The position numbers and the translations under genes are program-made. Below the pieces are notes generated by a model, which worked only from the letters and a program-made list of their open reading frames with translations, had not been told where the DNA came from and did not search any database. Positions 1 to 64,000 of a stretch of DNA of 64,000 bases are shown here, piece by piece (within the stretch, counting starts at the first letter, position 1; every line of letters begins with the position of its first letter). Source of the DNA: Phycisphaerales bacterium. Lineage in GTDB: Bacteria > Planctomycetota > Phycisphaerae > Phycisphaerales > SM1A02. The stretch is taken from positions 1-64,000 of the forward strand of contig JASMLR010000010.1 in assembly GCA_030748575.1 (NCBI GenBank), in the 5' to 3' direction.

Positions 1-23
1 ACACAGCAGGTCCTGGCATATGA

Positions 24-53
24 CAGGGCCGCAGTCCGAAGACTGCGGCCCTG
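24..53 (-). terminator. Hairpin terminator of the PEP-CTERM gene
   Basis: A perfect 13-bp stem (CAGGGCCGCAGTC pairing with GACTGCGGCCCTG) closes on a CGAA loop 24 nt after the stop codon of the minus-strand PEP-CTERM gene. No U-tract follows on the minus strand, so it may act with Rho or as a 3'-end stabiliser. Confidence 0.7.
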
Positions 54-77
54 AATCAAGACAGTTGAACGGATGGA

Positions 78-770
78 TCAGCGTCGGCGTCGGCGGCCTG
101 CGAATCCGGCCACACCAAGAAGGGCCAACGCGGCCGGTGCGGGAATGACGCCGCCCTCGATGACGATCGCATCGATGAAGAGTGCTTCGCTGCCGGAGTT
201 GCTCGCGAAGTAGATCTCCAAGGCGCCGCCAGCGACCTCGCCGGTGACCTCGAACCATGAGCCAGCGGCTGCCTCAAGTGCCGCGCCGCCGTCGTCGGTG
301 CCGCCGATACTCAGCAGTTCGACGCCGCCGAAGAAGACCTGGACGTAGTCGGCGTCTTCGTATCCGGTGTCCGCAATGAACAAGGCGAGCGAGACGGACG
401 TGGCGTCGGCAAAGTCGGCACTCGAGAGCGACATGATGCCATCGGTATCCGACATCTGATAGCCCTGGTCGCCGTCGTAGAACGCGCCGACGCTGCCGGT
501 GTAGTTCGTGACGCCCACGTAGTCGCCATCGGTCAGGCCGACACTCGCTGGGTCAAAGGGGATATAGCCCGCGTCCATGCCGTCGACATCGACCCACGCT
601 TCTCCAGCGTTGTTCACAAGATCATGCGCGACATTGGCATCGCCGGTGTCGTAGTACTTGCCGCCGAGGGCGTCGGTGTTCTCAAAGCTGTTGCTATAGA
701 GCACGTCGCCGAGTGCGCCAGCACTCAGGCCCAACAGCGCGGTCGTCGCGACCATCGTTGTGACTCGCAT
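78..770 (-). CDS. Secreted PEP-CTERM sorting-domain protein
   Basis: This 230-residue protein has an N-terminal signal peptide (MRVTTMVATTALLGLSAGALG) and ends with a PEP-CTERM-like tail: IPAPA, a hydrophobic stretch (LALLGVAGFAG) and five arginines. In this family an exosortase recognises the tail and the protein is processed at the envelope. The middle is acidic, Gly/Asp/Tyr rich and probably a beta-sandwich; no catalytic motif is visible. The track ORF is longer, but the start at 770 is preferred because GGAGAAGG lies just upstream and the signal peptide begins there. The tail has PAPA instead of PEPA, a variant I associate with Phycisphaerae. The exact role (surface or matrix protein) is unknown. 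Confidence 0.85.
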   Translation of the reverse strand: MRVTTMVATTALLGLSAGALGDVLYSNSFENTDALGGKYYDTGDANVAHDLVNNAGEAWVDVDGMDAGYIPFDPASVGLTDGDYVGVTNYTGSVGAFYDGDQGYQMSDTDGIMSLSSADFADATSVSLALFIADTGYEDADYVQVFFGGVELLSIGGTDDGGAALEAAAGSWFEVTGEVAGGALEIYFASNSGSEALFIDAIVIEGGVIPAPAALALLGVAGFAGRRRRR

Positions 771-1060
771 AGATCCTTCTCCTCGCTCCTTGCACGGCGG
801 GTTTCCAGTTCCGCCAGCAGCATCTCGGCTCACGCCCACCCACGGTTCAGCCCGATGCGTCCGGGCTACCAACCAGAGGTGTTCACAGGCACTGTAAACG
901 ACTGTGACGCTGGTGCAACCGGGAAATTGCGGTTTTTCCGGGCCGTCGCAGCAATTGGCGAGGCCGATCGTAAAGCGGTGCTGTGCAGAGAGATACCGTG
1001 GCAGAGGGGGTGTTGTCGCGGCCGCCTCGTATGCCCAGGCCCCCTGAGTTCACACCCGTT

Positions 1061-1095
1061 GGGGCTTGGGGCCCGGTTGGGTGGTGGTGGTGGGG
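1061..1095 (+). other. Potential G-quadruplex-forming G-run cluster
   Basis: Four runs of three or four G (GGGG at 1061, GGGG at 1068, GGG at 1079, GGGG at 1092) lie within 35 bases, with extra GG pairs between the last two. The last loop is longer than the usual seven bases unless the GGT repeats take part, so this is a two- or three-tier candidate only. Confidence 0.4.
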
Positions 1096-1137
1096 TGCGG
1101 CCGGCCGCCGGAGGTCAGGCCAACACGGAGGCCCTCT

Positions 1138-1182
1138 GGCTCAGGGGCCCCCCGGCTCAGGGGCCCCCCGGCTCAGAGGCCG
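1138..1182 (+). repeat. 16-bp direct repeat, about 2.8 copies
   Basis: The unit GGCTCAGGGGCCCCCC occurs twice exactly (1138-1153 and 1154-1169), followed by a partial diverged third copy. Each unit contains GGGGCCCC, which is self-complementary. Function is unknown. Confidence 0.75.
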
Positions 1183-1453
1183 CCCCGCGGGGGAGACTGG
1201 TATAGGCGCGGCAAAATCGAGGTTTGGCGGGGGCCATCACTTCAAAAGGGGTGTGGGGGGTGCCACCGGCCCCTGCACGTGGCCGCTGGGCCACTGGCCC
1301 CCCGGCTACCGCCCCCCGGGCCGCGGCCCGGGATCCTCGGCCAATCTGGCAGGCCCCTGCGGGGGTTTCCAGGCGATCGGCGGACGAAAACCGGTCATTT
1401 TCCACCCGGGAAGGGCCTGATTTCGGCACGCGGCTTGCTCCTCTTGAGGGACC

Positions 1454-1477
1454 CCGCCCCGGATCCTCCGGAGGCGG
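1454..1477 (+). promoter_or_regulatory. Leader hairpin before dnaK
   Basis: CCGCC-CCGGA pairs with TCCGG-(A)-GGCGG around a TCC loop: ten GC-rich pairs with one bulged A, ending 46 nt before the dnaK start codon. It could be an attenuator-like or mRNA-stability element. It looks too stable and too far from the ribosome site to be a classic RNA thermometer. Confidence 0.5.
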
Positions 1478-1523
1478 GAGGGGGCTGCGGGCAGCAGCCG
1501 GTAGCTCAGGAAGGAACATACCT

Positions 1524-3437
1524 ATGTCAAAGATCATTGGAATCGACCTCGGCACCACGAACTCATGCGTGGCCGTCATGGAAGGCGATCAGCCGAAGGT
1601 TCTCATCAACTCGTCGGGCAACCGAACCACGCCCAGCGTGATCGGATTCACCGACAAGGGCGATCGGCTCGTTGGCGAGCCCGCCCGACACCAGCAGGTC
1701 ACCAACCCCAAGAACACCGTCTTCTCCATCAAGCGTTTCATGGGTCGTCGTCACGGCGAAGTCCAGAGCGAGGAGAAGATCGTCCCGTACGAAGTGACCG
1801 GCGGCGCGGACGAACTGGTCAAGGTCAAGGTTGGTGCCGACGGCAAGGAGTACACGCCGCCGGAAGTCTCGGCCATGCTGCTGCGTGAGCTCAAGCGGAT
1901 TGCTGAGGAGTACCTCGGCGAGTCCGTCGACAGCGCAGTCATCACCGTGCCCGCCTACTTCAACGACGCCCAGCGGCAGGCGACCAAGGACGCCGGTGAG
2001 ATTGCCGGCCTCAAGGTCGAGCGAATCATCAACGAGCCGACGGCAGCCGCGCTGGCCTACGGCCTTGAGAAGAAGACCAACACCAAGATCGTTGTCTTCG
2101 ACCTCGGTGGCGGCACGTTCGACGTGTCCATCCTCGACATCGGAGACGGCGTGTTTGAGGTGCTCTCCACCAGTGGCGATGGCCACCTCGGCGGCGACGA
2201 CTTCGATCAGGTCGTCATCGACTTCCTGGCCGAAGAGTTCCGCAAGACCGACGGCATCGACATTCGGTCCGATGCCATGGCCTTGCAGCGGCTCAAGGAG
2301 GCCGCCGAGAAGGCCAAGTGCGAACTCTCCCAGCAACTCGAGACCAACGTCAACCTGCCCTTCATCACCGCCGACCAGAATGGGCCGAAGCACCTGCAAG
2401 TGACCGTCACCCGCGCCAAGTTCGAAGAGCTTGCCGCGAGCCTCTTCAAACGGCTCGAAGGGCCGTGTCAGACAGCCCTCAAGGATGCTGGCCTCGCTGC
2501 CGGCGACGTCAGCGACGTCGTCATGGTTGGCGGGTCGACCCGCATCCCCAAGGTGCAGGAGATCGCCAAGTCGCTCTTCGGAACGGCTGAACTCGACAAG
2601 TCGATCAACCCGGACGAAGTCGTCGCGATCGGCGCCGCCATTCAGGGCGGCGTGCTGCAGGGCGACGTCAAGGACGTGCTCCTGCTGGATGTCACGCCCC
2701 TGAGCCTGGGTGTCGAGACGCTCGGCGGCCTCATGACGCGGCTCATCGAGAAGAACACCACCATTCCCACGTCCCGCAAGGAGACCTTCTCCACCGCGAC
2801 GGACAATCAGACGAGCGTGACCATTCAGGTGCTTCAGGGCGAGCGTGAGTTCGCCAAGGACAACCGAACGCTCGGCAAGTTCGATCTCACCGACATTCCG
2901 TCGGCGCCACGCGGCATGCCGCAGATCGAGGTGGAGTTCGCGATTGACGCCAACGGCATTCTCAAGGTCTCCGCGACCGACAAGGCGACGGGCAAGAGCC
3001 AGAACATCGAGATCACGGGTTCTTCGGGTATGTCGAAGGACGAGATCGAGAGCATGAAGGCCGATGCCGAATCGCACGCAGCGGAAGATCAGGCCAAGCG
3101 TGAGGTGATCGAGCTCAAGAACCAGGCCGAGCAGATTGTCTATGCCACTCGCAAGCAACTCGAGGAGCACGGCGACAAAGTGAGCGCGGAAGCCCGCGGC
3201 AACATCGAGTCGGCCATCAGCAACCTCGAGGAGAAGGTCAAAGGCGAGGACAAGGCCGCCATTGAAGCCGCCCTCAACCAGGTCAATACCGCAGCGCAGG
3301 AACTCGGCAAGGCCGCCTATGAGGCCGCCTCCGCCGAACAGCCTGCGGACGGCGAGTGCTGCGGCGACGAGTCATGCAAGAGCGGCGACGATGTCATCGA
3401 CGCTGAGTACGAAGTTCGCGACGACAACAACGCCTGA
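1524..3437 (+). CDS. dnaK: Chaperone protein DnaK (Hsp70)
   Basis: This ATP-dependent cytosolic chaperone binds exposed hydrophobic peptides and cycles with DnaJ and GrpE. The 637-residue length is typical. It has the phosphate-1 motif [11 protein letters not shown] at the N-terminus, [14 protein letters not shown] near residue 195, an [12 protein letters not shown] motif near 335, then the substrate-binding domain and helical lid. The start at 1524 is fixed by homology to [10 protein letters not shown] and by AGGAAGGA nine bases upstream; the ORF track begins 100 codons too early. The C-terminal tail carries an unusual Cys-containing stretch ([11 protein letters not shown]) just before the usual DVIDAEYE end. 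No grpE or dnaJ is adjacent, so it appears to be a single-gene unit. Confidence 0.98.
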
Positions 3438-3479
3438 GTTCTCCTCTCCTCTCCACTCCTCAGGCGACCCGGGGCGATG

Positions 3480-3506
3480 CGGGGCCGAGTCCATGACTCG
3501 GCCCCG
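3480..3506 (+). terminator. Terminator hairpin after dnaK
   Basis: GGGGCCGAGTC pairs perfectly with GACTCGGCCCC around a CAT loop, 43 nt after the dnaK stop codon, followed by GTGTTGTG. It has a strong stem but only a weak T-tract. Confidence 0.75.
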
Positions 3507-3553
3507 TGTTGTGCGCTGGCCCCGGGCGCTCTAGGGCCTGCCCGAGAACCCGT

Positions 3554-3559
3554 TACTAT
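3554..3559 (+). promoter_or_regulatory. Leaderless-type -10 of the PepC-like gene
   Basis: TACTAT ends 7 nt before the ATG at 3567, so transcription is predicted to start at or next to the start codon. No Shine-Dalgarno sequence is present. Confidence 0.55.
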
Positions 3560-3566
3560 CGCCCGA

Positions 3567-4931
3567 ATGACGACCACACTCGACGCTTCCGGCGTGATCT
3601 CAGCAGATCACATTGAATCACTCCGTTCGGCCCTCGCTGGCGACCCCGCCTATCGCCTCGCGCGAAACGCAGTCACGAAGGTGGGCGCCGATGAAGCGGC
3701 GCTCAATCGAGAGGTTGTAGCGGGCACGGACTGGACCTTCAGCACCTGGCTCGATGACTGGTCGGTGACCAACCAGAGGAAGTCGGGCCGATGTTGGATG
3801 TTTGCGGCATTGAATCTCTTTCGCGCCGGTGTGATGAAGCGGCTCAATGTCAAGAAGTTCGAGTTCAGCCAGAACTTCACGCTCTTCTGGGACAAGTTTG
3901 AACGGGCCAACTGGTTTCTCGAGTGCATCATCAAGACGGCGGCGAGGGAACTCGATGACCGGCATGTGGCGTTTCTGCTGGACTATCCCATTGACGATGG
4001 TGGTCAATGGAACATGTTCGTCAATCTGGTGCGGCGGCACGGTCTGGTTCCGAAGGACCTCATGCCAGAGACGCAGTCTTCATCCAATACGGCGCGTATG
4101 AATGCGGTGCTCAAGGGCTTCCTGCGGCGATTCGCCGGCGATCTACGCGGCGCGATGGCCGGGGGCGCATCGGCGGACGAGGCTCGACAGCTCAAGGACG
4201 CGCAGTTGTCGACGATCTGGCGCGTGCTCTGCACCCATCTTGGAGAGCCGCCGGCTTCGTTCCTCTGGCAGTACAACGACAAGGATCGAGAGTTCCACCG
4301 GGAAGGCATGATGACGCCTGTGGAGTTCGCCGAGCGGTACGTCGACCTTCCCCTGGCCGACTATGTCTGTCTGGTACACGATCCGCGGCCGGAGCATCCG
4401 TTTGGACAGACCTACACCGTTGAGTTCCTTGGCAACATTGTCGGCGGCGAGCAGGTTGTGTATCTCAACGTGGACACGGACACCATGAAGCGGGCTGCCA
4501 TTGAGACGCTTGAGGGCGGCGAGCCTGTGTGGTTTGGATGCGACGTTGGGAAGCAGTTCCAACGGCAGGTCGGTCTGTGGGATGCGGAGTTGTTCGACTA
4601 TGCCGGTCTCTATGGACTGCCGGAAGGCATGGACAAGGCCGCGAGGTTGCACCTTCATCACACGGCGATGACGCATGCCATGCTGTTCACAGGCGTGGAT
4701 GTACTCGATGGCCAGGCGCGGCGGTGGCGGGTCGAGAATTCATGGGGTGATGATGGTGTGGGTCGCAAGGGCTTCCAACTCATGAACGACAACTGGTTCG
4801 ATGAGTATGTGTTCGAGATTGCTGCGCATCGCTCTCGGCTGCCCGCCGATCTGCAGGCGGCGCTCGATGTTCCGCCGATGGTGCTCCCTCCATGGGATCC
4901 GATGGGGGCTTTGGCCCGAATTCAGGGGTGA
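3567..4931 (+). CDS. pepC: Aminopeptidase C / bleomycin hydrolase family cysteine peptidase
   Basis: This 454-residue cytosolic cysteine aminopeptidase belongs to peptidase family C1B. The papain-type catalytic residues are visible in order: Cys in NQRKSGRCWMFAALN (about residue 73), His in THAMLFTGV (about 375) and Asn in ENSWGDDG (about 393). The C-terminal end PMVLPPWDPMGALA resembles the C-terminal arm that in this family reaches into the active site and gives aminopeptidase action. The start is set at MTTTLDAS because the upstream codons run through the dnaK terminator and a -10 hexamer sits 7 nt before this ATG. It is transcribed alone. Confidence 0.93.
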   Translation: MTTTLDASGVISADHIESLRSALAGDPAYRLARNAVTKVGADEAALNREVVAGTDWTFSTWLDDWSVTNQRKSGRCWMFAALNLFRAGVMKRLNVKKFEFSQNFTLFWDKFERANWFLECIIKTAARELDDRHVAFLLDYPIDDGGQWNMFVNLVRRHGLVPKDLMPETQSSSNTARMNAVLKGFLRRFAGDLRGAMAGGASADEARQLKDAQLSTIWRVLCTHLGEPPASFLWQYNDKDREFHREGMMTPVEFAERYVDLPLADYVCLVHDPRPEHPFGQTYTVEFLGNIVGGEQVVYLNVDTDTMKRAAIETLEGGEPVWFGCDVGKQFQRQVGLWDAELFDYAGLYGLPEGMDKAARLHLHHTAMTHAMLFTGVDVLDGQARRWRVENSWGDDGVGRKGFQLMNDNWFDEYVFEIAAHRSRLPADLQAALDVPPMVLPPWDPMGALARIQG

Positions 4932-5018
4932 AACGCACGCTCTGCACTTGCGGGGCCGGGCGATTCGACCATACTGGTGTCCTGTGGGTTGGACCTGCCG
5001 GGGAAGAGGAGCCTCGTT

Positions 5019-7286
5019 GTGCGAACACTGTGCACCGTAAGTCTGTTGTCTGTCACATCGGCTGCTGTTGCGGTCCCGATGCCGCGTCCGTCCGATTTGG
5101 CGGGCCTGCAGGTGGTGGAGGTTGACGTTCCGGATGAGGCGGCCGTTGAACTGCTGCTCACGCAGGGTCTGGACGGTCTCGCGTGCCGGCCCGCCCCCGG
5201 GGTCGGGCCGTGGGTCGTTGGCGCGGATGACATCGCACTGCTGGATGCACTCGGGCTGGAACACGACGTAGTCATCGAGGATCTGGAGGCTCATCAGGAA
5301 GCCAGGAACGATGCGAGACGCGCCGCACGGGCGGCAGCGCGGGGGCTTGACACGTTCTACTCCGACTTTCGGACGTACGACGAGTATCAGACGCGGATGG
5401 ATCAGTTTCTGATCGACCACGCTGACATTGCTACAGGGGTCTCGCTGGGACAGAGCCACCAGGGTCGGGACATTCGGGGGGTCGTCATCAATGTCGATGG
5501 AAGCGACAAGCCCGCTGTGCTTTTCAACGGGTGCCAGCACGCACGCGAGTGGATTTCGCCGCCGACCACCTGGTACATCGCCGACACGCTGGCCGACAAC
5601 TATGGGACCGATCCCCAGATCACGGCGCTGCTCGACCGGGTGGAAGTCATCGTGATTCCGATCGTCAATCCTGATGGCTACGAGCACACCTACGAGGCAG
5701 GCGGCTACCGATTCTGGCGCAAGAACCGGCGGGACAACGGTGGTTCGTGCGCAGGTGTGGATCTCAACCGAAACTGGTCGAGCGACTGGAACGGCGGCGA
5801 GAGCACCAGTACGGACCCCTGCAGCGATGTCTATGTCGGCCCGGCGTCGATGAGTGAGCCGGAGGTGCAGGCACTGGCCAACTTCTGCCTTGATCACGGC
5901 GACATTCGGGCGCAGATCGACTTTCACTCCTATTCGCAGCTCATTCTGGAGCCTCGCGGCTACACCACGGCGCCTCCACCGGACTGGGACGAATTGCACG
6001 CCGTCGGCGGCGAGATGGCTGATGCCATTCAGTCAGTACACGGCTTGAACTACACGCACGACAATCCATGCAACATTCTGTATTGCGCCAGCGGGACGCT
6101 GATCGACTGGCCCTACGACACGTATGGTGCCGCGTCCTACTGCATCGAGCTTCGCCCATCCTCGGGGAGTGGTGATGGCTTCGACCCTCCGCCAAGCGAG
6201 ATCATTCCCTGCGCCGAGGAGAACTTTCAGGCTGCGTTGTCGCTGATCGATCATGTCGGTGTGCCGATGTCGATCTCCTTGCCGGGCGGAACGCCGCCGG
6301 TCGTCTCCACGACGGAGCCGACGAGCTTTGCTGTGACCATTTCAGCTGGCGCCCAGAACCCCGACGCGTCGACCGCTACGCTGCACCACCGTGGCAGTGG
6401 TGGGGCGTTTGCGACGACGGCGCTCGCGCACAACGACGGTGAGGCGTACACCGCGACATTGCCGACCTTCACGTGCGCCCAGTCGCCCGAGTACTACGTT
6501 TCGGTCGAAAGCGTCTCCGGATCCATGGTGGCCTATCCCATTGGGGCACCACTGGAACTGCTGACATCGGACGTTGCGTCATCGCTGGAGGTGGCGTTTG
6601 ATGACAACGGCGAGACTGACCCGGGGTGGACGGTGTCCGGCACCGCAACGGACGGGCATTGGGATCGCGGCGTACCCGCCGGAGGTGATCGAGGCGATCC
6701 ACCTGCGGACGCGGACGGCAGCGGCCAGTGCTGGTTGACCGACAATGTCGCGGGCAATAGCGACGTCGACGGGGGCGCGACGGTACTCACGTCCCCAGTC
6801 TGGATGGCGTCAGGTGACCTCTGGTCACTCTCCTACTCGCGCTGGTTCAGCAACGACTATGGCGCGTCGCCGAACGAGGATGTGATGCGCGTCGAGTGGT
6901 CTGAAGTGGGCAGCAGCACCTGGAATCTTCTTGAGCAGGTCGGCCCGACCGGTGCTTCCGGGGGGTGGGAGCACGTTGCGTTCGATCTTGATGCAGCCGG
7001 TCTGGTGGGGGTGGACGCTTTCCAGATCCGCTTTGTTGCCGAGGACGCGGGCAGCGGCTCGGTGGTCGAGGCGGCCATCGACGCGGTCCACCTGAGTCGG
7101 ATCGAGTGCATTGACGATGATCCGTGCCCGGGCGATGTAGACGGGAATGGGGAGGTGGGCGTGGATGATGTGCTCGCCGTCATCGGGGCGTTCGGAACCA
7201 ACGACCCCGCGGGAGACCTCGATGGTGACGGCATCGTCGACGTCAACGATATCCTGCTGGTCATCGCCGCCTTCGGCCCCTGCTAA
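5019..7286 (+). CDS. Secreted M14 zinc carboxypeptidase with dockerin-like repeats
   Basis: This 755-residue exported metallopeptidase has a signal peptide, a short propeptide-like region, and an M14 domain (about 105-420). The zinc ligands His and Glu lie in QHAREW, the third ligand His in IDFHSYSQ, and the catalytic Glu in YCIELRPS. A beta-rich region follows, and the end has two dockerin-like calcium repeats (GDVDGNGEVGVDDVLAVI and GDLDGDGIVDVNDILLVI). The GTG at 5019 is preferred over the earlier GTG because AGAGGAG lies 8 nt upstream and the signal peptide (VRTLCTVSLLSVTSAAVA) begins there. It probably digests extracellular peptides. No cohesin is seen in the window, so the partner of the repeats is unknown. 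Confidence 0.9.
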   Translation: MRTLCTVSLLSVTSAAVAVPMPRPSDLAGLQVVEVDVPDEAAVELLLTQGLDGLACRPAPGVGPWVVGADDIALLDALGLEHDVVIEDLEAHQEARNDARRAARAAARGLDTFYSDFRTYDEYQTRMDQFLIDHADIATGVSLGQSHQGRDIRGVVINVDGSDKPAVLFNGCQHAREWISPPTTWYIADTLADNYGTDPQITALLDRVEVIVIPIVNPDGYEHTYEAGGYRFWRKNRRDNGGSCAGVDLNRNWSSDWNGGESTSTDPCSDVYVGPASMSEPEVQALANFCLDHGDIRAQIDFHSYSQLILEPRGYTTAPPPDWDELHAVGGEMADAIQSVHGLNYTHDNPCNILYCASGTLIDWPYDTYGAASYCIELRPSSGSGDGFDPPPSEIIPCAEENFQAALSLIDHVGVPMSISLPGGTPPVVSTTEPTSFAVTISAGAQNPDASTATLHHRGSGGAFATTALAHNDGEAYTATLPTFTCAQSPEYYVSVESVSGSMVAYPIGAPLELLTSDVASSLEVAFDDNGETDPGWTVSGTATDGHWDRGVPAGGDRGDPPADADGSGQCWLTDNVAGNSDVDGGATVLTSPVWMASGDLWSLSYSRWFSNDYGASPNEDVMRVEWSEVGSSTWNLLEQVGPTGASGGWEHVAFDLDAAGLVGVDAFQIRFVAEDAGSGSVVEAAIDAVHLSRIECIDDDPCPGDVDGNGEVGVDDVLAVIGAFGTNDPAGDLDGDGIVDVNDILLVIAAFGPC

Positions 7287-7289
7287 CCG

Positions 7290-7383
7290 ACCGCCGGTCA
7301 CTTTATGTGCTTGTCGCCCAACGACTTACAAAAACGCAAAAACATAAGTTGTGCTGTAGCAACGAGATAAAGTGACCGGCGGT
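7290..7383. repeat. 17-bp perfect inverted repeat flanking a 60-nt A-rich centre
   Basis: ACCGCCGGTCACTTTAT (7290-7306) is exactly complementary to 7367-7383. The 60 nt between contain a second nested pair (ACGACTTA with TAAGTTGT, one wobble) and an A-rich loop (AAAAACGCAAAAACA) that is unlike the GC-rich surroundings. It starts four bases after the carboxypeptidase stop codon and ends nine bases before the next start codon. It may be a bidirectional terminator, a structured RNA or a relic MITE-like element. Confidence 0.8.
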
Positions 7384-7391
7384 TCCGATTG

Positions 7392-8147
7392 ATGGCAGTG
7401 CGATTGTCGATCATCCTGATTTGCAAGGACGAGGCCTCCCGGATCCGGGAGACGCTGGAGGCCGTTCGCTTTGCCGACGAGGTGGTCGTGGTCGATTCCG
7501 GCAGCACCGACGGCACCCCTGAGATCGCCGCGGCCATTGCGGACCGTGTGGTGGTCACGGAGGACTGGCCCGGATTCGGCCCGCAGAAGAACAGAGCGCT
7601 CGATGCTGCGACCGGTGACTGGGTGCTTTCGATTGATGCGGACGAATTGGTGTCGCAGTCGCTGCGGGATGAGATTCTGTCCGCCATCGAGGCCGGCACG
7701 CATGACGCCTGGCGTGTGCCCAGACTTACCACGTTCCTCGGTCGTGAGATTCGCCACAGCGGGTGGTGGCCGGACTACGTGTTGCGGTTGTTTCGAAGAG
7801 GAGCGGCTCGGTTCTCGAACGATCTCGTCCACGAACGCGTCGTGTTCGAAGGCTCGGTTGGCACGCTCCGAAACCACCTTCAACACAGCGGTGAAGATGA
7901 CGCCGCATCCCTCCGCGAGAAGTCGATTCGATACGCAACGGCCGCGGCCGCGTCCCTGCACGCCGACGGTCGGTCGGGCGGCCCCTGCATCGCCGCGGCG
8001 AAGGCTGCTGCAGCGTTTCTGAAAAACTATGTTGTGCGGCGTGGGTTTCTGGACGGCCGAGCCGGCTGGGTGATCGCCATCACGGCTGCAGCCGGGAAGT
8101 GGAGGCGTTACATGCGCCTCGCGGAACTGAATCGAGGCGATGCGTGA
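7392..8147 (+). CDS. Family 2 glycosyltransferase, WaaE/KdtX-like
   Basis: This 251-residue inverting GT-A glycosyltransferase resembles lipopolysaccharide inner-core glucosyltransferases. The nucleotide-sugar fold is seen as LSIILICKDEASRI at the N-terminus, VVVVDSGSTDGT near residue 35, the QKNRALD helix, and the metal-binding DxD as SIDADE near 83. The ATG at 7392 is used; the track starts one codon earlier at TTG. The stop codon overlaps the next start (GTGA), so the two glycosyltransferases are translationally coupled. The acceptor cannot be read from sequence. Confidence 0.85.
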   Translation: MAVRLSIILICKDEASRIRETLEAVRFADEVVVVDSGSTDGTPEIAAAIADRVVVTEDWPGFGPQKNRALDAATGDWVLSIDADELVSQSLRDEILSAIEAGTHDAWRVPRLTTFLGREIRHSGWWPDYVLRLFRRGAARFSNDLVHERVVFEGSVGTLRNHLQHSGEDDAASLREKSIRYATAAAASLHADGRSGGPCIAAAKAAAAFLKNYVVRRGFLDGRAGWVIAITAAAGKWRRYMRLAELNRGDA

Positions 8148-9205
8148 CCGGGCCCATTCTGCAGATCAATACGGAGCCCGGCTGGCGGGGAGGCGAGCAG
8201 CAGACGCTGCATCTGGCGCAAGGCCTGGCCGAGTCCGCGGCAGTCGTGGTCGTCGGACTCGAGTCCGGCGCGTTGATCCGTCGGGCCGCGGCGGCCGGCC
8301 TTGAGACTGCAACCGTGCCTACCGATCGTGGGCTCCGTGGTGTGCGCGCCCTCCGGAGTCTGGTCAGGTCGCTGCAGCCCGAGATCGTGCACGCTCATGC
8401 CAGCAAGTCGCACCAACTTGCGAGGATGGCCGGGGTGGGCTCGGGCGCGTCGCTTGTGGTGACGCGGCGGGTTGCCTTTCCCTTGAAGCGTGGCCCGGTC
8501 GCCAGGTGGAAGTATGTTCGGGGCGTCGCCGCGTATGGAGCAATCTCACAGGCTGTTCGCCGCGAACTGATGGCCGGAGGCGTACCCGCGGATCGCATCG
8601 CCGTCATTCCCAGCGCGGAGGACTTTGCTGCAATCGACGCGGCGGATCCGGCCGATCTCAGCGAACTCGGACTTCCGGACGGCGCCTTCTGCGTGTTGCA
8701 TGCCGGGGCGCTCACCGCCGAGAAGAACCACGAGTTGTTGTTCGCCGCCTGGCCTGACATCAAGGCGCGGCACCCGAGGGCTCATCTGCTCATTGCCGGC
8801 GCCGGAAGCCGGGAGGCTGAACTCAAGCGGCTGGCCGCGTCGCTGTCGCTTGCAGACATCCACTGGCTCGGATTCCGCAGTGACATTCACTCGGTGATCA
8901 AGCAGGCTGATCTCTTTCTCAATACTTCACGCTCAGAGGGTCTGTGCTCAAGCCTCATTCAGGTTCGCCGGTGCGGCGTGCCGATTGTTGCAACTGCGGT
9001 TGGCGGTGTGCCTGAGGTGGTTGAGGACGAGGTGAGCGGTCTGCTCATTCAGTCTGACGACGCCTCGGGCCTGGCAAGTGCAGCATGCCGCGTCATCGAG
9101 GACCGAGACATGATGACGATTCGCACGCACGTGTCGAGCGATATGGACCGATTCACCGTTGCGCACATGGTGGCGGGGTATCGCGACCTCTACGCCCAAC
9201 TGTGA
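8144..9205 (+). CDS. Family 4 (GT-B) glycosyltransferase
   Basis: This 353-residue retaining glycosyltransferase has a GT-B fold. The N-terminal half contains GWRGGEQQTLHLAQGL, and the C-terminal donor-binding half contains LHAGALTAEKNHELL and the family motif SRSEGLCSSLIQ...GVPIVATAVGGVPE. The GTG at 8144 overlaps the previous stop by four bases and fixes the start; the track ORF starts further upstream in another gene. With the GT2 gene it probably adds sugars to LPS or a related glycan. Its 3' end is duplicated downstream (see the 122-bp repeat), so the present C-terminus DLYAQL ends in the first copy. Confidence 0.88.
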   Translation: MTGPILQINTEPGWRGGEQQTLHLAQGLAESAAVVVVGLESGALIRRAAAAGLETATVPTDRGLRGVRALRSLVRSLQPEIVHAHASKSHQLARMAGVGSGASLVVTRRVAFPLKRGPVARWKYVRGVAAYGAISQAVRRELMAGGVPADRIAVIPSAEDFAAIDAADPADLSELGLPDGAFCVLHAGALTAEKNHELLFAAWPDIKARHPRAHLLIAGAGSREAELKRLAASLSLADIHWLGFRSDIHSVIKQADLFLNTSRSEGLCSSLIQVRRCGVPIVATAVGGVPEVVEDEVSGLLIQSDDASGLASAACRVIEDRDMMTIRTHVSSDMDRFTVAHMVAGYRDLYAQL

Positions 9206-9392
9206 CCTCAAGAGGACCTGCCCCACACAACGCGTATCTCACTCGGCCTCCCTGTGAACGTGTACATGCCCGATTCACCGCTTTGCACATGGTGGCGGAG
9301 TATCGCGATCTTCACGCCCAACTCAGCGCTCAATAGGACTTGGCCCACACAACGCGTTTCTCACTCGGCTTCCCTGTGAAAATGCACGTGCC
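9149..9392. repeat. 122-bp tandem duplication across the GT/proS junction
   Basis: Bases 9149-9270 and 9271-9392 align without gaps at an offset of 122, with about 20 mismatches by hand count. Each copy contains the end of the glycosyltransferase gene (HMVA-YRDL-AQL on the plus strand) and the end of proS (FTGKPSE-RVVW on the minus strand). Glycosyltransferase translation stops in copy 1 and proS translation stops in copy 2, leaving the other halves as decaying remnants. The junction shows microhomology: CGATTCACCG at the copy start and CGGTTCGCCG inside proS. Confidence 0.9.
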
Positions 9393-10850
9393 CGGTTCGC
9401 CGCCGGAGCAGGGGATGCAGCGAACGGTGACGCCCATCTCGTCGTTGATCCGGTCTTCGACCGCCTCATCCCCGCAGAAGTGCGCCCACGCGAATCCACC
9501 GTGGGGGGGTGTGGGTTCGCCCTCCGGCGCGGCGAAGTACTCGCGGAACTCCGCTTCTGAGTCGATCTCGCACGTGTTCGCATCGCGGAAGGCGGCCGCC
9601 TGCTCGTAGAGGGTCGCCTGAATCTCTTCAAGAATCTCGTGGGCACGCGAAACGAAGGCTGTGCGGTCCACAGACTCCTTGTCCTTGTGTCCCTTGTCTC
9701 GGCGGGCCATGAAGACGCTGTCTCCGGCCATGTCGCGTTCGCCGACCTCCAACCGAATGGGCACGCCGCGGCGCACCCACTGCCAGTTCTTCTCCCCACC
9801 GCGAAGATCCCTCGTGTCGATCTCCACTTCGATGTGTCGGCCGTGGAATGGAATCACGCGGAGGTCGTCTGCAATCTTCCGGCAATAGTTGAGAACGGCT
9901 TCGGGGTCCTGGGCTCGCCCGGTCATCGGCAGGATGACGACATGGGCTGGGGCCAGCCGCGGCGGAAGCCGAAGCCCGTCATCGTCGCCATGGGTCATGA
10001 CCATGGCCCCGACGAGGCGTGTCGACACGCCCCAGGAAGTGGTCCAGCAATGCTCCAGCCTTCCCTCTTCGCTCTGGTAGGTGATGTCCTGCGCTTTGGC
10101 AAAGTTCTGCCCGAGGAAGTGTGATGTACCGGCCTGAAGCGCCTTGCGGTCCTGCATCATGGCCTCGATGCACAACGTGCGGACCGCCCCGGGGAATCGC
10201 TCTCCAGCCGTCTTCTCGCCCGTGATGACCGGCATCGCCATCCAGTTCTCGGCGAAATCGGCGTAGACGTCGAGCATCCGCTCCGTCTCCTCCATCGCCT
10301 CTTCCGGTGTGGCGTGGGCGGTGTGCCCCTCCTGCCAGAGAAACTCGCTCGTTCGCAGGAAGAGCCGTGTCCGCATCTCCCACCGCACGACATTGGCCCA
10401 TTGATTGATCAACAGCGGCAGATCGCGGTACGACTCAATCCAGCGGCTGAAGGCATCCCCGATGATGGTCTCACTTGTGGGCCGCACGATGAGCGGCTCT
10501 TCAAGTTCGCCGGCTGGCACGAGCCCGCCATCCGGTCCTGCTTCAAGCCGGTGGTGAGTGACCACCGCGCACTCTTTGGCGAAGCCGTCGACGTGCTCGG
10601 CTTCCTTCTCAAGAAACCGCTTGGGAATGAATAGCGGGAAGTAGGCATTGCGGTGCCCGGTCGCCTTGAACATGCCGTCGAGGACGCGCTGGTAGTTCTC
10701 CCAGAGCGCGCAGCCCCACGGCTTGATGACCATGCAGCCACGCACGGCGGATGTCTCCGCAAGATCAGCGCGGCGGACGACCTGCTGATACCACTCCGGG
10801 TAGTTTTCGGCCCTGGTGGGGGTGATTGCCGTCTTTGCCTTGGTGGCCAT
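9330..10850 (-). CDS. proS: Prolyl-tRNA synthetase, archaeal/eukaryotic type
   Basis: This cytosolic enzyme charges tRNA-Pro with proline. At 506 residues without the large editing insertion it is the short, archaeal-like ProS. Class II motifs are visible: VRPTSETIIGDAFSRWI, WANVVRWEMRTRLFLRTSEFLWQEGHTAH (motif 2 area), and a C-terminal region with FHGRHIEVEIDTRD, ending in WAKSY. The start is placed at MATKAKTAITPTRA because a -10 hexamer (TATCCT) lies 7 nt before it; the 81 extra codons in the track ORF are low-complexity. Its 3' end lies in the second copy of the 122-bp duplication. Confidence 0.95.
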   Translation of the reverse strand: MATKAKTAITPTRAENYPEWYQQVVRRADLAETSAVRGCMVIKPWGCALWENYQRVLDGMFKATGHRNAYFPLFIPKRFLEKEAEHVDGFAKECAVVTHHRLEAGPDGGLVPAGELEEPLIVRPTSETIIGDAFSRWIESYRDLPLLINQWANVVRWEMRTRLFLRTSEFLWQEGHTAHATPEEAMEETERMLDVYADFAENWMAMPVITGEKTAGERFPGAVRTLCIEAMMQDRKALQAGTSHFLGQNFAKAQDITYQSEEGRLEHCWTTSWGVSTRLVGAMVMTHGDDDGLRLPPRLAPAHVVILPMTGRAQDPEAVLNYCRKIADDLRVIPFHGRHIEVEIDTRDLRGGEKNWQWVRRGVPIRLEVGERDMAGDSVFMARRDKGHKDKESVDRTAFVSRAHEILEEIQATLYEQAAAFRDANTCEIDSEAEFREYFAAPEGEPTPPHGGFAWAHFCGDEAVEDRINDEMGVTVRCIPCSGGEPGTCIFTGKPSEKRVVWAKSY

Positions 10851-10857
10851 GGCGGGC

Positions 10858-10863
10858 AGGATA
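10858..10863 (-). promoter_or_regulatory. Leaderless-type -10 of proS
   Basis: TATCCT on the minus strand is separated from the ATG by 7 nt (GCCCGCC). There is no Shine-Dalgarno site, so a leaderless mRNA is predicted. Confidence 0.6.
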
Positions 10864-11059
10864 GAGGATTCACCTCCCGGGCCGCCTTCCCGCGAGGGTC
10901 GCGCATGTGTCATGTGCGGTCGCGGCGGCGAAGGTGCTTTGCCCGGGCCATTCGGTCCGGCGCCGCGACCGACGCTTCTTGGCAGCACGGGCAGCTCGCG
11001 CGCCGTCCCTGTACGCCGCCATCGCGCAGGCTCGTCCCGTGGCCTCATTCCACGTGCCG

Positions 11060-11065
11060 TAGAAT
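11060..11065 (+). promoter_or_regulatory. Leaderless-type -10 of the UbiA gene
   Basis: TAGAAT ends 6 nt before the GTG start at 11072; no Shine-Dalgarno site is present. Confidence 0.55.
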
Positions 11066-11071
11066 TCGGGC

Positions 11072-12004
11072 GTGAATACAACGGCCATCCCACGCTGGAG
11101 CGTCCCGGGCGCCATGCTCTCGGACATCAAGATCGCGCATAGCGTGTTCGCCATGCCCTTTGCGCTGCTGGGCGGCGCGATGGCGGCGTGGCCTCCGCCC
11201 GGGAGCGGCCTCGAGCCTGTTGCGGGGCAGCGTCTCGTTTGGATCGCGGTGCTGGTTGTCGCAGCCATGGTGGCTGCGCGAACGGCGGCCATGCTGTCAA
11301 ACCGATTGCTCGACCGTGGCATCGACGCAAGGAATCCGCGCACCGCTGGCCGGCCGCTGGCCGCGGGTTCGGCCTCGGCGGCCGCCTATGGATGGGGGCT
11401 TGCGGTCTCCGCAGCGGCGGTGGTGGCGATCGCCAGTGTGTTCTGGTGGGCGTTCAGCAATCCGTGGCCCGTGATGTTGTCGCTTCCGGTGCTGGCATGG
11501 ATCTGCGCGTACGGCTTGTTCAAGCGGTTCTCCTCGCTCTGCCACATCTGGCTTGGCGCCTCGCTGGCCATCAGCGTTCCCGCGGCAGCCGTGGCGGTCG
11601 ATCCGTCCGCCGTCGCATCCAACGCCAGCGTCTGGCTGCTGGCCGGCATGGTGCTCTGCTGGGTCGCCGGTTTCGATGTGATCTATGCGCTGCAGGACGT
11701 GGAGGTCGATCGCGCAGAGGGCCTGCACTCCATGCCGGCCAGACTCGGCGCGGCCGGAGCGGTGGCCGTGAGCCGAAGCCTGCACGTGGCGGCGGTGCTG
11801 CTCCTTCTGATCGTTTGGACCGTCGACGTTCGCTTCGGTGGCGTGTTCCTGGCAGGCGTATGTGTGGTTACCACACTTCTGGTGATTGAGCATGCCACAC
11901 TCAAGTCGTGGGGGACGTCCAGAATGGCTGTCACGTTCTTCACCCTCAACGGGATCGTGGCGTGCGTGCTGGGGGCCGCGGGGATCGCTGACCTCGTGAT
12001 GTAA
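11072..12004 (+). CDS. UbiA-family prenyltransferase, 4-hydroxybenzoate/MqnP-like
   Basis: This integral-membrane enzyme joins a polyprenyl diphosphate to an aromatic ring in quinone biosynthesis. The 310 residues carry about eight hydrophobic helices and both Asp-rich motifs: NRLLDRGIDARNPRTAGRPL (about residue 74), whose NPRT-R-L wording is common in UbiA and the menaquinone (futalosine pathway) enzyme MqnP, and ALQDVEVDRAEGLHSMPARLG (about 207). The GTG start follows a TAGAAT hexamer at leaderless spacing. No other quinone gene is adjacent, so UbiA and MqnP cannot be told apart here. Confidence 0.87.
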   Translation: MNTTAIPRWSVPGAMLSDIKIAHSVFAMPFALLGGAMAAWPPPGSGLEPVAGQRLVWIAVLVVAAMVAARTAAMLSNRLLDRGIDARNPRTAGRPLAAGSASAAAYGWGLAVSAAAVVAIASVFWWAFSNPWPVMLSLPVLAWICAYGLFKRFSSLCHIWLGASLAISVPAAAVAVDPSAVASNASVWLLAGMVLCWVAGFDVIYALQDVEVDRAEGLHSMPARLGAAGAVAVSRSLHVAAVLLLLIVWTVDVRFGGVFLAGVCVVTTLLVIEHATLKSWGTSRMAVTFFTLNGIVACVLGAAGIADLVM

Positions 12005-12104
12005 GGGGCTCCGAGGGCCGGAAATAGCACCTCGGAGCAATGACGGCTTGCGTTGGGGAGTGAGTGAAGTACGCTTGGGGTCCCGCGTGGTGCGGGTGAA
12101 CGCC

Positions 12105-13037
12105 ATGCATCGAAGAATGAGCACATGGATCGGATTGGCGGCGGTTGCGGCCGCCTGGAGCACGCCGGCTGAGGCGGGCGATGTTGAGGACATTGTGCAT
12201 GTCATCGTGATGGCAGGCCAGTCCAACATGGTCGGCGGCGCATCCGTTGAGGATGTGGACCCTGTCCTTCAGCCGTGGATCGAGGAAATGCCCGCGGTCC
12301 CCTATCGGCAGTGGCTCAATGGCAGCGAACACGGCCAAGATGCGTGGGACGCGCACCTGCAACCTCGCGCCATCCACTTCGGTCCGGAGATGGCGTTCAC
12401 GCATCGGCTGGCGGAGGCAAGGCCGAACCACCAGATCGCCATTATCAAGATGGCGCAGAACGGGACCAATCTGGGCTGCACCTGGCATCCGGATGGATGC
12501 GGGCACCACCTCTATCAGATGCTCAAGAACATCACGCTGTATTGGATCGAGGACCTGGAACGCGACGGGATCGAGGCGAGGCTCGCGGGGTTTGTATGGG
12601 TCCAAGGCGAAGCAGACTCCACCGCTGCGTGGGCGGCCGCGTCGTACTACGAGAATCTCAGGGATCTGGTCGAGACGCTGCGAATCGATCTGCACCGGCC
12701 GGAGTTGCCATTTGTCGCGGTCCGCGTGCATCCGCGGGACATCGACTATGCCTACAACCCGGAAGTCCGGGCGGCCATGCGGACACTCTCCGTGGAGGAT
12801 CCATGGGTGGACAGTGTGGGCATCAGTGATCTTGCGCTGCGGGACGATGACATTCACCTGGCCGCCGACAGCATGGTGCATGCGGGCATTCGGGCCGCCG
12901 ACTCGTTTCTGGCCATCGGCTGCCTGGATACCGTCGAAGAGGCGCCGGACTGCTGGGGAGATTTCGACGGCGACGAGGACCTCGGCGTACCGGACATTCT
13001 TGAGTTGCTGTCGGCATGGGGGCCCTGTGGGCCATGA
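12105..13037 (+). CDS. Secreted SGNH-like sialate O-acetylesterase-family protein with a dockerin-like end
   Basis: This 310-residue exported esterase has a signal peptide (MHRRMSTWIGLAAVAAAWSTPAEA). The family's catalytic features are intact: GQSNMVGG near residue 42 (nucleophile Ser), GFVWVQGEADS near 160, and DDDIHLAAD near 250 (Asp-His). The C-terminus has one dockerin-like half (GDFDGDEDLGVPDILELLSAWGPC). It probably removes acetyl groups from polysaccharides outside the cytoplasm. The ATG at 12105 is chosen for the signal peptide; only a weak GGGTGA precedes it. Its stop overlaps the start of the next, paralogous gene. Confidence 0.85.
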   Translation: MHRRMSTWIGLAAVAAAWSTPAEAGDVEDIVHVIVMAGQSNMVGGASVEDVDPVLQPWIEEMPAVPYRQWLNGSEHGQDAWDAHLQPRAIHFGPEMAFTHRLAEARPNHQIAIIKMAQNGTNLGCTWHPDGCGHHLYQMLKNITLYWIEDLERDGIEARLAGFVWVQGEADSTAAWAAASYYENLRDLVETLRIDLHRPELPFVAVRVHPRDIDYAYNPEVRAAMRTLSVEDPWVDSVGISDLALRDDDIHLAADSMVHAGIRAADSFLAIGCLDTVEEAPDCWGDFDGDEDLGVPDILELLSAWGPCGP

Positions 13038-14077
13038 TGATGCGTCGTCTCATGCTGTTCGCGTCCGTTGTGACTGCCGCCGCGCAGGCCGACTCGATCG
13101 ACCTGGTGCTTCTCGCCGGAGACGGCAACGTGGGCCGCATTGGGCAGACCTTCGCCACGCCTCCGCAGCACACCGAATCGATCGTGCCGCAGCCGACCGT
13201 ATTGCTGCGAAGTGCTGTTGACGGGGTGGATGATGTCACCGAGTGGGTTCAGGCGGCGCCGCAAGGCGTTGAGTTCGGCATCGAGATGAGTCTGGCCCAC
13301 ACGCTGGCTGCCTTCCACCCGGACCGTACGTTCGGGATCATGCGGTACGCGGTGAGCGACGCCTCCATGGCCTGCGATTGGCAGCCCGGCGACTGTGGAT
13401 CGGCGGTGCTCCAGAGCATGCTGGACCGTGTGGACGTATGGGCAGGCGAACTGGTGGCGAGCGGGCACGAGGTGCGTCTGGCAGGCGTGGTCTTCGTGCA
13501 TGGACAAACTGACTCCATCGATCAGGCCGCAGCCGACGCCTACGCTGGCAACCTCGGCCTCCTGTCGGCTGCGATCCGGGACGCCTTCGGCAACCCTGAC
13601 CTTCCGTTCGTGTTCGGGATTCCCCCGATGAGCGGCGACTGGACGACCACGGTCGGCCGCGGCGTTGATGACCATGCCCGCGGGGATGACAAGGTTGCCT
13701 CGGTCAACCTCACGACGGGCCGGTCCGAAGATGGCCTGTTCCGGGAAACCGGACTGGTCGCCGCTGGTATCGCGCTGGGCGATGCACTCCTGGGCCGGGA
13801 TCCGCTCGACCAGGCGGTCTACTCCGCGAACTGCCCGCAGGACCTGCTGCCCAACGGGGTCGTGGATGTGGCGGACCTTCTCTATCTGATGAGTAGTTGG
13901 GGCCCGTGCGGCCGCTGCCGGTATGACTTCAACATGGACGGGCTCATCAACGTGGATGATCTGTTGGTGGTCATCGGGGCATGGGGGACGCCCGATGCCG
14001 ACGTCACGGGCGACGGCTTTACGGACGTCAATGACATGCTTGCCGTCATTGGTGCTTGGGGTCCCTGCGAGCGCTGA
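13034..14077 (+). CDS. SGNH-like paralogue with degraded active site and three dockerin-like repeats
   Basis: This 347-residue exported protein is a tandem paralogue of the preceding esterase, with the same block order. The nucleophile motif GQSNM is replaced by AGDGNVG and the QGExD block by FVHGQTDS, so esterase activity is probably lost. The signal peptide is MMMRRLMLFASVVTAAAQA. The C-terminus carries three dockerin-like repeats (LPNGVVDVADLLYLM, FNMDGLINVDDLLVVI, VTGDGFTDVNDMLAVI), more than its neighbour. ATGA overlap couples it to the upstream gene. It may have become a binding or scaffold protein; that is inference. Its stop codon abuts the stop of the convergent isomerase gene with no spacer. 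Confidence 0.75.
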   Translation: MMMRRLMLFASVVTAAAQADSIDLVLLAGDGNVGRIGQTFATPPQHTESIVPQPTVLLRSAVDGVDDVTEWVQAAPQGVEFGIEMSLAHTLAAFHPDRTFGIMRYAVSDASMACDWQPGDCGSAVLQSMLDRVDVWAGELVASGHEVRLAGVVFVHGQTDSIDQAAADAYAGNLGLLSAAIRDAFGNPDLPFVFGIPPMSGDWTTTVGRGVDDHARGDDKVASVNLTTGRSEDGLFRETGLVAAGIALGDALLGRDPLDQAVYSANCPQDLLPNGVVDVADLLYLMSSWGPCGRCRYDFNMDGLINVDDLLVVIGAWGTPDADVTGDGFTDVNDMLAVIGAWGPCER

Positions 14078-15052
14078 TCAGGCAACCCGCGGCTGCGCCA
14101 CAAGAATGGATGCGTTCGGGCCCAGCTCGACCGACGCCTGTTCCATCGCTGCCGGAAGCAGCGCCGTGCTGCCCACCTGCAGGCGTGCTGCGCCGCCGGG
14201 TCCGGTGGCATGGGCCGTGCCGCTGAGGCACATGAGCACCATGGGTGCCCGACCAAGATCGGACCGCCAGTTGGTTGCCTCCACCGTGTCCACCCGTCGC
14301 ATCACGAACCAGGGCGTGTCGGCAAGCAGTGTCTCCGCGAGACCTTCGCAGGCGGGCGGGGGTTGGACCTCATCGGGCGGAGGCGTATCAAAGTCGATGC
14401 ATGCGAGCGACTCGGGCACGTGCATCGCGCGTCCGGTTCGGCCCCAGTCCCACAATCGAAAGGTCGTGTCGCTCGTCGTTTGCACCTCGGCGACCAGCAC
14501 ACCCGTGCCGAGTGCATGGCAGGTGCCGCTGGGCAACGTGTGGCAGGCGCCGACCTGTGCGGCTCGCCACTGGAGGCACTCGGTCAGCGTGCCTGCATCG
14601 AGGGCTGCCTGCATCGAGGCCGCGGTCGTACCCGGTTCCACGCCGGCCCAGATCCGGCTGCCCGGATCCGCGTCCATGATGACCCAGGCTTCGCTCTTGA
14701 GAAACGCGTCGGGGTGGGTGGCGGCCCACTGTTCATCCGGATGCACCTGCACAGAGAGGTTGTCGCATGCGTCGAGAAACTTGATCAACAGGGGGAATCG
14801 GTGCTCGGCGCTGAGTGCGGCATCGCCCATCAACGCGTCGTGGTGGGTTTCGACCAGCGTGCGGAGGCTGACCCCTTCCAACGGGCCGCTCGAAACGACG
14901 CTCGTGGGCCCATCGCCAGGCAGGTCGGCGATTTCCCAGGATTCACCCACGGCCTCACCCTCGGGGAGGGTCTTGCCAAGTGCCTCCAGACGTCGACCGC
15001 CCCAGACCTTCGGGACCAGGATGGGCGTGAACTGCAGTGGGGCGTCGAGCAT
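14078..15052 (-). CDS. manA: Mannose-6-phosphate isomerase, class I (cupin type)
   Basis: This cytosolic zinc enzyme interconverts fructose-6-phosphate and mannose-6-phosphate and feeds GDP-mannose synthesis for surface glycans. The 324-residue length matches the short Bacillus-like form. Visible features are PKVWGGRRLEALGK at the N-terminus, GESWEIADLP, the metal-binding SVQVHPDE (about residue 100), KSEAWVIMDA, and SGTCHALGTGVLVAEVQ...TFRLWDWGR with a His ligand and the active-site Arg. The ATG at 15052 has AAGGATG 4 nt upstream and is over 30 nt from the TATGCT -10, so this mRNA has a normal leader. Confidence 0.93.
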   Translation of the reverse strand: MLDAPLQFTPILVPKVWGGRRLEALGKTLPEGEAVGESWEIADLPGDGPTSVVSSGPLEGVSLRTLVETHHDALMGDAALSAEHRFPLLIKFLDACDNLSVQVHPDEQWAATHPDAFLKSEAWVIMDADPGSRIWAGVEPGTTAASMQAALDAGTLTECLQWRAAQVGACHTLPSGTCHALGTGVLVAEVQTTSDTTFRLWDWGRTGRAMHVPESLACIDFDTPPPDEVQPPPACEGLAETLLADTPWFVMRRVDTVEATNWRSDLGRAPMVLMCLSGTAHATGPGGAARLQVGSTALLPAAMEQASVELGPNASILVAQPRVA

Positions 15053-15083
15053 GGCACATCCTTGCGTCGAAGTCGAGAGTGCG

Positions 15084-15090
15084 TAGCATA
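15084..15090. promoter_or_regulatory. Symmetric divergent -10 (TAGCATA)
   Basis: The heptamer TAGCATA reads TAGCAT on the plus strand, 6 nt before the GTG at 15096, and TATGCT on the minus strand, 32 nt before the isomerase ATG. One element can serve both genes, leaderless to the right and leadered to the left. Confidence 0.5.
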
Positions 15091-15095
15091 GAGGT

Positions 15096-15497
15096 GTGAT
15101 ACGCCCGTGCTCGATTCTGGCAGTGCTGACGTGTTCGCTCGATGTCTCGGGCGGCGTGGTCTTGCACATGCCGCCTCCGCCGAGCCGTCCGGCTTCGGCG
15201 GCTGCCGTCACGCCGCTGCAGCGGTTCGCGGTCGGGGAGCCGGCGAAGGACCGGGCGGGCCGCGTCATTCTGCAGCAGGTGACGTCTTCACCGCGTGTGG
15301 GAAACGGCTGGGGCGGATACGGCCGGGGGGGATACGGATGGGGCGGATACGGGTGGGGTGGATACGGCTGGGGCTGGGGCGGATGGGGACCGATGGTCGT
15401 CGTCGACTGCTGTCACCCATGCAGGCCGGTGCGGCCGGTCTGCGATTCGAGGCCCCGCGGCATGGTGTTCGGGTCCGGGCTCATGGCAGCCTGGTGA
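15096..15497 (+). CDS. Small Gly/Tyr/Trp-repeat protein, probably exported
   Basis: This 133-residue protein of unknown function has a weakly hydrophobic N-terminus (IRPCSILAVLTCSLDVSGGVV) that may be a signal peptide. At about residues 70-97 a GWGGYG repeat appears as GRGGYGWGGYGWGGYGWGWGGWG, followed by a Cys-rich CCHPCRPVRPVC segment. Such Gly/aromatic repeats occur in sticky or structural envelope proteins. The GTG start is supported by a TAGCAT hexamer 6 nt upstream. It ends 6 nt before the stop of the convergent dehydratase gene. Confidence 0.6.
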   Translation: MIRPCSILAVLTCSLDVSGGVVLHMPPPPSRPASAAAVTPLQRFAVGEPAKDRAGRVILQQVTSSPRVGNGWGGYGRGGYGWGGYGWGGYGWGWGGWGPMVVVDCCHPCRPVRPVCDSRPRGMVFGSGLMAAW

Positions 15498-15503
15498 ATC
15501 GAT

Positions 15504-15989
15504 TCAGATCCGCATACCCGTGCACTCGACCTCAAAGATCACCTGTCCATCCTTGAGGCCCTGCGCCTGGCAGGCGAACCGCCGACGCTGAAACTTCTTT
15601 TCAACCGCAAGCAGCACAAGCGTGTCCCCGGGCTCGGCGCTTCCGCGGAACACGCCATGCTCGACGCGGGTGAATCCAAGGAACCCGTCGAACTGCAGGT
15701 TGTCCGCCTCCAGGCGGTACTTGTACAGGACGCTGCTGAGTTGGGCGGCCGCTTCAATCATCATGACGCCGGGGAGCAGCGGGCGGCCCGGAATATGCCC
15801 CGGCACCCAGAACTCGTCATCGCGGAGCGTCTTGACGCCTATCGCGTGCTTGGCGGGCGGGTCGATCCACACCACGCGGTCCAGTTGCCGCATGTCTCCC
15901 GACTGCGGAAGCAACTCGTCCAGCCGGTCCGGAGGTACGTGTACGTGTGAGAGATCGTGGCCGGCAATGTCAAACAGAGGATCTGCCAT
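15504..15989 (-). CDS. FabZ-like 3-hydroxyacyl-ACP dehydratase (hotdog fold)
   Basis: This 161-residue hotdog-fold protein resembles beta-hydroxyacyl-ACP dehydratase FabZ, which removes water during fatty-acid elongation. The FabZ signature is seen as FWVPGHIPGRPLLPGVMMIEAAAQ (about residues 63-86), with catalytic His in PGHIPG and Glu in MIEAAAQ. The N-terminal 45 residues are longer than in typical FabZ. The ATG at 15989 is chosen over the GTG at 16001, which overlaps the -10 (TATCGT at 16000-16005). FabZ or a related acyl dehydratase cannot be told apart. Confidence 0.8.
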   Translation of the reverse strand: MADPLFDIAGHDLSHVHVPPDRLDELLPQSGDMRQLDRVVWIDPPAKHAIGVKTLRDDEFWVPGHIPGRPLLPGVMMIEAAAQLSSVLYKYRLEADNLQFDGFLGFTRVEHGVFRGSAEPGDTLVLLAVEKKFQRRRFACQAQGLKDGQVIFEVECTGMRI

Positions 15990-16044
15990 CGGGCCGGACA
16001 CGATACCGCCATTGGGTGCGGGGCGGCGAGGGATGCCGCGGAGC

Positions 16045-16097
16045 CCGAAAAATCACACAACCACCGGCGCCCGATCGAAGTCGGGGGCCGGTGGTTG
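16045..16097 (-). terminator. Rho-independent terminator of the Hc1 gene
   Basis: CAACCACCGGC pairs with GCCGGTGGTTG as an 11-bp stem with additional inner pairs. On the minus strand it is followed by TGATTTTTC, a clear T-tract. It lies 27 nt after the Hc1 stop. Confidence 0.85.
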
Positions 16098-16123
16098 CAT
16101 CAAGGCACACGCTGGGCGGCTGG

Positions 16124-16300
16124 TCAGCCGTCCCGCATGGACAGGACTTCCTTGCGGACCTCCTGCGCAGCGTTCTTGATGTCCTGCATGGCCTTGCGGA
16201 CCCGCGTGCCTGCGGCCTTGTTGCCACCAGCGCACTTTGCGACATCGTCGGCTGTTGCCTCGATGAGATTCTTCAGGTTTTCGTACGACTGCATCGACAT
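16124..16300 (-). CDS. Histone H1-like protein of the Hc1 family
   Basis: This very small (58-residue) DNA-binding protein matches the short Hc1-like proteins of several bacterial phyla. The segment GNKAAGTRVRKAMQDIKNAAQEVRKEV is close to the family pattern of a Lys/Arg-rich helix. The function is likely nucleoid compaction or transcription modulation. The start at 16300 (MSMQSYENL) has GGAGGA just upstream; MQSYENL at 16294 is an alternative. The track ORF includes 23 extra codons. It has its own terminator and seems monocistronic. Confidence 0.8.
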   Translation of the reverse strand: MSMQSYENLKNLIEATADDVAKCAGGNKAAGTRVRKAMQDIKNAAQEVRKEVLSMRDG

Positions 16301-16466
16301 GACGTCCTCCGCCTTGCCCCTTTGGGCTCGCAAGGCCCACCCGCACGCCGGGAGGCCTGGACCCATCACTGGCGACAGTATCGGTCATCGCCCCCCGATT
16401 CCCTCGGTTTTGGGCATGTAGCGGCCCATTCGGGCCCTTTGTTCGGGTGCTGTTCGGTGTCCCGGG

Positions 16467-17903
16467 TCAGATTCCGGGGTCGACAGCGGCCTGAATGAGG
16501 CGTCCCCACCGATCCCGCACCGTCTGCCCGACCCGTCGGCTGAACTGTTCGACCTGCTCCGGGCAGGTTCCGACATAGCGGCTGGGGTCCAGAACGCCCT
16601 CCAGATCGATGCCCTCGAAGAGCGGGTCGCCGGCAAGCCGCGTGAGCAGATCATTCTCGCCGCCGGACTTGACGATTTCGGCGGCCGCCACCGCGTGCCG
16701 GCGGACCGCTTCGTGGGCCTCTTGCCGGTCGGCGCCCCGCTTGACGGCGGCCATCATGATGTCCTCGGTCGCCATGAACGGGAGTTCTGCGCGAAGCCTG
16801 GCCTCGACGATGGCCGGGCGGACGATCAGCCCGTCCGCGACGTTTCGCAGCACATCCAGCGTGCCGTCGAGGGCAAGAAAGGCCTCCGGCAGGACGAGCC
16901 GCCGGTTTGAGGAGTCGTCCAGTGTCCGTTCGAGCCACTGCACCGAGGCCGTCTGGAGCGGCGCACCTGCAAGGGTCATGACCATCCGGGCCATGCCGCA
17001 CGCCCGCTCGCACCGCATCGGGTTGCGTTTGTAGGCCATGGCGCTGGAGCCGATCTGATCCTTCTCGAACGGCTCTTCCAGTTCCTTGACGCCGGCGAGC
17101 AGGCGAATGTCCGTGCAGCACTTGTGGACCGCGGCGGCAATGGTCGCCAGCGTGCCGAGGATCTGGGCGTCCACGACCCTCGGGTAGGTTTGCCCGGTCA
17201 CGGGGAACCGGGCGTCCGGATCCCAGCCCATCCGCTCCGTGACCATGCGATCAAGTTGCTCCACCTTGTCGGCATCGCCATCGAAGAGCGTCATGAAGGA
17301 TGCCTGCGATCCGGTTGCGCCTCGCACGCCTCGGAACCGGAGCCTCTTCAGTCTGTACTCGAGGTCCTCCAGGCCAAGCCAGAGATCCTGCGCCCAGGTT
17401 GCAGCCCTTCGCCCGACGGTCACCGGCTGGGCCGGCTGGTAGTGCGTCGCGCCAAGCGTTGGAAGAGACTTCCACGTTTCCGCGAAACTGCACAACGCCA
17501 GAATGACGCCGGCGGTCTTGGCCGCGATCAACTCCATCGCTTCCCGCATCATGACCAGTTCGGTGTTGCAGTTGACGAACTGGCTGGTGGCGCCCAGGTG
17601 GATGATGCCTCTGGCCTCGGGGATCACGTCCCCCCAGGCGTGGACGTGGGCCATGACGTCGTGTCGAAGTTTCCGCTCATAGGCCTTGGCGGCATCCAGA
17701 TCGATGTCGTCCAGATGCAATCGCATGGCCTCGAGCTGCGCATTGGAGATGTCCAGTCCGAGGGCCTGTTCTGACTGGGCCAGCGCCAGCCACAGCCGCC
17801 TCCACGTGCGAAATCTCCGCCCGTCGGACCAGATTGCCTGCATGGCGGGGGAGGCGTACCGCGTCGAGAGCGGTGATCGGTACCGGTCGGCTTCAGTGCT
17901 CAA
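16467..17903 (-). CDS. purB: Adenylosuccinate lyase
   Basis: This cytosolic enzyme acts twice in purine synthesis, cleaving SAICAR and adenylosuccinate to release fumarate. The 478-residue length and content resemble the eukaryote-like subgroup. The superfamily signature is SSAMAYKRNPMRCERA (about residue 286), with ATGSQASFMTLF and THYQPAQPVTVGRR upstream. Translation appears to start at TTG (17903); a GATACC hexamer lies 8 nt before it, so this may also be a leaderless gene. It is divergent from the UbiA-like gene, with separate promoters. Confidence 0.93.
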   Translation of the reverse strand: MSTEADRYRSPLSTRYASPAMQAIWSDGRRFRTWRRLWLALAQSEQALGLDISNAQLEAMRLHLDDIDLDAAKAYERKLRHDVMAHVHAWGDVIPEARGIIHLGATSQFVNCNTELVMMREAMELIAAKTAGVILALCSFAETWKSLPTLGATHYQPAQPVTVGRRAATWAQDLWLGLEDLEYRLKRLRFRGVRGATGSQASFMTLFDGDADKVEQLDRMVTERMGWDPDARFPVTGQTYPRVVDAQILGTLATIAAAVHKCCTDIRLLAGVKELEEPFEKDQIGSSAMAYKRNPMRCERACGMARMVMTLAGAPLQTASVQWLERTLDDSSNRRLVLPEAFLALDGTLDVLRNVADGLIVRPAIVEARLRAELPFMATEDIMMAAVKRGADRQEAHEAVRRHAVAAAEIVKSGGENDLLTRLAGDPLFEGIDLEGVLDPSRYVGTCPEQVEQFSRRVGQTVRDRWGRLIQAAVDPGI

Positions 17904-17927
17904 GCGTGCATGGTATCGCCGGCTGCG

Positions 17928-17933
17928 TATCCT
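17928..17933 (+). promoter_or_regulatory. Leaderless-type -10 of the second UbiA-like gene
   Basis: TATCCT ends 8 nt before the ATG at 17942 and no Shine-Dalgarno site is seen. Confidence 0.55.
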
Positions 17934-17941
17934 CGACTCCC

Positions 17942-18874
17942 ATGTGGGCCGCAGGCACAGTACGAGCGGTGGCGAGGGTCGCTGGCCACTGCGCGGTCTG
18001 GGCAGGCCTGTTCGCCGCCGGCTGCGTGGTGCAATTCATGGTGCTCTCCGGCGGCTCGATCAGACCCTGGCCGATCGGCGCGGCCTTCCTTCTGACCATT
18101 GGGACGTACCTGCTGGACCGGGTCGGCCCCTGGCCGGCCATTCCGGACCGCGCCGACGTGATGTCTGTACCGGAGCGGGTGCGGTTCCTTCGCAGACGTG
18201 TGCCGCGGGTTCGGCTGCTGGCAGGGGTCGTGCTTGCCGCGGCCGTGACACTGCTGCTGGCCCGCGAGCCGCTGCTGGCCCTGCTGGTTCCGGCGAGCGT
18301 CCTTGGTCTGGTGGTGTACGCCCACACGCCCGACGGGTGGCGGCTGAAGGACCGCCTGCTCGTCAAGAACGTCGCGGTGGCGGCGAGCATGACGGCGATG
18401 GCTGTGGTGCTGGTCTGGCTGGTCGATCGCCCGCCGCCGGCGCAGGCAGCGCTGGCGGTGATTCCCGTCTTTCTGACGGCCACCGCTGCCGCCGTGTTGT
18501 GTGATCTTGACGACGCCGCGGCCGATGCCCGGCGGGGGACACGAACGCTGCCCAACGTGTTCGGGCCGGCCGCTGCATGGTGGGCGGCCGGGTTTCTGAT
18601 CGTCGCGGCGGCGGCGGTGTTGGTCGTGCTGGCCTGCCTCGGGGTCATGCCGTGGCGGGCGGCGGGTCCCATGGCGGCGGCGCCGGCAGTGGTCGTGGGC
18701 TTGCTGCTTGCTTTCCGGCCGCGGCGGGTTCGAGACCTTGTCGATGTTGCGTTCCCGCTTGCGATGCTGTGCGCGGCGATGCTGTCAGGATCCGACGCGG
18801 TGCTCGGTTCCCGCGAGGACTCTCCGCAGGTTCGAGCGGTGCCTCCAGAGCACCAGCAGGGCAATCACCACTGA
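17942..18874 (+). CDS. UbiA-like integral-membrane prenyltransferase-family protein
   Basis: This 310-residue membrane protein has eight or nine hydrophobic segments and resembles UbiA-like prenyltransferases. The second Asp-rich motif is clear (LCDLDDAAADARRGTRTLPNVFG, about residue 187). The first is only partly conserved (GTYLLDRVGP), so activity is uncertain. The start at 17942 is favoured by the TATCCT hexamer 8 nt upstream. Its last 90 bp overlap the plsY gene on the other strand, so the C-terminal tail (GSREDSPQVRAVPP) is encoded antisense to plsY. The substrate is unknown. Confidence 0.65.
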   Translation: MWAAGTVRAVARVAGHCAVWAGLFAAGCVVQFMVLSGGSIRPWPIGAAFLLTIGTYLLDRVGPWPAIPDRADVMSVPERVRFLRRRVPRVRLLAGVVLAAAVTLLLAREPLLALLVPASVLGLVVYAHTPDGWRLKDRLLVKNVAVAASMTAMAVVLVWLVDRPPPAQAALAVIPVFLTATAAAVLCDLDDAAADARRGTRTLPNVFGPAAAWWAAGFLIVAAAAVLVVLACLGVMPWRAAGPMAAAPAVVVGLLLAFRPRRVRDLVDVAFPLAMLCAAMLSGSDAVLGSREDSPQVRAVPPEHQQGNHH

Positions 18875-19453
18875 GGCGGCAATGGCGGGTGTTCTTCGTG
18901 ACCACACGTCGCCGGCTGGATCGGCCACGGACGCGGTGAGCATCAGGGTGATGGTTGCCGCGGGCAGAACGACGGCGGCGACCATGCTGGCGAGCGACAC
19001 CATGCGGGTGGCCAGGACCACGAGCACCCAGACGCCAAAGGCAATCAACACCGGCCCGCCGAGTGTCGGCCAGATCGCAAGAAGCCCGCCAAAGGCAGTC
19101 GCAACACCTTTGCCCCCACGAAAGCGGAGGAAGATCGAGGCCATGTGGCCCGCGAGCGCCGCAACGGCAACGCCCAACCACCACCAACTCTCTGAAGCGG
19201 CCACGCTGATGGCGGGCCGGCCCACCAGGTCGTGCGCCATGCCGGCCGCGAAGACGGGCGCAGCGCCCTTGGATACGTCCAGAAGAAAGCACAGCAGGCC
19301 GAGCCGCCGGCCCAGGACCCGCCCGACATTGGTTGCGCCGACGTTGCCCGAGCCATGCGCCGTGATATCGACGCCCCTGGACCGGGCAATGATCACGCCG
19401 AACGGAATGGACCCGATCAGGTAGGCCGCCACGATGAAAAGCGGCCAGGTCAT
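18785..19453 (-). CDS. plsY: Acyl-phosphate:glycerol-3-phosphate acyltransferase
   Basis: This inner-membrane enzyme makes lysophosphatidate from acyl phosphate and glycerol-3-phosphate, the first step of phospholipid synthesis. The 222 residues include the family landmarks YLIGSIPFGVIIA (N-terminus), GSGNVGATNVGRVLG (about residue 34), LLDVSKGAAPV (about 57) and FRGGKGVATAFG (about 115). Multiple transmembrane helices are evident. The start overlaps the O-antigen ligase stop (ATGA), indicating translational coupling. The 3' end overlaps the convergent UbiA-like gene by 90 bp. Confidence 0.95.
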   Translation of the reverse strand: MTWPLFIVAAYLIGSIPFGVIIARSRGVDITAHGSGNVGATNVGRVLGRRLGLLCFLLDVSKGAAPVFAAGMAHDLVGRPAISVAASESWWWLGVAVAALAGHMASIFLRFRGGKGVATAFGGLLAIWPTLGGPVLIAFGVWVLVVLATRMVSLASMVAAVVLPAATITLMLTASVADPAGDVWSRRTPAIAASVVIALLVLWRHRSNLRRVLAGTEHRVGS

Positions 19454-20823
19454 GCGTCTTCAGCCCGCACCGCACCCTTCGATCGGGGCAGCCACGCAGC
19501 CAGCAGCCCCAGGACCAGGAGTTGAGAGGTGCTTCCGCTGAGAATGAGTGAATCAAAGACGTTGGCGACCATCCACGACACCACGATTCCGAAGCCGACC
19601 AGCGCAATTGGCTGCGATGCCATCCGGCGGACTTCCGCGGCCAGGCCGGAGCCGAGCGTCCCCAGCATCAGTGCCAGGCCAATCAGGCCCGTGGTGGCCG
19701 AAACAAAGAGCCATGAGTTGTGGGCGTGTTTGTGGTCTGCCTCGACCCGCCGATATCCATCTTCCAGTCGATCAGTGTTGGTGAATTCCGGATGCGCTTC
19801 GAACGCGTGCCACAGGCCACCGAGGCCGATTCCACAGAGGGGCCGCTTCTGTACGGACTCGATGGTCGCCTTCCACACTTCAACGCGGTAGGTCACGCTT
19901 CGCTTGATGAGCGGCTTATCCGCGAACCGCTCGGCGCTGCCGAGATCATCCATGGCGAGTTGAATACGGTTGCGGACGGGTGTCGTGGCCGCCCCGTCCA
20001 AGGCCAGATCATCGATCAGCAGTCCGACGGACACGCCGAACGTCAGGGCGGTTGCGACGAGCAGGACCTTCACGCGTGCGCGAGGAATCACGCAGAGGGC
20101 GACGACCATGATCACCGCGGGCCCGACCGTGGCTGCAACCATGCTTCCGCGATTCAGCATGAGCAGCAGCCCGAGTGCGGCCAGCGCCGCCCCAGCGACG
20201 TGCCACACGGCGGTCCGCCCCCGCCGCTCCGCGATCGGCCAGGCAATGTGGGCAATGAATGCTGCAGCAATCAACAGGCCTCCCGGGTTCGGGGCGACCC
20301 AGCCGTAGTACAGGCTCGGCTTGGCCGGCGCGAAGCCAGGGATGCCGACTGCTTGCGCGATCTGGATGAGATTGACAATCGCCACCCCGATCAGAAACGC
20401 CATCACGACACGGCGAAGGTGCAGCAGGACCGGAAAGAGGCTGATCGGGATGAGGAACGAGCGGAAAGCCCTGAGTTCCTCAAGGCCCCAATCCGGGGCG
20501 GGTGACCAGGCGAGGCTCAGGCAGGTCCAGATGCCCCAGGCGGAGATGAACCAGGTGATGGGCATGCTGAAGATCGGTCCCCAGGCGGCGCGGACGCCTC
20601 CAAACAGCACGCGGGCGATGCTCCAGATCACAAGCAGTACGAGTGCTACGTCCTTCGCCCACGGGATCATGAGCAGCGGAAGGAAGAACGCCCAGGCCAC
20701 CGCAAGCGCCATATGAACGCGATGGCCGAACGGGTCGGCCGCGGCAGCGAGCCGCAGGACGTCCGCGCCGGTGGACTGAGCGCGTCGCTCAGTCATGGCG
20801 GGTGGGTTGGTCGCATCGGACAT
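19450..20823 (-). CDS. O-antigen ligase / Wzy-type membrane protein
   Basis: This 457-residue polytopic membrane protein (about 10-12 hydrophobic helices) resembles the WaaL/Wzy family, which ligates or polymerises surface polysaccharide in the periplasm. The conserved C-terminal His motif is seen as HKHAHNSWLFVSATTG (about residue 350), with the preceding periplasmic loop (CGIGLGGLWHAFEAHPEF). A TAGCAT hexamer 6 nt before the ATG predicts a leaderless mRNA although heptosyltransferase genes lie just upstream. It is translationally coupled to plsY downstream. Ligase and polymerase cannot be separated by sequence alone. Confidence 0.85.
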   Translation of the reverse strand: MSDATNPPAMTERRAQSTGADVLRLAAAADPFGHRVHMALAVAWAFFLPLLMIPWAKDVALVLLVIWSIARVLFGGVRAAWGPIFSMPITWFISAWGIWTCLSLAWSPAPDWGLEELRAFRSFLIPISLFPVLLHLRRVVMAFLIGVAIVNLIQIAQAVGIPGFAPAKPSLYYGWVAPNPGGLLIAAAFIAHIAWPIAERRGRTAVWHVAGAALAALGLLLMLNRGSMVAATVGPAVIMVVALCVIPRARVKVLLVATALTFGVSVGLLIDDLALDGAATTPVRNRIQLAMDDLGSAERFADKPLIKRSVTYRVEVWKATIESVQKRPLCGIGLGGLWHAFEAHPEFTNTDRLEDGYRRVEADHKHAHNSWLFVSATTGLIGLALMLGTLGSGLAAEVRRMASQPIALVGFGIVVSWMVANVFDSLILSGSTSQLLVLGLLAAWLPRSKGAVRAEDA

Positions 20824-20829
20824 CGCGGA

Positions 20830-20835
20830 ATGCTA
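20830..20835 (-). promoter_or_regulatory. Leaderless-type -10 of the O-antigen ligase gene
   Basis: TAGCAT lies 6 nt before the ATG at 20823, inside the last codons of the preceding heptosyltransferase gene. Confidence 0.5.
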
Positions 20836-21843
20836 CCGGGTTGGGCTTGCGGCGAGCCGCTCGATGGCGTGCAGCACATCGCCTTCCGCGATGCGGTCGA
20901 TGCCGCAGGCCGATGCATGCCGGTCGGCCATCAGGTCCTTGGGAAGAAATGGCTCTGAGAGCAGCCGAACCTCGGCCGCGGCGGGCGTCACGGTCCACCG
21001 ATGGTCTGTGGGTCCAAAGAGCGATACGACGGGCGTACCCAGCGCGGTGGCGATGTGCCGAGGGCCCGTGTCGTTGGAGACCACAACCTGTGCGCCGGCC
21101 ACGCATCCCTTGAGCGCCGAAAGCGACCCCCCGAGGGCGGCGAGGTCAATGGTGGGACCCGTGCAGCCGCGAGCCACGGCTGCCGTCAGGTCGCGTTCAC
21201 CTGGCGCACCTGCGATGACCGTTGTCCAGCCGTGCCGGGCGTGCGCTGTGTTGGCGACGCCAGCAAAGCGTTCCACAGGCCACCGTTTGTCGACCCTGTT
21301 GGCCCCTGGAATCAGGAGGAGATAGGCCGGCTCGGGCTGCACCAACTCGGCGGCTGCGGCGGCATCTTCGTCGGTGACGACCAGCCGGGGCGGCGGTGGG
21401 GCGGCGGTCCCCACGAGCGCGGCGTACCAGTCGATCGTCGAGACCGGAACGCTGCGGTCCGGCTGCGGTACAGGATCGGTCAGGAGCCAACGCCTTCGGT
21501 CGCGGGCGTACCCGACGCGGCGGCGGCTCCGGCTGCACCAGGCTGCCGCGGCCGTGCGAAAGCTTCCGGGAAGCACCAGCACGGCGTCAGGCGCCGTGGA
21601 GGCGATGACCCGCCCTGCCCGGCAGGGACCGCCCATTCCGCGGGGGTCCAACCGCACGATGTGGTCGACCGTTGGAAGGCCTGCCAGAAGCGCCTTCATG
21701 CCGTGACGCACACCAACGGTGATGTGCCCATCGTCGGGCATGGCCTCCCGAAGCAGGTGAAGCGCGGGCGTTGCCATGCAGACATCACCGATCCAGGTCG
21801 GCATGATCACCGTGACGCGGTGCTGCGCAGACCAGTTGATCAT
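20833..21843 (-). CDS. Family 9 glycosyltransferase (lipopolysaccharide heptosyltransferase)
   Basis: This 336-residue GT-B enzyme of family GT9 transfers ADP-heptose to the LPS inner core. The N-terminus has the family pattern VIMPTWIGDVCMATPALHLLRE. The C-terminal half has LLIPGANRVDKRWPVERFAG and CVAGAQVVVSNDTGPRHIATALGTPVVSLFGPTDHRW, the conserved donor-binding block. Its start overlaps the phosphatase stop (ATGA). With GmhB and the ligase gene it forms an LPS core cluster. WaaF or WaaC type is not decided. Confidence 0.92.
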   Translation of the reverse strand: MINWSAQHRVTVIMPTWIGDVCMATPALHLLREAMPDDGHITVGVRHGMKALLAGLPTVDHIVRLDPRGMGGPCRAGRVIASTAPDAVLVLPGSFRTAAAAWCSRSRRRVGYARDRRRWLLTDPVPQPDRSVPVSTIDWYAALVGTAAPPPPRLVVTDEDAAAAAELVQPEPAYLLLIPGANRVDKRWPVERFAGVANTAHARHGWTTVIAGAPGERDLTAAVARGCTGPTIDLAALGGSLSALKGCVAGAQVVVSNDTGPRHIATALGTPVVSLFGPTDHRWTVTPAAAEVRLLSEPFLPKDLMADRHASACGIDRIAEGDVLHAIERLAASPTR

Positions 21844-22382
21844 GTGGATGCCCGCTCCAGAATGTGCGCCGCGGCAGCCGTGATGTCTGGAAGGATGACC
21901 TGTGCTTCAGAGCCGACATCCGACCTGGCCAGCAGGATCGTGCGGCACCCCGCGGCGTGACCGGCCTGGATGTCCCGTTCCTGATCGCCAACGACCCACG
22001 AGGAAGCCAGCACGAGTCCGTGCCGGTCGGCTGCTTCAAGCACCATGCCGGGGGCGGGCTTTCTCCATGGGTGTTCGCGGGTGTACTCAGGCACCACGCC
22101 CGTTGGGTGATAGGGGCACCAGAGCCAGTCAAGCACCGGGACCTCACCCAGCAGTTCCTGAGTTCGCCGGTGTACGGCCTGCACATCATCTTCGCCGTAT
22201 CGCCCGCGGGCCACGCCACCCTGGTTTGTGATCACGACCAGCGGCCAGCCCGCAGCGTGCAGCCGCGCCAACGCCGCTTTGGTTCCCGGCATGAGGGACA
22301 CGCCGGAGGGATCGCCAAGGTCGCCGTCGTTGACGATGATCGTGTTGTCGCGGTCGAGGAAGACGGCCGGCGTTCCGCTCAT
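21840..22382 (-). CDS. HAD-IIIA phosphatase, GmhB-like
   Basis: This 180-residue HAD-superfamily phosphatase resembles D-glycero-D-manno-heptose-1,7-bisphosphate 7-phosphatase, which makes the heptose precursor used by the neighbouring heptosyltransferase. Motif I is FLDRDNT, motif II VVITNQGG, motif III WRKPAPGM and motif IV VVGDQERDI. The zinc loop is partial: CPYHP is present, but the usual second Cys pair before RKPxPG is replaced by EHPW. The start at 22382 overlaps the SDR stop (ATGA), and the stop overlaps the next start. Confidence 0.85.
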   Translation of the reverse strand: MSGTPAVFLDRDNTIIVNDGDLGDPSGVSLMPGTKAALARLHAAGWPLVVITNQGGVARGRYGEDDVQAVHRRTQELLGEVPVLDWLWCPYHPTGVVPEYTREHPWRKPAPGMVLEAADRHGLVLASSWVVGDQERDIQAGHAAGCRTILLARSDVGSEAQVILPDITAAAAHILERAST

Positions 22383-23122
22383 CGCGTCATCTCCGTCGGG
22401 CGAATCTCGAGGTCGCTGACGCAGACGTGCGGTGGTGATTCGACGGCATAACACACAGCTTCTGCGATGTCGTCTGCCGTGAGCGGGGCGGCCATGGAGT
22501 CGTAGTATTGCTGTGTGCCCTCGCGTGTGCGCTCGTCTCGAATGCTCGAGATGAGATCGGTGGTCACCGCGCCGGGCGCGATCGTCGTCACGCGAATCGG
22601 GGGACCGCCACGCTTCATGTCAGCTGCGAGCTCGGCGCGCAGCCCCGCGCCAATCGCGTCCAGCGCCGCCTTGGATGCCGAGTACACGGCCGCGGCGGGA
22701 AAGGGGTGGCGGCCGGCGACCGATGAAATGTTGACGATGTGTCCGGCGCCGCGCCTTCGCATTCCGGGCAGCGCGGCATGGATCATCTGCAGCGGGCCGA
22801 ACACATTGGTGTCGAGCGTGTCCCGCCACGCATCGAGCGACGCGTCGGTCATGGGGGCGATCGGCATGATGCCCGCGTTGTTGACGAGTACCGAGACACC
22901 GCCAAACTGCTCGGCCGCGGCGTCGGCGGATCGGCCGACGTCCGGGTCCCGGATGTCACCGACGTGCAGGACGCACTCGCCGTTCAACGCCTCTGCCGTC
23001 GACTCCAAAGCGTCCCGCCGTCTTCCGACCAGCACCACGGCCGCTCCGATGTCCGCCAGACGCACCGCGACCGCACGTCCTATTCCGCTTCCTGCTCCCG
23101 TCACGATTGCCACGTGGGCCAT
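22379..23122 (-). CDS. Short-chain dehydrogenase/reductase
   Basis: This 247-residue NAD(P)-dependent oxidoreductase has a Rossmann fold: TGAGSGIGRAVA at the N-terminus, VNNAGIMP (about residue 84), catalytic Ser in NISSVAG and YSASK (about 149). The substrate is unknown. The start at 23122 has GGAGGAC 5 nt upstream; the track ORF is 59 codons longer without support. It heads a minus-strand run with GmhB and the heptosyltransferase, all joined by ATGA overlaps, which hints at a role in sugar or envelope metabolism. Confidence 0.9.
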   Translation of the reverse strand: MAHVAIVTGAGSGIGRAVAVRLADIGAAVVLVGRRRDALESTAEALNGECVLHVGDIRDPDVGRSADAAAEQFGGVSVLVNNAGIMPIAPMTDASLDAWRDTLDTNVFGPLQMIHAALPGMRRRGAGHIVNISSVAGRHPFPAAAVYSASKAALDAIGAGLRAELAADMKRGGPPIRVTTIAPGAVTTDLISSIRDERTREGTQQYYDSMAAPLTADDIAEAVCYAVESPPHVCVSDLEIRPTEMTR

Positions 23123-23162
23123 GGCTTGTCCTCCATGCCGCGTCCGTCGCGGACCGCCGGGG

Positions 23163-23169
23163 TATCGTA
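23163..23169. promoter_or_regulatory. Symmetric divergent -10 (TATCGTA)
   Basis: The heptamer reads TATCGT on the plus strand, 6 nt before the lysS ATG (leaderless), and TACGAT on the minus strand, about 41 nt before the SDR start, which has its own Shine-Dalgarno site. Confidence 0.5.
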
Positions 23170-23174
23170 CGTGC

Positions 23175-24692
23175 ATGGCCGTCACCAACTCGACCGATCG
23201 CACCGAATCAGACCTCGTGGCCGCCCGCCGCGCCAAACTGGCGCGGTGGCGGGAAGATCTCGGGCTCAAGCCCTTCGGCGGCCGCGTCGATGGGCTCATC
23301 CCTCTGGCTCAGGCGCGGGCCGCATTTGATGCCGGTGCCGCAGACGCCATGGACGCCGAGACGCCCCCCGCCGAGGATCCCCGCCCACGGGCCATCGTGG
23401 CCGGTCGCGTCGTGCAGCACCGCGCGATGGGGAAGCTGTGCTTCATGGTGCTCCGGGACGAGTCCGGCGATCTTCAGATCTCATGTTCCAAGGCGGACCT
23501 TGAGCAGGCGATGTTCAAACTTGCGTCCAAAGTTGACTACGGCGACATCGTGGTTGCCTCGGGTCCGATCGGTCGCACCAAGCGTGGAGAGATCTGCGTG
23601 TGGGCGGACCGCTTTGAGGTCCACTGCAAGTCGCTCGCTCCACCACCTGAGAAGTTTCACGGCCTGACGGATGCGGAGCAGCGATACCGCAGGCGATACG
23701 TCGATATGTACATGAACCCGGAGACCATGGAGACCTTCCATCGCCGCAGCGAAATCGTCTCGGCGATCCGGCGATTCATGGAGGACCGGGGGTTTCTGGA
23801 AGTTGAGACGCCCATGATGCAGCCGGTGGCGGGCGGCGCGGCGGCACGGCCGTTCACAACGCACCACAACGCGCTGGATATTGAGCTCTTTCTACGCATC
23901 GCACCAGAGCTGTATCTCAAGCGGCTGCTCGTCGGGGGGATGCGAAAGGTCTTTGAGATCAACCGCAACTTCCGCAACGAGGGCATCGATCGGCGGCACA
24001 ATCCGGAATTCACCATGATGGAGGCCTATCAGGCATTTGGTGACTGCGAGTCGGTTCTGGAATTGACCGAGTCGCTGATTCGATCGCTGGCCGGCGGTGT
24101 CGTGGCGTGGGACGGATTGGAGATCGACTACGGCCGCCCGTTCGACCGTGTCACGTACACCGAACTGTTCCAGCGAACCCACGGATGCGATGTCTCCGAC
24201 GAGGCCGCGGTGCGAGCGCTGGCGGTGTCGAAGAACCTTGAGGAAGCCGCAACACGCGATCACTGGCTTCTCGTGGAGGCGATGTTCGACGAAGCGGAAG
24301 ATGCCATCGATCCGGCACGGCCGACCTTTGTCACCGACTTCCCGGCGCCGCTCTCACCGTTGTCGAGGCCTCGGGAGGATGACCCGAACTTTGCATGGCG
24401 GGCCGAACTCTTTGTCGCGGGGATGGAACTGGGCAACTTCTACACAGAGTTGAATGATCCCGATGTCCAGCGGCAGCGATTCACCGAGCAGCTTGCCGGG
24501 ATCAATGACGAGGAAGCGGCGTTCCGCACGCTCGACGAGGACTTTCTGGAAGCGCTTCATGTGGGCATGCCGCCGGCCGGAGGTATGGGAATCGGTATCG
24601 ACCGAATCGTCATGTTGATGACGGGCGAGCGGAGCATCCGCGACGTCGTGCTGTTCCCACTTCTGAAGCCCGAGCAGGGAGACGCGCCGTGA
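23175..24692 (+). CDS. lysS: Lysyl-tRNA synthetase, class II
   Basis: This cytosolic enzyme charges tRNA-Lys. The 505 residues include the N-terminal OB-fold anticodon-binding domain (GRVVQHRAMGKLCFMVLRDESGDLQ), motif 1 (RSEIVSAIRRFMEDRGFLEVETPMM), motif 2 (FEINRNFRNEGIDRRHNPEFTMMEAY) and motif 3 (GIGIDRIVMLMTGERSIRDVVLFPLLKPE). The track ORF runs 220 codons further upstream through the SDR gene; the ATG at 23175 is chosen for homology and the adjacent -10. The stop overlaps the next start (GTGA), so it leads an operon of unrelated housekeeping functions. Confidence 0.97.
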   Translation: MAVTNSTDRTESDLVAARRAKLARWREDLGLKPFGGRVDGLIPLAQARAAFDAGAADAMDAETPPAEDPRPRAIVAGRVVQHRAMGKLCFMVLRDESGDLQISCSKADLEQAMFKLASKVDYGDIVVASGPIGRTKRGEICVWADRFEVHCKSLAPPPEKFHGLTDAEQRYRRRYVDMYMNPETMETFHRRSEIVSAIRRFMEDRGFLEVETPMMQPVAGGAAARPFTTHHNALDIELFLRIAPELYLKRLLVGGMRKVFEINRNFRNEGIDRRHNPEFTMMEAYQAFGDCESVLELTESLIRSLAGGVVAWDGLEIDYGRPFDRVTYTELFQRTHGCDVSDEAAVRALAVSKNLEEAATRDHWLLVEAMFDEAEDAIDPARPTFVTDFPAPLSPLSRPREDDPNFAWRAELFVAGMELGNFYTELNDPDVQRQRFTEQLAGINDEEAAFRTLDEDFLEALHVGMPPAGGMGIGIDRIVMLMTGERSIRDVVLFPLLKPEQGDAP

Positions 24693-26122
24693 TCCGCCTG
24701 GTGATGGTGCTCGCCGTGGCAGCGGTCGCGACCGCCGCGGATGTCGACGACTGGTACAAGGTCAGCCTGAACGGCGTGCACGCCGGTTGGGGGCATGTGA
24801 CCGAACGCATCAGCGGCGACGTGCGGACGATGACGTCCACCGAGTCCATTTCGATCGGCCGCGGTGCGGCAGAAGTGACCGTTGTGGCAACAACGGTCTG
24901 GGTGGACCATGTCGATGGAACGCCCGTGTCGATGACGTGGACGCAGGAGATGGGCGACCAGCCGGTCGAAACCGTCTGGAGGTTTCGGGACGATGAGATC
25001 GACATCCGGACAACACAGGATGGCCGGGTCAACCGCTCTACGAGAGCGGCACCTTCCGAGCCGTGGTTGACGCCCGCAGCGGCCCAGGAGGAATTGGCGC
25101 GGCGGGCCGCCGCAGGCGAGACACGGATGTCCTGGCGAACGATGGTGCCGGATCTCGGCGCCACGGCCGTTCTGCAGCGGATGGAATTCCTCGGCGAGCA
25201 GACCGAGACGCTGGCGGGTCAGGCGGGGGCGTTGTCACGATGGAAGGTGACCATCGAGGGGTTGCCCGTTGCGATGGAGACGGCCTTCTCGTCGAGTTGG
25301 CGTCCCGTGATCAACACCCTGCGGGCGCCGTTCGGGGACATCCGATCGGTGTTGTCGACCCGCGCGGAGGCGACGGCCGCCCTCGGTGGTCCGCCACCGG
25401 AACTCTTCGTGTCCCTGTTTGTAGAGCCCTCCTCCGGGACGATCGACCGGCAACTGGAGGCGACCCGAGCCTTCATGCGTCTTCGGACCCGCGACGGCGA
25501 GCCTCTGGACCTGCCTTCGAGTGGCGCGCAGACCATTGCAGGGGCCCGGGACGGCGCCGTACTTCTTCAGGTGAATGCCAGTGGCGGGCAGCCGCCGGTA
25601 CGCCCGGTGGACATGCACGCATGCCTGGCCCCATCCGGCATGATCGACGCCGGCGATGAGGCCATCAGGCGGTTTGCCTCGCAAGCGGTCGCCGATGTGC
25701 CTCAGGACGCTGCCTCCAGGGCCGAGGCGCTGCGTGAGGCGGTCCACTCGTGGATCTCCACCAAGGGCCTGACGACTGCGTTCGCATCTGCGTCAGAGAC
25801 GGTTCGGAAGCGGACCGGCGACTGCTCTGAGCACGGCGTTCTGCTGGCCGCGGCGCTTCGCGCCGAGGGCATTCCTTCCCGCGTGGCCACAGGCCTCGTC
25901 TGGATGGGGGCGTTGGATGCATTCGGGTGGCACATGTGGACGCAGGCGTTCATCGATGGGGCGTGGGTTGATCTGGATGCCACGCTGCCCACCCCGTTTT
26001 CCGTCGGGCACATCCTCGTTGCAACGTCGACCTTGCAGGACGGTGACGGCCAGCGGCAACTCACCGGTCTCCTGACGTTGCTGGGCAATCTGGAGGTCGA
26101 CATCATTCGGGTCGATCGGTGA
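24689..26122 (+). CDS. Exported transglutaminase-like protein
   Basis: This 477-residue protein has an N-terminal signal peptide (MIRLVMVLAVAAVATA) and a C-terminal transglutaminase-like core. The Cys-His-Asp triad is visible: Cys in KRTGDCSEHGVLLAAALRAEGIP (about residue 380), His in AFGWHMWTQAF and Asp in WVDLDATLP. Bacterial members often act as peptidases or in cell-envelope remodelling. The N-terminal 350 residues are a beta-rich domain without a recognised motif. It is coupled to lysS through a GTGA overlap and to the next gene the same way. The substrate is unknown. Confidence 0.85.
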   Translation: MIRLVMVLAVAAVATAADVDDWYKVSLNGVHAGWGHVTERISGDVRTMTSTESISIGRGAAEVTVVATTVWVDHVDGTPVSMTWTQEMGDQPVETVWRFRDDEIDIRTTQDGRVNRSTRAAPSEPWLTPAAAQEELARRAAAGETRMSWRTMVPDLGATAVLQRMEFLGEQTETLAGQAGALSRWKVTIEGLPVAMETAFSSSWRPVINTLRAPFGDIRSVLSTRAEATAALGGPPPELFVSLFVEPSSGTIDRQLEATRAFMRLRTRDGEPLDLPSSGAQTIAGARDGAVLLQVNASGGQPPVRPVDMHACLAPSGMIDAGDEAIRRFASQAVADVPQDAASRAEALREAVHSWISTKGLTTAFASASETVRKRTGDCSEHGVLLAAALRAEGIPSRVATGLVWMGALDAFGWHMWTQAFIDGAWVDLDATLPTPFSVGHILVATSTLQDGDGQRQLTGLLTLLGNLEVDIIRVDR

Positions 26123-26988
26123 ACGGCGTTCCGGAGAGGCCGGCCGCGGGGCACAAGGGCATGTTTGGAATGGTTACCGTCGTCGGCGGGCAGGACGGCG
26201 TAGAAGACGTCATGATCGGCGCGCCCGCGCTCGCCGCAGAGGCGGCGCTGCGGAGCGGATGCGGACGTGTTCTCGTCGTGTCGCCCCGGTCGGTGCTCTC
26301 CCATGTGCTCGCGTGCTGCCCGTCGGCCACCGGGCGACCGCTGCCCGGCGATGCAGCCGGGGCTGTGGCGACGGTGCAAGCGGTGCAGGCCTCGGTTCAG
26401 AGCGTTGCCGCGGGGCCGGGCCTCGGGCGAGGGGAAGCGGCTCGAGCATTGGTCGCCACGCTGTTGGAGCGGCCGGGGCCGCCGCTGGTGCTGGATGCGG
26501 ATGCCCTGCACGTTTTCGCTGACCGCTGCATGCCCGCGGCGAGAGAAGGCGTGGTGCTGACACCGCACCCTGGCGAGTTTGCGGCGCTTGCGACTGCCTT
26601 CGGGGTGCCGGCGGCGGGCGATGATCGGGAAGCCCGCGAATCAGCGGCGGGGGCGCTGGCGGCCGCGACCCGCTGCATCGTTGTACTCAAGGGGCATGGA
26701 ACGGTGGTTGCCGGCCCGGGCGGCCGCGTCTGGGTGTGCCCGCTCGGGGGTGTGGAACTGGCCGTTCCGGGAAGCGGAGACGTGCTGACTGGTGTGACCG
26801 CGGGGGTGCTGGCGCAGCAGGTGGCGGCCGGCTGCCTGGATGCGTTTGCCGCCGCATGTGCTGCGGTGACCGCGCATGCCAGGGCGGGGGCGTCCTGGCG
26901 GCGTGAGCACGGAGATCGAGGCATGCTGGCGCGAGAACTCGCCGATCGCATTCCTCAGGCTGTAGGCTTCACTGATGGCGAGGTTTGA
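26119..26988 (+). CDS. nnrD: ADP-dependent NAD(P)H-hydrate dehydratase
   Basis: This cytosolic repair enzyme converts the damaged hydrates NADHX and NADPHX back to NADH and NADPH. The 289 residues form a ribokinase-like fold of the YjeF C-terminal type: HKGMFGMVTVVGGQ at the N-terminus, AAGPGLGRG, LTPHPGEFAAL (about 150), LKGHGTVVAGPGG (about 192) and VPGSGDVLTGVTAGVLAQ (about 214). The epimerase domain often fused to it is absent. GTG at 26119 overlaps the upstream stop, and the 3' end overlaps the next gene by 14 bp. Confidence 0.92.
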   Translation: MNGVPERPAAGHKGMFGMVTVVGGQDGVEDVMIGAPALAAEAALRSGCGRVLVVSPRSVLSHVLACCPSATGRPLPGDAAGAVATVQAVQASVQSVAAGPGLGRGEAARALVATLLERPGPPLVLDADALHVFADRCMPAAREGVVLTPHPGEFAALATAFGVPAAGDDREARESAAGALAAATRCIVVLKGHGTVVAGPGGRVWVCPLGGVELAVPGSGDVLTGVTAGVLAQQVAAGCLDAFAAACAAVTAHARAGASWRREHGDRGMLARELADRIPQAVGFTDGEV

Positions 26989-27853
26989 ACCGGGACACAC
27001 GTTGCACGCTGAACGCTTCCTGTTGGTCAACCCCCAACTGGGAACGAGCCGTGGCGGCGCGCCCTACCTTCGCTGCCTGCTCCGCAATGCGGACGGGCAG
27101 GTGGCTGGGCGGTGCTGGTCCTTCGATGCGTCCCGGCTGGAGGGGCTCCAGCGGGATCCGGTCGTGGAAGTGGACGGGGAGGTTGTTGAGTTTCAGGGAG
27201 CGCCCCAGGTCAACATCGAGACGATCGACGCCGTGCGGGTGGATGCGGCGACCATGCGAGGTCTGCTGCCCACAGCGCCCGGCGATCCGGTTGCCATGTT
27301 TCGTGAGGTTTGCGGACTGCTGCAAGGTCTGACCGATCCGGGCCTCCGGGCGCTTGCCGAGGCGATCCTCGACGATGAGCCACTCATGCAGCGGTTTCGG
27401 GAGGCGCCTGCGGGCGTGCGCAAACACCATGCCTGCATTGGCGGGCTCATGCAGCACACGCTTCAGATCATGCGGATCGTCGACGCGGTCGTCGCGACCT
27501 ACAAGGGCGACGATGTTCACCTGAACCGGGACCTCGTCATGCTTGGCGCGTTTCTGCACGATATTGGCAAGACCGAAGAACTCAGTTGGGGTGGCACGTT
27601 CACCTACACCCGCGACGGCGATCTCGTCGGGCACATCGTTCGCGGGGCGATCATGCTGGAGGAGAAGGTTGCAGAAGCGGCGATGGCGGGCGGCGAACCG
27701 CTGGACGGGGACCTGCTGCTGCAGCTTCAACATCTCATTCTGAGCCATCATGAGCGGCGCGAGTACGGGGCTGCCAAGCCTCCCATGACGCCGGAAGCGC
27801 ACGTGCTGTGTATGGCGGATCGACTCGACGCGACCCTGCATCTGGTCGATTGA
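26975..27853 (+). CDS. HD-domain 3'-5' exonuclease, YhaM-like
   Basis: This 292-residue protein combines an N-terminal OB-fold-like region (about 20-85) with an HD phosphohydrolase domain. The metal ligands are seen in KHHACIGGLMQHTLQIMRIVDAV (about 150) and FLHDIGKTEELSW (about 191), with LILSHHERREYG and ADRLDATLH further on. This domain order matches the YhaM 3'-to-5' exoribonuclease family. It overlaps the nnrD gene by 14 bp and probably belongs to the lysS operon. Confidence 0.85.
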   Translation: MARFEPGHTLHAERFLLVNPQLGTSRGGAPYLRCLLRNADGQVAGRCWSFDASRLEGLQRDPVVEVDGEVVEFQGAPQVNIETIDAVRVDAATMRGLLPTAPGDPVAMFREVCGLLQGLTDPGLRALAEAILDDEPLMQRFREAPAGVRKHHACIGGLMQHTLQIMRIVDAVVATYKGDDVHLNRDLVMLGAFLHDIGKTEELSWGGTFTYTRDGDLVGHIVRGAIMLEEKVAEAAMAGGEPLDGDLLLQLQHLILSHHERREYGAAKPPMTPEAHVLCMADRLDATLHLVD

Positions 27854-27873
27854 GTTCATCGTCGGCGTGTCGG

Positions 27874-27879
27874 TACACT
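27874..27879 (+). promoter_or_regulatory. Leaderless-type -10 of the GT2 gene
   Basis: TACACT ends 8 nt before the ATG at 27888; no Shine-Dalgarno site is present. Confidence 0.5.
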
Positions 27880-27887
27880 GCCGGGTC

Positions 27888-28619
27888 ATGTCCACCACAC
27901 CATCCATTCTTGTCGGCATTCCCGTCTACAACGAGGAAGCGACCGTCGCAGCCGTACTGGACGAGGTTCGGCACTATGCCCCGCGCATTCTGGTCGTCGA
28001 CGATGGGTCGACTGACGAAACGCCGCGGCTGCTTGCCTCGCAACCGGTCGATGTCGTTCGTCACCCCACCAATCGGGGCTATGGACGCGCGATGCAGGAG
28101 ATGTTGCAGCGAGCGGACCACGACGGCTTTGACTGGCTCATCACCATGGACTGCGACAAGCAGCACGAGCCGGCGGCGATTCCGGAGTTCGTGTCGTTGA
28201 TTGGGCGGGACGACAGCGACGTGATCTCAGGGAGCAGATACCTGTCCATGTCCGACGCGGACGATGTGCCGCCGCTGGAGCGGCGGTCGATCAACGTGGC
28301 GATGACTTCAATCCTCAACGACAAACTGGGGCTGTCCATCACCGATGCATTCTGCGGTTTCAAGGCCTATCGGTGCGCGGCCTGCCGCGATCTGACGCTT
28401 GATGTTGACGGCTACGACTTTCCGATGCAGTTCTGGGTCCAGGCCGTCCATCATGGGCTTCGCATCTCGGAGACGCCCGTTCGTTTGATCTACAACGACC
28501 CCAACCGTTCCTTCGGGGGGCCGCTGGATGATCCGGACAATCGCCGCGCGGTCTACGAGCGGACGCTGCGCCGAGAACTCATCAGATGCGGATCCAGGGA
28601 TGCGCTCTGCCGGGTGTAG
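27888..28619 (+). CDS. Family 2 glycosyltransferase, polyprenyl-phosphate sugar transferase-like
   Basis: This 243-residue GT-A enzyme resembles dolichol/undecaprenyl-phosphate mannosyltransferases: VGIPVYNEEATVAAVLDEV at the N-terminus, ILVVDDGSTDETP (about residue 36), NRGYGRAMQ, the DxD-like MDCDKQHEP (about 87) and VISGSRYL (about 112). No C-terminal membrane helices are seen, so it works as a soluble or peripheral enzyme. The start is set at MSTTPSIL, 8 nt after a TACACT hexamer. It overlaps the following gene by 20 bp. Confidence 0.88.
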   Translation: MSTTPSILVGIPVYNEEATVAAVLDEVRHYAPRILVVDDGSTDETPRLLASQPVDVVRHPTNRGYGRAMQEMLQRADHDGFDWLITMDCDKQHEPAAIPEFVSLIGRDDSDVISGSRYLSMSDADDVPPLERRSINVAMTSILNDKLGLSITDAFCGFKAYRCAACRDLTLDVDGYDFPMQFWVQAVHHGLRISETPVRLIYNDPNRSFGGPLDDPDNRRAVYERTLRRELIRCGSRDALCRV

Positions 28620-29859
28620 GGTCGAGACGGCGGGGCTGTGGGCCGCAGCGGAGCCGAGTGTGGCCGGTGACGCGGCGGCTCGGGGGATGTTGGGCCTGCC
28701 CGAGGACCGCCCCCTCATCGTGACCGGGCACGCCCCGCACGTGCCCCACCCCGGTCTGCTTGCCAAGTACATCGCCGCGCGGTCGCTGGCGGATCGATGC
28801 GGCGGCGTGCTCGTCAATCTTGTGATCGACACCGGGACCGACCATCTGGCGCGGCTCGACGTGCCGGTACGCAGCAAGGGCGGGCTGCTTTCGGCTGCAT
28901 CGGTCGCGATGGCGGATGAGCGCGACGGTGTGGTGGCCACGCGGGCCGCTGCGGAGGTGCGGCCGCTGGCCGTTCCGGCCGCCGCCACGCCCGAAGTCCG
29001 CGATGCCCTCACCGATGTGTGGTCCGCATGGACGCAGGCGGAGGGTTCGACGGCAGCCGCGCAGGCAGGGGACATGATCGAGCGGCTGCTGTCGCCCCGC
29101 GTTGGCGCCTTCCGCAGCACGTACGCGTCAACCCTGCTTTCAACGCCTCGGGGCGCCCAACTGCTGGACGCCGCCCGGGCCGATCCTCAAGGGTGCGTGG
29201 ACGCGTACAACGCCGCAGCGCGGGCGTCCGGAGGCCGCGTTCGAGTGCTTGACCCACATGAGATGCCGTTCTGGGCTGTCAACGCCGCGGGAGTTCGCCG
29301 GCGGGCGAGCGACGCGGACCTCGGTGGAAGCGACACACTCATGCCGACGGCGCTGGTGACGACGGCCATTGTTCGCTGCAGCCTTGCCGACGTGTTTGTG
29401 CATGGAACGGGGGGGTGGGCCTATGACCGCGTCATGGAACCGTGGGTGCGGGACTGGCTGGGATGGAGCCCGGCCCCGGCGGTCATGGTGACGGCCACGC
29501 TGCCACTGGCGGGTGATCTGGCCGATGCTTCGCTTCGGGCGGCCCGGCAGGCACGGCACGATCCCGCCGGCTCGGCTGGCGTGTCGGAGATGAAGCGGTC
29601 CTGGCTGCGGAAGATCGAATCGCTGCCTCGGGGGGGTGGGGCCCGCCGCGAGGCATTCAGGCAGATGCACGATGCGCTCAAGGCTGCCTCGAATCCGTCG
29701 ATGGTGCGGGGCGCGTCGAGGGCGGCGGCGGCCGCCCGGCGGCGGGACTGGCCCTTCCTCTTCTACGCGTGCGAGGATCTCGACGCGATGGAAGCCGCCG
29801 TCAACGCAGCCGCAGACCCGCGTCGGTCCACCGCCGGCGGACCGTGTCCTCGTCGCTGA
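28600..29859 (+). CDS. Conserved protein of unknown function (TGHAPHxxHPG motif)
   Basis: I do not recognise a characterised function. The 419-residue cytosolic protein has a distinctive N-terminal block: LIVTGHAPHVPHPGLLAKYIAARSLA (about residues 38-63), then GVLVNLVIDTGTDHLARLDVP. The His-rich TGH...HPG...K wording distantly recalls the nucleotide-handling opening of BshC (bacillithiol synthase), but the rest does not convince me. Other blocks are FAVNAAG-like FWAVNAAGVRR and FVHGTGGWAYDRVMEPW. The start could be 28600 (20-bp overlap) or 28528 (92-bp overlap). Its last 59 bp overlap the convergent gene. Confidence 0.7.
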   Translation: MRSAGCRVETAGLWAAAEPSVAGDAAARGMLGLPEDRPLIVTGHAPHVPHPGLLAKYIAARSLADRCGGVLVNLVIDTGTDHLARLDVPVRSKGGLLSAASVAMADERDGVVATRAAAEVRPLAVPAAATPEVRDALTDVWSAWTQAEGSTAAAQAGDMIERLLSPRVGAFRSTYASTLLSTPRGAQLLDAARADPQGCVDAYNAAARASGGRVRVLDPHEMPFWAVNAAGVRRRASDADLGGSDTLMPTALVTTAIVRCSLADVFVHGTGGWAYDRVMEPWVRDWLGWSPAPAVMVTATLPLAGDLADASLRAARQARHDPAGSAGVSEMKRSWLRKIESLPRGGGARREAFRQMHDALKAASNPSMVRGASRAAAAARRRDWPFLFYACEDLDAMEAAVNAAADPRRSTAGGPCPRR

Positions 29860-31093
29860 CCTCGATGCGAATGCCGTCGACGGTGGTGGCGCGTTTCCAC
29901 TGCCCTTCGGGGGAAAACCGCACGGAACTGGGCAGGCCGTCCCGGCCGGACCAGATCCAGCAGAGGTCGTCGCGGTCGGATGCATCCCGGCGAATGGTCG
30001 CGCGGGGCGTCATGGTGCTGTCATCCCAGGTGTGCCACGCCGCCCGCGGCACCGCTGCGGGGGGGATGAGGTCCCGGACGAACCACCGGAGCGCCCGAGG
30101 GAGCCACGGCGATTCCGGATGCAGGGTCCACGTATCGCGGGTGCCATGGGCGTCGTCCTGTCTGATGACGAGCAACTGGCCGCGGGGGTGGGACACGGTG
30201 GGGGGCTCGCGAATGGCGATTTCTTCGCTTCCGGTTCGCTGCTTCCCCTGGGTCCGCGTGGTGGAGTCCACCCAGGACTCACGGGCCAGATCCCAACTGA
30301 CCCAGCACCGCTGGACTCGATCCACATACGTGTCGGCGTCTTCGGCGAATCGCAGGTGCGTGACGACGAGCAGTCCCTCTTCCTGCTCGGCGGTGCTGGC
30401 TGGCCCGGGCGTTGTGCGGACGGCCGCGCGGGGGGCGATGCTCGCAGTCAGGGTGCCATAGGCCACTTCACGGTCGGCCTTGCCGTTCGGGTCGTACACC
30501 CGCAGGATGTGGCTCCGGCCGTCCAGCGACCGGAGCGTCTGCGGATCGAGCCCGTCCAGGGCGGCCTGGCCGACGCGGAGGTCGGCTTCCAATTGGGGCC
30601 GCCCATCGACGCGGTCGATGAGGCGGGCGCTCGTAAGGGCTTGCTGTAGAAGTGGTTGCGTGGAATCGGCCGCCTCGGGGGTCGTGACCGCGCCGATGAG
30701 GAGGCAGTGGCCGAGGGCCTGCGGGGCCGCCAGCCAGCCAAGTCTGGCCTGCCGGCCGCTCGCCGCCGTGTGGGTCAACCACGTGACGGCAGCAGGCCGG
30801 TCTCCGAGCAGCACCGGTTCCACGACCGCCGTCGCGGACGTTTCCGGGGGCAGACGCGAGGCAAGTGCCGCCCTCAGGCAGGCTTCCGGGTCGGGCTCGT
30901 CCAGCTCGATCGACTCAATCTTGAGGCTCCAGGAGGGGGTCGATCCCCGCTCGCGGATGAGAAAGGCCGCGCCAGCGTCTCCCGGTCGCTGAACGAGCTC
31001 GCCCCTGGGCACCGACATGGTGACTCCAAGTTCGTCGCTGACCAGCAGCGTTCCGGGCGAGAGCAGCATCGTGAGCAGGAGGGGAACCAGCAT
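29801..31093 (-). CDS. Exported protein of unknown function
   Basis: This 430-residue protein has an N-terminal signal peptide (MLVPLLLTMLLSPGTLLV) and two repeated-looking halves, with no catalytic motif that I recognise. Charged beta-rich segments such as HILRVYDPNGKADREVAYGT and VVTHLRFAEDADTYVDRV suggest a periplasmic binding or lipoprotein-carrier-like fold, but that is a guess. A TAGAGT hexamer 7 nt before the ATG predicts a leaderless mRNA. Its 3' end overlaps the convergent unknown gene by 59 bp. Confidence 0.7.
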   Translation of the reverse strand: MLVPLLLTMLLSPGTLLVSDELGVTMSVPRGELVQRPGDAGAAFLIRERGSTPSWSLKIESIELDEPDPEACLRAALASRLPPETSATAVVEPVLLGDRPAAVTWLTHTAASGRQARLGWLAAPQALGHCLLIGAVTTPEAADSTQPLLQQALTSARLIDRVDGRPQLEADLRVGQAALDGLDPQTLRSLDGRSHILRVYDPNGKADREVAYGTLTASIAPRAAVRTTPGPASTAEQEEGLLVVTHLRFAEDADTYVDRVQRCWVSWDLARESWVDSTTRTQGKQRTGSEEIAIREPPTVSHPRGQLLVIRQDDAHGTRDTWTLHPESPWLPRALRWFVRDLIPPAAVPRAAWHTWDDSTMTPRATIRRDASDRDDLCWIWSGRDGLPSSVRFSPEGQWKRATTVDGIRIEVSDEDTVRRRWTDAGLRLR

Positions 31094-31100
31094 GTGTGGG

Positions 31101-31106
31101 ACTCTA
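31101..31106 (-). promoter_or_regulatory. Leaderless-type -10 of the exported-protein gene
   Basis: TAGAGT on the minus strand lies 7 nt before the ATG at 31093; no Shine-Dalgarno site is present. Confidence 0.5.
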
Positions 31107-31148
31107 CTACGCGAGCGTCCGGAAGGTGGCTGAGGGGGTCTGGTGGCC

Positions 31149-31176
31149 TTGACATGCAGCCGGGGGACCCTATCAT
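31149..31176 (+). promoter_or_regulatory. Sigma70-type promoter of the ribosomal superoperon
   Basis: A perfect -35 TTGACA (31149-31154), a 16-bp spacer and a -10 TATCAT (31171-31176) stand 99 nt before rpsJ. This is the closest match to the sigma70 consensus in the window and fits a strong ribosomal promoter. It predicts a leader of about 93 nt. Confidence 0.85.
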
Positions 31177-31188
31177 CGTCGTTTCGCG

Positions 31189-31206
31189 CTCGGTCGGTGG
31201 ACCGAG
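31189..31206 (+). promoter_or_regulatory. Hairpin in the S10 leader
   Basis: CTCGGTC pairs with GACCGAG around a GGTG loop, starting near the predicted transcription start. It may be a leader structure for operon autoregulation or 5'-end protection. Confidence 0.5.
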
Positions 31207-31275
31207 TTTGCGTGCTTTGTATCGCTGTTGATGGAGTTTCAGGTTCCCCGGCGCGGGTGCCAGAGTGATTGAACG

Positions 31276-31575
31276 ATGAAGATTCGTATCCGAATGGAAG
31301 CCTACGACCACCAGGCGCTCGATGCGTCTGCGAAGGAGATCGTCGATCACGCCAAGCGAACGGGCGCGCGGGTCAGTGGTCCGGTACCGCTGCCGACACG
31401 TCGCGAGGTCTACACCGTCAACCGTTCCACGTTTGTCAACAAGAAGAGCCGTGAGCAGTTCGAGATTCGTACGCACAAGCGAATCATCGACATCTCCGAG
31501 CCGAGCCCCAACACGATCGACGCGCTCAACCGTCTCGTCGTGCCGGCGGGCGTATTTGTGAAAATCAAGGCCTGA
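31276..31575 (+). CDS. rpsJ: 30S ribosomal protein S10
   Basis: S10 sits in the 30S head and, as NusE, also joins antitermination complexes. The 99 residues begin [19 protein letters not shown] and contain the family block [19 protein letters not shown]. It is the first gene of the superoperon; no strong Shine-Dalgarno site precedes it although it has a leader. rplC follows after 19 nt. No tuf, fusA, rpsG or rpsL lies upstream, unlike many bacterial str-S10 arrangements. Confidence 0.97.
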
Positions 31576-31594
31576 GCAGGACGGAAGCAGAACG

Positions 31595-32266
31595 ATGACA
31601 CGGGCACTGATTGGAACAAAGGTGGGCATGACCAGATGGTTCATGGAGGACGGCACGAACGTCCCCGTGACCGTGCTGGAAGTCGGTCCCTGCGTCGTGA
31701 CTCAGGTGAAGACCACAGAAACCGACGGCTACGATGCGGTTCAACTCGGGCATGGCGACGTGAAGGCTCGTCGCAGCACGATGCCCGTCATCGGACACGA
31801 CCATCGCGCCGGGAGCGGGCCGCTTCGAACGCACCGCGAGATTCGCGGTGAGACGGATGCTGCACTTGGTGACACGCTCGACGTCTCCATCTTTGAAGAC
31901 GCGAAGTTCGTGGACGTGCTCGGGACGAGCAAAGGCAAGGGCTTCCAGGGCGGCATGAAGCGGCACAACTTCCGAGGCCTCGAGGCCTCGCACGGCGTGA
32001 AGCGTCGTCACCGGTCTCCCGGGTCCATCAATGGTCATGCGACCAACCTCGGAACCGGGCCGAAGATCAAAAAGGGCAAGCGGATGGCTGGCCACATGGG
32101 CCACGTCTCCGTCACCAGTCGATCGATGCCCGTCGTGTCGATCGATGCGGATCGAAATCTCATCATGGTGCAGGGCACCGTGCCCGGACCGGTCGGTGGA
32201 TCGGTTCTGGTGCGTGATGCTGTCCGCCTCAACAAACAGAAAGCGAAGGTTGCCAAGGCGGGCTGA
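31595..32266 (+). CDS. rplC: 50S ribosomal protein L3
   Basis: L3 helps nucleate 50S assembly and reaches toward the peptidyl-transferase centre. The 223 residues carry IGTKVGMTRWFMEDGTNVPVTVLEVGP at the N-terminus and GKGFQGGMKRHNFRG...RSPGSI...GKRMAGHMG in the central finger. It is slightly longer than usual (about 209). A non-coding insert of 185 nt separates it from rplD, unusual inside this operon. Confidence 0.97.
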   Translation: MTRALIGTKVGMTRWFMEDGTNVPVTVLEVGPCVVTQVKTTETDGYDAVQLGHGDVKARRSTMPVIGHDHRAGSGPLRTHREIRGETDAALGDTLDVSIFEDAKFVDVLGTSKGKGFQGGMKRHNFRGLEASHGVKRRHRSPGSINGHATNLGTGPKIKKGKRMAGHMGHVSVTSRSMPVVSIDADRNLIMVQGTVPGPVGGSVLVRDAVRLNKQKAKVAKAG

Positions 32267-32451
32267 AGCTCGCTGAAACGGCTCAGGCCGAACACGACAA
32301 CCCGAATCGGAACGCCGAGTCGCAGTTCTACCTCCCACCCCCGAAGGCCCGTCATCGGGAACCACGGGTGGGACCATCTGAAAGGATGGTTCGAAGCATG
32401 GCGAGGAGAGCCAGGCGCAAACGGTCCTCAGGACCACAGGTGTAGAGAACG
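32267..32451 (+). promoter_or_regulatory. Structured insert between rplC and rplD
   Basis: These 185 nt are the longest gap in the operon. A main hairpin at 32333-32373 pairs TCCCACCC with GGGTGGGA, and an alternative inner stem pairs CCCGA with TCGGG. ACCAT at 32373 region can pair with ATGGT around the micro-ORF start, and GGTCC-TCA-GGACC (32423-32435) lies just before rplD. The layout resembles a ribosomal-protein autoregulatory leader, with L4 as the obvious candidate ligand; that is inference. Confidence 0.5.
32386..32445 (+). CDS. Candidate 19-residue Arg-rich leader peptide before rplD
   Basis: An ATG at 32386 opens a 19-codon frame, MVRSMARRARRKRSSGPQV, that stops 6 nt before the rplD start. 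It is too short for the ORF track. Eight of 19 residues are Arg or Lys. The only ribosome-site candidate (AAAGG) is too close, so the inner ATG (MARRARRKR, 32398) may be used instead. It could be a leader peptide coupling translation to rplD, a tiny ribosome-associated basic peptide, or chance. Confidence 0.3.
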   Translation: MVRSMARRARRKRSSGPQV

Positions 32452-33102
32452 ATGATTGATCTTCCCGTACTCAACAAATCGGGCAAGCAGGTTGACACCC
32501 TTGCCATCGACGAAACCGCACTCGGAAACGAGGTGCGCCCCGACCTGCTGAAGCAGGCCTACGTCATGTATCACGCGAACCGTCGTCAGGGCTCCGCCCG
32601 GACGAAGAGTCGTGGCATGGTGGAAGGCTCGACTCGCAAGTTGTACCGCCAGAAGGGGACCGGCAACGCTCGCGTTGGCAATGCCCGCACGGTCGTTCGC
32701 AAGGGTGGTGGTGTGGCCTTCGCAAAGACCAAGACCACTGAGACCTTCCGCAAGAAGATGCCCAAGGCCATGCGGCGTCTGGCGAATCGAAATGCCCTGC
32801 TCGCGAAACTGGTTGACGGCGAGGTCAAGTGCATCGACGCCCTGGACTTCGACGTCCCTCGCACCAAGGACATGAAGAAGGTTCTTGCCTCGTGCGGTGT
32901 GGACCGCACGTGCCTCGTTGCCCTGGACGAGGAGAACCGCAACGCAGCCATGTCCGCCCGCAACCTCGCGGACGTGGACATCATCCGCATCGACCAGCTC
33001 AATGCGTTCGAAATGCTCAATCACCGGTACCTGCTCGTGGACCGCGCTTCACTCGAGGCGTGGCTCGCTGCGGATGCCTCTGCAGATCAGGAGGCCGCGT
33101 GA
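32452..33102 (+). CDS. rplD: 50S ribosomal protein L4
   Basis: L4 lines the exit tunnel and in other bacteria represses the S10 operon. The 216 residues contain RQGSARTKSRGMVEGSTRKLYRQKGTGNARVGNARTVVRKGGGVAF, the conserved extended loop, and end with an acidic-Ala tail (ADASADQEAA). Its leader insert and micro-ORF immediately upstream suggest special control. The stop overlaps the rplW start by one base (TGATG). Confidence 0.97.
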   Translation: MIDLPVLNKSGKQVDTLAIDETALGNEVRPDLLKQAYVMYHANRRQGSARTKSRGMVEGSTRKLYRQKGTGNARVGNARTVVRKGGGVAFAKTKTTETFRKKMPKAMRRLANRNALLAKLVDGEVKCIDALDFDVPRTKDMKKVLASCGVDRTCLVALDEENRNAAMSARNLADVDIIRIDQLNAFEMLNHRYLLVDRASLEAWLAADASADQEAA

Positions 33103-33380
33103 TGCGAAACACAGACGTCATCCGTCGCCCGATCGTGACTGAAAAGTCAACATGGGAGGCCTCTGAGCACAATCGGTACGCCTTCGAGGTCGATCGTTCT
33201 GCCAGTAAGCCGGACGTTCGCACCGCGGTGCAGGAACTCTACGGCGTTCGCGTGCTGGAAGTCGCCATTCAGAACCGTAAGGGCCAGAGCCGACGCAACA
33301 AGTTCGGCTACTGGAAGACGAGCGACATCAAGCGGGCCATTGTGAAAATCCATCCGGAGGACCGCATCGAGCTCATCTGA
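33102..33380 (+). CDS. rplW: 50S ribosomal protein L23
   Basis: L23 surrounds the tunnel exit and docks trigger factor and SRP. The 92-residue product begins MRNTDVIRRPIVTEKSTW and contains YAFEVDRSASKPDVRTAVQELYGV. The track ORF starts 91 codons early; the ATG at 33102 overlapping the rplD stop is used. rplB follows after 19 nt. Confidence 0.96.
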   Translation: MRNTDVIRRPIVTEKSTWEASEHNRYAFEVDRSASKPDVRTAVQELYGVRVLEVAIQNRKGQSRRNKFGYWKTSDIKRAIVKIHPEDRIELI

Positions 33381-33399
33381 GGCTCGTCAGGACAGAACC

Positions 33400-34254
33400 A
33401 TGCCGATTCGAAAGTACAAGCCAACAACGCCTGGCCGACGCAATGCCTCGGTGAACACGCACGCTGAAGTGACCAAGCGTTCACCCGAGAAGTCCCTTCT
33501 GCGTCCCCTCTCCAAGAAGGGTGGCCGCAACAATCAGGGCAAGATCACCGTGCAGGGACGCGGCGGCGGTCACAAGCGACGGTACCGCGTGATCGACTTC
33601 AAGCGGACCAAGGACGACATGCCAGCGACGGTGGTCGGGATCGAGTACGACCCCAATCGCTCCTGCCATATCGCGCTTGTGGAGTATGAAGACGGCACTC
33701 GCCGCTACATCCTGGCGCCGGTCGGCATCAAGCCTGGCGACACGGTCCTCAGCAGCGGGTCGCAGATTGAGCCGAACGTCGGCTGCTGCATGCCGATCGA
33801 GTTCATCCCCACCGGTCTGACGCTCCACGCCGTGGAGTTTGAGCCGGGCAAGGGCGCCCGAATCTGCCGCTCAGCCGGTGTGGGCGCGAGGCTGACCAAT
33901 AAGGAAGGCCGCTGGGCGACGCTGGTGCTCCCCTCGGGCGAACTCCGACAGGTATCGATCAACTGCCGGGCGACCATCGGGCAGGTTGGGAACACCGACC
34001 ACCAGCTCGTCAAGCTCGGCAAGGCCGGTCGCAACCGGTGGCTTGGACGCCGCCCGAAGGTTCGCGGCGTGGCGATGAGTCACCATGACCATCCGCTCGG
34101 CGGTGGTGAGGGACGCAGCAAGGGCGGTCGTGAGCCGGCCAGCGCGTCTGGAACGAAGTCCAAGGGTGGACGCACAAGGCAGCGACGCAAGGCGTCCAAT
34201 GCCCGCATCCTGCGTCGCCGCAAGAGCCGTCGTTACGGCCAGTTGAAGCTCTGA
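33400..34254 (+). CDS. rplB: 50S ribosomal protein L2
   Basis: L2 is needed for subunit joining and peptidyl transfer. The 284 residues include [27 protein letters not shown] and the C-terminal [21 protein letters not shown], which holds the conserved His region near the active centre. An AGGACAG site precedes the ATG. It ends with a very basic tail ([13 protein letters not shown]). Confidence 0.98.
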
Positions 34255-34267
34255 CGGAGATATAGAG

Positions 34268-34552
34268 ATGGGACGCTCACTCAAGAAGGGCCCGTTCGTA
34301 GACGAGAAGCTCTACAACAAGGTCATGGCGCAGTCTGAAGGCGGCGCCAAGCGGCCGATTCGCACATGGGCTCGCGCCTGCACGATTGTGCCGGAGTTTG
34401 TGGGACACACCTTCCAGGTGCACAACGGCCGATCGTTCAATGACGTCTTTGTGACTGAGGACATGGTCGGGCACAAGCTCGGCGAGTTCTCCATCACGCG
34501 GATGTTCCGTGGCCATACGAACAAGAAGGAGGGCCTGAAGTCCGGTCGGTGA
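34268..34552 (+). CDS. rpsS: 30S ribosomal protein S19
   Basis: S19 binds the 30S head with S13. The 94-residue product starts [15 protein letters not shown] and contains the conserved [24 protein letters not shown] block, followed by TRMFRGH. GGAG lies 10 nt upstream; the gap from rplB is 13 nt. Confidence 0.97.
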
Positions 34553-34576
34553 TCCGACTCGGCAAGGCATTCCACC

Positions 34577-34909
34577 ATGAAGCATCAAGCAAGCCACAGA
34601 TTCGCACGCATCGCGCCCCGCAAGGCGCGGCTTGTTGCGGATCTCATTCGTGGGCTCCGCGTCGACGACGCGATGAATGAGCTCGAATTCTCCAAGAAGC
34701 GGGCCGCCTGGTATCTGAAGGCGGTTCTCAAGAGCGCGATCGCCAACGCCGAGGAGCGGGACGCGGACGTCTCAAACCTGGTGGTCTGTGAGTCCCGCGT
34801 GGACGAGGGACCGACGATCAAGCGATTTCAACCGAAGGATCGTGGCCGGGCGCATCCAATCCGCAAGCGGACCAGCCATCTTCACATCGTGCTGGACGAG
34901 AGGAACTGA
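34577..34909 (+). CDS. rplV: 50S ribosomal protein L22
   Basis: L22 lines the peptide tunnel. The 110 residues start MKHQASHRFARIAPRKARLVADLIRG and end with QPKDRGRAHPIRKRTSHLHIVLDE, which includes the tunnel-facing hairpin. Only three bases separate it from rpsC. Confidence 0.97.
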   Translation: MKHQASHRFARIAPRKARLVADLIRGLRVDDAMNELEFSKKRAAWYLKAVLKSAIANAEERDADVSNLVVCESRVDEGPTIKRFQPKDRGRAHPIRKRTSHLHIVLDERN

Positions 34910-34912
34910 TCG

Positions 34913-35617
34913 ATGGGACAGAAGGTTCACCCATTCGGATTTCGTGTAGGCATCACTGAGGCGCACAAGTCGCGGTGGTATGCCCCGAAGGCGCTCTTTG
35001 CCGAACTGCTCGTGGAAGATCACAAGATCCGCGAGTTCGTCGACAAGCGGCTCAACAGGACGCCGCCATTCGCCGCCGTTTCGGACATCTATCTCGAACG
35101 CACCCGTGAAGAACTCACCGTCATCGTCAAGACGGCCCGGCCCGGTCTGGTGATCGGCCCGAAGGGCGTCGAGATCGAGAAGCTGACGAGCGATCTTCAG
35201 TTGATGACCGGCCGAAAGGTGTCGGTCAAGACGGTCGAGATCCGCAGCCCTGACACAGACGCGACGCTTGTCGCTGAAGCGATCGCTGAGCAGATGAAGA
35301 AGCGGTCCAACTTCCGCCGCCTGCTCAAGCAGCGGTGCGAGTCAGCGATGCAGGCCGGCGCCAAGGGTGTTCGTATTCAGGTCTCTGGCCGGCTCGGCGG
35401 CGCAGAGATGTCCCGCAAGTTCGTGACCCGTGAGGGGTCCATTCCGTTGTCGACGCTGCAGGCCAATGTCGACTACGCCAGCGTTACGAGTTTCACCACC
35501 TACGGCGCCATCGGCGTCAAGGTCTGGATCTACAAGGGCATGTTCACCGACGCCGAAGAGGATCAAACCGAATCCAAGGCTGCAGGTGCCCGTGCACGAG
35601 CGAGAGGTCGCCGCTGA
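34913..35617 (+). CDS. rpsC: 30S ribosomal protein S3
   Basis: S3 forms part of the mRNA entry site. The 234 residues begin MGQKVHPFGFRVGITEAHKSRW, carry a KH domain (RPGLVIGPKGVEIEKL, about residue 80) and the C-terminal GVRIQVSGRLGGAEMSRK block. AGAGGAA precedes the ATG. A basic/Ala tail (SKAAGARARARGRR) ends the protein. Confidence 0.98.
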   Translation: MGQKVHPFGFRVGITEAHKSRWYAPKALFAELLVEDHKIREFVDKRLNRTPPFAAVSDIYLERTREELTVIVKTARPGLVIGPKGVEIEKLTSDLQLMTGRKVSVKTVEIRSPDTDATLVAEAIAEQMKKRSNFRRLLKQRCESAMQAGAKGVRIQVSGRLGGAEMSRKFVTREGSIPLSTLQANVDYASVTSFTTYGAIGVKVWIYKGMFTDAEEDQTESKAAGARARARGRR

Positions 35618-35646
35618 GCCCTGCTCAGTAGTGAGGAGAACGTCCG

Positions 35647-36066
35647 ATGCCACGGATGCCCAAACGAGTCAAGTTCCGCAAGCAGATGCGCGGCAAGTTG
35701 CAGACCAAGGCTGGTCGCGGCAACTACGTCGCCTTCGGAGAGTATGGGCTTCAGGCCCTCGAGCCGCACTGGATCAGTGCCAGGCAGATCGAGGCCGGGC
35801 GTATTGCGGCCCAGCACTTCCTGCGGCGTGAAGGCAAGGTCACGATCCGAATCTTTCCCGACAAGCCCATCTCCAAGAAGCCGCTCGAAACGCGGATGGG
35901 GAAAGGCAAGGCGGATGTCGACTACTGGGCCGCGCGGGTTCGCGCCGGCACGGTGCTGTTCGAGATTTCGGGCGTTCCCGAGGATATGGCGAGGGCCGCA
36001 ATGGCCCGCGTCGCACGCAAGATGCCGATTCGTTGCCGCTTTGTCGGCAAGAGGCTTTCGGTCTGA
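35647..36066 (+). CDS. rplP: 50S ribosomal protein L16
   Basis: L16 contacts tRNA in the A and P sites. The 139 residues include [57 protein letters not shown] and [35 protein letters not shown] site lies 8 nt before the ATG. Confidence 0.98.
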
Positions 36067-36084
36067 CCTGGAGGCGATGAGAAG

Positions 36085-36291
36085 ATGACACCCAACGAAG
36101 TCAGAAAACTCGGGGACGATGAGATCGACATCGAGGTCGCAAGCCTCCGTCGTCGCCTCTTCGACCTTCGGTGCCAACTGGTTACCGAGAAGATTCAGCA
36201 CACATCGCAGTTCGGCGACGTCAAGCGTGACATCGCCCGCCTGCTGACCGAAAAACGTGCCCGGCAGATCGCCGCGGCCGGAGGCGAATGA
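36085..36291 (+). CDS. rpmC: 50S ribosomal protein L29
   Basis: L29 is a small helical protein at the tunnel exit. The 68 residues contain LGDDEIDIEVASLRRRLFDLRCQLVTEKIQHTSQFGDVKRDIARLLTEKR, the expected two-helix hairpin. GGAGG precedes the start; only one base separates it from rpsQ. Confidence 0.96.
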   Translation: MTPNEVRKLGDDEIDIEVASLRRRLFDLRCQLVTEKIQHTSQFGDVKRDIARLLTEKRARQIAAAGGE

Positions 36292-36292
36292 C

Positions 36293-36577
36293 GTGAGCCA
36301 CCTCAAGGACATCAGTGTTTCCGACAACGCGTTGCGGCGTATCGGCGTCGTTTCGGCGGCAAAGCGTGACAAGACGTGCCGCGTCTCCATCGACTTCCTG
36401 TCGCGGCATCCCAAGTACGGCAAGTACACCCGCCAGCGAACGGTGTTGCACGTCCACGACGAGGACAACGCCGCCAAGGTCGGTGACCGCGTCGAGATTG
36501 CAGAGTGCCGCCCCATCTCCAAGACCAAGTCGTGGGTCCTGCTTCGAGTCGTCGAGCAGGCTCCCGCAGCCGAGTGA
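36293..36577 (+). CDS. rpsQ: 30S ribosomal protein S17
   Basis: S17 is a primary rRNA binder of the 30S body. The 94 residues contain [67 protein letters not shown], a clear match. The GTG start at 36293 is preferred, with GGAGG 7 nt upstream in the end of rpmC; the track start is 12 codons earlier. Confidence 0.95.
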
Positions 36578-36602
36578 ACCTCCTGGAACAGGACACAGAA
36601 CG

Positions 36603-36986
36603 ATGATCCAAAAGGAATCCAGAGTCGAGGTCGCGGACAACAGCGGCGCCAAGATCGTGAGCGTGATTGGTGTGCTGGGTGGTACAACCGCTCGGGGCCG
36701 TCACTCTCGACGAACCGCCGGTGTGGGCGATCAAGTCGTCTGCTCGGTGAAGAAGTCGCTTCCGAACTCGGCCGTCAAGCAGGGCGACATTGTTCGCGCT
36801 GTCATCGTCCGGACGAAGTATCCGACCCGCCGCAAGGACGGGTCCTACGTGCGGTTCGATTCGAACGCGTGCGTGCTCATCAAGGAAGGCAACCCCGCCG
36901 GGACCCGAATCTTCGGTGCGGTTGCCCGTGAACTCCGCGAGAAGAACTTCATGAAGATCGTCTCGCTCGCTTCGGAGGTGATCTGA
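36603..36986 (+). CDS. rplN: 50S ribosomal protein L14
   Basis: L14 forms an inter-subunit bridge with L19. The 127 residues begin [24 protein letters not shown] and end with [26 protein letters not shown], slightly longer than the usual 122. The track ORF has 96 spurious codons before it. rplX follows after two bases. Confidence 0.97.
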
Positions 36987-36988
36987 CC

Positions 36989-37324
36989 ATGGCCAGACAC
37001 GTACGCAAAGGTGACTCGGTCGTCGTCACGGCCGGCAATGATCGCGGCAAGGTCGGCGAGATTCTCCGGGTCATCCCCGACGAGAATCGGGTCGTGGTGC
37101 AGGGTGTGAACATTCGAGTTCGCCACCTCAAGCCGACCCAGCAGAACCCCAAGGGCGGCCTTCTCCGCAAAGAGATGCCGATCCATATCAGCAATGTCAG
37201 CCCGGTCGTCGAAGGCCGTGGCAGCCGCGTGCGGTTTGAGACGCGGGAAGACGGATCGAAGGTCCGAGTTGCGGTTCGCGGCGACAAGGAGCTTTCGGTG
37301 CTGCGAGGGCCCAGGCAGGGCTGA
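36989..37324 (+). CDS. rplX: 50S ribosomal protein L24
   Basis: L24 starts 50S assembly. The 111 residues start MARHVRKGDSVVVTAGNDRGKVGEILRVIPDENRVVVQGVN, the KOW motif, and contain GGLLRKEMPIHISNVSP. GGAGGTGAT lies 5 nt before the ATG, the strongest Shine-Dalgarno match in the operon. Confidence 0.97.
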   Translation: MARHVRKGDSVVVTAGNDRGKVGEILRVIPDENRVVVQGVNIRVRHLKPTQQNPKGGLLRKEMPIHISNVSPVVEGRGSRVRFETREDGSKVRVAVRGDKELSVLRGPRQG

Positions 37325-37346
37325 GCCCCGCGAGGAGTGATTGAAG

Positions 37347-37928
37347 ATGGTTGCCGAAACAAAAACAGCACCGAGGCTCAGGCAGCAGTACGAGGACGTC
37401 GTCGTTCCGAAGCTGCGTGAAGAGTTCTCGCTGAAGAATCCGAATGAGATGCCTCGCTTGAGCAAGGTCCTCGTCAACAGCGGCGTGGGTCGCTTCCTCG
37501 AGAATCAGAAGCTCAAGCCGGAGATTCGTGACACGGTCATTGACACGCTCACGACCATCACGGGCCAGAAGCCCATCATGGTGATGGCCAAGCGGTCTGT
37601 CGCAAACTTCAAGGTTCGTGAAGGCGCACCTTCGGCGTTTGTCGTGACGCTTCGCAGTGACCGAATGTGGCACTTCGTCGATCGGCTCATGAATCTGGCA
37701 ATGCCCCGAATCAAGGACTTCCGGGGCGTGAAAGACACGGCGTTCGATCAGGCCGGCAATTACTCGCTGGGCCTCACCGAGCAGGCCGTGTGGCCTGAAA
37801 TCAACATGGCCCGCGTGAGTTTCACGCACGGCATGAACATCAACATCTGCTTTGAGCAGTCCAGCCCGGAGATGAGCCGCTTCATCCTCCGCGAGCTCGG
37901 AATGCCGTTCGCTCGGAAGGACGACTGA
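37347..37928 (+). CDS. rplE: 50S ribosomal protein L5
   Basis: L5 binds 5S rRNA and contacts P-site tRNA. The 193 residues contain [18 protein letters not shown] (family MPRLxKVxVNxGxG), [22 protein letters not shown] and MNINICFEQ near the end. It is about 14 residues longer than the usual 179 because of the N-terminus. The ATG at 37347 with GAGGAG upstream is preferred to the TTG two codons earlier. Confidence 0.97.
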
Positions 37929-37930
37929 AC

Positions 37931-38116
37931 ATGGCCAGCAAGCGCGTATTTGCCAGAATGAACAAGGAACCGAAGTTCTCGACCCGCAAGCGAAACCGGT
38001 GTCTTCTCACCGGCCGCAGCCGCGGTGTCTACAGGAAGTTCGGCGTCAGCCGGATCATGCTCCGCCAGCTCGCGCTGGAGGGGAAGATTCCGGGAATGCG
38101 CAAGGCCAGTTGGTGA
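37931..38116 (+). CDS. rpsN: 30S ribosomal protein S14, short type without zinc ligands
   Basis: S14 sits in the 30S head. The 61-residue length is that of the short type Z form, and the block [30 protein letters not shown] is clear. The zinc-binding CxxC...CxxC is missing: the first pair is reduced to one Cys (RCLLTGRS) and the second has become SRIM. This is a zinc-independent version. AAGGA lies upstream, and the gap to rplE is two bases. Confidence 0.95.
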
Positions 38117-38164
38117 GGAACGGTTTGGTGAGGTACAGGGCCCGCGGGCCTCTGGAGTGATTCA

Positions 38165-38563
38165 ATGTCGCAACAAGATCTGACAGCCGACATGTTGACC
38201 CGAATTCGAAACGCCGTGCGCAATCATGCGCCCGAGGTCATCTGTCTTGATAATCGTCTCAACCGGGGTGTTGCCCAGGTCCTCCAGGACGAGGGCTACA
38301 TCGATGGCTGGGACACCGAGCAGGTTGGTGCCCGGACGCATCTTCGGGTGCGTCTGAAGTACGGACCGCGTGGCGAAGACATCATCCGGGAGATTCGCAA
38401 GGTGTCCAAGCCCGGATGTCGTGTGTACGCGGGTGTCTCGGACATTCCGCGGCCAATGCAGGGCCTGGGGACGGCAATCGTCTCCACGAGCTCGGGTGTG
38501 ATGAGCGATCGACGCGCTCGCGTCGAGCGGGTTGGCGGCGAAGTTGTCGCCATCGTGAACTGA
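38165..38563 (+). CDS. rpsH: 30S ribosomal protein S8
   Basis: S8 is a central 30S assembly protein and in E. coli the spc regulator. The 132 residues start MSQQDLTADMLTRIRNAVRNHAPEV and end with the conserved GLGTAIVSTSSGVMSDRRARVERVGGEVVAIV. GGAG precedes the ATG. Confidence 0.97.
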   Translation: MSQQDLTADMLTRIRNAVRNHAPEVICLDNRLNRGVAQVLQDEGYIDGWDTEQVGARTHLRVRLKYGPRGEDIIREIRKVSKPGCRVYAGVSDIPRPMQGLGTAIVSTSSGVMSDRRARVERVGGEVVAIVN

Positions 38564-38583
38564 GCGTGGTGAGGTAGGTACCA

Positions 38584-39144
38584 ATGTCCCGAATCGGCAA
38601 GAAACCAATCGAAGTACCTGGCGGCGTGAAGGTCGATGTGAAGGCGAGTGATCGTCGAATCGACATCAGCGGCCCGAAGGGCTCACTCGAGTACACATGG
38701 CACGACGACGTCGACGTGGCATGGGACGAGGAAGCCAAGGCGATCACGTGCTGTATTCGGGACGAGCGTGGGGGTGATCGATCCGCTCGCGCCCAGTGGG
38801 GCACGACCCGAAGCCGGATCCAGAACATGGTGACCGGCGTCGCGCAGGGCTACACGAAGGTGCTCAACATCGTCGGTGTCGGTTGGAATGCCAAGCCGAT
38901 GGGCAAGACGTTGCAACTGAATGTCGGCTACTGCCACCCGGTCGATCTGGCGCCTCCGGCAGGCGTCGAGTTTGCGGTCGATGGTGGTACCAAGATCACC
39001 ATTTCCGGGCCAGACAAGCACGCGGTCGGCCAGTTTGCGGCCAACGTACGCGATCAACGCCGCCCTGAGCCGTACAACGGCAAGGGCATCATCTATCAGG
39101 GCGAAACCATCATTCGCAAGCAGGGCAAGGTGTTCGGAGCCTGA
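38584..39144 (+). CDS. rplF: 50S ribosomal protein L6
   Basis: L6 lies near the factor-binding site. The 186 residues begin [21 protein letters not shown] and end with the L6 signature [22 protein letters not shown]. An acidic insertion near residue 45 ([17 protein letters not shown]) is a little longer than usual. Confidence 0.97.
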
Positions 39145-39169
39145 TCCTTCCTACGAGGGAGCACACGTC

Positions 39170-39529
39170 ATGAAAAGAAACGTACAGCGAATCAAACGCC
39201 GAGTTCGCCGCAAGAAGGGCCTTCGCAGCCGCCTCATGGGCAGCCCGGATCGCCCTCGGCTGACGGTGTTCCGTAGCGCCAAGCACATCTACGCTCAGGT
39301 CATCGACGACCTCAGCGGCAAGACGCTGGCTGCAGCATCCACGACAGAGAAAGCGACCAGTGGAAGTGGGGGCAACATTGCTGCCGCGGCCGAGGTCGGT
39401 AAACGGATCGGAGAACGAGCGGCGGCGGCTGGCGTCAGCACGGTCGTGTTCGATCGAAACGGTTTCAAGTATCACGGTCGGGTCAAGGGCCTGGCCGACG
39501 GTGCCCGCGAGGGCGGGTTGAAGTTCTGA
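39170..39529 (+). CDS. rplR: 50S ribosomal protein L18
   Basis: L18 binds 5S rRNA with L5. The 119 residues contain [37 protein letters not shown] and end [26 protein letters not shown], the family signature. The track ORF is 83 codons too long upstream; the ATG at 39170 is used. Confidence 0.97.
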
Positions 39530-39559
39530 GCCGGGTTCCCGGCAGGCAGGTACACGTCA

Positions 39560-40177
39560 ATGGCTGAATTTCTCGAAGGATCAGGTGGAATCGAGTCGAC
39601 CACGGTCGGCGTCTTCCGCACGGCGGCGACCGTCAAGGGTGGCCGGCGGTTCAGTTTCTCGTCTCTGGTGGTCGTGGGTGACCGCAACGGTCGCGTCGGT
39701 GCCGGATACGGCAAGGCGAACCAGGTGCCGCCCGCCATTGAGAAGGCGCAGAAGATCGCGAAGCGCAACATGCGTCCGTATCCCATGCAGGGTCGGACGA
39801 TTCCCCATCAGGTTGAGGGTCGCTTCGGTGCATGCAGCGTTCGGCTTGTGCCGGCCTCGCCCGGTACGGGTGTTATCGCCGGTGCTTCGGTCCGCGCCGT
39901 GCTTGAAATGTTCGGCCTGCAGGATTGCCTGACCAAGTCATTCGGGTCCAACAACCCCAAGAACCTGGTCAAGGCGGTCATCGACGGTCTGTCCAAGTTG
40001 CAGAGCAAGGAAGATGTCGAGCGGCTCCGGGGCGTCACGCTCGGGAACACCGCCGTTGAAGACATGATCGCTCGTGGCTCGGCGTTCGTTGCAACGCCAG
40101 CCGCTGAGGATGGCAGCGAAGATTCTGACGAGCAGAGTGCTCAGGACCAGGCACCCCAGGAGCGCCCCGCCGAGTGA
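39560..40177 (+). CDS. rpsE: 30S ribosomal protein S5
   Basis: S5 supports decoding accuracy and mRNA unwinding. The 205 residues include RRFSFSSLVVVGDRNGRVGAGYGKANQVPPAIEKA and GVIAGASVRAVLEMFGLQDCLTKSFGSNNPKNLVKA. The last 30 residues are an acidic, probably disordered tail (DGSEDSDEQSAQDQAPQE). L15 follows directly: no rpmD (L30) lies between. Confidence 0.97.
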   Translation: MAEFLEGSGGIESTTVGVFRTAATVKGGRRFSFSSLVVVGDRNGRVGAGYGKANQVPPAIEKAQKIAKRNMRPYPMQGRTIPHQVEGRFGACSVRLVPASPGTGVIAGASVRAVLEMFGLQDCLTKSFGSNNPKNLVKAVIDGLSKLQSKEDVERLRGVTLGNTAVEDMIARGSAFVATPAAEDGSEDSDEQSAQDQAPQERPAE

Positions 40178-40210
40178 TGCCCTTAGGGCACCTCGAGGAG
40201 ATCCAGTCCC

Positions 40211-40774
40211 ATGATGATCCATGAAATCACGTCCAAGGCCGGCAAGTACAAGAGCCGCAAGCGTATCGGGCGAGGGCCCGGCAGCGGTCATGGCAAAACG
40301 TCTGGCCGCGGTCATAAGGGCGCAGGCTCAAGAAGTGGCAACCGACGTCGGGCCTACTTTGAAGGTGGCCAGATGACCTGGGCTCGCCGCATGCCGAAGC
40401 GCGGCTTCACAAACGTCCAGTTCCGGACCGAGTATCACATTGTCAACCTCAAGACCATCTCCGAGCGATTCGCTGACGGCGATGCCGTGACGGCCGAGAC
40501 CTTGAAATCCAAGGGGCTCATTCGAGACACGAAGAAGCCGGTCAAGATTCTCGGTGAGGGCGAACTGTCCGTGAAGCTTGATGTGACGGCGAACAAGCTG
40601 TCCAAGTCAGCCGAGGCCAAGATCACCGCGGCCGGCGGCACGGTCACGGTGGTGGAACTCAAGAAGTGGACCCGCGACGCCTCCGCTCCCAAGAAGACCA
40701 AGGCCGCCAAGGCGGAAACGCCGGCAGCCCCCGCGAATGAACCAGCGTCCGACACGGATGGAACTGACGACTGA
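40211..40774 (+). CDS. rplO: 50S ribosomal protein L15
   Basis: L15 is a late-assembling 50S protein. The 187 residues contain the N-terminal RKRIGRGPGSGHGKTSGRGHKGAGSRSG and a C-terminal VVELKKW. A tail of about 35 residues rich in Ala, Lys, Asp and Thr makes it longer than the usual 145. GAGGAG lies 9 nt upstream. Confidence 0.96.
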   Translation: MMIHEITSKAGKYKSRKRIGRGPGSGHGKTSGRGHKGAGSRSGNRRRAYFEGGQMTWARRMPKRGFTNVQFRTEYHIVNLKTISERFADGDAVTAETLKSKGLIRDTKKPVKILGEGELSVKLDVTANKLSKSAEAKITAAGGTVTVVELKKWTRDASAPKKTKAAKAETPAAPANEPASDTDGTDD

Positions 40775-40814
40775 TCTCAACCGACGCTTTGCGTCACAGG
40801 AAAGTTGACCCGGC

Positions 40815-42227
40815 ATGCTCAACGCCGTTCTCAACATCTTCAGGATTCCCGAGCTTCGCAACCGTGTGCTCTTCACGCTTGCGATGATCGCGATCTATCG
40901 CATCGGGTTCTGGATTCCGCTCGTGGGTGTCGATCAGACGCAACTCGAGGAGCTTGCCCGCCAGTCGGCCACTGAGGCGACGGGCTTTGGGAAGCTGCTG
41001 GAGTACGTGTCCGTCTTCTCCGGCGGTTCGTTCAAGCAGTCGACGATCTTCGGTCTGGGCATCATGCCGTACATCACGGCATCGATCATCTTCCAACTCC
41101 TTCAGTCAGCGGTCCCGCGTTTGCAGGAGTTGAAGAAGGAAGGGGCCAGCGGTCAGCAGAAGATCACCGAGTGGACGCGGTACGCCACGATCGCAATGTG
41201 CGTGATTCAGGGCTTCATGTGGATGAAGTTCCTTCAGGGCCAAGGGTTGGTTCAGCCCCAGTTCAGAACGCAGACCGGCATTCTCGTCTTCTACTTCGGT
41301 GGACTGACGGCATTGACGGCGGGCAGCGTGTTCCTGATGTGGCTGGGTGAGCAGATCGACAAGTACGGCATCGGCAACGGTGTGTCGCTCATTCTGACCG
41401 CGGGCATCGTCTCGCAAATGCCGATGGCGATTGGATGGCTTGCCAACAATGTCGACTTCTCCCTTCAGAGTGGAGAGGGTGGCGTGGGCGTTCTCGGCAT
41501 ACTCTTCCTGATCATTGCCTTTGTCATCGTTGTCGCAGGGTCGATTCTGATCACCGTTGCGCAGCGACGCATACCGATCCAACAGGCCAGGCACACACGA
41601 GGACGGAGGACCTACGGCGGGCAGAAGCACTATCTGCCGTTGCGGGTCAACCACGCGGGCGTGATGCCGATCATTTTCGCCTCGTCACTCCTGATTTTCC
41701 CGTCGTCCTTCCTCGGCTATCTGGCGACGTCGGTGTCTCAGGACTCACCGGACTGGTGGCAGAGCATTGTGTTCTTCATGAACCGGAACTTCCAGTTCGG
41801 CGAGTATCCGTACATCGTTTGTGAAATCATCCTGATCTACTTCTTCAGCTACTTCTGGACCACCGTGGTGTTCAGCCCGGACGACATGGCCCAGCAGTTG
41901 CGAGAGAACGGCAGCTTCATTCCGGGCCTGCGGCCCGGTCCGCGGACTGCCGAGTACCTCGAGACCGTGGTCGAGCGAATCACCTACGTCGGCGCCGGCT
42001 TCCTGGCGATCATCGCCGTGATCCCGTCGATGGTTGCTCGGTACATGGATATTCCGTTCTTCGTGTCGAGCTTCCTGGGCGGAACCGGGTTGCTCATTGT
42101 CGTGAGCGTGGGGCTGGACCTCATTCAGAGGATTGAGGCCAATCTTCTCATGCGCAACTACGCAGGATTCATCACGGGCGCAGATGCGTCCAGAAGAGGG
42201 GGCGGATCGTCGCCCTCGGGTTCATAG
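40815..42227 (+). CDS. secY: Protein translocase subunit SecY
   Basis: SecY forms the inner-membrane channel for secreted and membrane proteins with SecE and SecG. The 470 residues show about ten transmembrane segments; the N-terminal IPELRNRVLFTLAMIAIYRIGFWIPLVGV, the plug-region GIMPYITASIIFQLL and the cytosolic loop QQARHTRGRRTYGGQKHYLPLRVNHAGVMPIIFA are typical. Following genes are infA and rpmJ; adk and map, often found here, are absent. Confidence 0.98.
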   Translation: MLNAVLNIFRIPELRNRVLFTLAMIAIYRIGFWIPLVGVDQTQLEELARQSATEATGFGKLLEYVSVFSGGSFKQSTIFGLGIMPYITASIIFQLLQSAVPRLQELKKEGASGQQKITEWTRYATIAMCVIQGFMWMKFLQGQGLVQPQFRTQTGILVFYFGGLTALTAGSVFLMWLGEQIDKYGIGNGVSLILTAGIVSQMPMAIGWLANNVDFSLQSGEGGVGVLGILFLIIAFVIVVAGSILITVAQRRIPIQQARHTRGRRTYGGQKHYLPLRVNHAGVMPIIFASSLLIFPSSFLGYLATSVSQDSPDWWQSIVFFMNRNFQFGEYPYIVCEIILIYFFSYFWTTVVFSPDDMAQQLRENGSFIPGLRPGPRTAEYLETVVERITYVGAGFLAIIAVIPSMVARYMDIPFFVSSFLGGTGLLIVVSVGLDLIQRIEANLLMRNYAGFITGADASRRGGGSSPSGS

Positions 42228-42248
42228 GAGGTCCGCAGGGACGCACGT

Positions 42249-42464
42249 ATGGCCAAGGAGGAAAAGATCGTCCTCGACGCCGTCGTCACCGAGGCGCTGC
42301 CCGACACCAGGTTCATGGTTGAACTTGAGAACGGCCAGAAGATCCTCGCGTACATCAGCGGTCGAATGCGGAAGTTCTACATCCGCATTCTTCCCGGAGA
42401 CACCGTCAAGGTCGAGATCAGTCCGTACGACATGACCAAGGGCCGCATCGTCTATCGCCAGTAG
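42249..42464 (+). CDS. infA: Translation initiation factor IF-1
   Basis: IF-1 binds the 30S A site during initiation. The 71 residues form one OB-fold: [67 protein letters not shown]. An AGGAGGT and a nearer GGGA lie upstream. Confidence 0.98.
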
Positions 42465-42482
42465 GACCTGGAGCAGAGCATC

Positions 42483-42599
42483 ATGAAAGTCAAAAGCAGC
42501 ATCAAGAGGCGTACGCAGGATTGTCAGATCGTGATCCGAAAGGGTCGGCGGTACGTCATCAACAAGAAGAACCCCCGCCTTAAGCAGCGGCAGGGCTGA
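42483..42599 (+). CDS. rpmJ: 50S ribosomal protein L36, zinc-free form
   Basis: This 38-residue protein was too short for the ORF track. It reads [14 protein letters not shown]... and ends NPRLKQRQG, the L36 end. The zinc ligands of the usual form (CxxC, then C and H) are reduced to one Cys, so this is a C-minus version, matching the C-minus S14 in the same operon. GGAG precedes the ATG; the gaps to infA and rpsM are 18 and 22 nt. Confidence 0.92.
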
Positions 42600-42621
42600 A
42601 CGAGTTCACGGAGCGAGACAC

Positions 42622-42999
42622 ATGCCACGTATTGCAGGCATCGATATTCCAGAGAAGAAGAAGGTTCGGTACGCCCTCCGGTACATCCACGGAATCGGCC
42701 CGAGGTTCGCGGACGACATCCTCGAGCAGGCCGGCGTGAATCCCGACACACGTGCCGCGGACCTGACCGAAGCCGAAGTGGTTGCGATCGCAGGACTCGT
42801 TGACGACAACTACATCGTCGAGGGTGCGCTCCGCCGCCAGGTGGCTCAGAACATTCAGCGGTTGCGGGATATTCGCAGCTACAGAGGTGACCGGCACCGC
42901 CGCGGACTTCCCGTTCGAGGGCAGCGGACCAAGTGCAACGCGCGAACTCGCAAGGGCAAGAAGCGGACGGTCGCAGGCAAGAAGGGCGTCAAGGCCTGA
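42622..42999 (+). CDS. rpsM: 30S ribosomal protein S13
   Basis: S13 bridges the subunits at the 30S head. The 125 residues start [27 protein letters not shown] and end [34 protein letters not shown], both typical. GGAG lies upstream of the ATG. Confidence 0.98.
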
Positions 43000-43053
43000 C
43001 CTTGAGTTGAGACGAAAGAGGATCTGTCCGGCTACCGCCCGGAGAAAGCACCC

Positions 43054-43425
43054 ATGGCAAAGAAGAAAGTCAGAAAGAACATCGGCAAGGCGATCGTCCA
43101 TGTGACGGCCTCCTTCAACAACACGATCATCACGTTCACGGATCTCAGCGGCGAAACGCTCTGTTGGGATTCGGCCGGGACGGTCGGGTTCAAGGGCGCC
43201 CGCAAGGCCACACCGTTCGCAGCGACACGCGCGGCGGAGCGGTCTGCCTCCAAGGCAAAGCGTATGGGTGTCCGTGAGGTGGAAGTCCGCGTCAAGGGGC
43301 CGGGTGGCGGGCGTGAGTCCGCGATCACCGGCCTCGACCACGCCGGTCTCACCGTGACCGCCGTCGAGGATCACACGCCGATTCCGCACAATGGATGTCG
43401 GCCAAGAAAGCAACGCCGCTGCTGA
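43054..43425 (+). CDS. rpsK: 30S ribosomal protein S11
   Basis: S11 lines the mRNA exit channel. The 123 residues contain [43 protein letters not shown] and end [20 protein letters not shown]. rpsD (S4), usual between S11 and rpoA, is missing; a 142-nt structured gap follows instead. Confidence 0.98.
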
Positions 43426-43567
43426 GCGGCTGGATCGAGCCGGCCCCACGTAGGGGCCACCCGGCTCGGGCGCAGAAGGGGATCGTCTCCATGCAGTGGA
43501 GAGACGGTCTACCGAGAACCCCGAATCGGTTTCCATCAGGAAGTACCACTGCGATCTGGAGTGTCCC
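43426..43567 (+). promoter_or_regulatory. Structured gap between rpsK and rpoA
   Basis: The gap holds a strong hairpin at 43437-43467 (GAGCC-GGCCCC, loop ACGTA, GGGGCC-AC-CCGGCTC), and a second pairing of TCTCC with GGAGA around ATGCAGT. It replaces rpsD in the usual gene order and may adjust rpoA level relative to ribosomal proteins; no function can be proved from sequence. Confidence 0.5.
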
Positions 43568-44593
43568 ATGCACGTTCGATGGAGAGGTCTGGAACTGCCC
43601 GCCAAGGTCGATGTCGACCCGGCTTCACGTACTGACTCGTTTGCTCGCTTTACCGTCGAGCCGCTTGAGCGCGGCTTCGGGACGACGATTGGCAACAGCC
43701 TGCGTCGCATTCTGCTGAGCAGCATTGAGGGCGCCGCCATCACGACCGTCTCGGTCGGTGGGGTGGAGCATGAGTTCACCACGATTTCGGGCATGAAGGA
43801 AGACGTCACCGACCTCCTGCTGAACCTCAAGGGCATGGTGGTCGCAGTCGACAGTGACGAGGACGGGCCTCGCACCATGAAGCTTCACGCCAGCGGCCCG
43901 GGATCGGTCACTGCTGATCTCATTGAAGCCGATCCGGCCATCCGCATTCTGAACCCGGAGCACCTGATCGCCACGCTGACCGACGCGGTTGATCTCGACA
44001 TCACGATGTCCGTCAGCCGGGGCCGGGGCTACTCGCCGGCGACCGACCGCCACGTGCGAAGCGCCGACGAGCAGGTCATCGGCGAGATTCAGGTCGATGC
44101 CATTTACAGCCCGGTCCTGCGAGTTCGTTTCCGTGTCGAGGACACACGCGTCGGCCAGAAGACGAACTTCGACCGGCTGGTTCTCGACGTGTGGACCGAT
44201 GGAACGGTCACGCCGGAGATGGCGCTGACCGAGGCAGCCAAGATCCTGCGGAAGCACCTCAATCCGTTCGTTCAGGTCGAAGAGCCCGGCGACGTGCGGA
44301 TTTCCGAGCATGCAGCGGCTGCCGCAGCCGTCGATGACGACCTGATCAAGAAGCTGAACATGACTGCGGCGGATTTGGATTTGACCGTTCGCTCAAACAA
44401 CTGCCTGGAGTCGGCACAGATCGCAACCGTTGCAGACCTTGTGACGCGAAGCGAAGCCGAACTGCTCGCGCTGCGGTCCTTTGGAAAGACGTCGCTTCGC
44501 GAGGTCGTCAAGAAACTGGAAGATATGGGTCTGACGCTCGGAATGCGTCTGCCCGAGGGCTATGAGGCCCCGGAGTCGGCCTACACCGGCTGA
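43568..44593 (+). CDS. rpoA: RNA polymerase subunit alpha
   Basis: Alpha dimerises to assemble the polymerase and binds promoters or regulators with its C-terminal domain. The 341 residues begin MHVRWRGLELPAKV; the assembly block FTVEPLERGFGTTIGNSLRRILLSSIEGAAI is clear (about residues 30-60). The C-terminal domain is AAADLDLTVRSNNCLESAQIATVADLVTRSEAELLALRSFGKTSLREVVKKLEDMGL. The ATG at 43568 has GGAG 6 nt upstream; the track ORF is 24 codons longer. Confidence 0.98.
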   Translation: MHVRWRGLELPAKVDVDPASRTDSFARFTVEPLERGFGTTIGNSLRRILLSSIEGAAITTVSVGGVEHEFTTISGMKEDVTDLLLNLKGMVVAVDSDEDGPRTMKLHASGPGSVTADLIEADPAIRILNPEHLIATLTDAVDLDITMSVSRGRGYSPATDRHVRSADEQVIGEIQVDAIYSPVLRVRFRVEDTRVGQKTNFDRLVLDVWTDGTVTPEMALTEAAKILRKHLNPFVQVEEPGDVRISEHAAAAAAVDDDLIKKLNMTAADLDLTVRSNNCLESAQIATVADLVTRSEAELLALRSFGKTSLREVVKKLEDMGLTLGMRLPEGYEAPESAYTG

Positions 44594-44650
44594 GCGAATA
44601 CAGACACCCGAACCCTGCCGTGAGGCAAGGTGACGGTGAGGAGATGAGTC

Positions 44651-45403
44651 ATGCGGAATCGCATCCAAGGCAAGCAACTCAGTCGCGATAGTGAACATCG
44701 CCGCGCCATGTTGCGCAATCTGGCCGCCGGGCTCTTTGAGCACGGCCAGGTTGAGACGACGATGCCCAAGGCAAAGGCAGTCCAGCCTTTCATCGAGAAG
44801 ATCATCACGGCTGCCAAGAAGGGCGGTCTCAATGCCAGACGGCAGATTGAGGCAAGGCTGAACGATCGGAAGATCCACGCCTGGGTCGCCGACCCGAACG
44901 TACCGGACTCCCGCAAGGAGAACGCCTGGTTCGACCTTCCGGACGCGTCGGACATTGAGTTCAACCGGTATGGCGAACTGCGCAAGGCGCCCCGCCTGGT
45001 GCAGCACATCATGACGGCAGTGGCAGACCGCTTCCGCGACCGTGACGGCGGCTACACCCGCATTGTGCGGACGGGCCGCCACCGGCTCGGTGACGGTGGC
45101 GACATCGTCGTGTTGCAACTCGTCGGCGAAGAAGAGGGTGCCCAGATTGGTGGAGGCACCTCGACGCGGCGAAAGCAGGCAGATCGCCGGACGGCGTTTG
45201 CGGCCTCGCTCCGCAAGGACCAGCCGGCGGAGGGCGAAGCAGACGAGCCCATCGAGGCGGAGGCCGAAGTCGCCGCCGACGAGGGCGTCCAGGAAGCCGC
45301 CGCCGATGCGCCCGAGACTGGCGTCGATACCGCGGCCGAGTCCAGCGAAGCGACCACTGACGACGCCGAGAAGACCGAGGGCGGCGAGGCGTCCGAAGGC
45401 TGA
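44651..45403 (+). CDS. rplQ: 50S ribosomal protein L17 with long acidic tail
   Basis: L17 lies at the tunnel exit region. The first 140 or so residues are canonical (LSRDSEHRRAMLRNLAAGLFEHGQVETTMPKAKAVQPFIEKIITAAKKG). About 95 further residues form an Ala/Glu/Asp-rich tail with probable disorder, doubling the usual length to 250. GAGGAG lies 6 nt upstream. It is the last gene of the superoperon, followed by a terminator. Confidence 0.96.
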   Translation: MRNRIQGKQLSRDSEHRRAMLRNLAAGLFEHGQVETTMPKAKAVQPFIEKIITAAKKGGLNARRQIEARLNDRKIHAWVADPNVPDSRKENAWFDLPDASDIEFNRYGELRKAPRLVQHIMTAVADRFRDRDGGYTRIVRTGRHRLGDGGDIVVLQLVGEEEGAQIGGGTSTRRKQADRRTAFAASLRKDQPAEGEADEPIEAEAEVAADEGVQEAAADAPETGVDTAAESSEATTDDAEKTEGGEASEG

Positions 45404-45439
45404 AGCGCTTCGAGCCCCCCCCGAGCATTGTTGACTTCT

Positions 45440-45471
45440 GCGCGCCCGCTCCCTCCCCGGGGCGGGCGTGC
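45440..45471 (+). terminator. Terminator of the ribosomal superoperon
   Basis: A 13-bp stem (GCGCGCCCGCTCC with GGGGCGGGCGTGC, two positions paired by G-U) with a six-base loop lies 36 nt after the rplQ stop and is followed by TGCATTCTT. Confidence 0.75.
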
Positions 45472-45517
45472 TGCATTCTTGAGCGGGATCGGCCCGGGCC
45501 ACCCTGCGGCGGCGGCG

Positions 45518-46372
45518 TCAGCCCTCGGTCCAGCGTGCCCGCATCGTGGCGACTTCATCTGGCGAGAAGAAGTGCCGGGTGACCGGCGCGTTGTAGAGCC
45601 GGTCCAGCAGGCTGCGGGGGATGGTCAGGTGCTGCTTGAACGCCCGGTATTGGCTGGCGTACTTCTTGGTGCTGCCAACGTTGCTCCGGGGGAGGGGCGG
45701 CATGTCCACGCCAAGAAAGGTGGAGAGCGCCTCCTGTTTGCCTTCGTCCGGGAGATCCGTCCGCATGATGAGCAGGGACCAGTGATCCGAGGGAATGATC
45801 GTCCACCGTCGAGCCGTGTCAAAGGGTGAAGCGAAGACGTCGATGCCCGTGGTGTCTTCGATCTCGGTCTGAAACCAGGTGAGCGGTTCGTCGTGCTCAA
45901 ACACCCGGTGAAAGCCGTCAATCAGGTTCTCGGCGGAGACCCGCTCGTGGGCGGCTCGCATGCCCCAGATGTCATCCAGGTGCTGGAAGTACGACGAGAC
46001 ATTCCGCGCAAGCGGGTCGCGGACCATCGTGACCACCCTGGAAGCCAGTCGCGGCTCGACAATCCGGTCATAGAGCATGGCCCCGAAGTGGTGCCGGTCC
46101 CCATAGCGGTTCGACTTCCGTCGCGATTCGTCGATGATGCCTGCCTTGTGCTGCAGGTTTCGCCGAGTCCACCAGTGCGACTGGAACACGCGAATCCCCT
46201 CCATCGCCTCCAGGGCGTCGCGAACGGAACTGGAGCCCACCTTTCCCATCTGATGGAGCAGCACGAGTTCGTCACGGCTGGCGACGGCCCGGTCAAGGAT
46301 GCGTTGGTCACGGATCCTGTGCCGCCAGGCTCGGATGCGTCGTCGGAGTGGTTTCTTGATCGTCTTCTGCAC
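45518..46372 (-). CDS. Sulfotransferase-like protein
   Basis: This 284-residue protein resembles sulfotransferases and putative capsular-polysaccharide proteins. The presumed PAPS 5'-phosphosulfate loop is LLHQMGKVGSSSVRDAL (about residue 36), and the 3'-phosphate-binding block is MVRDPLARNVSSYFQHLDD (about 115). It may sulfate a surface glycan. The GTG at 46372 (VQKTIKKPLRRR) is proposed; upstream in-frame codons would read through the 30-bp tandem repeat and are unlikely. No partner gene is adjacent. Confidence 0.7.
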   Translation of the reverse strand: MQKTIKKPLRRRIRAWRHRIRDQRILDRAVASRDELVLLHQMGKVGSSSVRDALEAMEGIRVFQSHWWTRRNLQHKAGIIDESRRKSNRYGDRHHFGAMLYDRIVEPRLASRVVTMVRDPLARNVSSYFQHLDDIWGMRAAHERVSAENLIDGFHRVFEHDEPLTWFQTEIEDTTGIDVFASPFDTARRWTIIPSDHWSLLIMRTDLPDEGKQEALSTFLGVDMPPLPRSNVGSTKKYASQYRAFKQHLTIPRSLLDRLYNAPVTRHFFSPDEVATMRARWTEG

Positions 46373-46490
46373 GTGTGGTTGGCTCCGGGCTGCGCGACGA
46401 TATCTGATCGTGGGCGGCGCCGCCCGAGACGGGAGAAGGGGGGCTCCGCCTGAGCATCCCGCGGGGTTTGGCGGCCCCACGGATCGGCAG

Positions 46491-46608
46491 GGCACAGGCC
46501 CGCCGGCCCGTCCCAAGTAAGGCACAGGCCCGCCGGCCCGTCCCAAGTAAGGCACAGGCCCGCCGGCCCGTCCCAAGTAAGGCACAGGCCCGCCGGCCCG
46601 TCCCAAGT
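46491..46608. repeat. 30-bp tandem repeat, about four copies
   Basis: A 30-bp unit beginning GGCACAGGCCCGCCGGCCCG and ending TCCCAAGTAA repeats at 46491, 46521, 46551 and 46581 without visible mismatches; the last copy is cut at AAGT. There are no spacers. It lies just before the pheS -10 element, in the gap to the divergent sulfotransferase gene. Exact identity suggests recent expansion. Confidence 0.95.
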
Positions 46609-46612
46609 TCCG

Positions 46613-46618
46613 TATCCT
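46613..46618 (+). promoter_or_regulatory. Leaderless-type -10 of pheS
   Basis: TATCCT ends 7 nt before the ATG at 46626, only five bases downstream of the tandem repeat. Confidence 0.55.
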
Positions 46619-46625
46619 GCCTCCC

Positions 46626-47606
46626 ATGCTTGCGGAACTGGACACCATCGAGGGCGAGGCGCTACAGGCCCTCGCCGACGCCTCCGACAGCCCCGCGATC
46701 GAAGCGTGGCGGATCGAGTGGCTCGGCACCAAGGGCCGGCTCAAGGGCCTGATGGGCCGGATGAAGGACGTTGAGCCCGGCGATCGGCCCGCCTTTGGTC
46801 AGCGGGTGAATGCGCTCAAACAGTCGCTCAATGCGGCGTTCGAGCAGCGGCAGGCTGCCAGCAGCAAGGCCGCCTCGGGGCCGCCCATGGACGTCACGGA
46901 GCCCGGCGAGCCGATGGGGCTCGGGCGGCGGCACATCATCAGCCGGACGATTGCCGAGATTCTGGAAGTCTTCGCCCGGATGGGCTTTGAGCCCGCGACG
47001 GGACCCGAGGTCGAAGACGAGTGGCACAACTTCACCGCGCTCAACGTGCCGGAAGATCACCCGGCGCGAGCCCCCATCGACAACTTCTATCTGGAAGGCG
47101 GCGGCATGCTTCGCTCGCAGACGTCGACCGTCCAGATTCGTGTGCTGGAGCAGACACCTCCTCCTGTTCGCATCGTTGCGGCGGGTCGGGTGTACCGACC
47201 CGACACGCACGACGCCACGCACTACAGCATGTTTCACCAGGTCGAGGGGCTGTACGTTGACCGGGGCGTCACGCTGGTCGATCTCAAGGCCACCTTGCTC
47301 GGATTTGCGCACGCCTACTTCGGCGAGGCTGCCGAGGTTCGCATGCGACCGAGTTACTTCCCGTTCACCGAGCCGTCGGCCGAGGTGGACATGAAGATGC
47401 GCATCAAGGATCGATGGCAGTGGGTGGAACTCGGGGGATGTGGCATGGTCGACCCCAACGTCCTGACGGCGGTGGGCGTCGATCCCGAAGAATTCACGGG
47501 CTTTGCGTTTGGCCTTGGCGTCGAGCGGATCGCGATGCGGAAATACGGTATCGCCGACATCCGCTGGCTCTACGAGAACGACGCCCGCTTTCTCAGACAG
47601 TTCTAG
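46626..47606 (+). CDS. pheS: Phenylalanyl-tRNA synthetase alpha subunit
   Basis: PheS is the catalytic half of the heterotetramer that charges tRNA-Phe. The 326 residues have an N-terminal coiled-coil arm (TKGRLKGLMGRMKDVEPGDRPAFGQRVNALK), then class II motifs: GFEPATGPEVEDEWHNFTALNVPEDHPAR, RSQTSTVQIRVLE, HQVEGLYVD and VELGGCGMVDPNVL...FAFGLGVERIAMRKYGIADIR. pheT is not next to it; it must lie elsewhere. Confidence 0.97.
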   Translation: MLAELDTIEGEALQALADASDSPAIEAWRIEWLGTKGRLKGLMGRMKDVEPGDRPAFGQRVNALKQSLNAAFEQRQAASSKAASGPPMDVTEPGEPMGLGRRHIISRTIAEILEVFARMGFEPATGPEVEDEWHNFTALNVPEDHPARAPIDNFYLEGGGMLRSQTSTVQIRVLEQTPPPVRIVAAGRVYRPDTHDATHYSMFHQVEGLYVDRGVTLVDLKATLLGFAHAYFGEAAEVRMRPSYFPFTEPSAEVDMKMRIKDRWQWVELGGCGMVDPNVLTAVGVDPEEFTGFAFGLGVERIAMRKYGIADIRWLYENDARFLRQF

Positions 47607-47627
47607 ATTCGTGGAGCGTACTCACCA

Positions 47628-48212
47628 ATGATGCAGTTCGAGAGTATGGAGCCTGCTTCTCTGGAGTCCCCATATGCTCAGGTGCAGCCCGTGCCGCAGT
47701 GGGTTGGCGTTGTGTCCATCGTCATAGGCATTCTGGGCCTGCTCTGCTGGGGTGGGTCGGCGGCGATGACCATCGCGGCGTCGAGCATGCAGGGCATGAT
47801 GGAGGGCGCCCCGCAGCTGTCCGCTGCCCATAGAACCTTCGAGTTCGCGGTGTCCATCGCAGGGGTGGTGCTGGGCCTCTGGCTGATCGCTGCGGGTTCC
47901 GGGATCGCCTCCGGGAGGCCATGGGGACGGCGCGGTGTGCGACTCTGGGGCATCGTCAGGCTCGCCGTCGCCATCGTGGGCTTGCTCGGTGCGCTGTATT
48001 GGATCGATGAAGTCGTCGCTGCCTCGGAGTACGCGCTGGCGCAACAGGCGGCGGAGGCTGCCGACGCTGGCGCCACGCATGCCGAGTCGCCGGAGATCAC
48101 CGCGGACGCGTTGTCGGCAATTACGATTGTGTTTGCCTTCATGCAGACGGTCGCTATCAGCATCTGGCCGATTGTGGTGCTTGTCGTCACACGAAAGCGA
48201 TGTGGAACGTGA
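47628..48212 (+). CDS. Small integral-membrane protein of unknown function
   Basis: This 194-residue protein has four clear hydrophobic helices (VGVVSIVIGILGLLCWGG, VSIAGVVLGLWLIAAGSG, LWGIVRLAVAIVGLLGALYW, ITIVFAFMQTVAISIWPIVVLVV). No domain is recognised. It starts 21 nt after pheS and overlaps tyrS by 13 bp, so it seems to sit in a pheS-tyrS operon. It may start at the second ATG codon. Confidence 0.75.
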   Translation: MMQFESMEPASLESPYAQVQPVPQWVGVVSIVIGILGLLCWGGSAAMTIAASSMQGMMEGAPQLSAAHRTFEFAVSIAGVVLGLWLIAAGSGIASGRPWGRRGVRLWGIVRLAVAIVGLLGALYWIDEVVAASEYALAQQAAEAADAGATHAESPEITADALSAITIVFAFMQTVAISIWPIVVLVVTRKRCGT

Positions 48213-49531
48213 GCGGTGTGAAGCCTTATCTTGAGACGCTCGAGTGGCGGGGCATGCTCCACCAGACAACGGCCGATGAGCCGCTCAAGGCTTGGCTCGC
48301 CGGTGGAATGCGGACTGCCTACTGCGGCTGGGATCCAACGGCCGACAGTCTGACGATCGGCAACCTTGTCCCGATCATGCTGCTCGGGCACTGGCAGCGG
48401 TGCGGTCACCGTCCGGTCGTGCTCTGCGGAGGCGGAACCGGATTGATTGGCGATCCTTCCGGCAAGGATGCCGAGCGGTCCCTGCAGTCACGGGAGCAGG
48501 TGACCGCCAACGTGGCGGCGCTGAAACGAATCTTCTCCCGAGTGATTGCCTTTGACTCCGGGGCCGCCAATGACGCGATGCTTGTCGACAACGCGGATTG
48601 GTTGTGTGACCTTCGCTACATTGACGTCCTTCGTGATGTCGGCAAGCACTTCTCCGTCAACGCGATGATTCAGAAGGACTCGGTTCGGGATCGCCTGCAC
48701 AACCGGGAGCAGGGCATCTCCTACACGGAGTTCTCGTACATGCTGCTTCAGGCCTACGACTTCCTGCATCTGCGGCAAGCCTGCGACTGCACCGTGCAGA
48801 TTGCCGGGTCGGATCAGTACGGCAACATCGTCGGAGGCATCGACCTGATTCGCCGCGAGATGCAGGGCCGGCCCGAAGAGGAGCCTCGCGGATTTGGAAT
48901 CACCGCGCCGCTGATCACCAAGGCCGACGGATCGAAGTTTGGCAAGACTGAGTCCGGCGCCGTCTGGCTGACGGCGGATCGAACCAGCCCCTGGGCCTTC
49001 CATCAGTTCTGGCGGAATGCCTCGGATGCCGATGTTGGTCGGTTCCTTCGGTTCTTCACCTTCCTGGACCGTTCAACGATTGAAGACATCGAGCGGCGGC
49101 ATGAAGCTGCGCCGCACGAGCGGCTTGCCCAGCAGACGCTGGCGGCCGAGGTCACGCGCATGATGCACGGAGAGGACGAACTTGCCAGCGTGGAGGCTGC
49201 GGCTGCGGCCCTCTTCTCCGGCAGCATTCGATCGCTGGATGACGCGATGCTCGATGCAGTCTTTGCCGACGTCCCGGCAAGCGACCACGCTCGGAGTCTG
49301 CTGGAAGGAGCGGGGACTCCGCTGCTCGAACTGCTTGCCCAAACCGGACTGGCCAAGTCCAAGCGGGAGGCTCGGGCGTTTCTCTCAGACGGCAGCATCT
49401 CGATCAACGGAGACAAAGTCGCCGGCGACGAGGCGTTGGACCGCCAACTGACCCAGCGTGATTTGCTGCACGGCCGCGCGATCCTGCTTCGGCGCGGCCG
49501 CAAGGCGTGGCACTGCACACGCTGGTCCTGA
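48200..49531 (+). CDS. tyrS: Tyrosyl-tRNA synthetase
   Basis: This cytosolic class I enzyme charges tRNA-Tyr. The 443 residues contain TAYCGWDPTADSLTIGNLVPIMLLGHWQ (HIGH region), GGGTGLIGDPSGKDAER, the tyrosine pocket SYMLLQAYDFLHL, the KMSKS-like loop KFGKTESG and a C-terminal S4-like RNA-binding domain (LAKSKREARAFLSDGSISINGDKV). The ATG at 48200 overlaps the upstream membrane protein gene; GTG codons at 48209 or 48218 are alternatives. Confidence 0.96.
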   Translation: MWNVSGVKPYLETLEWRGMLHQTTADEPLKAWLAGGMRTAYCGWDPTADSLTIGNLVPIMLLGHWQRCGHRPVVLCGGGTGLIGDPSGKDAERSLQSREQVTANVAALKRIFSRVIAFDSGAANDAMLVDNADWLCDLRYIDVLRDVGKHFSVNAMIQKDSVRDRLHNREQGISYTEFSYMLLQAYDFLHLRQACDCTVQIAGSDQYGNIVGGIDLIRREMQGRPEEEPRGFGITAPLITKADGSKFGKTESGAVWLTADRTSPWAFHQFWRNASDADVGRFLRFFTFLDRSTIEDIERRHEAAPHERLAQQTLAAEVTRMMHGEDELASVEAAAAALFSGSIRSLDDAMLDAVFADVPASDHARSLLEGAGTPLLELLAQTGLAKSKREARAFLSDGSISINGDKVAGDEALDRQLTQRDLLHGRAILLRRGRKAWHCTRWS

Positions 49532-49552
49532 GATGCTCTGCAGGCTCCCGGC

Positions 49553-50566
49553 CTATTCGACGCTCCGGATGACCAGATCGACCATCGGATGCGGATCGTC
49601 CTTCAGTGAGCCGGCGATCGGAGTGGCCTCGCCGCTCGTTCGAACGATGGCGAAGAAGGACACCGCCTTCTGTTCAAGCTGACGCTCTTTGTCGCGGGTG
49701 CTCAGGTGGACCACGGCAATGACCTGTGCTTTGCCTGCCTCTACTTCCGCGATCGCATCGGGTGAGGCTTCAATGTCCACGTCGGCGAGCAGGGGGCTGG
49801 CCAGTTCGACGTGATACAGCCCGAAGTCTTCCGGCGACGAGACGACCTGCACCCGAACCTTCGGCACGGTCGCGCGGCGTTGCCTGGCCACCAGCTGGAA
49901 CGACACTCGGGCGGTGGGAGGGTCGATGGTCGCCGAGCCTCCGACTCGGACGGAGTCCGGAAGTTGAAGCGCCCCATCGACGGTATGGAGCACGCCCGGC
50001 TCGAGCCGAAGCACGTCGCGGGGATCAACAATGGCGTCCACGACGAGTCGGTCGGGCAGCTCGTGTACCAAGCTGCGGGGGACGGTAACCGACACCTCGG
50101 TGGGCGCAATCGAGACGTCCTGAACCGTCGACGTCGTCTGGATGTCCGCCCGTGTGACCGCCGTTCGGGTGACGAACTCCGTGACATCCACGGAGAACCG
50201 TGGCGGTTCGACCGAAAGGATGGACACGCCTGTGTCCCGCATGGCATCGAGGGCCTGAATTCGGTCCGCGAGATCGTCGATCTCCTGCCGCCCGTGCTCG
50301 GCGGGAAGTGGCACCGTCAGCGGGGCGCTTGTGAGCAGCCCGCGGGCCTCTCTGACGGCGATCGCCGGCCCTTCGAGCATGACCGTCACGGGAATCTGAT
50401 CCGGAGACACCTGGAACCGATCACCCGCCGAGTCGCTCGCGACGGTGAAGTCCAGCCGCCCTGCCACCGTCTCGACCTGCCGCGTCTTGGCCGCGGCCAG
50501 GATCCAGATGAGAAGGGTGACGATGGTGACGACCACATAGGTGCCGGACTGGCGAGGAAGGCTCAT
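49553..50566 (-). CDS. YbbR-domain protein, CdaR-like
   Basis: This 337-residue protein has one N-terminal membrane anchor (TYVVVTIVTLLIWILAAAKT) and a long extracytoplasmic part with repeated beta-strand modules of the YbbR type (PVTVMLEGPAIAVREARGLL; VSVTVPRSLVHELPDRL; RATVPKVRVQVVSSPEDFGL). In Firmicutes CdaR binds and modulates the diadenylate cyclase CdaA. Here the two genes are joined by an ATGA overlap, supporting the same pairing. Confidence 0.8.
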   Translation of the reverse strand: MSLPRQSGTYVVVTIVTLLIWILAAAKTRQVETVAGRLDFTVASDSAGDRFQVSPDQIPVTVMLEGPAIAVREARGLLTSAPLTVPLPAEHGRQEIDDLADRIQALDAMRDTGVSILSVEPPRFSVDVTEFVTRTAVTRADIQTTSTVQDVSIAPTEVSVTVPRSLVHELPDRLVVDAIVDPRDVLRLEPGVLHTVDGALQLPDSVRVGGSATIDPPTARVSFQLVARQRRATVPKVRVQVVSSPEDFGLYHVELASPLLADVDIEASPDAIAEVEAGKAQVIAVVHLSTRDKERQLEQKAVSFFAIVRTSGEATPIAGSLKDDPHPMVDLVIRSVE

Positions 50567-51375
50567 GCTGGTGCCCCTTCGCCATCAGGAGCGGGGTCGG
50601 CAGGGTCCCGATCCCGCAGGTACCACGCCAGCCGCGTTGCGAGTTGTTCGACGGCAATCGGCGTCTCCAGGTGGGAGCCTTCTGCAATGCTGATGGTGCC
50701 GGTCTCTTCGCTGACCACAATGACGATGCAGTCAGACTCCTCCGAAAGCCCGACGGCCGCTCGATGCCGCGACCCATAGTGTCCGGGAAGGGTGCCGTCA
50801 TCGGCCAGCGGAAACTGCACGCCCGCAGCCAGCACGCGTTCCCCTCGAATCACCACGCCGAGGTCGTGCAGCGGGCTGTTGGGCCAGAAGATGGACTCAA
50901 GAAGTTGGGGGTTCAGTTTGGCGTCAAGGGGTTGCCCGCCCTCAATGAGGCTGCCAAGTCGGATGCTCCGCTCCACTGCAATGATCGCGCCGAACTGGCT
51001 ACGGCTCAGAAAGGCGACCGCTTCTGAGATGGCGTCCAGGCGGGTGTCGCTTGTGTCGCCTCGGCCAGGTCGCAGCAGCCGAGCCTGCCCGATCCGCATG
51101 GCGGCCTGACGCAGTTCCGGCTGAAAGATGACGATCAGCAGGACCGCCACGATGCCCACGAAGTAGTTGACGATGAAATTCAGTCGCGCGAATCGCTCGG
51201 TTCCAAGGCCCAGCAGTTGGAGCAGGACGAATGCGACGAGCAGTACCGCGAATCCCTTGACGATCCCGGCGCCGCGTGTTCCTCTCAGGAATCGGACGGT
51301 GCCGTAGACCACGATCCAGATCACCGCCAATTCAATCAGCAGTTCCAGAAGGTCGATGCTGAATATGGATGGCAC
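50563..51375 (-). CDS. cdaA: CdaA-like diadenylate cyclase
   Basis: This 270-residue membrane protein has three N-terminal transmembrane segments (LLELLIELAVIWIVVYGTV; GFAVLLVAFVLLQLLGL; FVGIVAVLLIVIFQ) followed by a DAC domain that in known members makes c-di-AMP from two ATP. FLSRSQFGAIIAVER and GSRHRAAVGLSEESD (RHR motif) are present. The first catalytic motif, usually DGA, reads LHDLGVVIR here, keeping the Asp but not Gly-Ala, so activity is uncertain. The GTG start has a palindromic TATACT -10 about 41 nt upstream. Confidence 0.88.
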   Translation of the reverse strand: MPSIFSIDLLELLIELAVIWIVVYGTVRFLRGTRGAGIVKGFAVLLVAFVLLQLLGLGTERFARLNFIVNYFVGIVAVLLIVIFQPELRQAAMRIGQARLLRPGRGDTSDTRLDAISEAVAFLSRSQFGAIIAVERSIRLGSLIEGGQPLDAKLNPQLLESIFWPNSPLHDLGVVIRGERVLAAGVQFPLADDGTLPGHYGSRHRAAVGLSEESDCIVIVVSEETGTISIAEGSHLETPIAVEQLATRLAWYLRDRDPADPAPDGEGAPA

Positions 51376-51416
51376 CGGTGCAGCGTCCTGCGTGGAGGGG
51401 AAAGAGGCTCTCCGCG

Positions 51417-51424
51417 AGTATACT
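51417..51424. promoter_or_regulatory. Palindromic divergent -10 (AGTATACT)
   Basis: AGTATACT is self-complementary and offers the -10 TATACT on both strands: one for cdaA to the left (about 41-nt leader) and one for the 171-residue hypothetical gene to the right (about 32-nt leader). Confidence 0.55.
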
Positions 51425-51456
51425 TGCCCACTCAGTCCCGATCAGCGAGTTCAGGT

Positions 51457-51972
51457 ATGGCAGGCGTAGACGGCAGATATCAGGTAGCACGGTCCACGGG
51501 GCGGTGCGCGTCGAGCGGCGAGGCGTTGCAGCCCGGGGATGCCTGCATTGCAGCGTTGTGCGAAGATCCGGAGAGCGACGGATTCGCCCGTCTGGACTAC
51601 TCGGTCGCCGCCTGGGATGCGGGCGCTCGTCCCGAGGGCCTGTTCAGCTTCTGGCGCACCACCATCCCGGAACCAAAGGCCCAGACCCGCGTTCTGGTTG
51701 AAGACGATGTGCTGCTGGATCTTCTGGACCGGCTTGACGGGGAGGCGCAACCTCGCCGAAGAGCCTTTCGATTCGTCATTGCATTGGTGCTGCTTCGCAA
51801 GCGGCTGGTCAAGTTCGATCGCCGTGAAGAGGCGCAGGAAGGCGTGATCTGGCATCTGAGCGGTCGTGGCGATTCGTCGGCGACCTGGACTGTGCTGGAC
51901 CCGGCACTCGACGACGACGACATCGTCGATCTGCACGAGCAACTCGGTGAAGTGCTTCAAGGCGAGTTGTAG
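51457..51972 (+). CDS. Hypothetical acidic protein, 171 residues
   Basis: I do not recognise it. The protein is soluble, starts MAGVDGRYQVARSTGRCAS, is rich in Asp/Glu/Arg, and contains WRTTIPEPKAQTRVLVEDDVLLDLLDRL and RFVIALVLLRKRLVKFDRR. The track ORF is 80 codons longer and would overlap cdaA; the ATG at 51457 follows the TATACT promoter. The next gene overlaps its end by 26 bp, suggesting an operon with the lipoprotein. Confidence 0.7.
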   Translation: MAGVDGRYQVARSTGRCASSGEALQPGDACIAALCEDPESDGFARLDYSVAAWDAGARPEGLFSFWRTTIPEPKAQTRVLVEDDVLLDLLDRLDGEAQPRRRAFRFVIALVLLRKRLVKFDRREEAQEGVIWHLSGRGDSSATWTVLDPALDDDDIVDLHEQLGEVLQGEL

Positions 51973-52741
51973 ACGATGGCTGGCCCTCGGCGCGTCCCTG
52001 CTGGTGGCGGCCTGCGCCGCGCCGGCCCCGAGAGGCGACGCTGCGGCAGACTGGCGGGCCACCTGGGATGCTTCCGTGGCAGGCCTGGAGCGGCTGCGGC
52101 TGCAGGGCCAGATACAGGTCCAGTGGAAGGACGCCGACGGATCGCATCGTGAGCAGGGCGATCTGGACGCCATCCTGGATGGGGACGCGCGATCGTCACT
52201 CCGCGTGACCAAGTTCGGGGACGTCATGATGTGGATTGGAGTGACGCCGGATCAGGCGTGGGTCTTTGACATGACGTCCGATCCAACCACGCTGACCGTT
52301 GGTGTGCCGGGGGCTGCGGAAGGTCAGCCAATGCTGCCCCCATCGGTGTTGCGTCTGGTGTTGGCACTCGACCCATGGCCCTCCGGCACGATCCGGACCG
52401 TCGATGACTCCGGCAATGTCGTCCTGGAAGGACAGGTTTCCGGCGGTTCGTTTCGGGCGAGGTTGGACGCGGGCACCTTGCGGCCGATCGACGTGCGGTT
52501 TCACAGGGACGACGTCGGGACCGTGACAGGCACGCATCGATGGACGACCGGTGAGGTTCGCATCGCGCCACGTGTCCGGGTGCTGGCCCGGGTGGTCGAC
52601 GTGTCGGCGGGTGACACCCTCCTCAAGTTTCGGACCTCCCGTGGGCAGGTGCTCTCCGCCGACGACATAGCTCGCCTCGCAGGCGTGTGGTTCGACGTCG
52701 ATCGCATTGCGGCGCATCTGAAGCCGGAACTGATCCAGTGA
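51947..52741 (+). CDS. Lipoprotein of unknown function
   Basis: The 264-residue product has an N-terminal basic region, a hydrophobic stretch and a lipobox (LALGASLLVAACAAP), so it should be lipid-anchored. The rest is beta-rich, with no known motif (FGDVMMWIGVTPDQAWVFDM; TLLKFRTSRGQVLSADDIARL). The start is uncertain; the GTG at 51947 gives the shortest signal sequence without removing the lipobox. It overlaps the 171-residue gene by 26 bp and is followed by the RDD protein gene at TGATG. Confidence 0.7.
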   Translation: MKCFKASCRRWLALGASLLVAACAAPAPRGDAAADWRATWDASVAGLERLRLQGQIQVQWKDADGSHREQGDLDAILDGDARSSLRVTKFGDVMMWIGVTPDQAWVFDMTSDPTTLTVGVPGAAEGQPMLPPSVLRLVLALDPWPSGTIRTVDDSGNVVLEGQVSGGSFRARLDAGTLRPIDVRFHRDDVGTVTGTHRWTTGEVRIAPRVRVLARVVDVSAGDTLLKFRTSRGQVLSADDIARLAGVWFDVDRIAAHLKPELIQ

Positions 52742-54147
52742 TGGAGACCCTGATCGCGGTGACCATGGCGGCTTCGCCCGCGTTCTGGTTCGTCTCGCCG
52801 CCCGACGCATCCACGCCCGTGGACGACTTGTGCCTGGTCGGCTCGCCGGCCGACGAGGACGCCTACACGGTGCTGCGTGGGCTGAGCCGTGCGCCGCAGG
52901 CCATGGCGTGGTCGGGAACCTCGGTCTGGATCGTGTCGGGATCGGGTGGAGATCGGCCGTCCCTGCTCGCGCTTCGCGCGGATTGGGACGCGGGCCTTGA
53001 CACCTGGGCCACGCGGCCGCTCGAAGGTTTCAGCCGCGTCCCCCCGGTTCCGGGGCCGGCGCCGATTGCAGCGTTGGTGGCAGGGAGTTTCGGGCCCACC
53101 CTCGCGCTGGAAGCCGGGGGGGAACGTGGGGGGGAAGCTGGAGGGGAAGGCGGAGGTGGGGTGTACTCGCTGCGGGGCGGGCAGTGGAGGGCTCGGCCCC
53201 GGCCGCCGCTGGAGCCCGCGGAGCGGATCATCCTGGCTGCTGCGCAGGAGGATGCAGTCGTGCTGTGCGTTGGGGGGCAGCGGCCTGCGGCGGTGCTTCG
53301 GAGCGAACACGAGACCGCCGCCTGGACCCGCACCGCACTTGAACTCCCGGATGGCGAGGCCACGGACCTCGCGTTTCACAACGGGACCCCCGTGCTTGGC
53401 ATTCAAACGGGTCCCGACGAGCGGACCTTCGGGTACGTGCAGGGCGGCGCGTTTGCGCCCTGGGCCGTTGTGGCGGATGTGCCGCCGGCCGCCTCGGTCG
53501 TGGCAACGAGCGGTGGCCTGGGGGTGCTGGACGTCTCCGCCGAACTCGTGCGGCTCAAGGCTGTGGACGCCCACGCATCGGCGGCGTGGGTGCCTCTGAG
53601 ACGCGCGTCCCGAGTGAGCGCCGAACTCTGGTCCCTCCTTGTGATTGGGGCCATTGGCATCGTGGTGGTGCTGGTCATCGTGATGGGACGCAGGGCGAAC
53701 GCCGTTCCTGAGGGGACGCGTCCGGCACCCCTCGCCCGCCGCATGATTGCGGTTGGGCTGGACCTGGTGCCGGGATTGCTGGCGTGCGTGGTGGTGTTTG
53801 GCGCGGGATCGGTGGAAGTCATGGCGGCGCTGGTTTCGGGCCCGCTCCCGGCGACCATTCCACTGCTGCTGCTTCTGGCCGGCGTGACCGTTGTCTGGGG
53901 GACCGTCTGGGAGTGGTGCGCCGGGCAGACGCCAGGCAAGCGGTTGACCCGTTTGCGTGTTCTCACTGCAGGCGAGGGCGGCTTGCGAGGGTGGCAGGTG
54001 GTGCTGCGAAATGTGCTGAAGGGCATCGTGGTGTTGGCCCCTCCGCTGGCCGTGCTGGTGCTGTTGACGCCGCTGAACCAGTCGCCGGGAGACATTCTGG
54101 CGAGGACCATCGTGGTGGATGACCGCGGGGGCCCGCCTGCAGGCTGA
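52741..54147 (+). CDS. Membrane protein with C-terminal RDD domain
   Basis: This 468-residue protein has a long N-terminal extracytoplasmic or cytosolic region with a Gly/Glu-rich low-complexity segment (GGERGGEAGGEGGGG), a hydrophobic helix (LLVIGAIGIVVVLVIV), and a C-terminal RDD domain (LARRMIAVGLDLVPGLLACVVV ... GQTPGKRLTRLRVL) with further helices. RDD proteins are often membrane transporters or anchors of unknown function. The ATG at 52741 shares its A with the lipoprotein stop. Confidence 0.78.
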   Translation: METLIAVTMAASPAFWFVSPPDASTPVDDLCLVGSPADEDAYTVLRGLSRAPQAMAWSGTSVWIVSGSGGDRPSLLALRADWDAGLDTWATRPLEGFSRVPPVPGPAPIAALVAGSFGPTLALEAGGERGGEAGGEGGGGVYSLRGGQWRARPRPPLEPAERIILAAAQEDAVVLCVGGQRPAAVLRSEHETAAWTRTALELPDGEATDLAFHNGTPVLGIQTGPDERTFGYVQGGAFAPWAVVADVPPAASVVATSGGLGVLDVSAELVRLKAVDAHASAAWVPLRRASRVSAELWSLLVIGAIGIVVVLVIVMGRRANAVPEGTRPAPLARRMIAVGLDLVPGLLACVVVFGAGSVEVMAALVSGPLPATIPLLLLLAGVTVVWGTVWEWCAGQTPGKRLTRLRVLTAGEGGLRGWQVVLRNVLKGIVVLAPPLAVLVLLTPLNQSPGDILARTIVVDDRGGPPAG

Positions 54148-54187
54148 GCCGCTGGGCCTTCGCCGCATTCCTCAATGGGAACCCGCC

Positions 54188-54230
54188 GGACGTCCGATAT
54201 GACCGTTGAGCGGACGAATGGAATCGTCCG
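54188..54230. promoter_or_regulatory. Two CGGAC/GTCCG palindromes before the NtrC-like gene
   Basis: CGGACGTCCG (54188-54197) is a 10-bp palindrome; CGGACGA-N6-TCGTCCG (54211-54230) is a 7-bp-arm hairpin with the same half-site. Both lie in the 96-nt gap upstream of the degenerate regulator and could be operator or autoregulation sites. Confidence 0.4.
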
Positions 54231-54243
54231 TCAGGAGTGATGG

Positions 54244-55623
54244 ATGGTCGATGGATTGATTCGCCGCGGCGCGGCCGCGGCGATACCTCAAGACGCTGGT
54301 GGACAGACGCTCGGCGAAGAAGCAGAAGTGCTTCACGTCGCCGCGGGGGCATCGAACGGCGGATGGTGTCTGGATGCGGATGCTGCGGCCGAGCGGCTGC
54401 GGCAGGGCGGCATTGCCGTCGTGGTCCTGCACGCCGGGCCCTCGGAAGAGACGGCCACGCTTCGCCGCGCGGTACACGATGGGGATCCGCTCGCGGTCAT
54501 CGTTTCCACGAGGGCATTCGGGGCGGCTTCCGGGCCCCCTCGACGCGATGACCCGGCGGTGGAGCGGGCGGTTGCATGGGGCCGATCCAGGCATGCTGCC
54601 CGGCTGGACATGTTGATCCGACGGCAGGGCGGCGCGCCGGCGGGCGAGTTTGCGTGCCGAAGCCATGATGAGTTGGTGGGTGGAGGTGAGGCCATGTCTG
54701 GCTTCCGCAGCCGCCTTCGCCAGGTGGCAGAGCACGATGTGCCGACCCTGATACACGGCGCCTGCGGCACCCCGCTGGAACCCGCTGCGCGATGGCTGCA
54801 CGTCTCAAGCCAGCGAGGCGACGGCCCGTTTGTGCCTGTGGACTGCCGCGCAGATCCCGAGCCCCAACTTCTGGTTCGCATTTTCGGGCACGTCGCCAAC
54901 GCCTTCCCGGGGGCCGATGCCGCCGGACCTTCTGCCGTGGCACTGGCAAGCGGTGGCACGCTGGTGCTCGACGGCGTGGAGCACGCGAGCAGTCGGGTTC
55001 AGCTTCGTATTGTCGAGTTGATTCGGGACCGTTCCTGGCGGCCGATCGGGGCCAAGGCTGCCAACGCTTCGAACGTCCGCGTGGTGGTCGTGCTGAGGCA
55101 GCCTCCGCTTCAGGCATTGGTCGGCGGGGATCTTCAGCGAGATCTGATGGAACTGGTTTCCGGTCATGTCGTTCGGATGCCGACTCTGGCAGACCGCGCC
55201 GAAGACGTGCCGGATCTGGTCCGCCACCACGTGACCCAGGCGTCCCTTCGGCTCGGCCGGCCCAAACCGCACATGGATGATGACACCCTGGCGCTGCTGA
55301 GCCGCGGACGGTGGGTGGGCCACGATCGAGAACTGGAACTTCTCTGTGAGCGAATCGTTCTTCACGGCGCTGCTGGCCGCGTGGAGGCAGAGGCGATTGC
55401 GGGGTGGGTGCTGACGGGTGGTCAGGCGGCCGATGGGAGCCAACTTGTCTGCGATGGCGGGCACACGTTGGAGGACCTTGAACGGACGGCGATTCTCGCC
55501 ACGCTTCGTCACTTCAAGGGGCATCGGCGGCGGAGCGCTGCGGCCCTGGGCATCGGTGTTCGGACGCTGGGGTTGAAGCTTCGCCGGTGGAAGGACGCAG
55601 CGATCGTGCCGGAGACCATCTGA
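54244..55623 (+). CDS. Degenerate sigma54-activator-like (NtrC-family) protein
   Basis: The 459-residue protein has an N-terminal region without a recognisable receiver Asp, a central domain that follows the NtrC AAA+ layout, and a C-terminal Fis-type HTH (LEDLERTAILATLRHFKGHRRRSAAALGIGVRTLGLKLRRWK). The key AAA+ features are damaged: Walker A is HGACGTPLEPA without Lys, GAFTGA is NAFPGA, and Walker B ends VLDGVEH. It probably binds DNA but does not hydrolyse ATP or remodel sigma54 polymerase. AGGAG lies 8 nt before the start. Confidence 0.8.
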   Translation: MVDGLIRRGAAAAIPQDAGGQTLGEEAEVLHVAAGASNGGWCLDADAAAERLRQGGIAVVVLHAGPSEETATLRRAVHDGDPLAVIVSTRAFGAASGPPRRDDPAVERAVAWGRSRHAARLDMLIRRQGGAPAGEFACRSHDELVGGGEAMSGFRSRLRQVAEHDVPTLIHGACGTPLEPAARWLHVSSQRGDGPFVPVDCRADPEPQLLVRIFGHVANAFPGADAAGPSAVALASGGTLVLDGVEHASSRVQLRIVELIRDRSWRPIGAKAANASNVRVVVVLRQPPLQALVGGDLQRDLMELVSGHVVRMPTLADRAEDVPDLVRHHVTQASLRLGRPKPHMDDDTLALLSRGRWVGHDRELELLCERIVLHGAAGRVEAEAIAGWVLTGGQAADGSQLVCDGGHTLEDLERTAILATLRHFKGHRRRSAAALGIGVRTLGLKLRRWKDAAIVPETI

Positions 55624-55631
55624 CGGCGTCG

Positions 55632-56732
55632 TCAGGATGCGCGTCGGAAGGTGGCTCGTTGCACCATCAGTTGCAGCGTCTGGCAGATGAGGTCGACGTC
55701 TCTTCGGGTCAGGTCCGGGTGCATGGGCAGGGCGATGGCGCGGCCTGCCACGGAGGCGGCAACCGGGCAGCTCTCGCTGCAGGCCGGATCCCAGGCTGTT
55801 GGGAGATGGTGCAGGCCGGCGGCCGCGTGAATGTCGTGCCGCTGCATGCCGCGAATGATCTCGTCCCGATCAGACGAGGCAAAGGTCTCATCGAGGCGAA
55901 CGATGTATCTCGACCAGGATGAAGATGTGTCGGTTGTGATGGCCGGCAGCAGGAGTTCCGGCATGGCTGCCAGGCCGATCGTGTACTGCTCGGCGGCGGC
56001 GGCGCAGGCCTGCGCAATCGTCGGGAGCCGCTTCATCTGGGCAAGGGCAAGCGCTGCGGCCAACGGGGGCATGGCGTCCGCTCGCTGCGGACTTCGGCAC
56101 TGAGCATACGTGGCCGGGCGGCACCGATCTGCGAGACTCCGGTCATCGGTGACGATGACCGCGCCCTCGCCGCCGGACACGACGCTCCGCCGCGAGAAGT
56201 CGAGCACCGCAGCGCGGCCGAGGGATCCGGCGGGACCGCCGCCGCACCGGCTGCCGATGCGGGTCCCGACATACTCAATGAGCGGCACTTCCTTCTGGGC
56301 GCAGGCTGTGGCGATGTCGGGAAGCGTCGATCCCCAGCCATCGCCGTGAGGCATGATGACGGCGGCGGTATCCGACGTGAGCGCATCGGCCAACGCTTCC
56401 GTTGTGGGAAGCAGGGTTCCCGGATCGCACTCGGCGAACCGGGGTGTGAGACCAAGCCGAGCCAGCGCACGAAGGCAGGCCGGCTCGCCGAGGGCTGGCA
56501 GGATGACCTCGCGTCCGGGCGACACGCCGGCAGCATGCAGGAGCGTGGGCAAGGCCTGCTCAGAGGATGCCAGCGCGATGCCATACGTGCGGCCCGCGGC
56601 CTCCGCGACCAGCGACTCAAGTGAGGACGGAAACACCGCGTCCCCCGAGCCGGCGACCCGCATGGCCTGCATGACCGCTTGCGCATCGCCTCTGGTGATG
56701 ACCGGATTGCTCAAAGGGATGTCGGATGGCAC
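55632..56732 (-). CDS. DegT/DnrJ/EryC1-family protein without PLP lysine
   Basis: This 366-residue protein shows the DegT aminotransferase fold (IPLSNPVITRGDAQAVMQAM at the start; YGIALASSEQALPTLLHAAGV; EVILPALGEPACL). Members normally form a Schiff base with PLP through Lys in a S-F-x-x-x-K region before GEGG. Here this segment reads LDFSRRSVVSGGEGAV with Arg in place of Lys, and no other Lys fits. It may be a pseudo-aminotransferase or a lyase-type variant. It ends a minus-strand run after the HEAT-like gene. Confidence 0.75.
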   Translation of the reverse strand: MPSDIPLSNPVITRGDAQAVMQAMRVAGSGDAVFPSSLESLVAEAAGRTYGIALASSEQALPTLLHAAGVSPGREVILPALGEPACLRALARLGLTPRFAECDPGTLLPTTEALADALTSDTAAVIMPHGDGWGSTLPDIATACAQKEVPLIEYVGTRIGSRCGGGPAGSLGRAAVLDFSRRSVVSGGEGAVIVTDDRSLADRCRPATYAQCRSPQRADAMPPLAAALALAQMKRLPTIAQACAAAAEQYTIGLAAMPELLLPAITTDTSSSWSRYIVRLDETFASSDRDEIIRGMQRHDIHAAAGLHHLPTAWDPACSESCPVAASVAGRAIALPMHPDLTRRDVDLICQTLQLMVQRATFRRAS

Positions 56733-56759
56733 GGGATCTCTCCAGGGCCCGGCGGGGCG

Positions 56760-58235
56760 TCAGTGGGCTGGTCGCAACAGCGAGGCGACGACGTCGTCCA
56801 CCACACCTGAGTGTCGAACGGCGAGCCATGCGGCCTGGGTTCGCACCGCTTCCGACGCCTGGCTTCCGGTTGCGATCAGTTGCAGATTGGAAACGTCTGA
56901 CGGGTCAAGCGTGGCTCCATCACGCGCCAGCACGAGCAGCGCGAGGGTGTCGGGGGCGGCTATACCGATTCGGTGAATGGCTGCCACGGTGCCGGCGAGT
57001 TCCGGAGCGGGCGCCTGAAGCAGGGCCAGCAGCAGCAACTGCTGCTCGGTGCCATCATCCTCCGCAGTTGCAAGTCGCTCGCGGAACCGATCGGGGGCCC
57101 GCTCAAGAAGTGCCTGTGCGGCAGCGACACCGCTGGCGGACATCGGGCTCTGAAGCCCGGCTTCCACAGCCTGGTCAATTACGCGGTCGAGCAGTCGGGG
57201 CGCGAGCTCCTCCGGCCAATCCTCCGAGGCGTCGACCGCCCAGGTGATCGTCCGGCGGTGTCCGGCATCGATCAGTCGCTCCAGCGCCGGCCCGGCCGTT
57301 CCGGGGCCGGCCGCCAGGGCCGACGCGGCATCGGCCATGGGCGCGAGCAGGTCGTCCTGATCCATCAGCGGGCGAATGGCATCCGGTGGATCCGTCTCCG
57401 TCATGAGCAGCAGCAGCGCGAGATCGACCTGGTGGCGTCGTCGGGTGGCCGCCCGATACTCGGTGGCGAACGCGTCACCGGCGCCAGGGGCGTTCGCTTC
57501 GAGCAGCGTCAGCAGCGCAAACCGTCGGAGCCCCGGTGAGGTTTCAGTCTTGAGGCACGCCCAGGCAAGTCGTGTGGCGGCCTCACTGGGAAACCGGCGG
57601 GCCTGCTCCAGCGCGGCGAAGACGGTCGCCTGCGTCAATTCGGCGTCCGGTGTGGCGCGGAGGCGGACCGCCAACGCCTCCATGGACGCGGGACGGCCGA
57701 GGTGCGCCTGAAGCGCGGCGAGGGTTGCTTCGGCAGGCGTCTCCGGCTCCACGTCGACGGCGGCCAGTTCGGCTGGCGCAACGGGCTCGCTGGCCCGCAG
57801 GAGTCCTGCGAAAATGGCAAGCCGAGCCTCCGGCGTGTGCGCGCGTTCGAGCAGCGCTCGCAAGTCGCTCGCGCGGACGCGATCGTCTGCAATCGCCAGT
57901 TGGATGGCAATCTCTGCAGCCTCCGGCTCTGCCGCCTTGAGCCGATCCGGCGTCAGTACGCCGTCGGGGTCGAGTTCCGCCAGACCCAGCAATGCATGGA
58001 TCTGTGTGGCCGAATCATCGACCCCCAGGAGCGACACCAGCAGCGGTTCAAGCCGTGGGTCTCGAAGCGCTCGCAGCGCCGAGAGCCGCATGAGGTGCCC
58101 GTTCCCCGGCTGGGGCGAGATGGCCAGATCCAGTTCGTGGTGGACGGCCGCATCACGCGGGCTGCCCCATGAGGCGACAGCCCAGGAGCCCCATGCGAGG
58201 ATCGACAACGACACAAAGACTACCCAGCGCGGCAT
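56760..58235 (-). CDS. Exported helical (HEAT-like) repeat protein
   Basis: This 491-residue protein has an N-terminal hydrophobic helix (PRWVVFVSLSILAWGSWAVA) that may be a signal or anchor, followed by many short helical pairs rich in Ala, Leu and Glu (LRALRDPRLEPLLVSLLGVDD; ALLGLAELDPDGVL; RFALLTLLEANAPGAGD). The pattern resembles HEAT or similar solenoid repeats, which bind other proteins. No enzyme motif is seen. A TAGACT hexamer 7 nt before the ATG predicts a leaderless mRNA. It may form an operon with the DegT-like gene. Confidence 0.7.
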   Translation of the reverse strand: MPRWVVFVSLSILAWGSWAVASWGSPRDAAVHHELDLAISPQPGNGHLMRLSALRALRDPRLEPLLVSLLGVDDSATQIHALLGLAELDPDGVLTPDRLKAAEPEAAEIAIQLAIADDRVRASDLRALLERAHTPEARLAIFAGLLRASEPVAPAELAAVDVEPETPAEATLAALQAHLGRPASMEALAVRLRATPDAELTQATVFAALEQARRFPSEAATRLAWACLKTETSPGLRRFALLTLLEANAPGAGDAFATEYRAATRRRHQVDLALLLLMTETDPPDAIRPLMDQDDLLAPMADAASALAAGPGTAGPALERLIDAGHRRTITWAVDASEDWPEELAPRLLDRVIDQAVEAGLQSPMSASGVAAAQALLERAPDRFRERLATAEDDGTEQQLLLLALLQAPAPELAGTVAAIHRIGIAAPDTLALLVLARDGATLDPSDVSNLQLIATGSQASEAVRTQAAWLAVRHSGVVDDVVASLLRPAH

Positions 58236-58242
58236 GGGCCTC

Positions 58243-58248
58243 AGTCTA
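58243..58248 (-). promoter_or_regulatory. Leaderless-type -10 of the HEAT-like gene
   Basis: TAGACT on the minus strand lies 7 nt before the ATG at 58235. Confidence 0.5.
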
Positions 58249-58298
58249 CCACGCCATGGTCCAACCGCCGAGGGGAGTCTCTGGCACCCAGAGGTGTT

Positions 58299-59639
58299 TC
58301 AGCCGGCCGTGGCGGCTCTTCGGCGGATGCGGTCACTCACGTGCGTCAGCGGAATGCTGCACCCATCGAGGTCGATGGTCGTGCCGCTGGCCAGGGCGGT
58401 GTGGGTCCGTTTGACCGCCGCATGGACGGAGGAGTGCGTACTTCTCCCAAGCGCCCGGGCGATGTCGGGGTAGCTCGCGGGCGTGCACTCACGCGCGAGC
58501 ACGGCCATCAGCCCTCGGGCGGTCGCCAGTCTGGCGGTGCGGCTGCGACCGGTGAGGTCGCCGCGTGCGATGCCCATCGTGGTGCATGTCGCTTCGAGCA
58601 ATGATGCCAGCGTGATGGGACGCCCGTCGGTCGAGGCCGTGTGCCCCATGGCTCTGCGGACGTCGGCGTCGTCAATCGCGACCTCGCCACCTCGGATCGT
58701 TCGCACGGCGCCGACGCGGGCGAGGAGCCCCTGGATTTCCCGAACGCCGGAGCACTGCCCGACGATCACGTCCATCGCCCGCGCTGTGATCGTCAGCCCT
58801 CGCTGCATCGCCAGCCGGTGGGTGATGTTGCGTCGCGTGTCCGGGCCGGGAGGATCCACGCCAGCGAGCATGCCGCTGGTGCAACGGCTCGCCAGCGCTT
58901 TGTTGAACCGCTTGATGACGTCAGGAGGTGCGTCGGATGCGAGCACCATGCGAGCACCGGTCAAACGCATGGCATCGAGCGTGTGCAGGATCTCGTCCTG
59001 CGTGCGGGTCTTCCCGGCCACGAAGTGCACGTCATCGATCGCGAGCAGTTGCAGCTTGCGCATCGTGTTCCGAAACCGCTCCAACTGATTGTGTCGCACG
59101 GCCTGAATGTACTGATTCGTGAAGTCCTCACCGGTCATGTACCGCATGGGCTCGCCGGGATGTTTCGCCTTGAATCGTCGGCACAGGCCCTGAAGAAGGT
59201 GCGTCTTGCCCACGCCGCACTCGCCATGAATGAAGAGTGGCGACATGTGGGCTGCCTCTGCGCCATCCACCATCGCCATGGTCGCCGTCCATGCAAGCTG
59301 GTTGCACGGGCCCACCACCATGTCATCCAGGGCCAGCAGCCGGCGTCCCGGGCGTGGGGCGACCTTGGCTGAGGCCTGCGCAGGCTCGCCGGCCGCGGCC
59401 GACTCGGTTGGCTCGGCCGGCTCAAGGACGTAGATGTCCGTCGACCGACCTCCACTGGACGCCGCGACGTCCTGCAGGTCGCTGCCGTATCGACGTTCGA
59501 TCCAGTCGGCCTGAAATCGGGACGCAGCACCAACCCGAAGCACGCCTTCTTCGACGGTGATTGAGGCGTCGGCAAACCACATGCGGTACGGCGTCGGGCC
59601 GATCTGGGATTGGAGTCGGGCAGTGAGCGTGTCGGTCAC
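58299..59639 (-). CDS. dnaA: DnaA-like replication initiator, altered DNA-binding motif
   Basis: DnaA opens the chromosomal origin and also regulates transcription. The 446 residues hold domain I (TPYRMWFADASITVEEGVLRVGAASRFQADWIERRYGSDL), an intact AAA+ (LFIHGECGVGKTHLLQGLC; LLAIDDVHFV; SGVREIQGLLARVGAV) and a domain IV at the C-terminus. The DNA signature usually FGGRDHTTV is LGRSTHSSV here: the Arg and Asp that contact the DnaA box are Ser and Thr. The GTG at 59639 is a best guess; a longer form from 59756 is possible. It lies away from dnaN and gyrB, so it may be a second initiator. Confidence 0.82.
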   Translation of the reverse strand: MTDTLTARLQSQIGPTPYRMWFADASITVEEGVLRVGAASRFQADWIERRYGSDLQDVAASSGGRSTDIYVLEPAEPTESAAAGEPAQASAKVAPRPGRRLLALDDMVVGPCNQLAWTATMAMVDGAEAAHMSPLFIHGECGVGKTHLLQGLCRRFKAKHPGEPMRYMTGEDFTNQYIQAVRHNQLERFRNTMRKLQLLAIDDVHFVAGKTRTQDEILHTLDAMRLTGARMVLASDAPPDVIKRFNKALASRCTSGMLAGVDPPGPDTRRNITHRLAMQRGLTITARAMDVIVGQCSGVREIQGLLARVGAVRTIRGGEVAIDDADVRRAMGHTASTDGRPITLASLLEATCTTMGIARGDLTGRSRTARLATARGLMAVLARECTPASYPDIARALGRSTHSSVHAAVKRTHTALASGTTIDLDGCSIPLTHVSDRIRRRAATAG

Positions 59640-60078
59640 GAGTCGTTCACCAGCGGTCGGGTCCTGCGGGCGCCACCCCCGTTCTGGAGAAGGGGGCTTG
59701 AGGACGTCGGGCCGGCTGACACCACACTGCCGTTCAGGAACCGATCGCGCACCCACGGATCAGGTCGTCGTGGATCGCCGCGTGGCTTCGGCCGCAGTAC
59801 CGATGCGGGCAGATCGTCCTCGCATCGGGAAAAGTGTGATTCAAGCGGTCCGTCATCCCCGCTCCTCCCCGCGGCCATCCGGGCTGCGAGTGGAGGTCCA
59901 TCCTTGGACGCGGGGCACTGTACAAGTGCGTGCGAGCGTCTACAAGGGGCCGATCGCTGTGCAAGGGCGGCACGCACGCGATTGTGTCTGGATGCAAGGC
60001 AAACGAGAGCCGGAGAAAACTTTCATCCACCGCAGTCGGTCGGGAATGTCAACGGCCGGTGGACAGCGTGGGTCGCGC
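59640..60078. other. Non-coding region upstream of dnaA
   Basis: These 439 bases hold no supported gene; track ORFs on both strands are Arg/Pro-rich shadows. Iteron-like copies of TGTRCAAG lie at 59918-59965. No canonical DnaA box (TTATCCACA) was seen; the nearest (TTTCATCCACC) is near 60022. Confidence 0.6.
59918..59965. repeat. Iteron-like repeats upstream of dnaA
   Basis: CTGTACAAG (59918-59926), CGTCTACAAG (59937-59946) and CTGTGCAAG (59957-59965) share the core TNTRCAAG or TCTACAAG and end 19-20 bp apart, about two helical turns. A fourth weaker copy (GATGCAAGG) is at 59991. They may be binding sites for the adjacent DnaA-like protein; that is inference. Confidence 0.45.
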
Positions 60079-60966
60079 TCACTCCCCTTGCACTTCGCGG
60101 GTCGAGCGGATAACGGCCTGCTGTGTCGCGCGGGTTGTGAATCCGATCGCCCGGTAGAGCTTGAGCGCAGGGTCGTTGCGCGAATCGACCGCCAAGCGCA
60201 GGGTTGTGACGCCCCGGCGGGCGAGCCGGCGCATGGCGTCCCGGAGGATTGCCCGGCCCAGTCCGAGGCCGCGGTACGCGGGCGTCAGCCCCAGATACGC
60301 GAGGTCTCCCATGTGACTGGCGCCGCACGTGCAAAGGACGCATCCGATGGTCTCGTCCCGCAGCCGCACAGCCAGCCAGAGCTCGTCATGGACGACGCCA
60401 CCCGCGCGGTGCCCGCTGATGATGTCGCGGGTGTTTCGGAGCCCGCAGAGCCCCGGGCAGTCCCGGGTCTGTTCATAGGTGGCATCCAGCGTCTGAACCA
60501 GCATGTCGTCGGTCGTCGTTACCAGCGAGATGCCCGGGGGCAGGTCCGCGGCGGCGGGTCGCTTCGGCACCGCGCACGTCATCGTGTGCAGGATCGTCAG
60601 TGACTGGAAGCCTGCGGCCTGGAACGCTGCGAGCGATGGGGCGTCCTCCGGCCGCAGCAGGCCCTGCAGGAGGTCAATGTCACGGCAGCCACGGGCCGCG
60701 GCTTGAATGACGGTGGCGACGGCGTTTGGGGGGACCTGCGGCGAGGGCTGTGTGGCCAGCACCGTCGCGGTGCGGCCGGGAGCCGGCACCAGGAGGGCGG
60801 CCGCCACCAGGCCACCCTTGGGCCGCTCAAGGCCGTGGAGCCCGCCTGTACCCAACTGGCCGGCCCGCAGCCGCTCCAGAAGGGGGCGCGGCCGCACGCC
60901 TGACGGGAAGAGACACCGCAGCGCTTCTTCGTACCGTTCCGGCGGGACAACCATGGGGGTGAGCAT
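60079..60966 (-). CDS. GNAT-family acetyltransferase
   Basis: This 295-residue protein has a C-terminal GNAT domain with the acetyl-CoA motif LGLTPAYRGLGLGRAILRDAMRRL (about residue 230) and a preceding half that looks like a second, degraded GNAT unit, as in mycothiol synthase-like tandem GNATs. The substrate is unknown. The start at 60966 has CTGGAG 8 nt upstream; the track ORF has 71 extra codons. It is divergent from the 61195 gene. Confidence 0.8.
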   Translation of the reverse strand: MLTPMVVPPERYEEALRCLFPSGVRPRPLLERLRAGQLGTGGLHGLERPKGGLVAAALLVPAPGRTATVLATQPSPQVPPNAVATVIQAAARGCRDIDLLQGLLRPEDAPSLAAFQAAGFQSLTILHTMTCAVPKRPAAADLPPGISLVTTTDDMLVQTLDATYEQTRDCPGLCGLRNTRDIISGHRAGGVVHDELWLAVRLRDETIGCVLCTCGASHMGDLAYLGLTPAYRGLGLGRAILRDAMRRLARRGVTTLRLAVDSRNDPALKLYRAIGFTTRATQQAVIRSTREVQGE

Positions 60967-60993
60967 ACGGGGGGCTCCAGATGCGTCGGGTGC

Positions 60994-61000
60994 TACACTA
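60994..61000. promoter_or_regulatory. Symmetric divergent -10 (TACACTA)
   Basis: The heptamer reads TACACT on the plus strand and TAGTGT on the minus strand, where it lies 28 nt before the GNAT ATG with its SD site. On the plus side it would give a leader of about 190 nt to the gene at 61195. Confidence 0.4.
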
Positions 61001-61194
61001 CCCCCTTCTGTCGCGGCCCGGCGGGTGGTGATGGAACCCCTGGAATGGAACGCACTGGCGCGCCGGGGGGCCTTGTGGGGGAGCCTTGCGGGTGCGCGAC
61101 GCTCCGTTGTGCCGCGTTCCCGAACAGTGTGTCCCCCGAACGGGGGGCCTGGGAGCGGCCCTGACCCGGACCGCTGCAAAGGAGTGTGGTGCTC

Positions 61195-61812
61195 ATGCGT
61201 CGCTCAAACCTCTGTCTCCTGCTGATGACGTTGATGCTTGCCGCGACCGTGCAGCAGGTGTCGGCCTACCCGCGACCGGCCCGGGGCACCGCTCGGCCGG
61301 AAGTGACGTTTCAGCCGGGACCACTTCGAATGTTCGTCGATGCGGACGGGACCCGGTATTGGTATCTCGTGTACGACGTCGTCAATACGAGTGGGGAAGA
61401 TCGAACGTGGGCGCCGTCGTCGGTCCTGTACACGGATAAGGGCGAGATTCGCCGCGATGGCGAGGGCGTCTCGCATCAGGCCCGCAAGGCCATCATGGAC
61501 CATGTCGGAGATCCGCTCATTGAGCCAAAGGTGGCCATCATCGGCGTGTTGCGTCAGGGGACCGGTCACGCCCGGCGAGGCATGCTGGTCTGGCCGGCGG
61601 GCACCAAGCACGTCAACGAACTCCGCATCTTTGTGGAGGGGATCAGCCCCGAGACGGCCATCGTGCCGCACCCCGGCACGGGCGACCCGGTGACGCTTCG
61701 CAAGAACCTGTACCTGCACTACCTCGTGGGGGGAGAAGCGGCCGCTCGCGGGGACCAGGCCATCGATCTGCACCCGAGCTACACAGCCGAAGAGCACTGG
61801 ATTTTCCGGTAG
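61195..61812 (+). CDS. Exported protein of unknown function
   Basis: This 205-residue protein starts with a signal peptide (MRRSNLCLLLMTLMLAATVQQVSA) and continues with a beta-rich domain (YWYLVYDVVNTSGEDRTWAPSSVLYTDKGEI; GMLVWPAGTKHVNELRIFVEGIS). No motif is recognised. AAAGGAG precedes the start region; GTG codons at 61186 or 61189 are alternatives. A hairpin follows the stop. Confidence 0.75.
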   Translation: MRRSNLCLLLMTLMLAATVQQVSAYPRPARGTARPEVTFQPGPLRMFVDADGTRYWYLVYDVVNTSGEDRTWAPSSVLYTDKGEIRRDGEGVSHQARKAIMDHVGDPLIEPKVAIIGVLRQGTGHARRGMLVWPAGTKHVNELRIFVEGISPETAIVPHPGTGDPVTLRKNLYLHYLVGGEAAARGDQAIDLHPSYTAEEHWIFR

Positions 61813-61826
61813 CACCTGCCCAGGGA

Positions 61827-61846
61827 GCGCCGCCAGGGAGCGGCGC
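61827..61846 (+). terminator. Hairpin after the 61195 gene
   Basis: GCGCCGC pairs with GCGGCGC around a six-base loop 14 nt after the stop codon. No T-tract follows, so it is a weak terminator candidate. Confidence 0.5.
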
Positions 61847-62011
61847 CTCTCAGCCCCCCGGGGAGGCCTGACGGCTATGCCCGGGCGTTCCGAGGAGGAT
61901 TTGAGGCGTTCAGCGGCCGCTGGAGGGGGAGCGAGCAAGGCGGCTTCGGGGGGTGCGGCGGGAAACCGCTTCTGATACCATGCACGGCTCGACACGCTCA
62001 GGAGGTGTTTT

Positions 62012-62293
62012 GTGGCACATAAGAAGGGCCAGGGGTCCAGCAAGAATGGTCGCGACTCAAACCCGCAGTTTCGCGGCGTGAAGCTCTATGGCGGCCAGTA
62101 CGCCAAGGCCGGCTCGATCATCGTCCGTCAGTGCGGCACCCACTTTCATCCCGGGTACCTCGTGTCCCGAGGTCGCGACGACACCCTGTATGCACGTCAG
62201 GCCGGAACCGTGCAGTTCCGAGGCCGCCACATCGACATCGTTCCGGCGGATCCGAACACGCCTCGATACACGGCGGTTGAGAAAGCCTGCTGA
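62012..62293 (+). CDS. rpmA: 50S ribosomal protein L27
   Basis: L27 has an N-terminus reaching the peptidyl-transferase centre. The 93 residues begin [48 protein letters not shown], without an N-terminal extension needing cleavage. The GTG start has a full AGGAGGTG upstream. An extended -10 (TGATACCAT) lies about 32 nt before. rplU (L21), its usual partner, is not upstream; obgE follows. Confidence 0.97.
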
Positions 62294-62382
62294 CCAGGCC
62301 CGCCGCTTTGTGAGACCATCCACGCGGACGCTTCGGCGTCCGCGTGTTCCATGCTGCCCGGCGTGCATCTGAGGATCGCTTC

Positions 62383-63405
62383 TTGCTTGTCGACCGCTGC
62401 ACAATCTTTGTCCGCTCTGGAAAGGGTGGGAATGGCTGCGTCAGCCTGAGACGGGAGAAGTACCGCCCCAAGGGCGGTCCCGACGGTGGCAACGGTGGCC
62501 GCGGCGGCGATGTCATTCTGGTCGGCGACGCAGGCCTCTCGACGCTCCTGTCGCTGACGCCGCGTCCGCACTATCGGGCCCGCAATGGGCAGCCCGGTCT
62601 GGGCTCGTCCATGCACGGTCCCAACGCCGACGACCTGCTCGTCCCCGTGCCGCTGGGCACGATGGCGGTGGACCGCGCGTCCGGCGACCTGCTGGCGGAG
62701 ATCACGGAAGACGGTCAACGCGTGACGGTGGCCCGCGGCGGTGCTGGCGGGTACGGAAACGAACACTTCAAGTCGGCGACCAACCAGACGCCGCGTGAGG
62801 CGACGCCGGGGGCGGCCTGGGAAGAGCGGACCCTTGATCTGGAATTGAAACTGCTGGCCGACGTGGGACTCGTTGGTCTGCCCAATGCCGGCAAGTCCAC
62901 GCTGCTTGCGGCGGTGTCGGCGGCGCGGCCGAAGGTGGCCGACTATCCCTTCACGACCAAGTCGCCGCACCTGGGCATTGCAGAACTTCCGGGCGATCGC
63001 CGGCTGGTCATCGCGGACCTTCCCGGGCTCATCGAAGGTGCAGCCAGCGGGGCGGGCATGGGCCACGACTTCCTTCGGCATGTCGAGCGGACCGGCGTGC
63101 TGCTGCATGTCCTGGACGCGATGCCCATCGACGGGACGAGCCCGCTGGAGAACTGGTCGCGGATTCGAAGCGAACTCGAAGCGTTTGGAGATGTACTCGC
63201 GGACAAGCCCGAGTTGATCCTGCTCAACAAGTGTGACTTGATCGATGACGAATCCACCGCGGCCATCGTCGCGGAACTCGCCGCCGAAACCGGCCGCACA
63301 ATTCTTCCGGGATCCGGTGTGACCGGCGAAGGCGTGCAGGCGCTTCTGGAGGCCGTCTGGACTGCGCGTGGAGGCGGGCAGGCCGAGGCCGGCTGGCGCG
63401 GCTAA
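62383..63405 (+). CDS. obgE: Obg-family GTPase
   Basis: ObgE is a ribosome-assembly and stress-linked GTPase acting on the 50S subunit. The 340 residues have the glycine-rich Obg domain (RSGKGGNGCVSLRREKYRPKGGPDGGNGGRGGDVI) and a G domain (GLPNAGKSTLLAAVSAARPKVADYPFTTKSPHLG; DLPGLIEGAASGAGMGHDFLRHVERT; NKCDL). The TTG at 62383 is proposed because LVDRCTIFV then matches the MFVDEAKIFV start of known Obg and GAGGAT lies 6 nt upstream; the track uses a GTG 13 codons earlier. Confidence 0.95.
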   Translation: MLVDRCTIFVRSGKGGNGCVSLRREKYRPKGGPDGGNGGRGGDVILVGDAGLSTLLSLTPRPHYRARNGQPGLGSSMHGPNADDLLVPVPLGTMAVDRASGDLLAEITEDGQRVTVARGGAGGYGNEHFKSATNQTPREATPGAAWEERTLDLELKLLADVGLVGLPNAGKSTLLAAVSAARPKVADYPFTTKSPHLGIAELPGDRRLVIADLPGLIEGAASGAGMGHDFLRHVERTGVLLHVLDAMPIDGTSPLENWSRIRSELEAFGDVLADKPELILLNKCDLIDDESTAAIVAELAAETGRTILPGSGVTGEGVQALLEAVWTARGGGQAEAGWRG

Positions 63406-63566
63406 CGGAAACATTCTCTGAATCAGGGGCAATGCGTCGCGCGGTGGCGCGTTGGAGTGCTGAATTGGGGGCCATCGTGTAAGGGTTGGCGTTCTTCGGA
63501 ACACCACGGATTGCCGTTGTGGCGGTCATGGTGCGCTCCCTCAACCATCGAAAGGACAACACTTCC

Positions 63567-64000
63567 ATGCTTCTGACAACAACACTGGCAACGTGCGTGC
63601 TCCTTGCAACACCTGAGACATTCAACTTCGACTTTGAAGGTGGCCCCATGTCCGCGTGGGCAGCCTCGGTCATCGAGTCGGCTCCCGGGACCAACATGGT
63701 CATGACGGAGGATGCGGCGAGGATCAACCTCCCGCCCATGCATCTCAAAGATGTGTCGGTGTCGACGCTCATGAGCGTCTTTGACGCCCTGACGCCTCAC
63801 ACGAGTTGTTTGGAGGTGGAGCAGGATGGTGGGCAGGTCTGGGTGATGAACTCCACTCCCGTCGATCAGCGGAGGATCTTGCGGCATGCGGACGAGGTCA
63901 AGCTCGGGACGAGCGTGTGCTCGATCCCCGACGCCTTCCGAGTGGCCGATGGCCCCGAGAGGCTGATTGAAGCGGTGCGAACCGTATGCGCCCTGGACGG
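63567..64000 (+). CDS. Partial exported secretin/STN-like protein
   Basis: The gene starts at the ATG at 63567 and runs off the right edge, so it is absent from the ORF track. The visible 144 residues have a signal-like start (MLLTTTLATCVLLATP) and the pattern FEGGPMSAWAASVIESAPGTNMVMTEDAARINLPPMHLKDVSVSTLMSVFDAL, which resembles the short STN/secretin N-terminal domain of outer-membrane secretins and TonB receptors. AAAGGA lies 11 nt upstream. The full domain order is unknown. Confidence 0.6.
   Translation, partial: MLLTTTLATCVLLATPETFNFDFEGGPMSAWAASVIESAPGTNMVMTEDAARINLPPMHLKDVSVSTLMSVFDALTPHTSCLEVEQDGGQVWVMNSTPVDQRRILRHADEVKLGTSVCSIPDAFRVADGPERLIEAVRTVCALD

Follow-up and report, generated by a model that had tools for sequence, protein, structure and literature searches.

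A conserved structured RNA between rplC and rplD of the Phycisphaerales, a candidate ribosomal protein leader

Introduction

Ribosomal protein genes are densely packed in the operon analyzed here, with one exception. Why should a gap of 185 nt separate rplC and rplD, when the other genes of the same cluster overlap or are at most about 20 nt apart? The window, i.e., the whole stretch of DNA that was analyzed, comprises 64,000 nt of a metagenome-assembled genome (MAG) of a planctomycete, and the closest named relatives according to uL3 are MAGs of Phycisphaerae and Phycisphaera species. Its open reading frames reveal the gene order rpsJ, rplC, rplD, rplW, rplB and onward; rplD overlaps rplW, and the later genes follow closely. 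A preliminary description of the sequence had noted the gap, two hairpins and a micro-ORF within it, and had offered three readings: a regulatory leader for L4, a translation-coupled leader peptide, or a tiny ribosomal peptide. The gap in the otherwise tight operon is real. The features that are discussed below are compiled in Table 1.

Table 1. Features of the rplC-rplD region, with positions in the window
Feature	Position	Strand	Basis
rplC (uL3), upstream gene	31595..32266	+	ORF and relatives
Whole intergenic RNA element (Phycisphaerales rplD leader)	32267..32451	+	conserved position and motifs in 57/58 order members; covariation
Small hairpin in P1 position, CGGC..GCCG; in the window's genus without the AAGGCC/GGAACC loop	32279..32290	+	
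Conserved CGACAA between P1 and P0	32295..32300	+	
P0 5' strand ACGCC, complementary to GGTGT of the rplD ribosome-binding region	32312..32316	+	RNAalifold in g1, f4 and f5 alignments; modest shuffle test
Near-invariant GAGUC, order-wide	32317..32321	+	
P2 basal stem 5' strand GTTCTACC	32325..32332	+	RNAalifold in the window's genus
Hairpin with relocated module, internal loop of GAAGGCC (32343-32349) and GGAACCAC (32358-32365)	32334..32372	+	partial R1 match 32340-32368
Hairpin CCATCTGAAAGGATGG, GNRA-type tetraloop GAAA (GAGA or GGAA in congeners)	32374..32389	+	
19-codon micro-ORF, judged not a gene	32386..32445	+	frame not conserved
P2 basal stem 3' strand GCGAGGAGAGC	32401..32411	+	
Conserved AGGCGC (GGCGAA in most other genera)	32413..32418	+	
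P3 hairpin GGTCC-TCA-GGACC (GGTCCTCAGGACC)	32423..32435	+	U-A/C-G covariation in genus; stems here in most of the order
rplD Shine-Dalgarno region AGGTGT = P0 3' strand	32438..32443	+	
rplD (uL4), first controlled gene in the proposed reading	32452..33102	+	

Results

The gap is structured and contains an element found throughout one order

The folding of the gap is better than that of dinucleotide shuffles (z = -2.86; 1 of 200 shuffles was equally good). At least two hairpins are present, namely the two that had been noted before, CCATCTGAAAGGATGG and GGTCCTCAGGACC, and a further CCC...GGG hairpin is located around 32334-32372. Neither a terminator-like nor a sigma-70-like site was found in the gap region.

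The rplC-rplD gap was retrieved from 58 genomes of the genus, the family and the order of the window (Phycisphaerales-like, six families). The element is present between the two genes in 57 of them and in all six families, and these gaps of about 130-410 nt have an identical order of motifs: an internal-loop hairpin with AAGGYC/GRAACC (P1), CGACA, RCC(U)GAGUC, P2, GGCGAA, P3, and the rplD Shine-Dalgarno sequence, which in most genomes is an AGGUG 7-14 nt upstream of rplD. The only examined member of the order without the element is G053, the gap of which (locus L038) has a length of 38 nt and is devoid of the motifs, and it represents a natural case of loss. In the other orders of the class, the gap measures between -4 and about 180 nt at loci with an identified rplD start, and no motifs were recognized by eye. 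The element was also not seen in other phyla, where gap lengths lie between about -80 and 51 nt and are mostly within 25 nt. Therefore, the insert appears to be characteristic of a single order. A scan of the class with the covariance model R1, which is described below, yielded matches in the same order and one weak match outside of it, and a scan of the phylum yielded two weak matches in 199 genomes, which is about the chance level at that cut-off. Both scans gave one match per hit genome; their filters were strict and known divergent members were missed, so that the scans alone are no proof of absence.

Two local peculiarities were observed. At four loci of family f2 (L055, L056, L058, L059) the gaps have a length of about 265-280 nt and contain extra long hairpins around the core, which suggests a lineage-specific expansion of the element. 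At L029:1190-1422 (-) the start of the gap resembles a truncated C-terminus of rplC, which suggests either a nonsense or frame mutation of recent date or an error in the assembly.

The core of the element covaries

An alignment of 11 genera revealed a core of two domains. P1 is a hairpin whose two sides carry GAAGGCC and GGAACC(A/G)C, respectively, and in P2 an apical hairpin tops the stem CCCUGCC...GGAGGG. In this seed alignment 89% of the cells are paired, and two-sided compensatory changes occur in 17 of 24 pairs. The covariation score is 0.438, compared to 0.140 after shuffling, and none of 500 shuffles reached any of the five measures, in a control that ignores the relatedness of the sequences. 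When the pairing partner was slid by one to three columns the signal was lost, a control that is partly circular because the structure had been drawn from the same seed sequences. Covariation of the stems in related genomes, which the preliminary description had named as a check, was thus found. The resulting model R1 spans only P1 and P2, because seed alignments that included P3 and the Shine-Dalgarno sequence were misaligned. In each of the six families it has matches at the expected place, the scores of which fall with distance, and in 51 matches, aligned by fitting to the model, two-sided changes occur in 22 of the 24 pairs. At L016:1282-1488 (-), the usually invariant GG/CC pairs beside an AA bulge are, judged by eye, apparently exchanged to CC/GG, while the bulge is kept; this would be a double compensatory change in a part of the loop that is invariant elsewhere.

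The gap contains a conserved, covarying, cis-acting structured RNA at a fixed place, and not a peptide gene.

Pairing with the Shine-Dalgarno sequence

A helix, P0, can form between the GG of the Shine-Dalgarno sequence and the CC of CCGAGUC. For family f5, RNAalifold recovered, from the sequences only, ACC/GGU, GUC/GGC and P3 with compensatory changes, and also P2; for the genus of the window it recovered ACGCC/GGUGU (P0), P2 and P3, and for family f4 ACC..GG and GUC/GGC. P0 was not recovered in the fold of family f2. Among 64 sequences, the first variable position of P0 is paired in 48, compared to 43.8 expected (608 of 20000 shuffles were as high), and the second position showed no excess of pairing over shuffles. 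A P0 of at least 3 bp is possible in 54 of the 64 sequences, compared to 49.3 in shuffles (72 of 3000 shuffles), and the summed length of P0 was not significant (710 of 10000). These statistics are modest because P0 is short and partly invariant. In single-sequence ensembles the probability of P0 exceeds 0.5 for only 16 of the 64 sequences, and the Shine-Dalgarno sequence usually has some pairing partner (median 0.68); in the fold model of the window itself its GG is paired elsewhere (0.90) and P0 has a value of about 0. Such low probabilities would suit a weak helix that is stabilized by a bound protein, without being a proof of it. Taken as predictions from alignments and folds, the formation of P0 and the occlusion of the rplD start site by sequestration of the Shine-Dalgarno sequence are modestly supported. 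The sequence of P3 is highly variable, with 53 distinct stems among 63 sequences, and the mean longest stem is 4.8, compared to 3.7 after shuffling.

The internal-loop module has a different location in the genus of the window

In most of the other examined genera of family f1 the AAGGCC/GGAACC module resides in P1. In the genus of the window the GAAGGCC/GGAACCAC module is found in an arm of P2, and a plain hairpin occupies the P1 position. Because of this location R1 matches the window only via the module. The module pattern occurs once in the window, compared to 0.05 expected occurrences, and the loop pattern alone is found elsewhere in the genomes at about the control level.

Similarity to the L4 site of 23S rRNA was not found

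No 23S gene was found in the MAG of the window (G000), from which it was probably lost in the assembly, and therefore the 23S rRNAs of relatives were used. The L4 site, which we take to lie in domain I, was not mimicked above background in any of three tests. The hairpin CCACCUGAAAGGGUGG-UCCGAAG of the window's genus resembles helix 19 and the adjoining linker of 23S rRNA, CCACCUGGAAAGGUGG-ACCAAAG, and this candidate was rejected, as other places in 23S rRNA score equally. The L4-site segment of planctomycete 23S rRNA was not enriched, since an average of 43% of the other segments scored as high for the genus, and 58% for the family, and a search of 23S rRNA with the covariance model gave nothing significant.

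The micro-ORF is not conserved

The ORF MVRSMARRARRKRSSGPQV, which stops 6 nt before rplD, is present as described. It had been proposed that an ACCAT/ATGGT pairing hides its start; the pairing is correct, and the conserved part is the hairpin and not the ATG. Among seven genomes of the genus the frame runs to the identical stop in three (L002, L003, L005), of which L005 lacks a start codon at the corresponding place; of the remaining four, the frame ends early in one and is shifted in three. No homolog of the ORF was seen beyond the genus, where the ORFs of the gaps are all unrelated. The Arg-rich character of the translation results from purine-rich motifs of the RNA, namely GGAGnGnnAGGCG and the Shine-Dalgarno AGGTG, being read in one frame.

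Discussion

We regard it as probable that the gap represents an intra-operon ribosomal protein leader that conceals the start of rplD and for which L4 is the most likely binding partner. A leader is suggested because a conserved structure precedes a ribosomal protein gene and is predicted to reach into its ribosome-binding site, and because the counterpart in Escherichia coli is regulated by L4. The leader part of the earlier proposal of a regulatory leader for L4 is borne out by the covariation of stems in relatives, and L4 is its predicted ligand. We infer that the ligand would be a protein, that this protein would be L4, and also the sign of the regulation and the coupling to the downstream genes. 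Translational control is preferred over attenuation, because a terminator-like site is missing in the region.

The mRNA between rplC and rplD would fold into the hairpin P1, followed by a three-way junction of P0, P2 and P3, in which P0 would be formed by the RCC of RCC(U)GAGUC and the GGY at the Shine-Dalgarno sequence of rplD. Binding of a free ribosomal protein, with L4 as the likeliest one, to the AAGGYC/GRAACC loop, CGACA, GAGUC and GGCGAA may stabilize the weak P0, so that ribosomes would be unable to start at rplD or, by coupling, at the tightly packed later genes. Excess rRNA would draw off L4, and the rplD site would open. More specifically, the element may represent a class of autoregulatory mRNA that is new and restricted to a single order, and that senses free L4 via the AAGGYC/GRAACC module, which would have been moved from P1 to P2 in the genus of the window; this version is proposed tentatively, at slightly less than an even chance.

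The same cis-regulatory RNA may have a different ligand, i.e., L3, L23, L2 or L22, or a small molecule, and would then be a leader or riboswitch that does not sense L4. The location between rplC and rplD would suit a retro-control by L3 as well as a control by L4, and the lack of a detectable resemblance to the 23S L4 site also speaks for this alternative. However, rplD is the first controlled gene, L4 is an established regulator of the operon in E. coli (PMC10931766), and no riboswitch family of Rfam was matched, so that we consider another ligand unlikely, if worth keeping in mind. L4 is favored over other ligands since its gene directly follows the element and since there is a precedent in E. 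coli. Mimicry of 23S rRNA was not above background, although leaders of this kind need not mimic rRNA (PMC7247131), and L4 is therefore kept at the level of a prediction.

Several stable hairpins in an intercistronic location would also be expected of a processing or stability element, e.g., a site for RNase III or RNase E, that senses nothing and sets protein ratios by cleavage of the mRNA between rplC and rplD. However, the conserved unpaired GAGUC, GGCGAA and AAGGCC/GGAACC exceed the needs of a cleavage hairpin, and the structure is predicted to extend into the Shine-Dalgarno sequence, which makes this explanation improbable. That the 19-codon ORF encodes a leader peptide or a tiny ribosomal protein is extremely improbable. 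The ORF is present, but it was rejected as a gene, because its frame is shared by only three of seven congeners and lacks a valid start in one of these, and because no homolog was seen in other genera.

Our preferred reading, a ribosomal protein leader that is most likely bound by L4, was compared with known systems. In Rfam 15 no family was above the gathering threshold in the window, and only chance-level matches were obtained at E up to 5. In the str operon of E. coli, S7 has an intercistronic control site, which is similar in its placement inside a ribosomal protein operon, although the operon and the ligand are different. The same applies to the S8 site in the spc operon, a regulatory RNA that also acts on downstream genes; for S8 a retroregulation, i.e., a possible action on upstream genes, has been cited (PMC2864571). 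The S10 leader of E. coli, like the proposed one, is a structured mRNA region that controls an operon encoding L4, and L4 is known to regulate the S10 operon via transcription and translation, with an mRNA site that is poorly conserved between groups (PMC10931766); here, binding of L4 is predicted. However, the S10 leader is located upstream of rpsJ and also causes premature termination (PMC10931766), while the element of the window is located between rplC and rplD and lacks a terminator-like site. A candidate L4 leader of Archaeoglobi (Eckert et al., 2020; PMC7247131) has the same proposed ligand and is associated with rplC/rplD/rplW/rplB, but it is archaeal. The main text of that survey of 20 novel leaders does not mention planctomycetes, and no ribosomal protein leader of planctomycetes was found in the open-licence literature, in a search that was not exhaustive. 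Ribosomal protein leaders as a kind are known; the structure, the lineage and the placement in the middle of the operon before rplD appear to be new.

A covarying RNA that is found order-wide at a fixed place of an operon offers a directly testable candidate regulator in planctomycetes. If the proposed class is real, it would be a case in which nature has transplanted a domain within a regulatory RNA, and it would possibly be the first ribosomal protein leader described for planctomycetes. The moved module would then represent a natural experiment on which nucleotides are recognized by the ligand.
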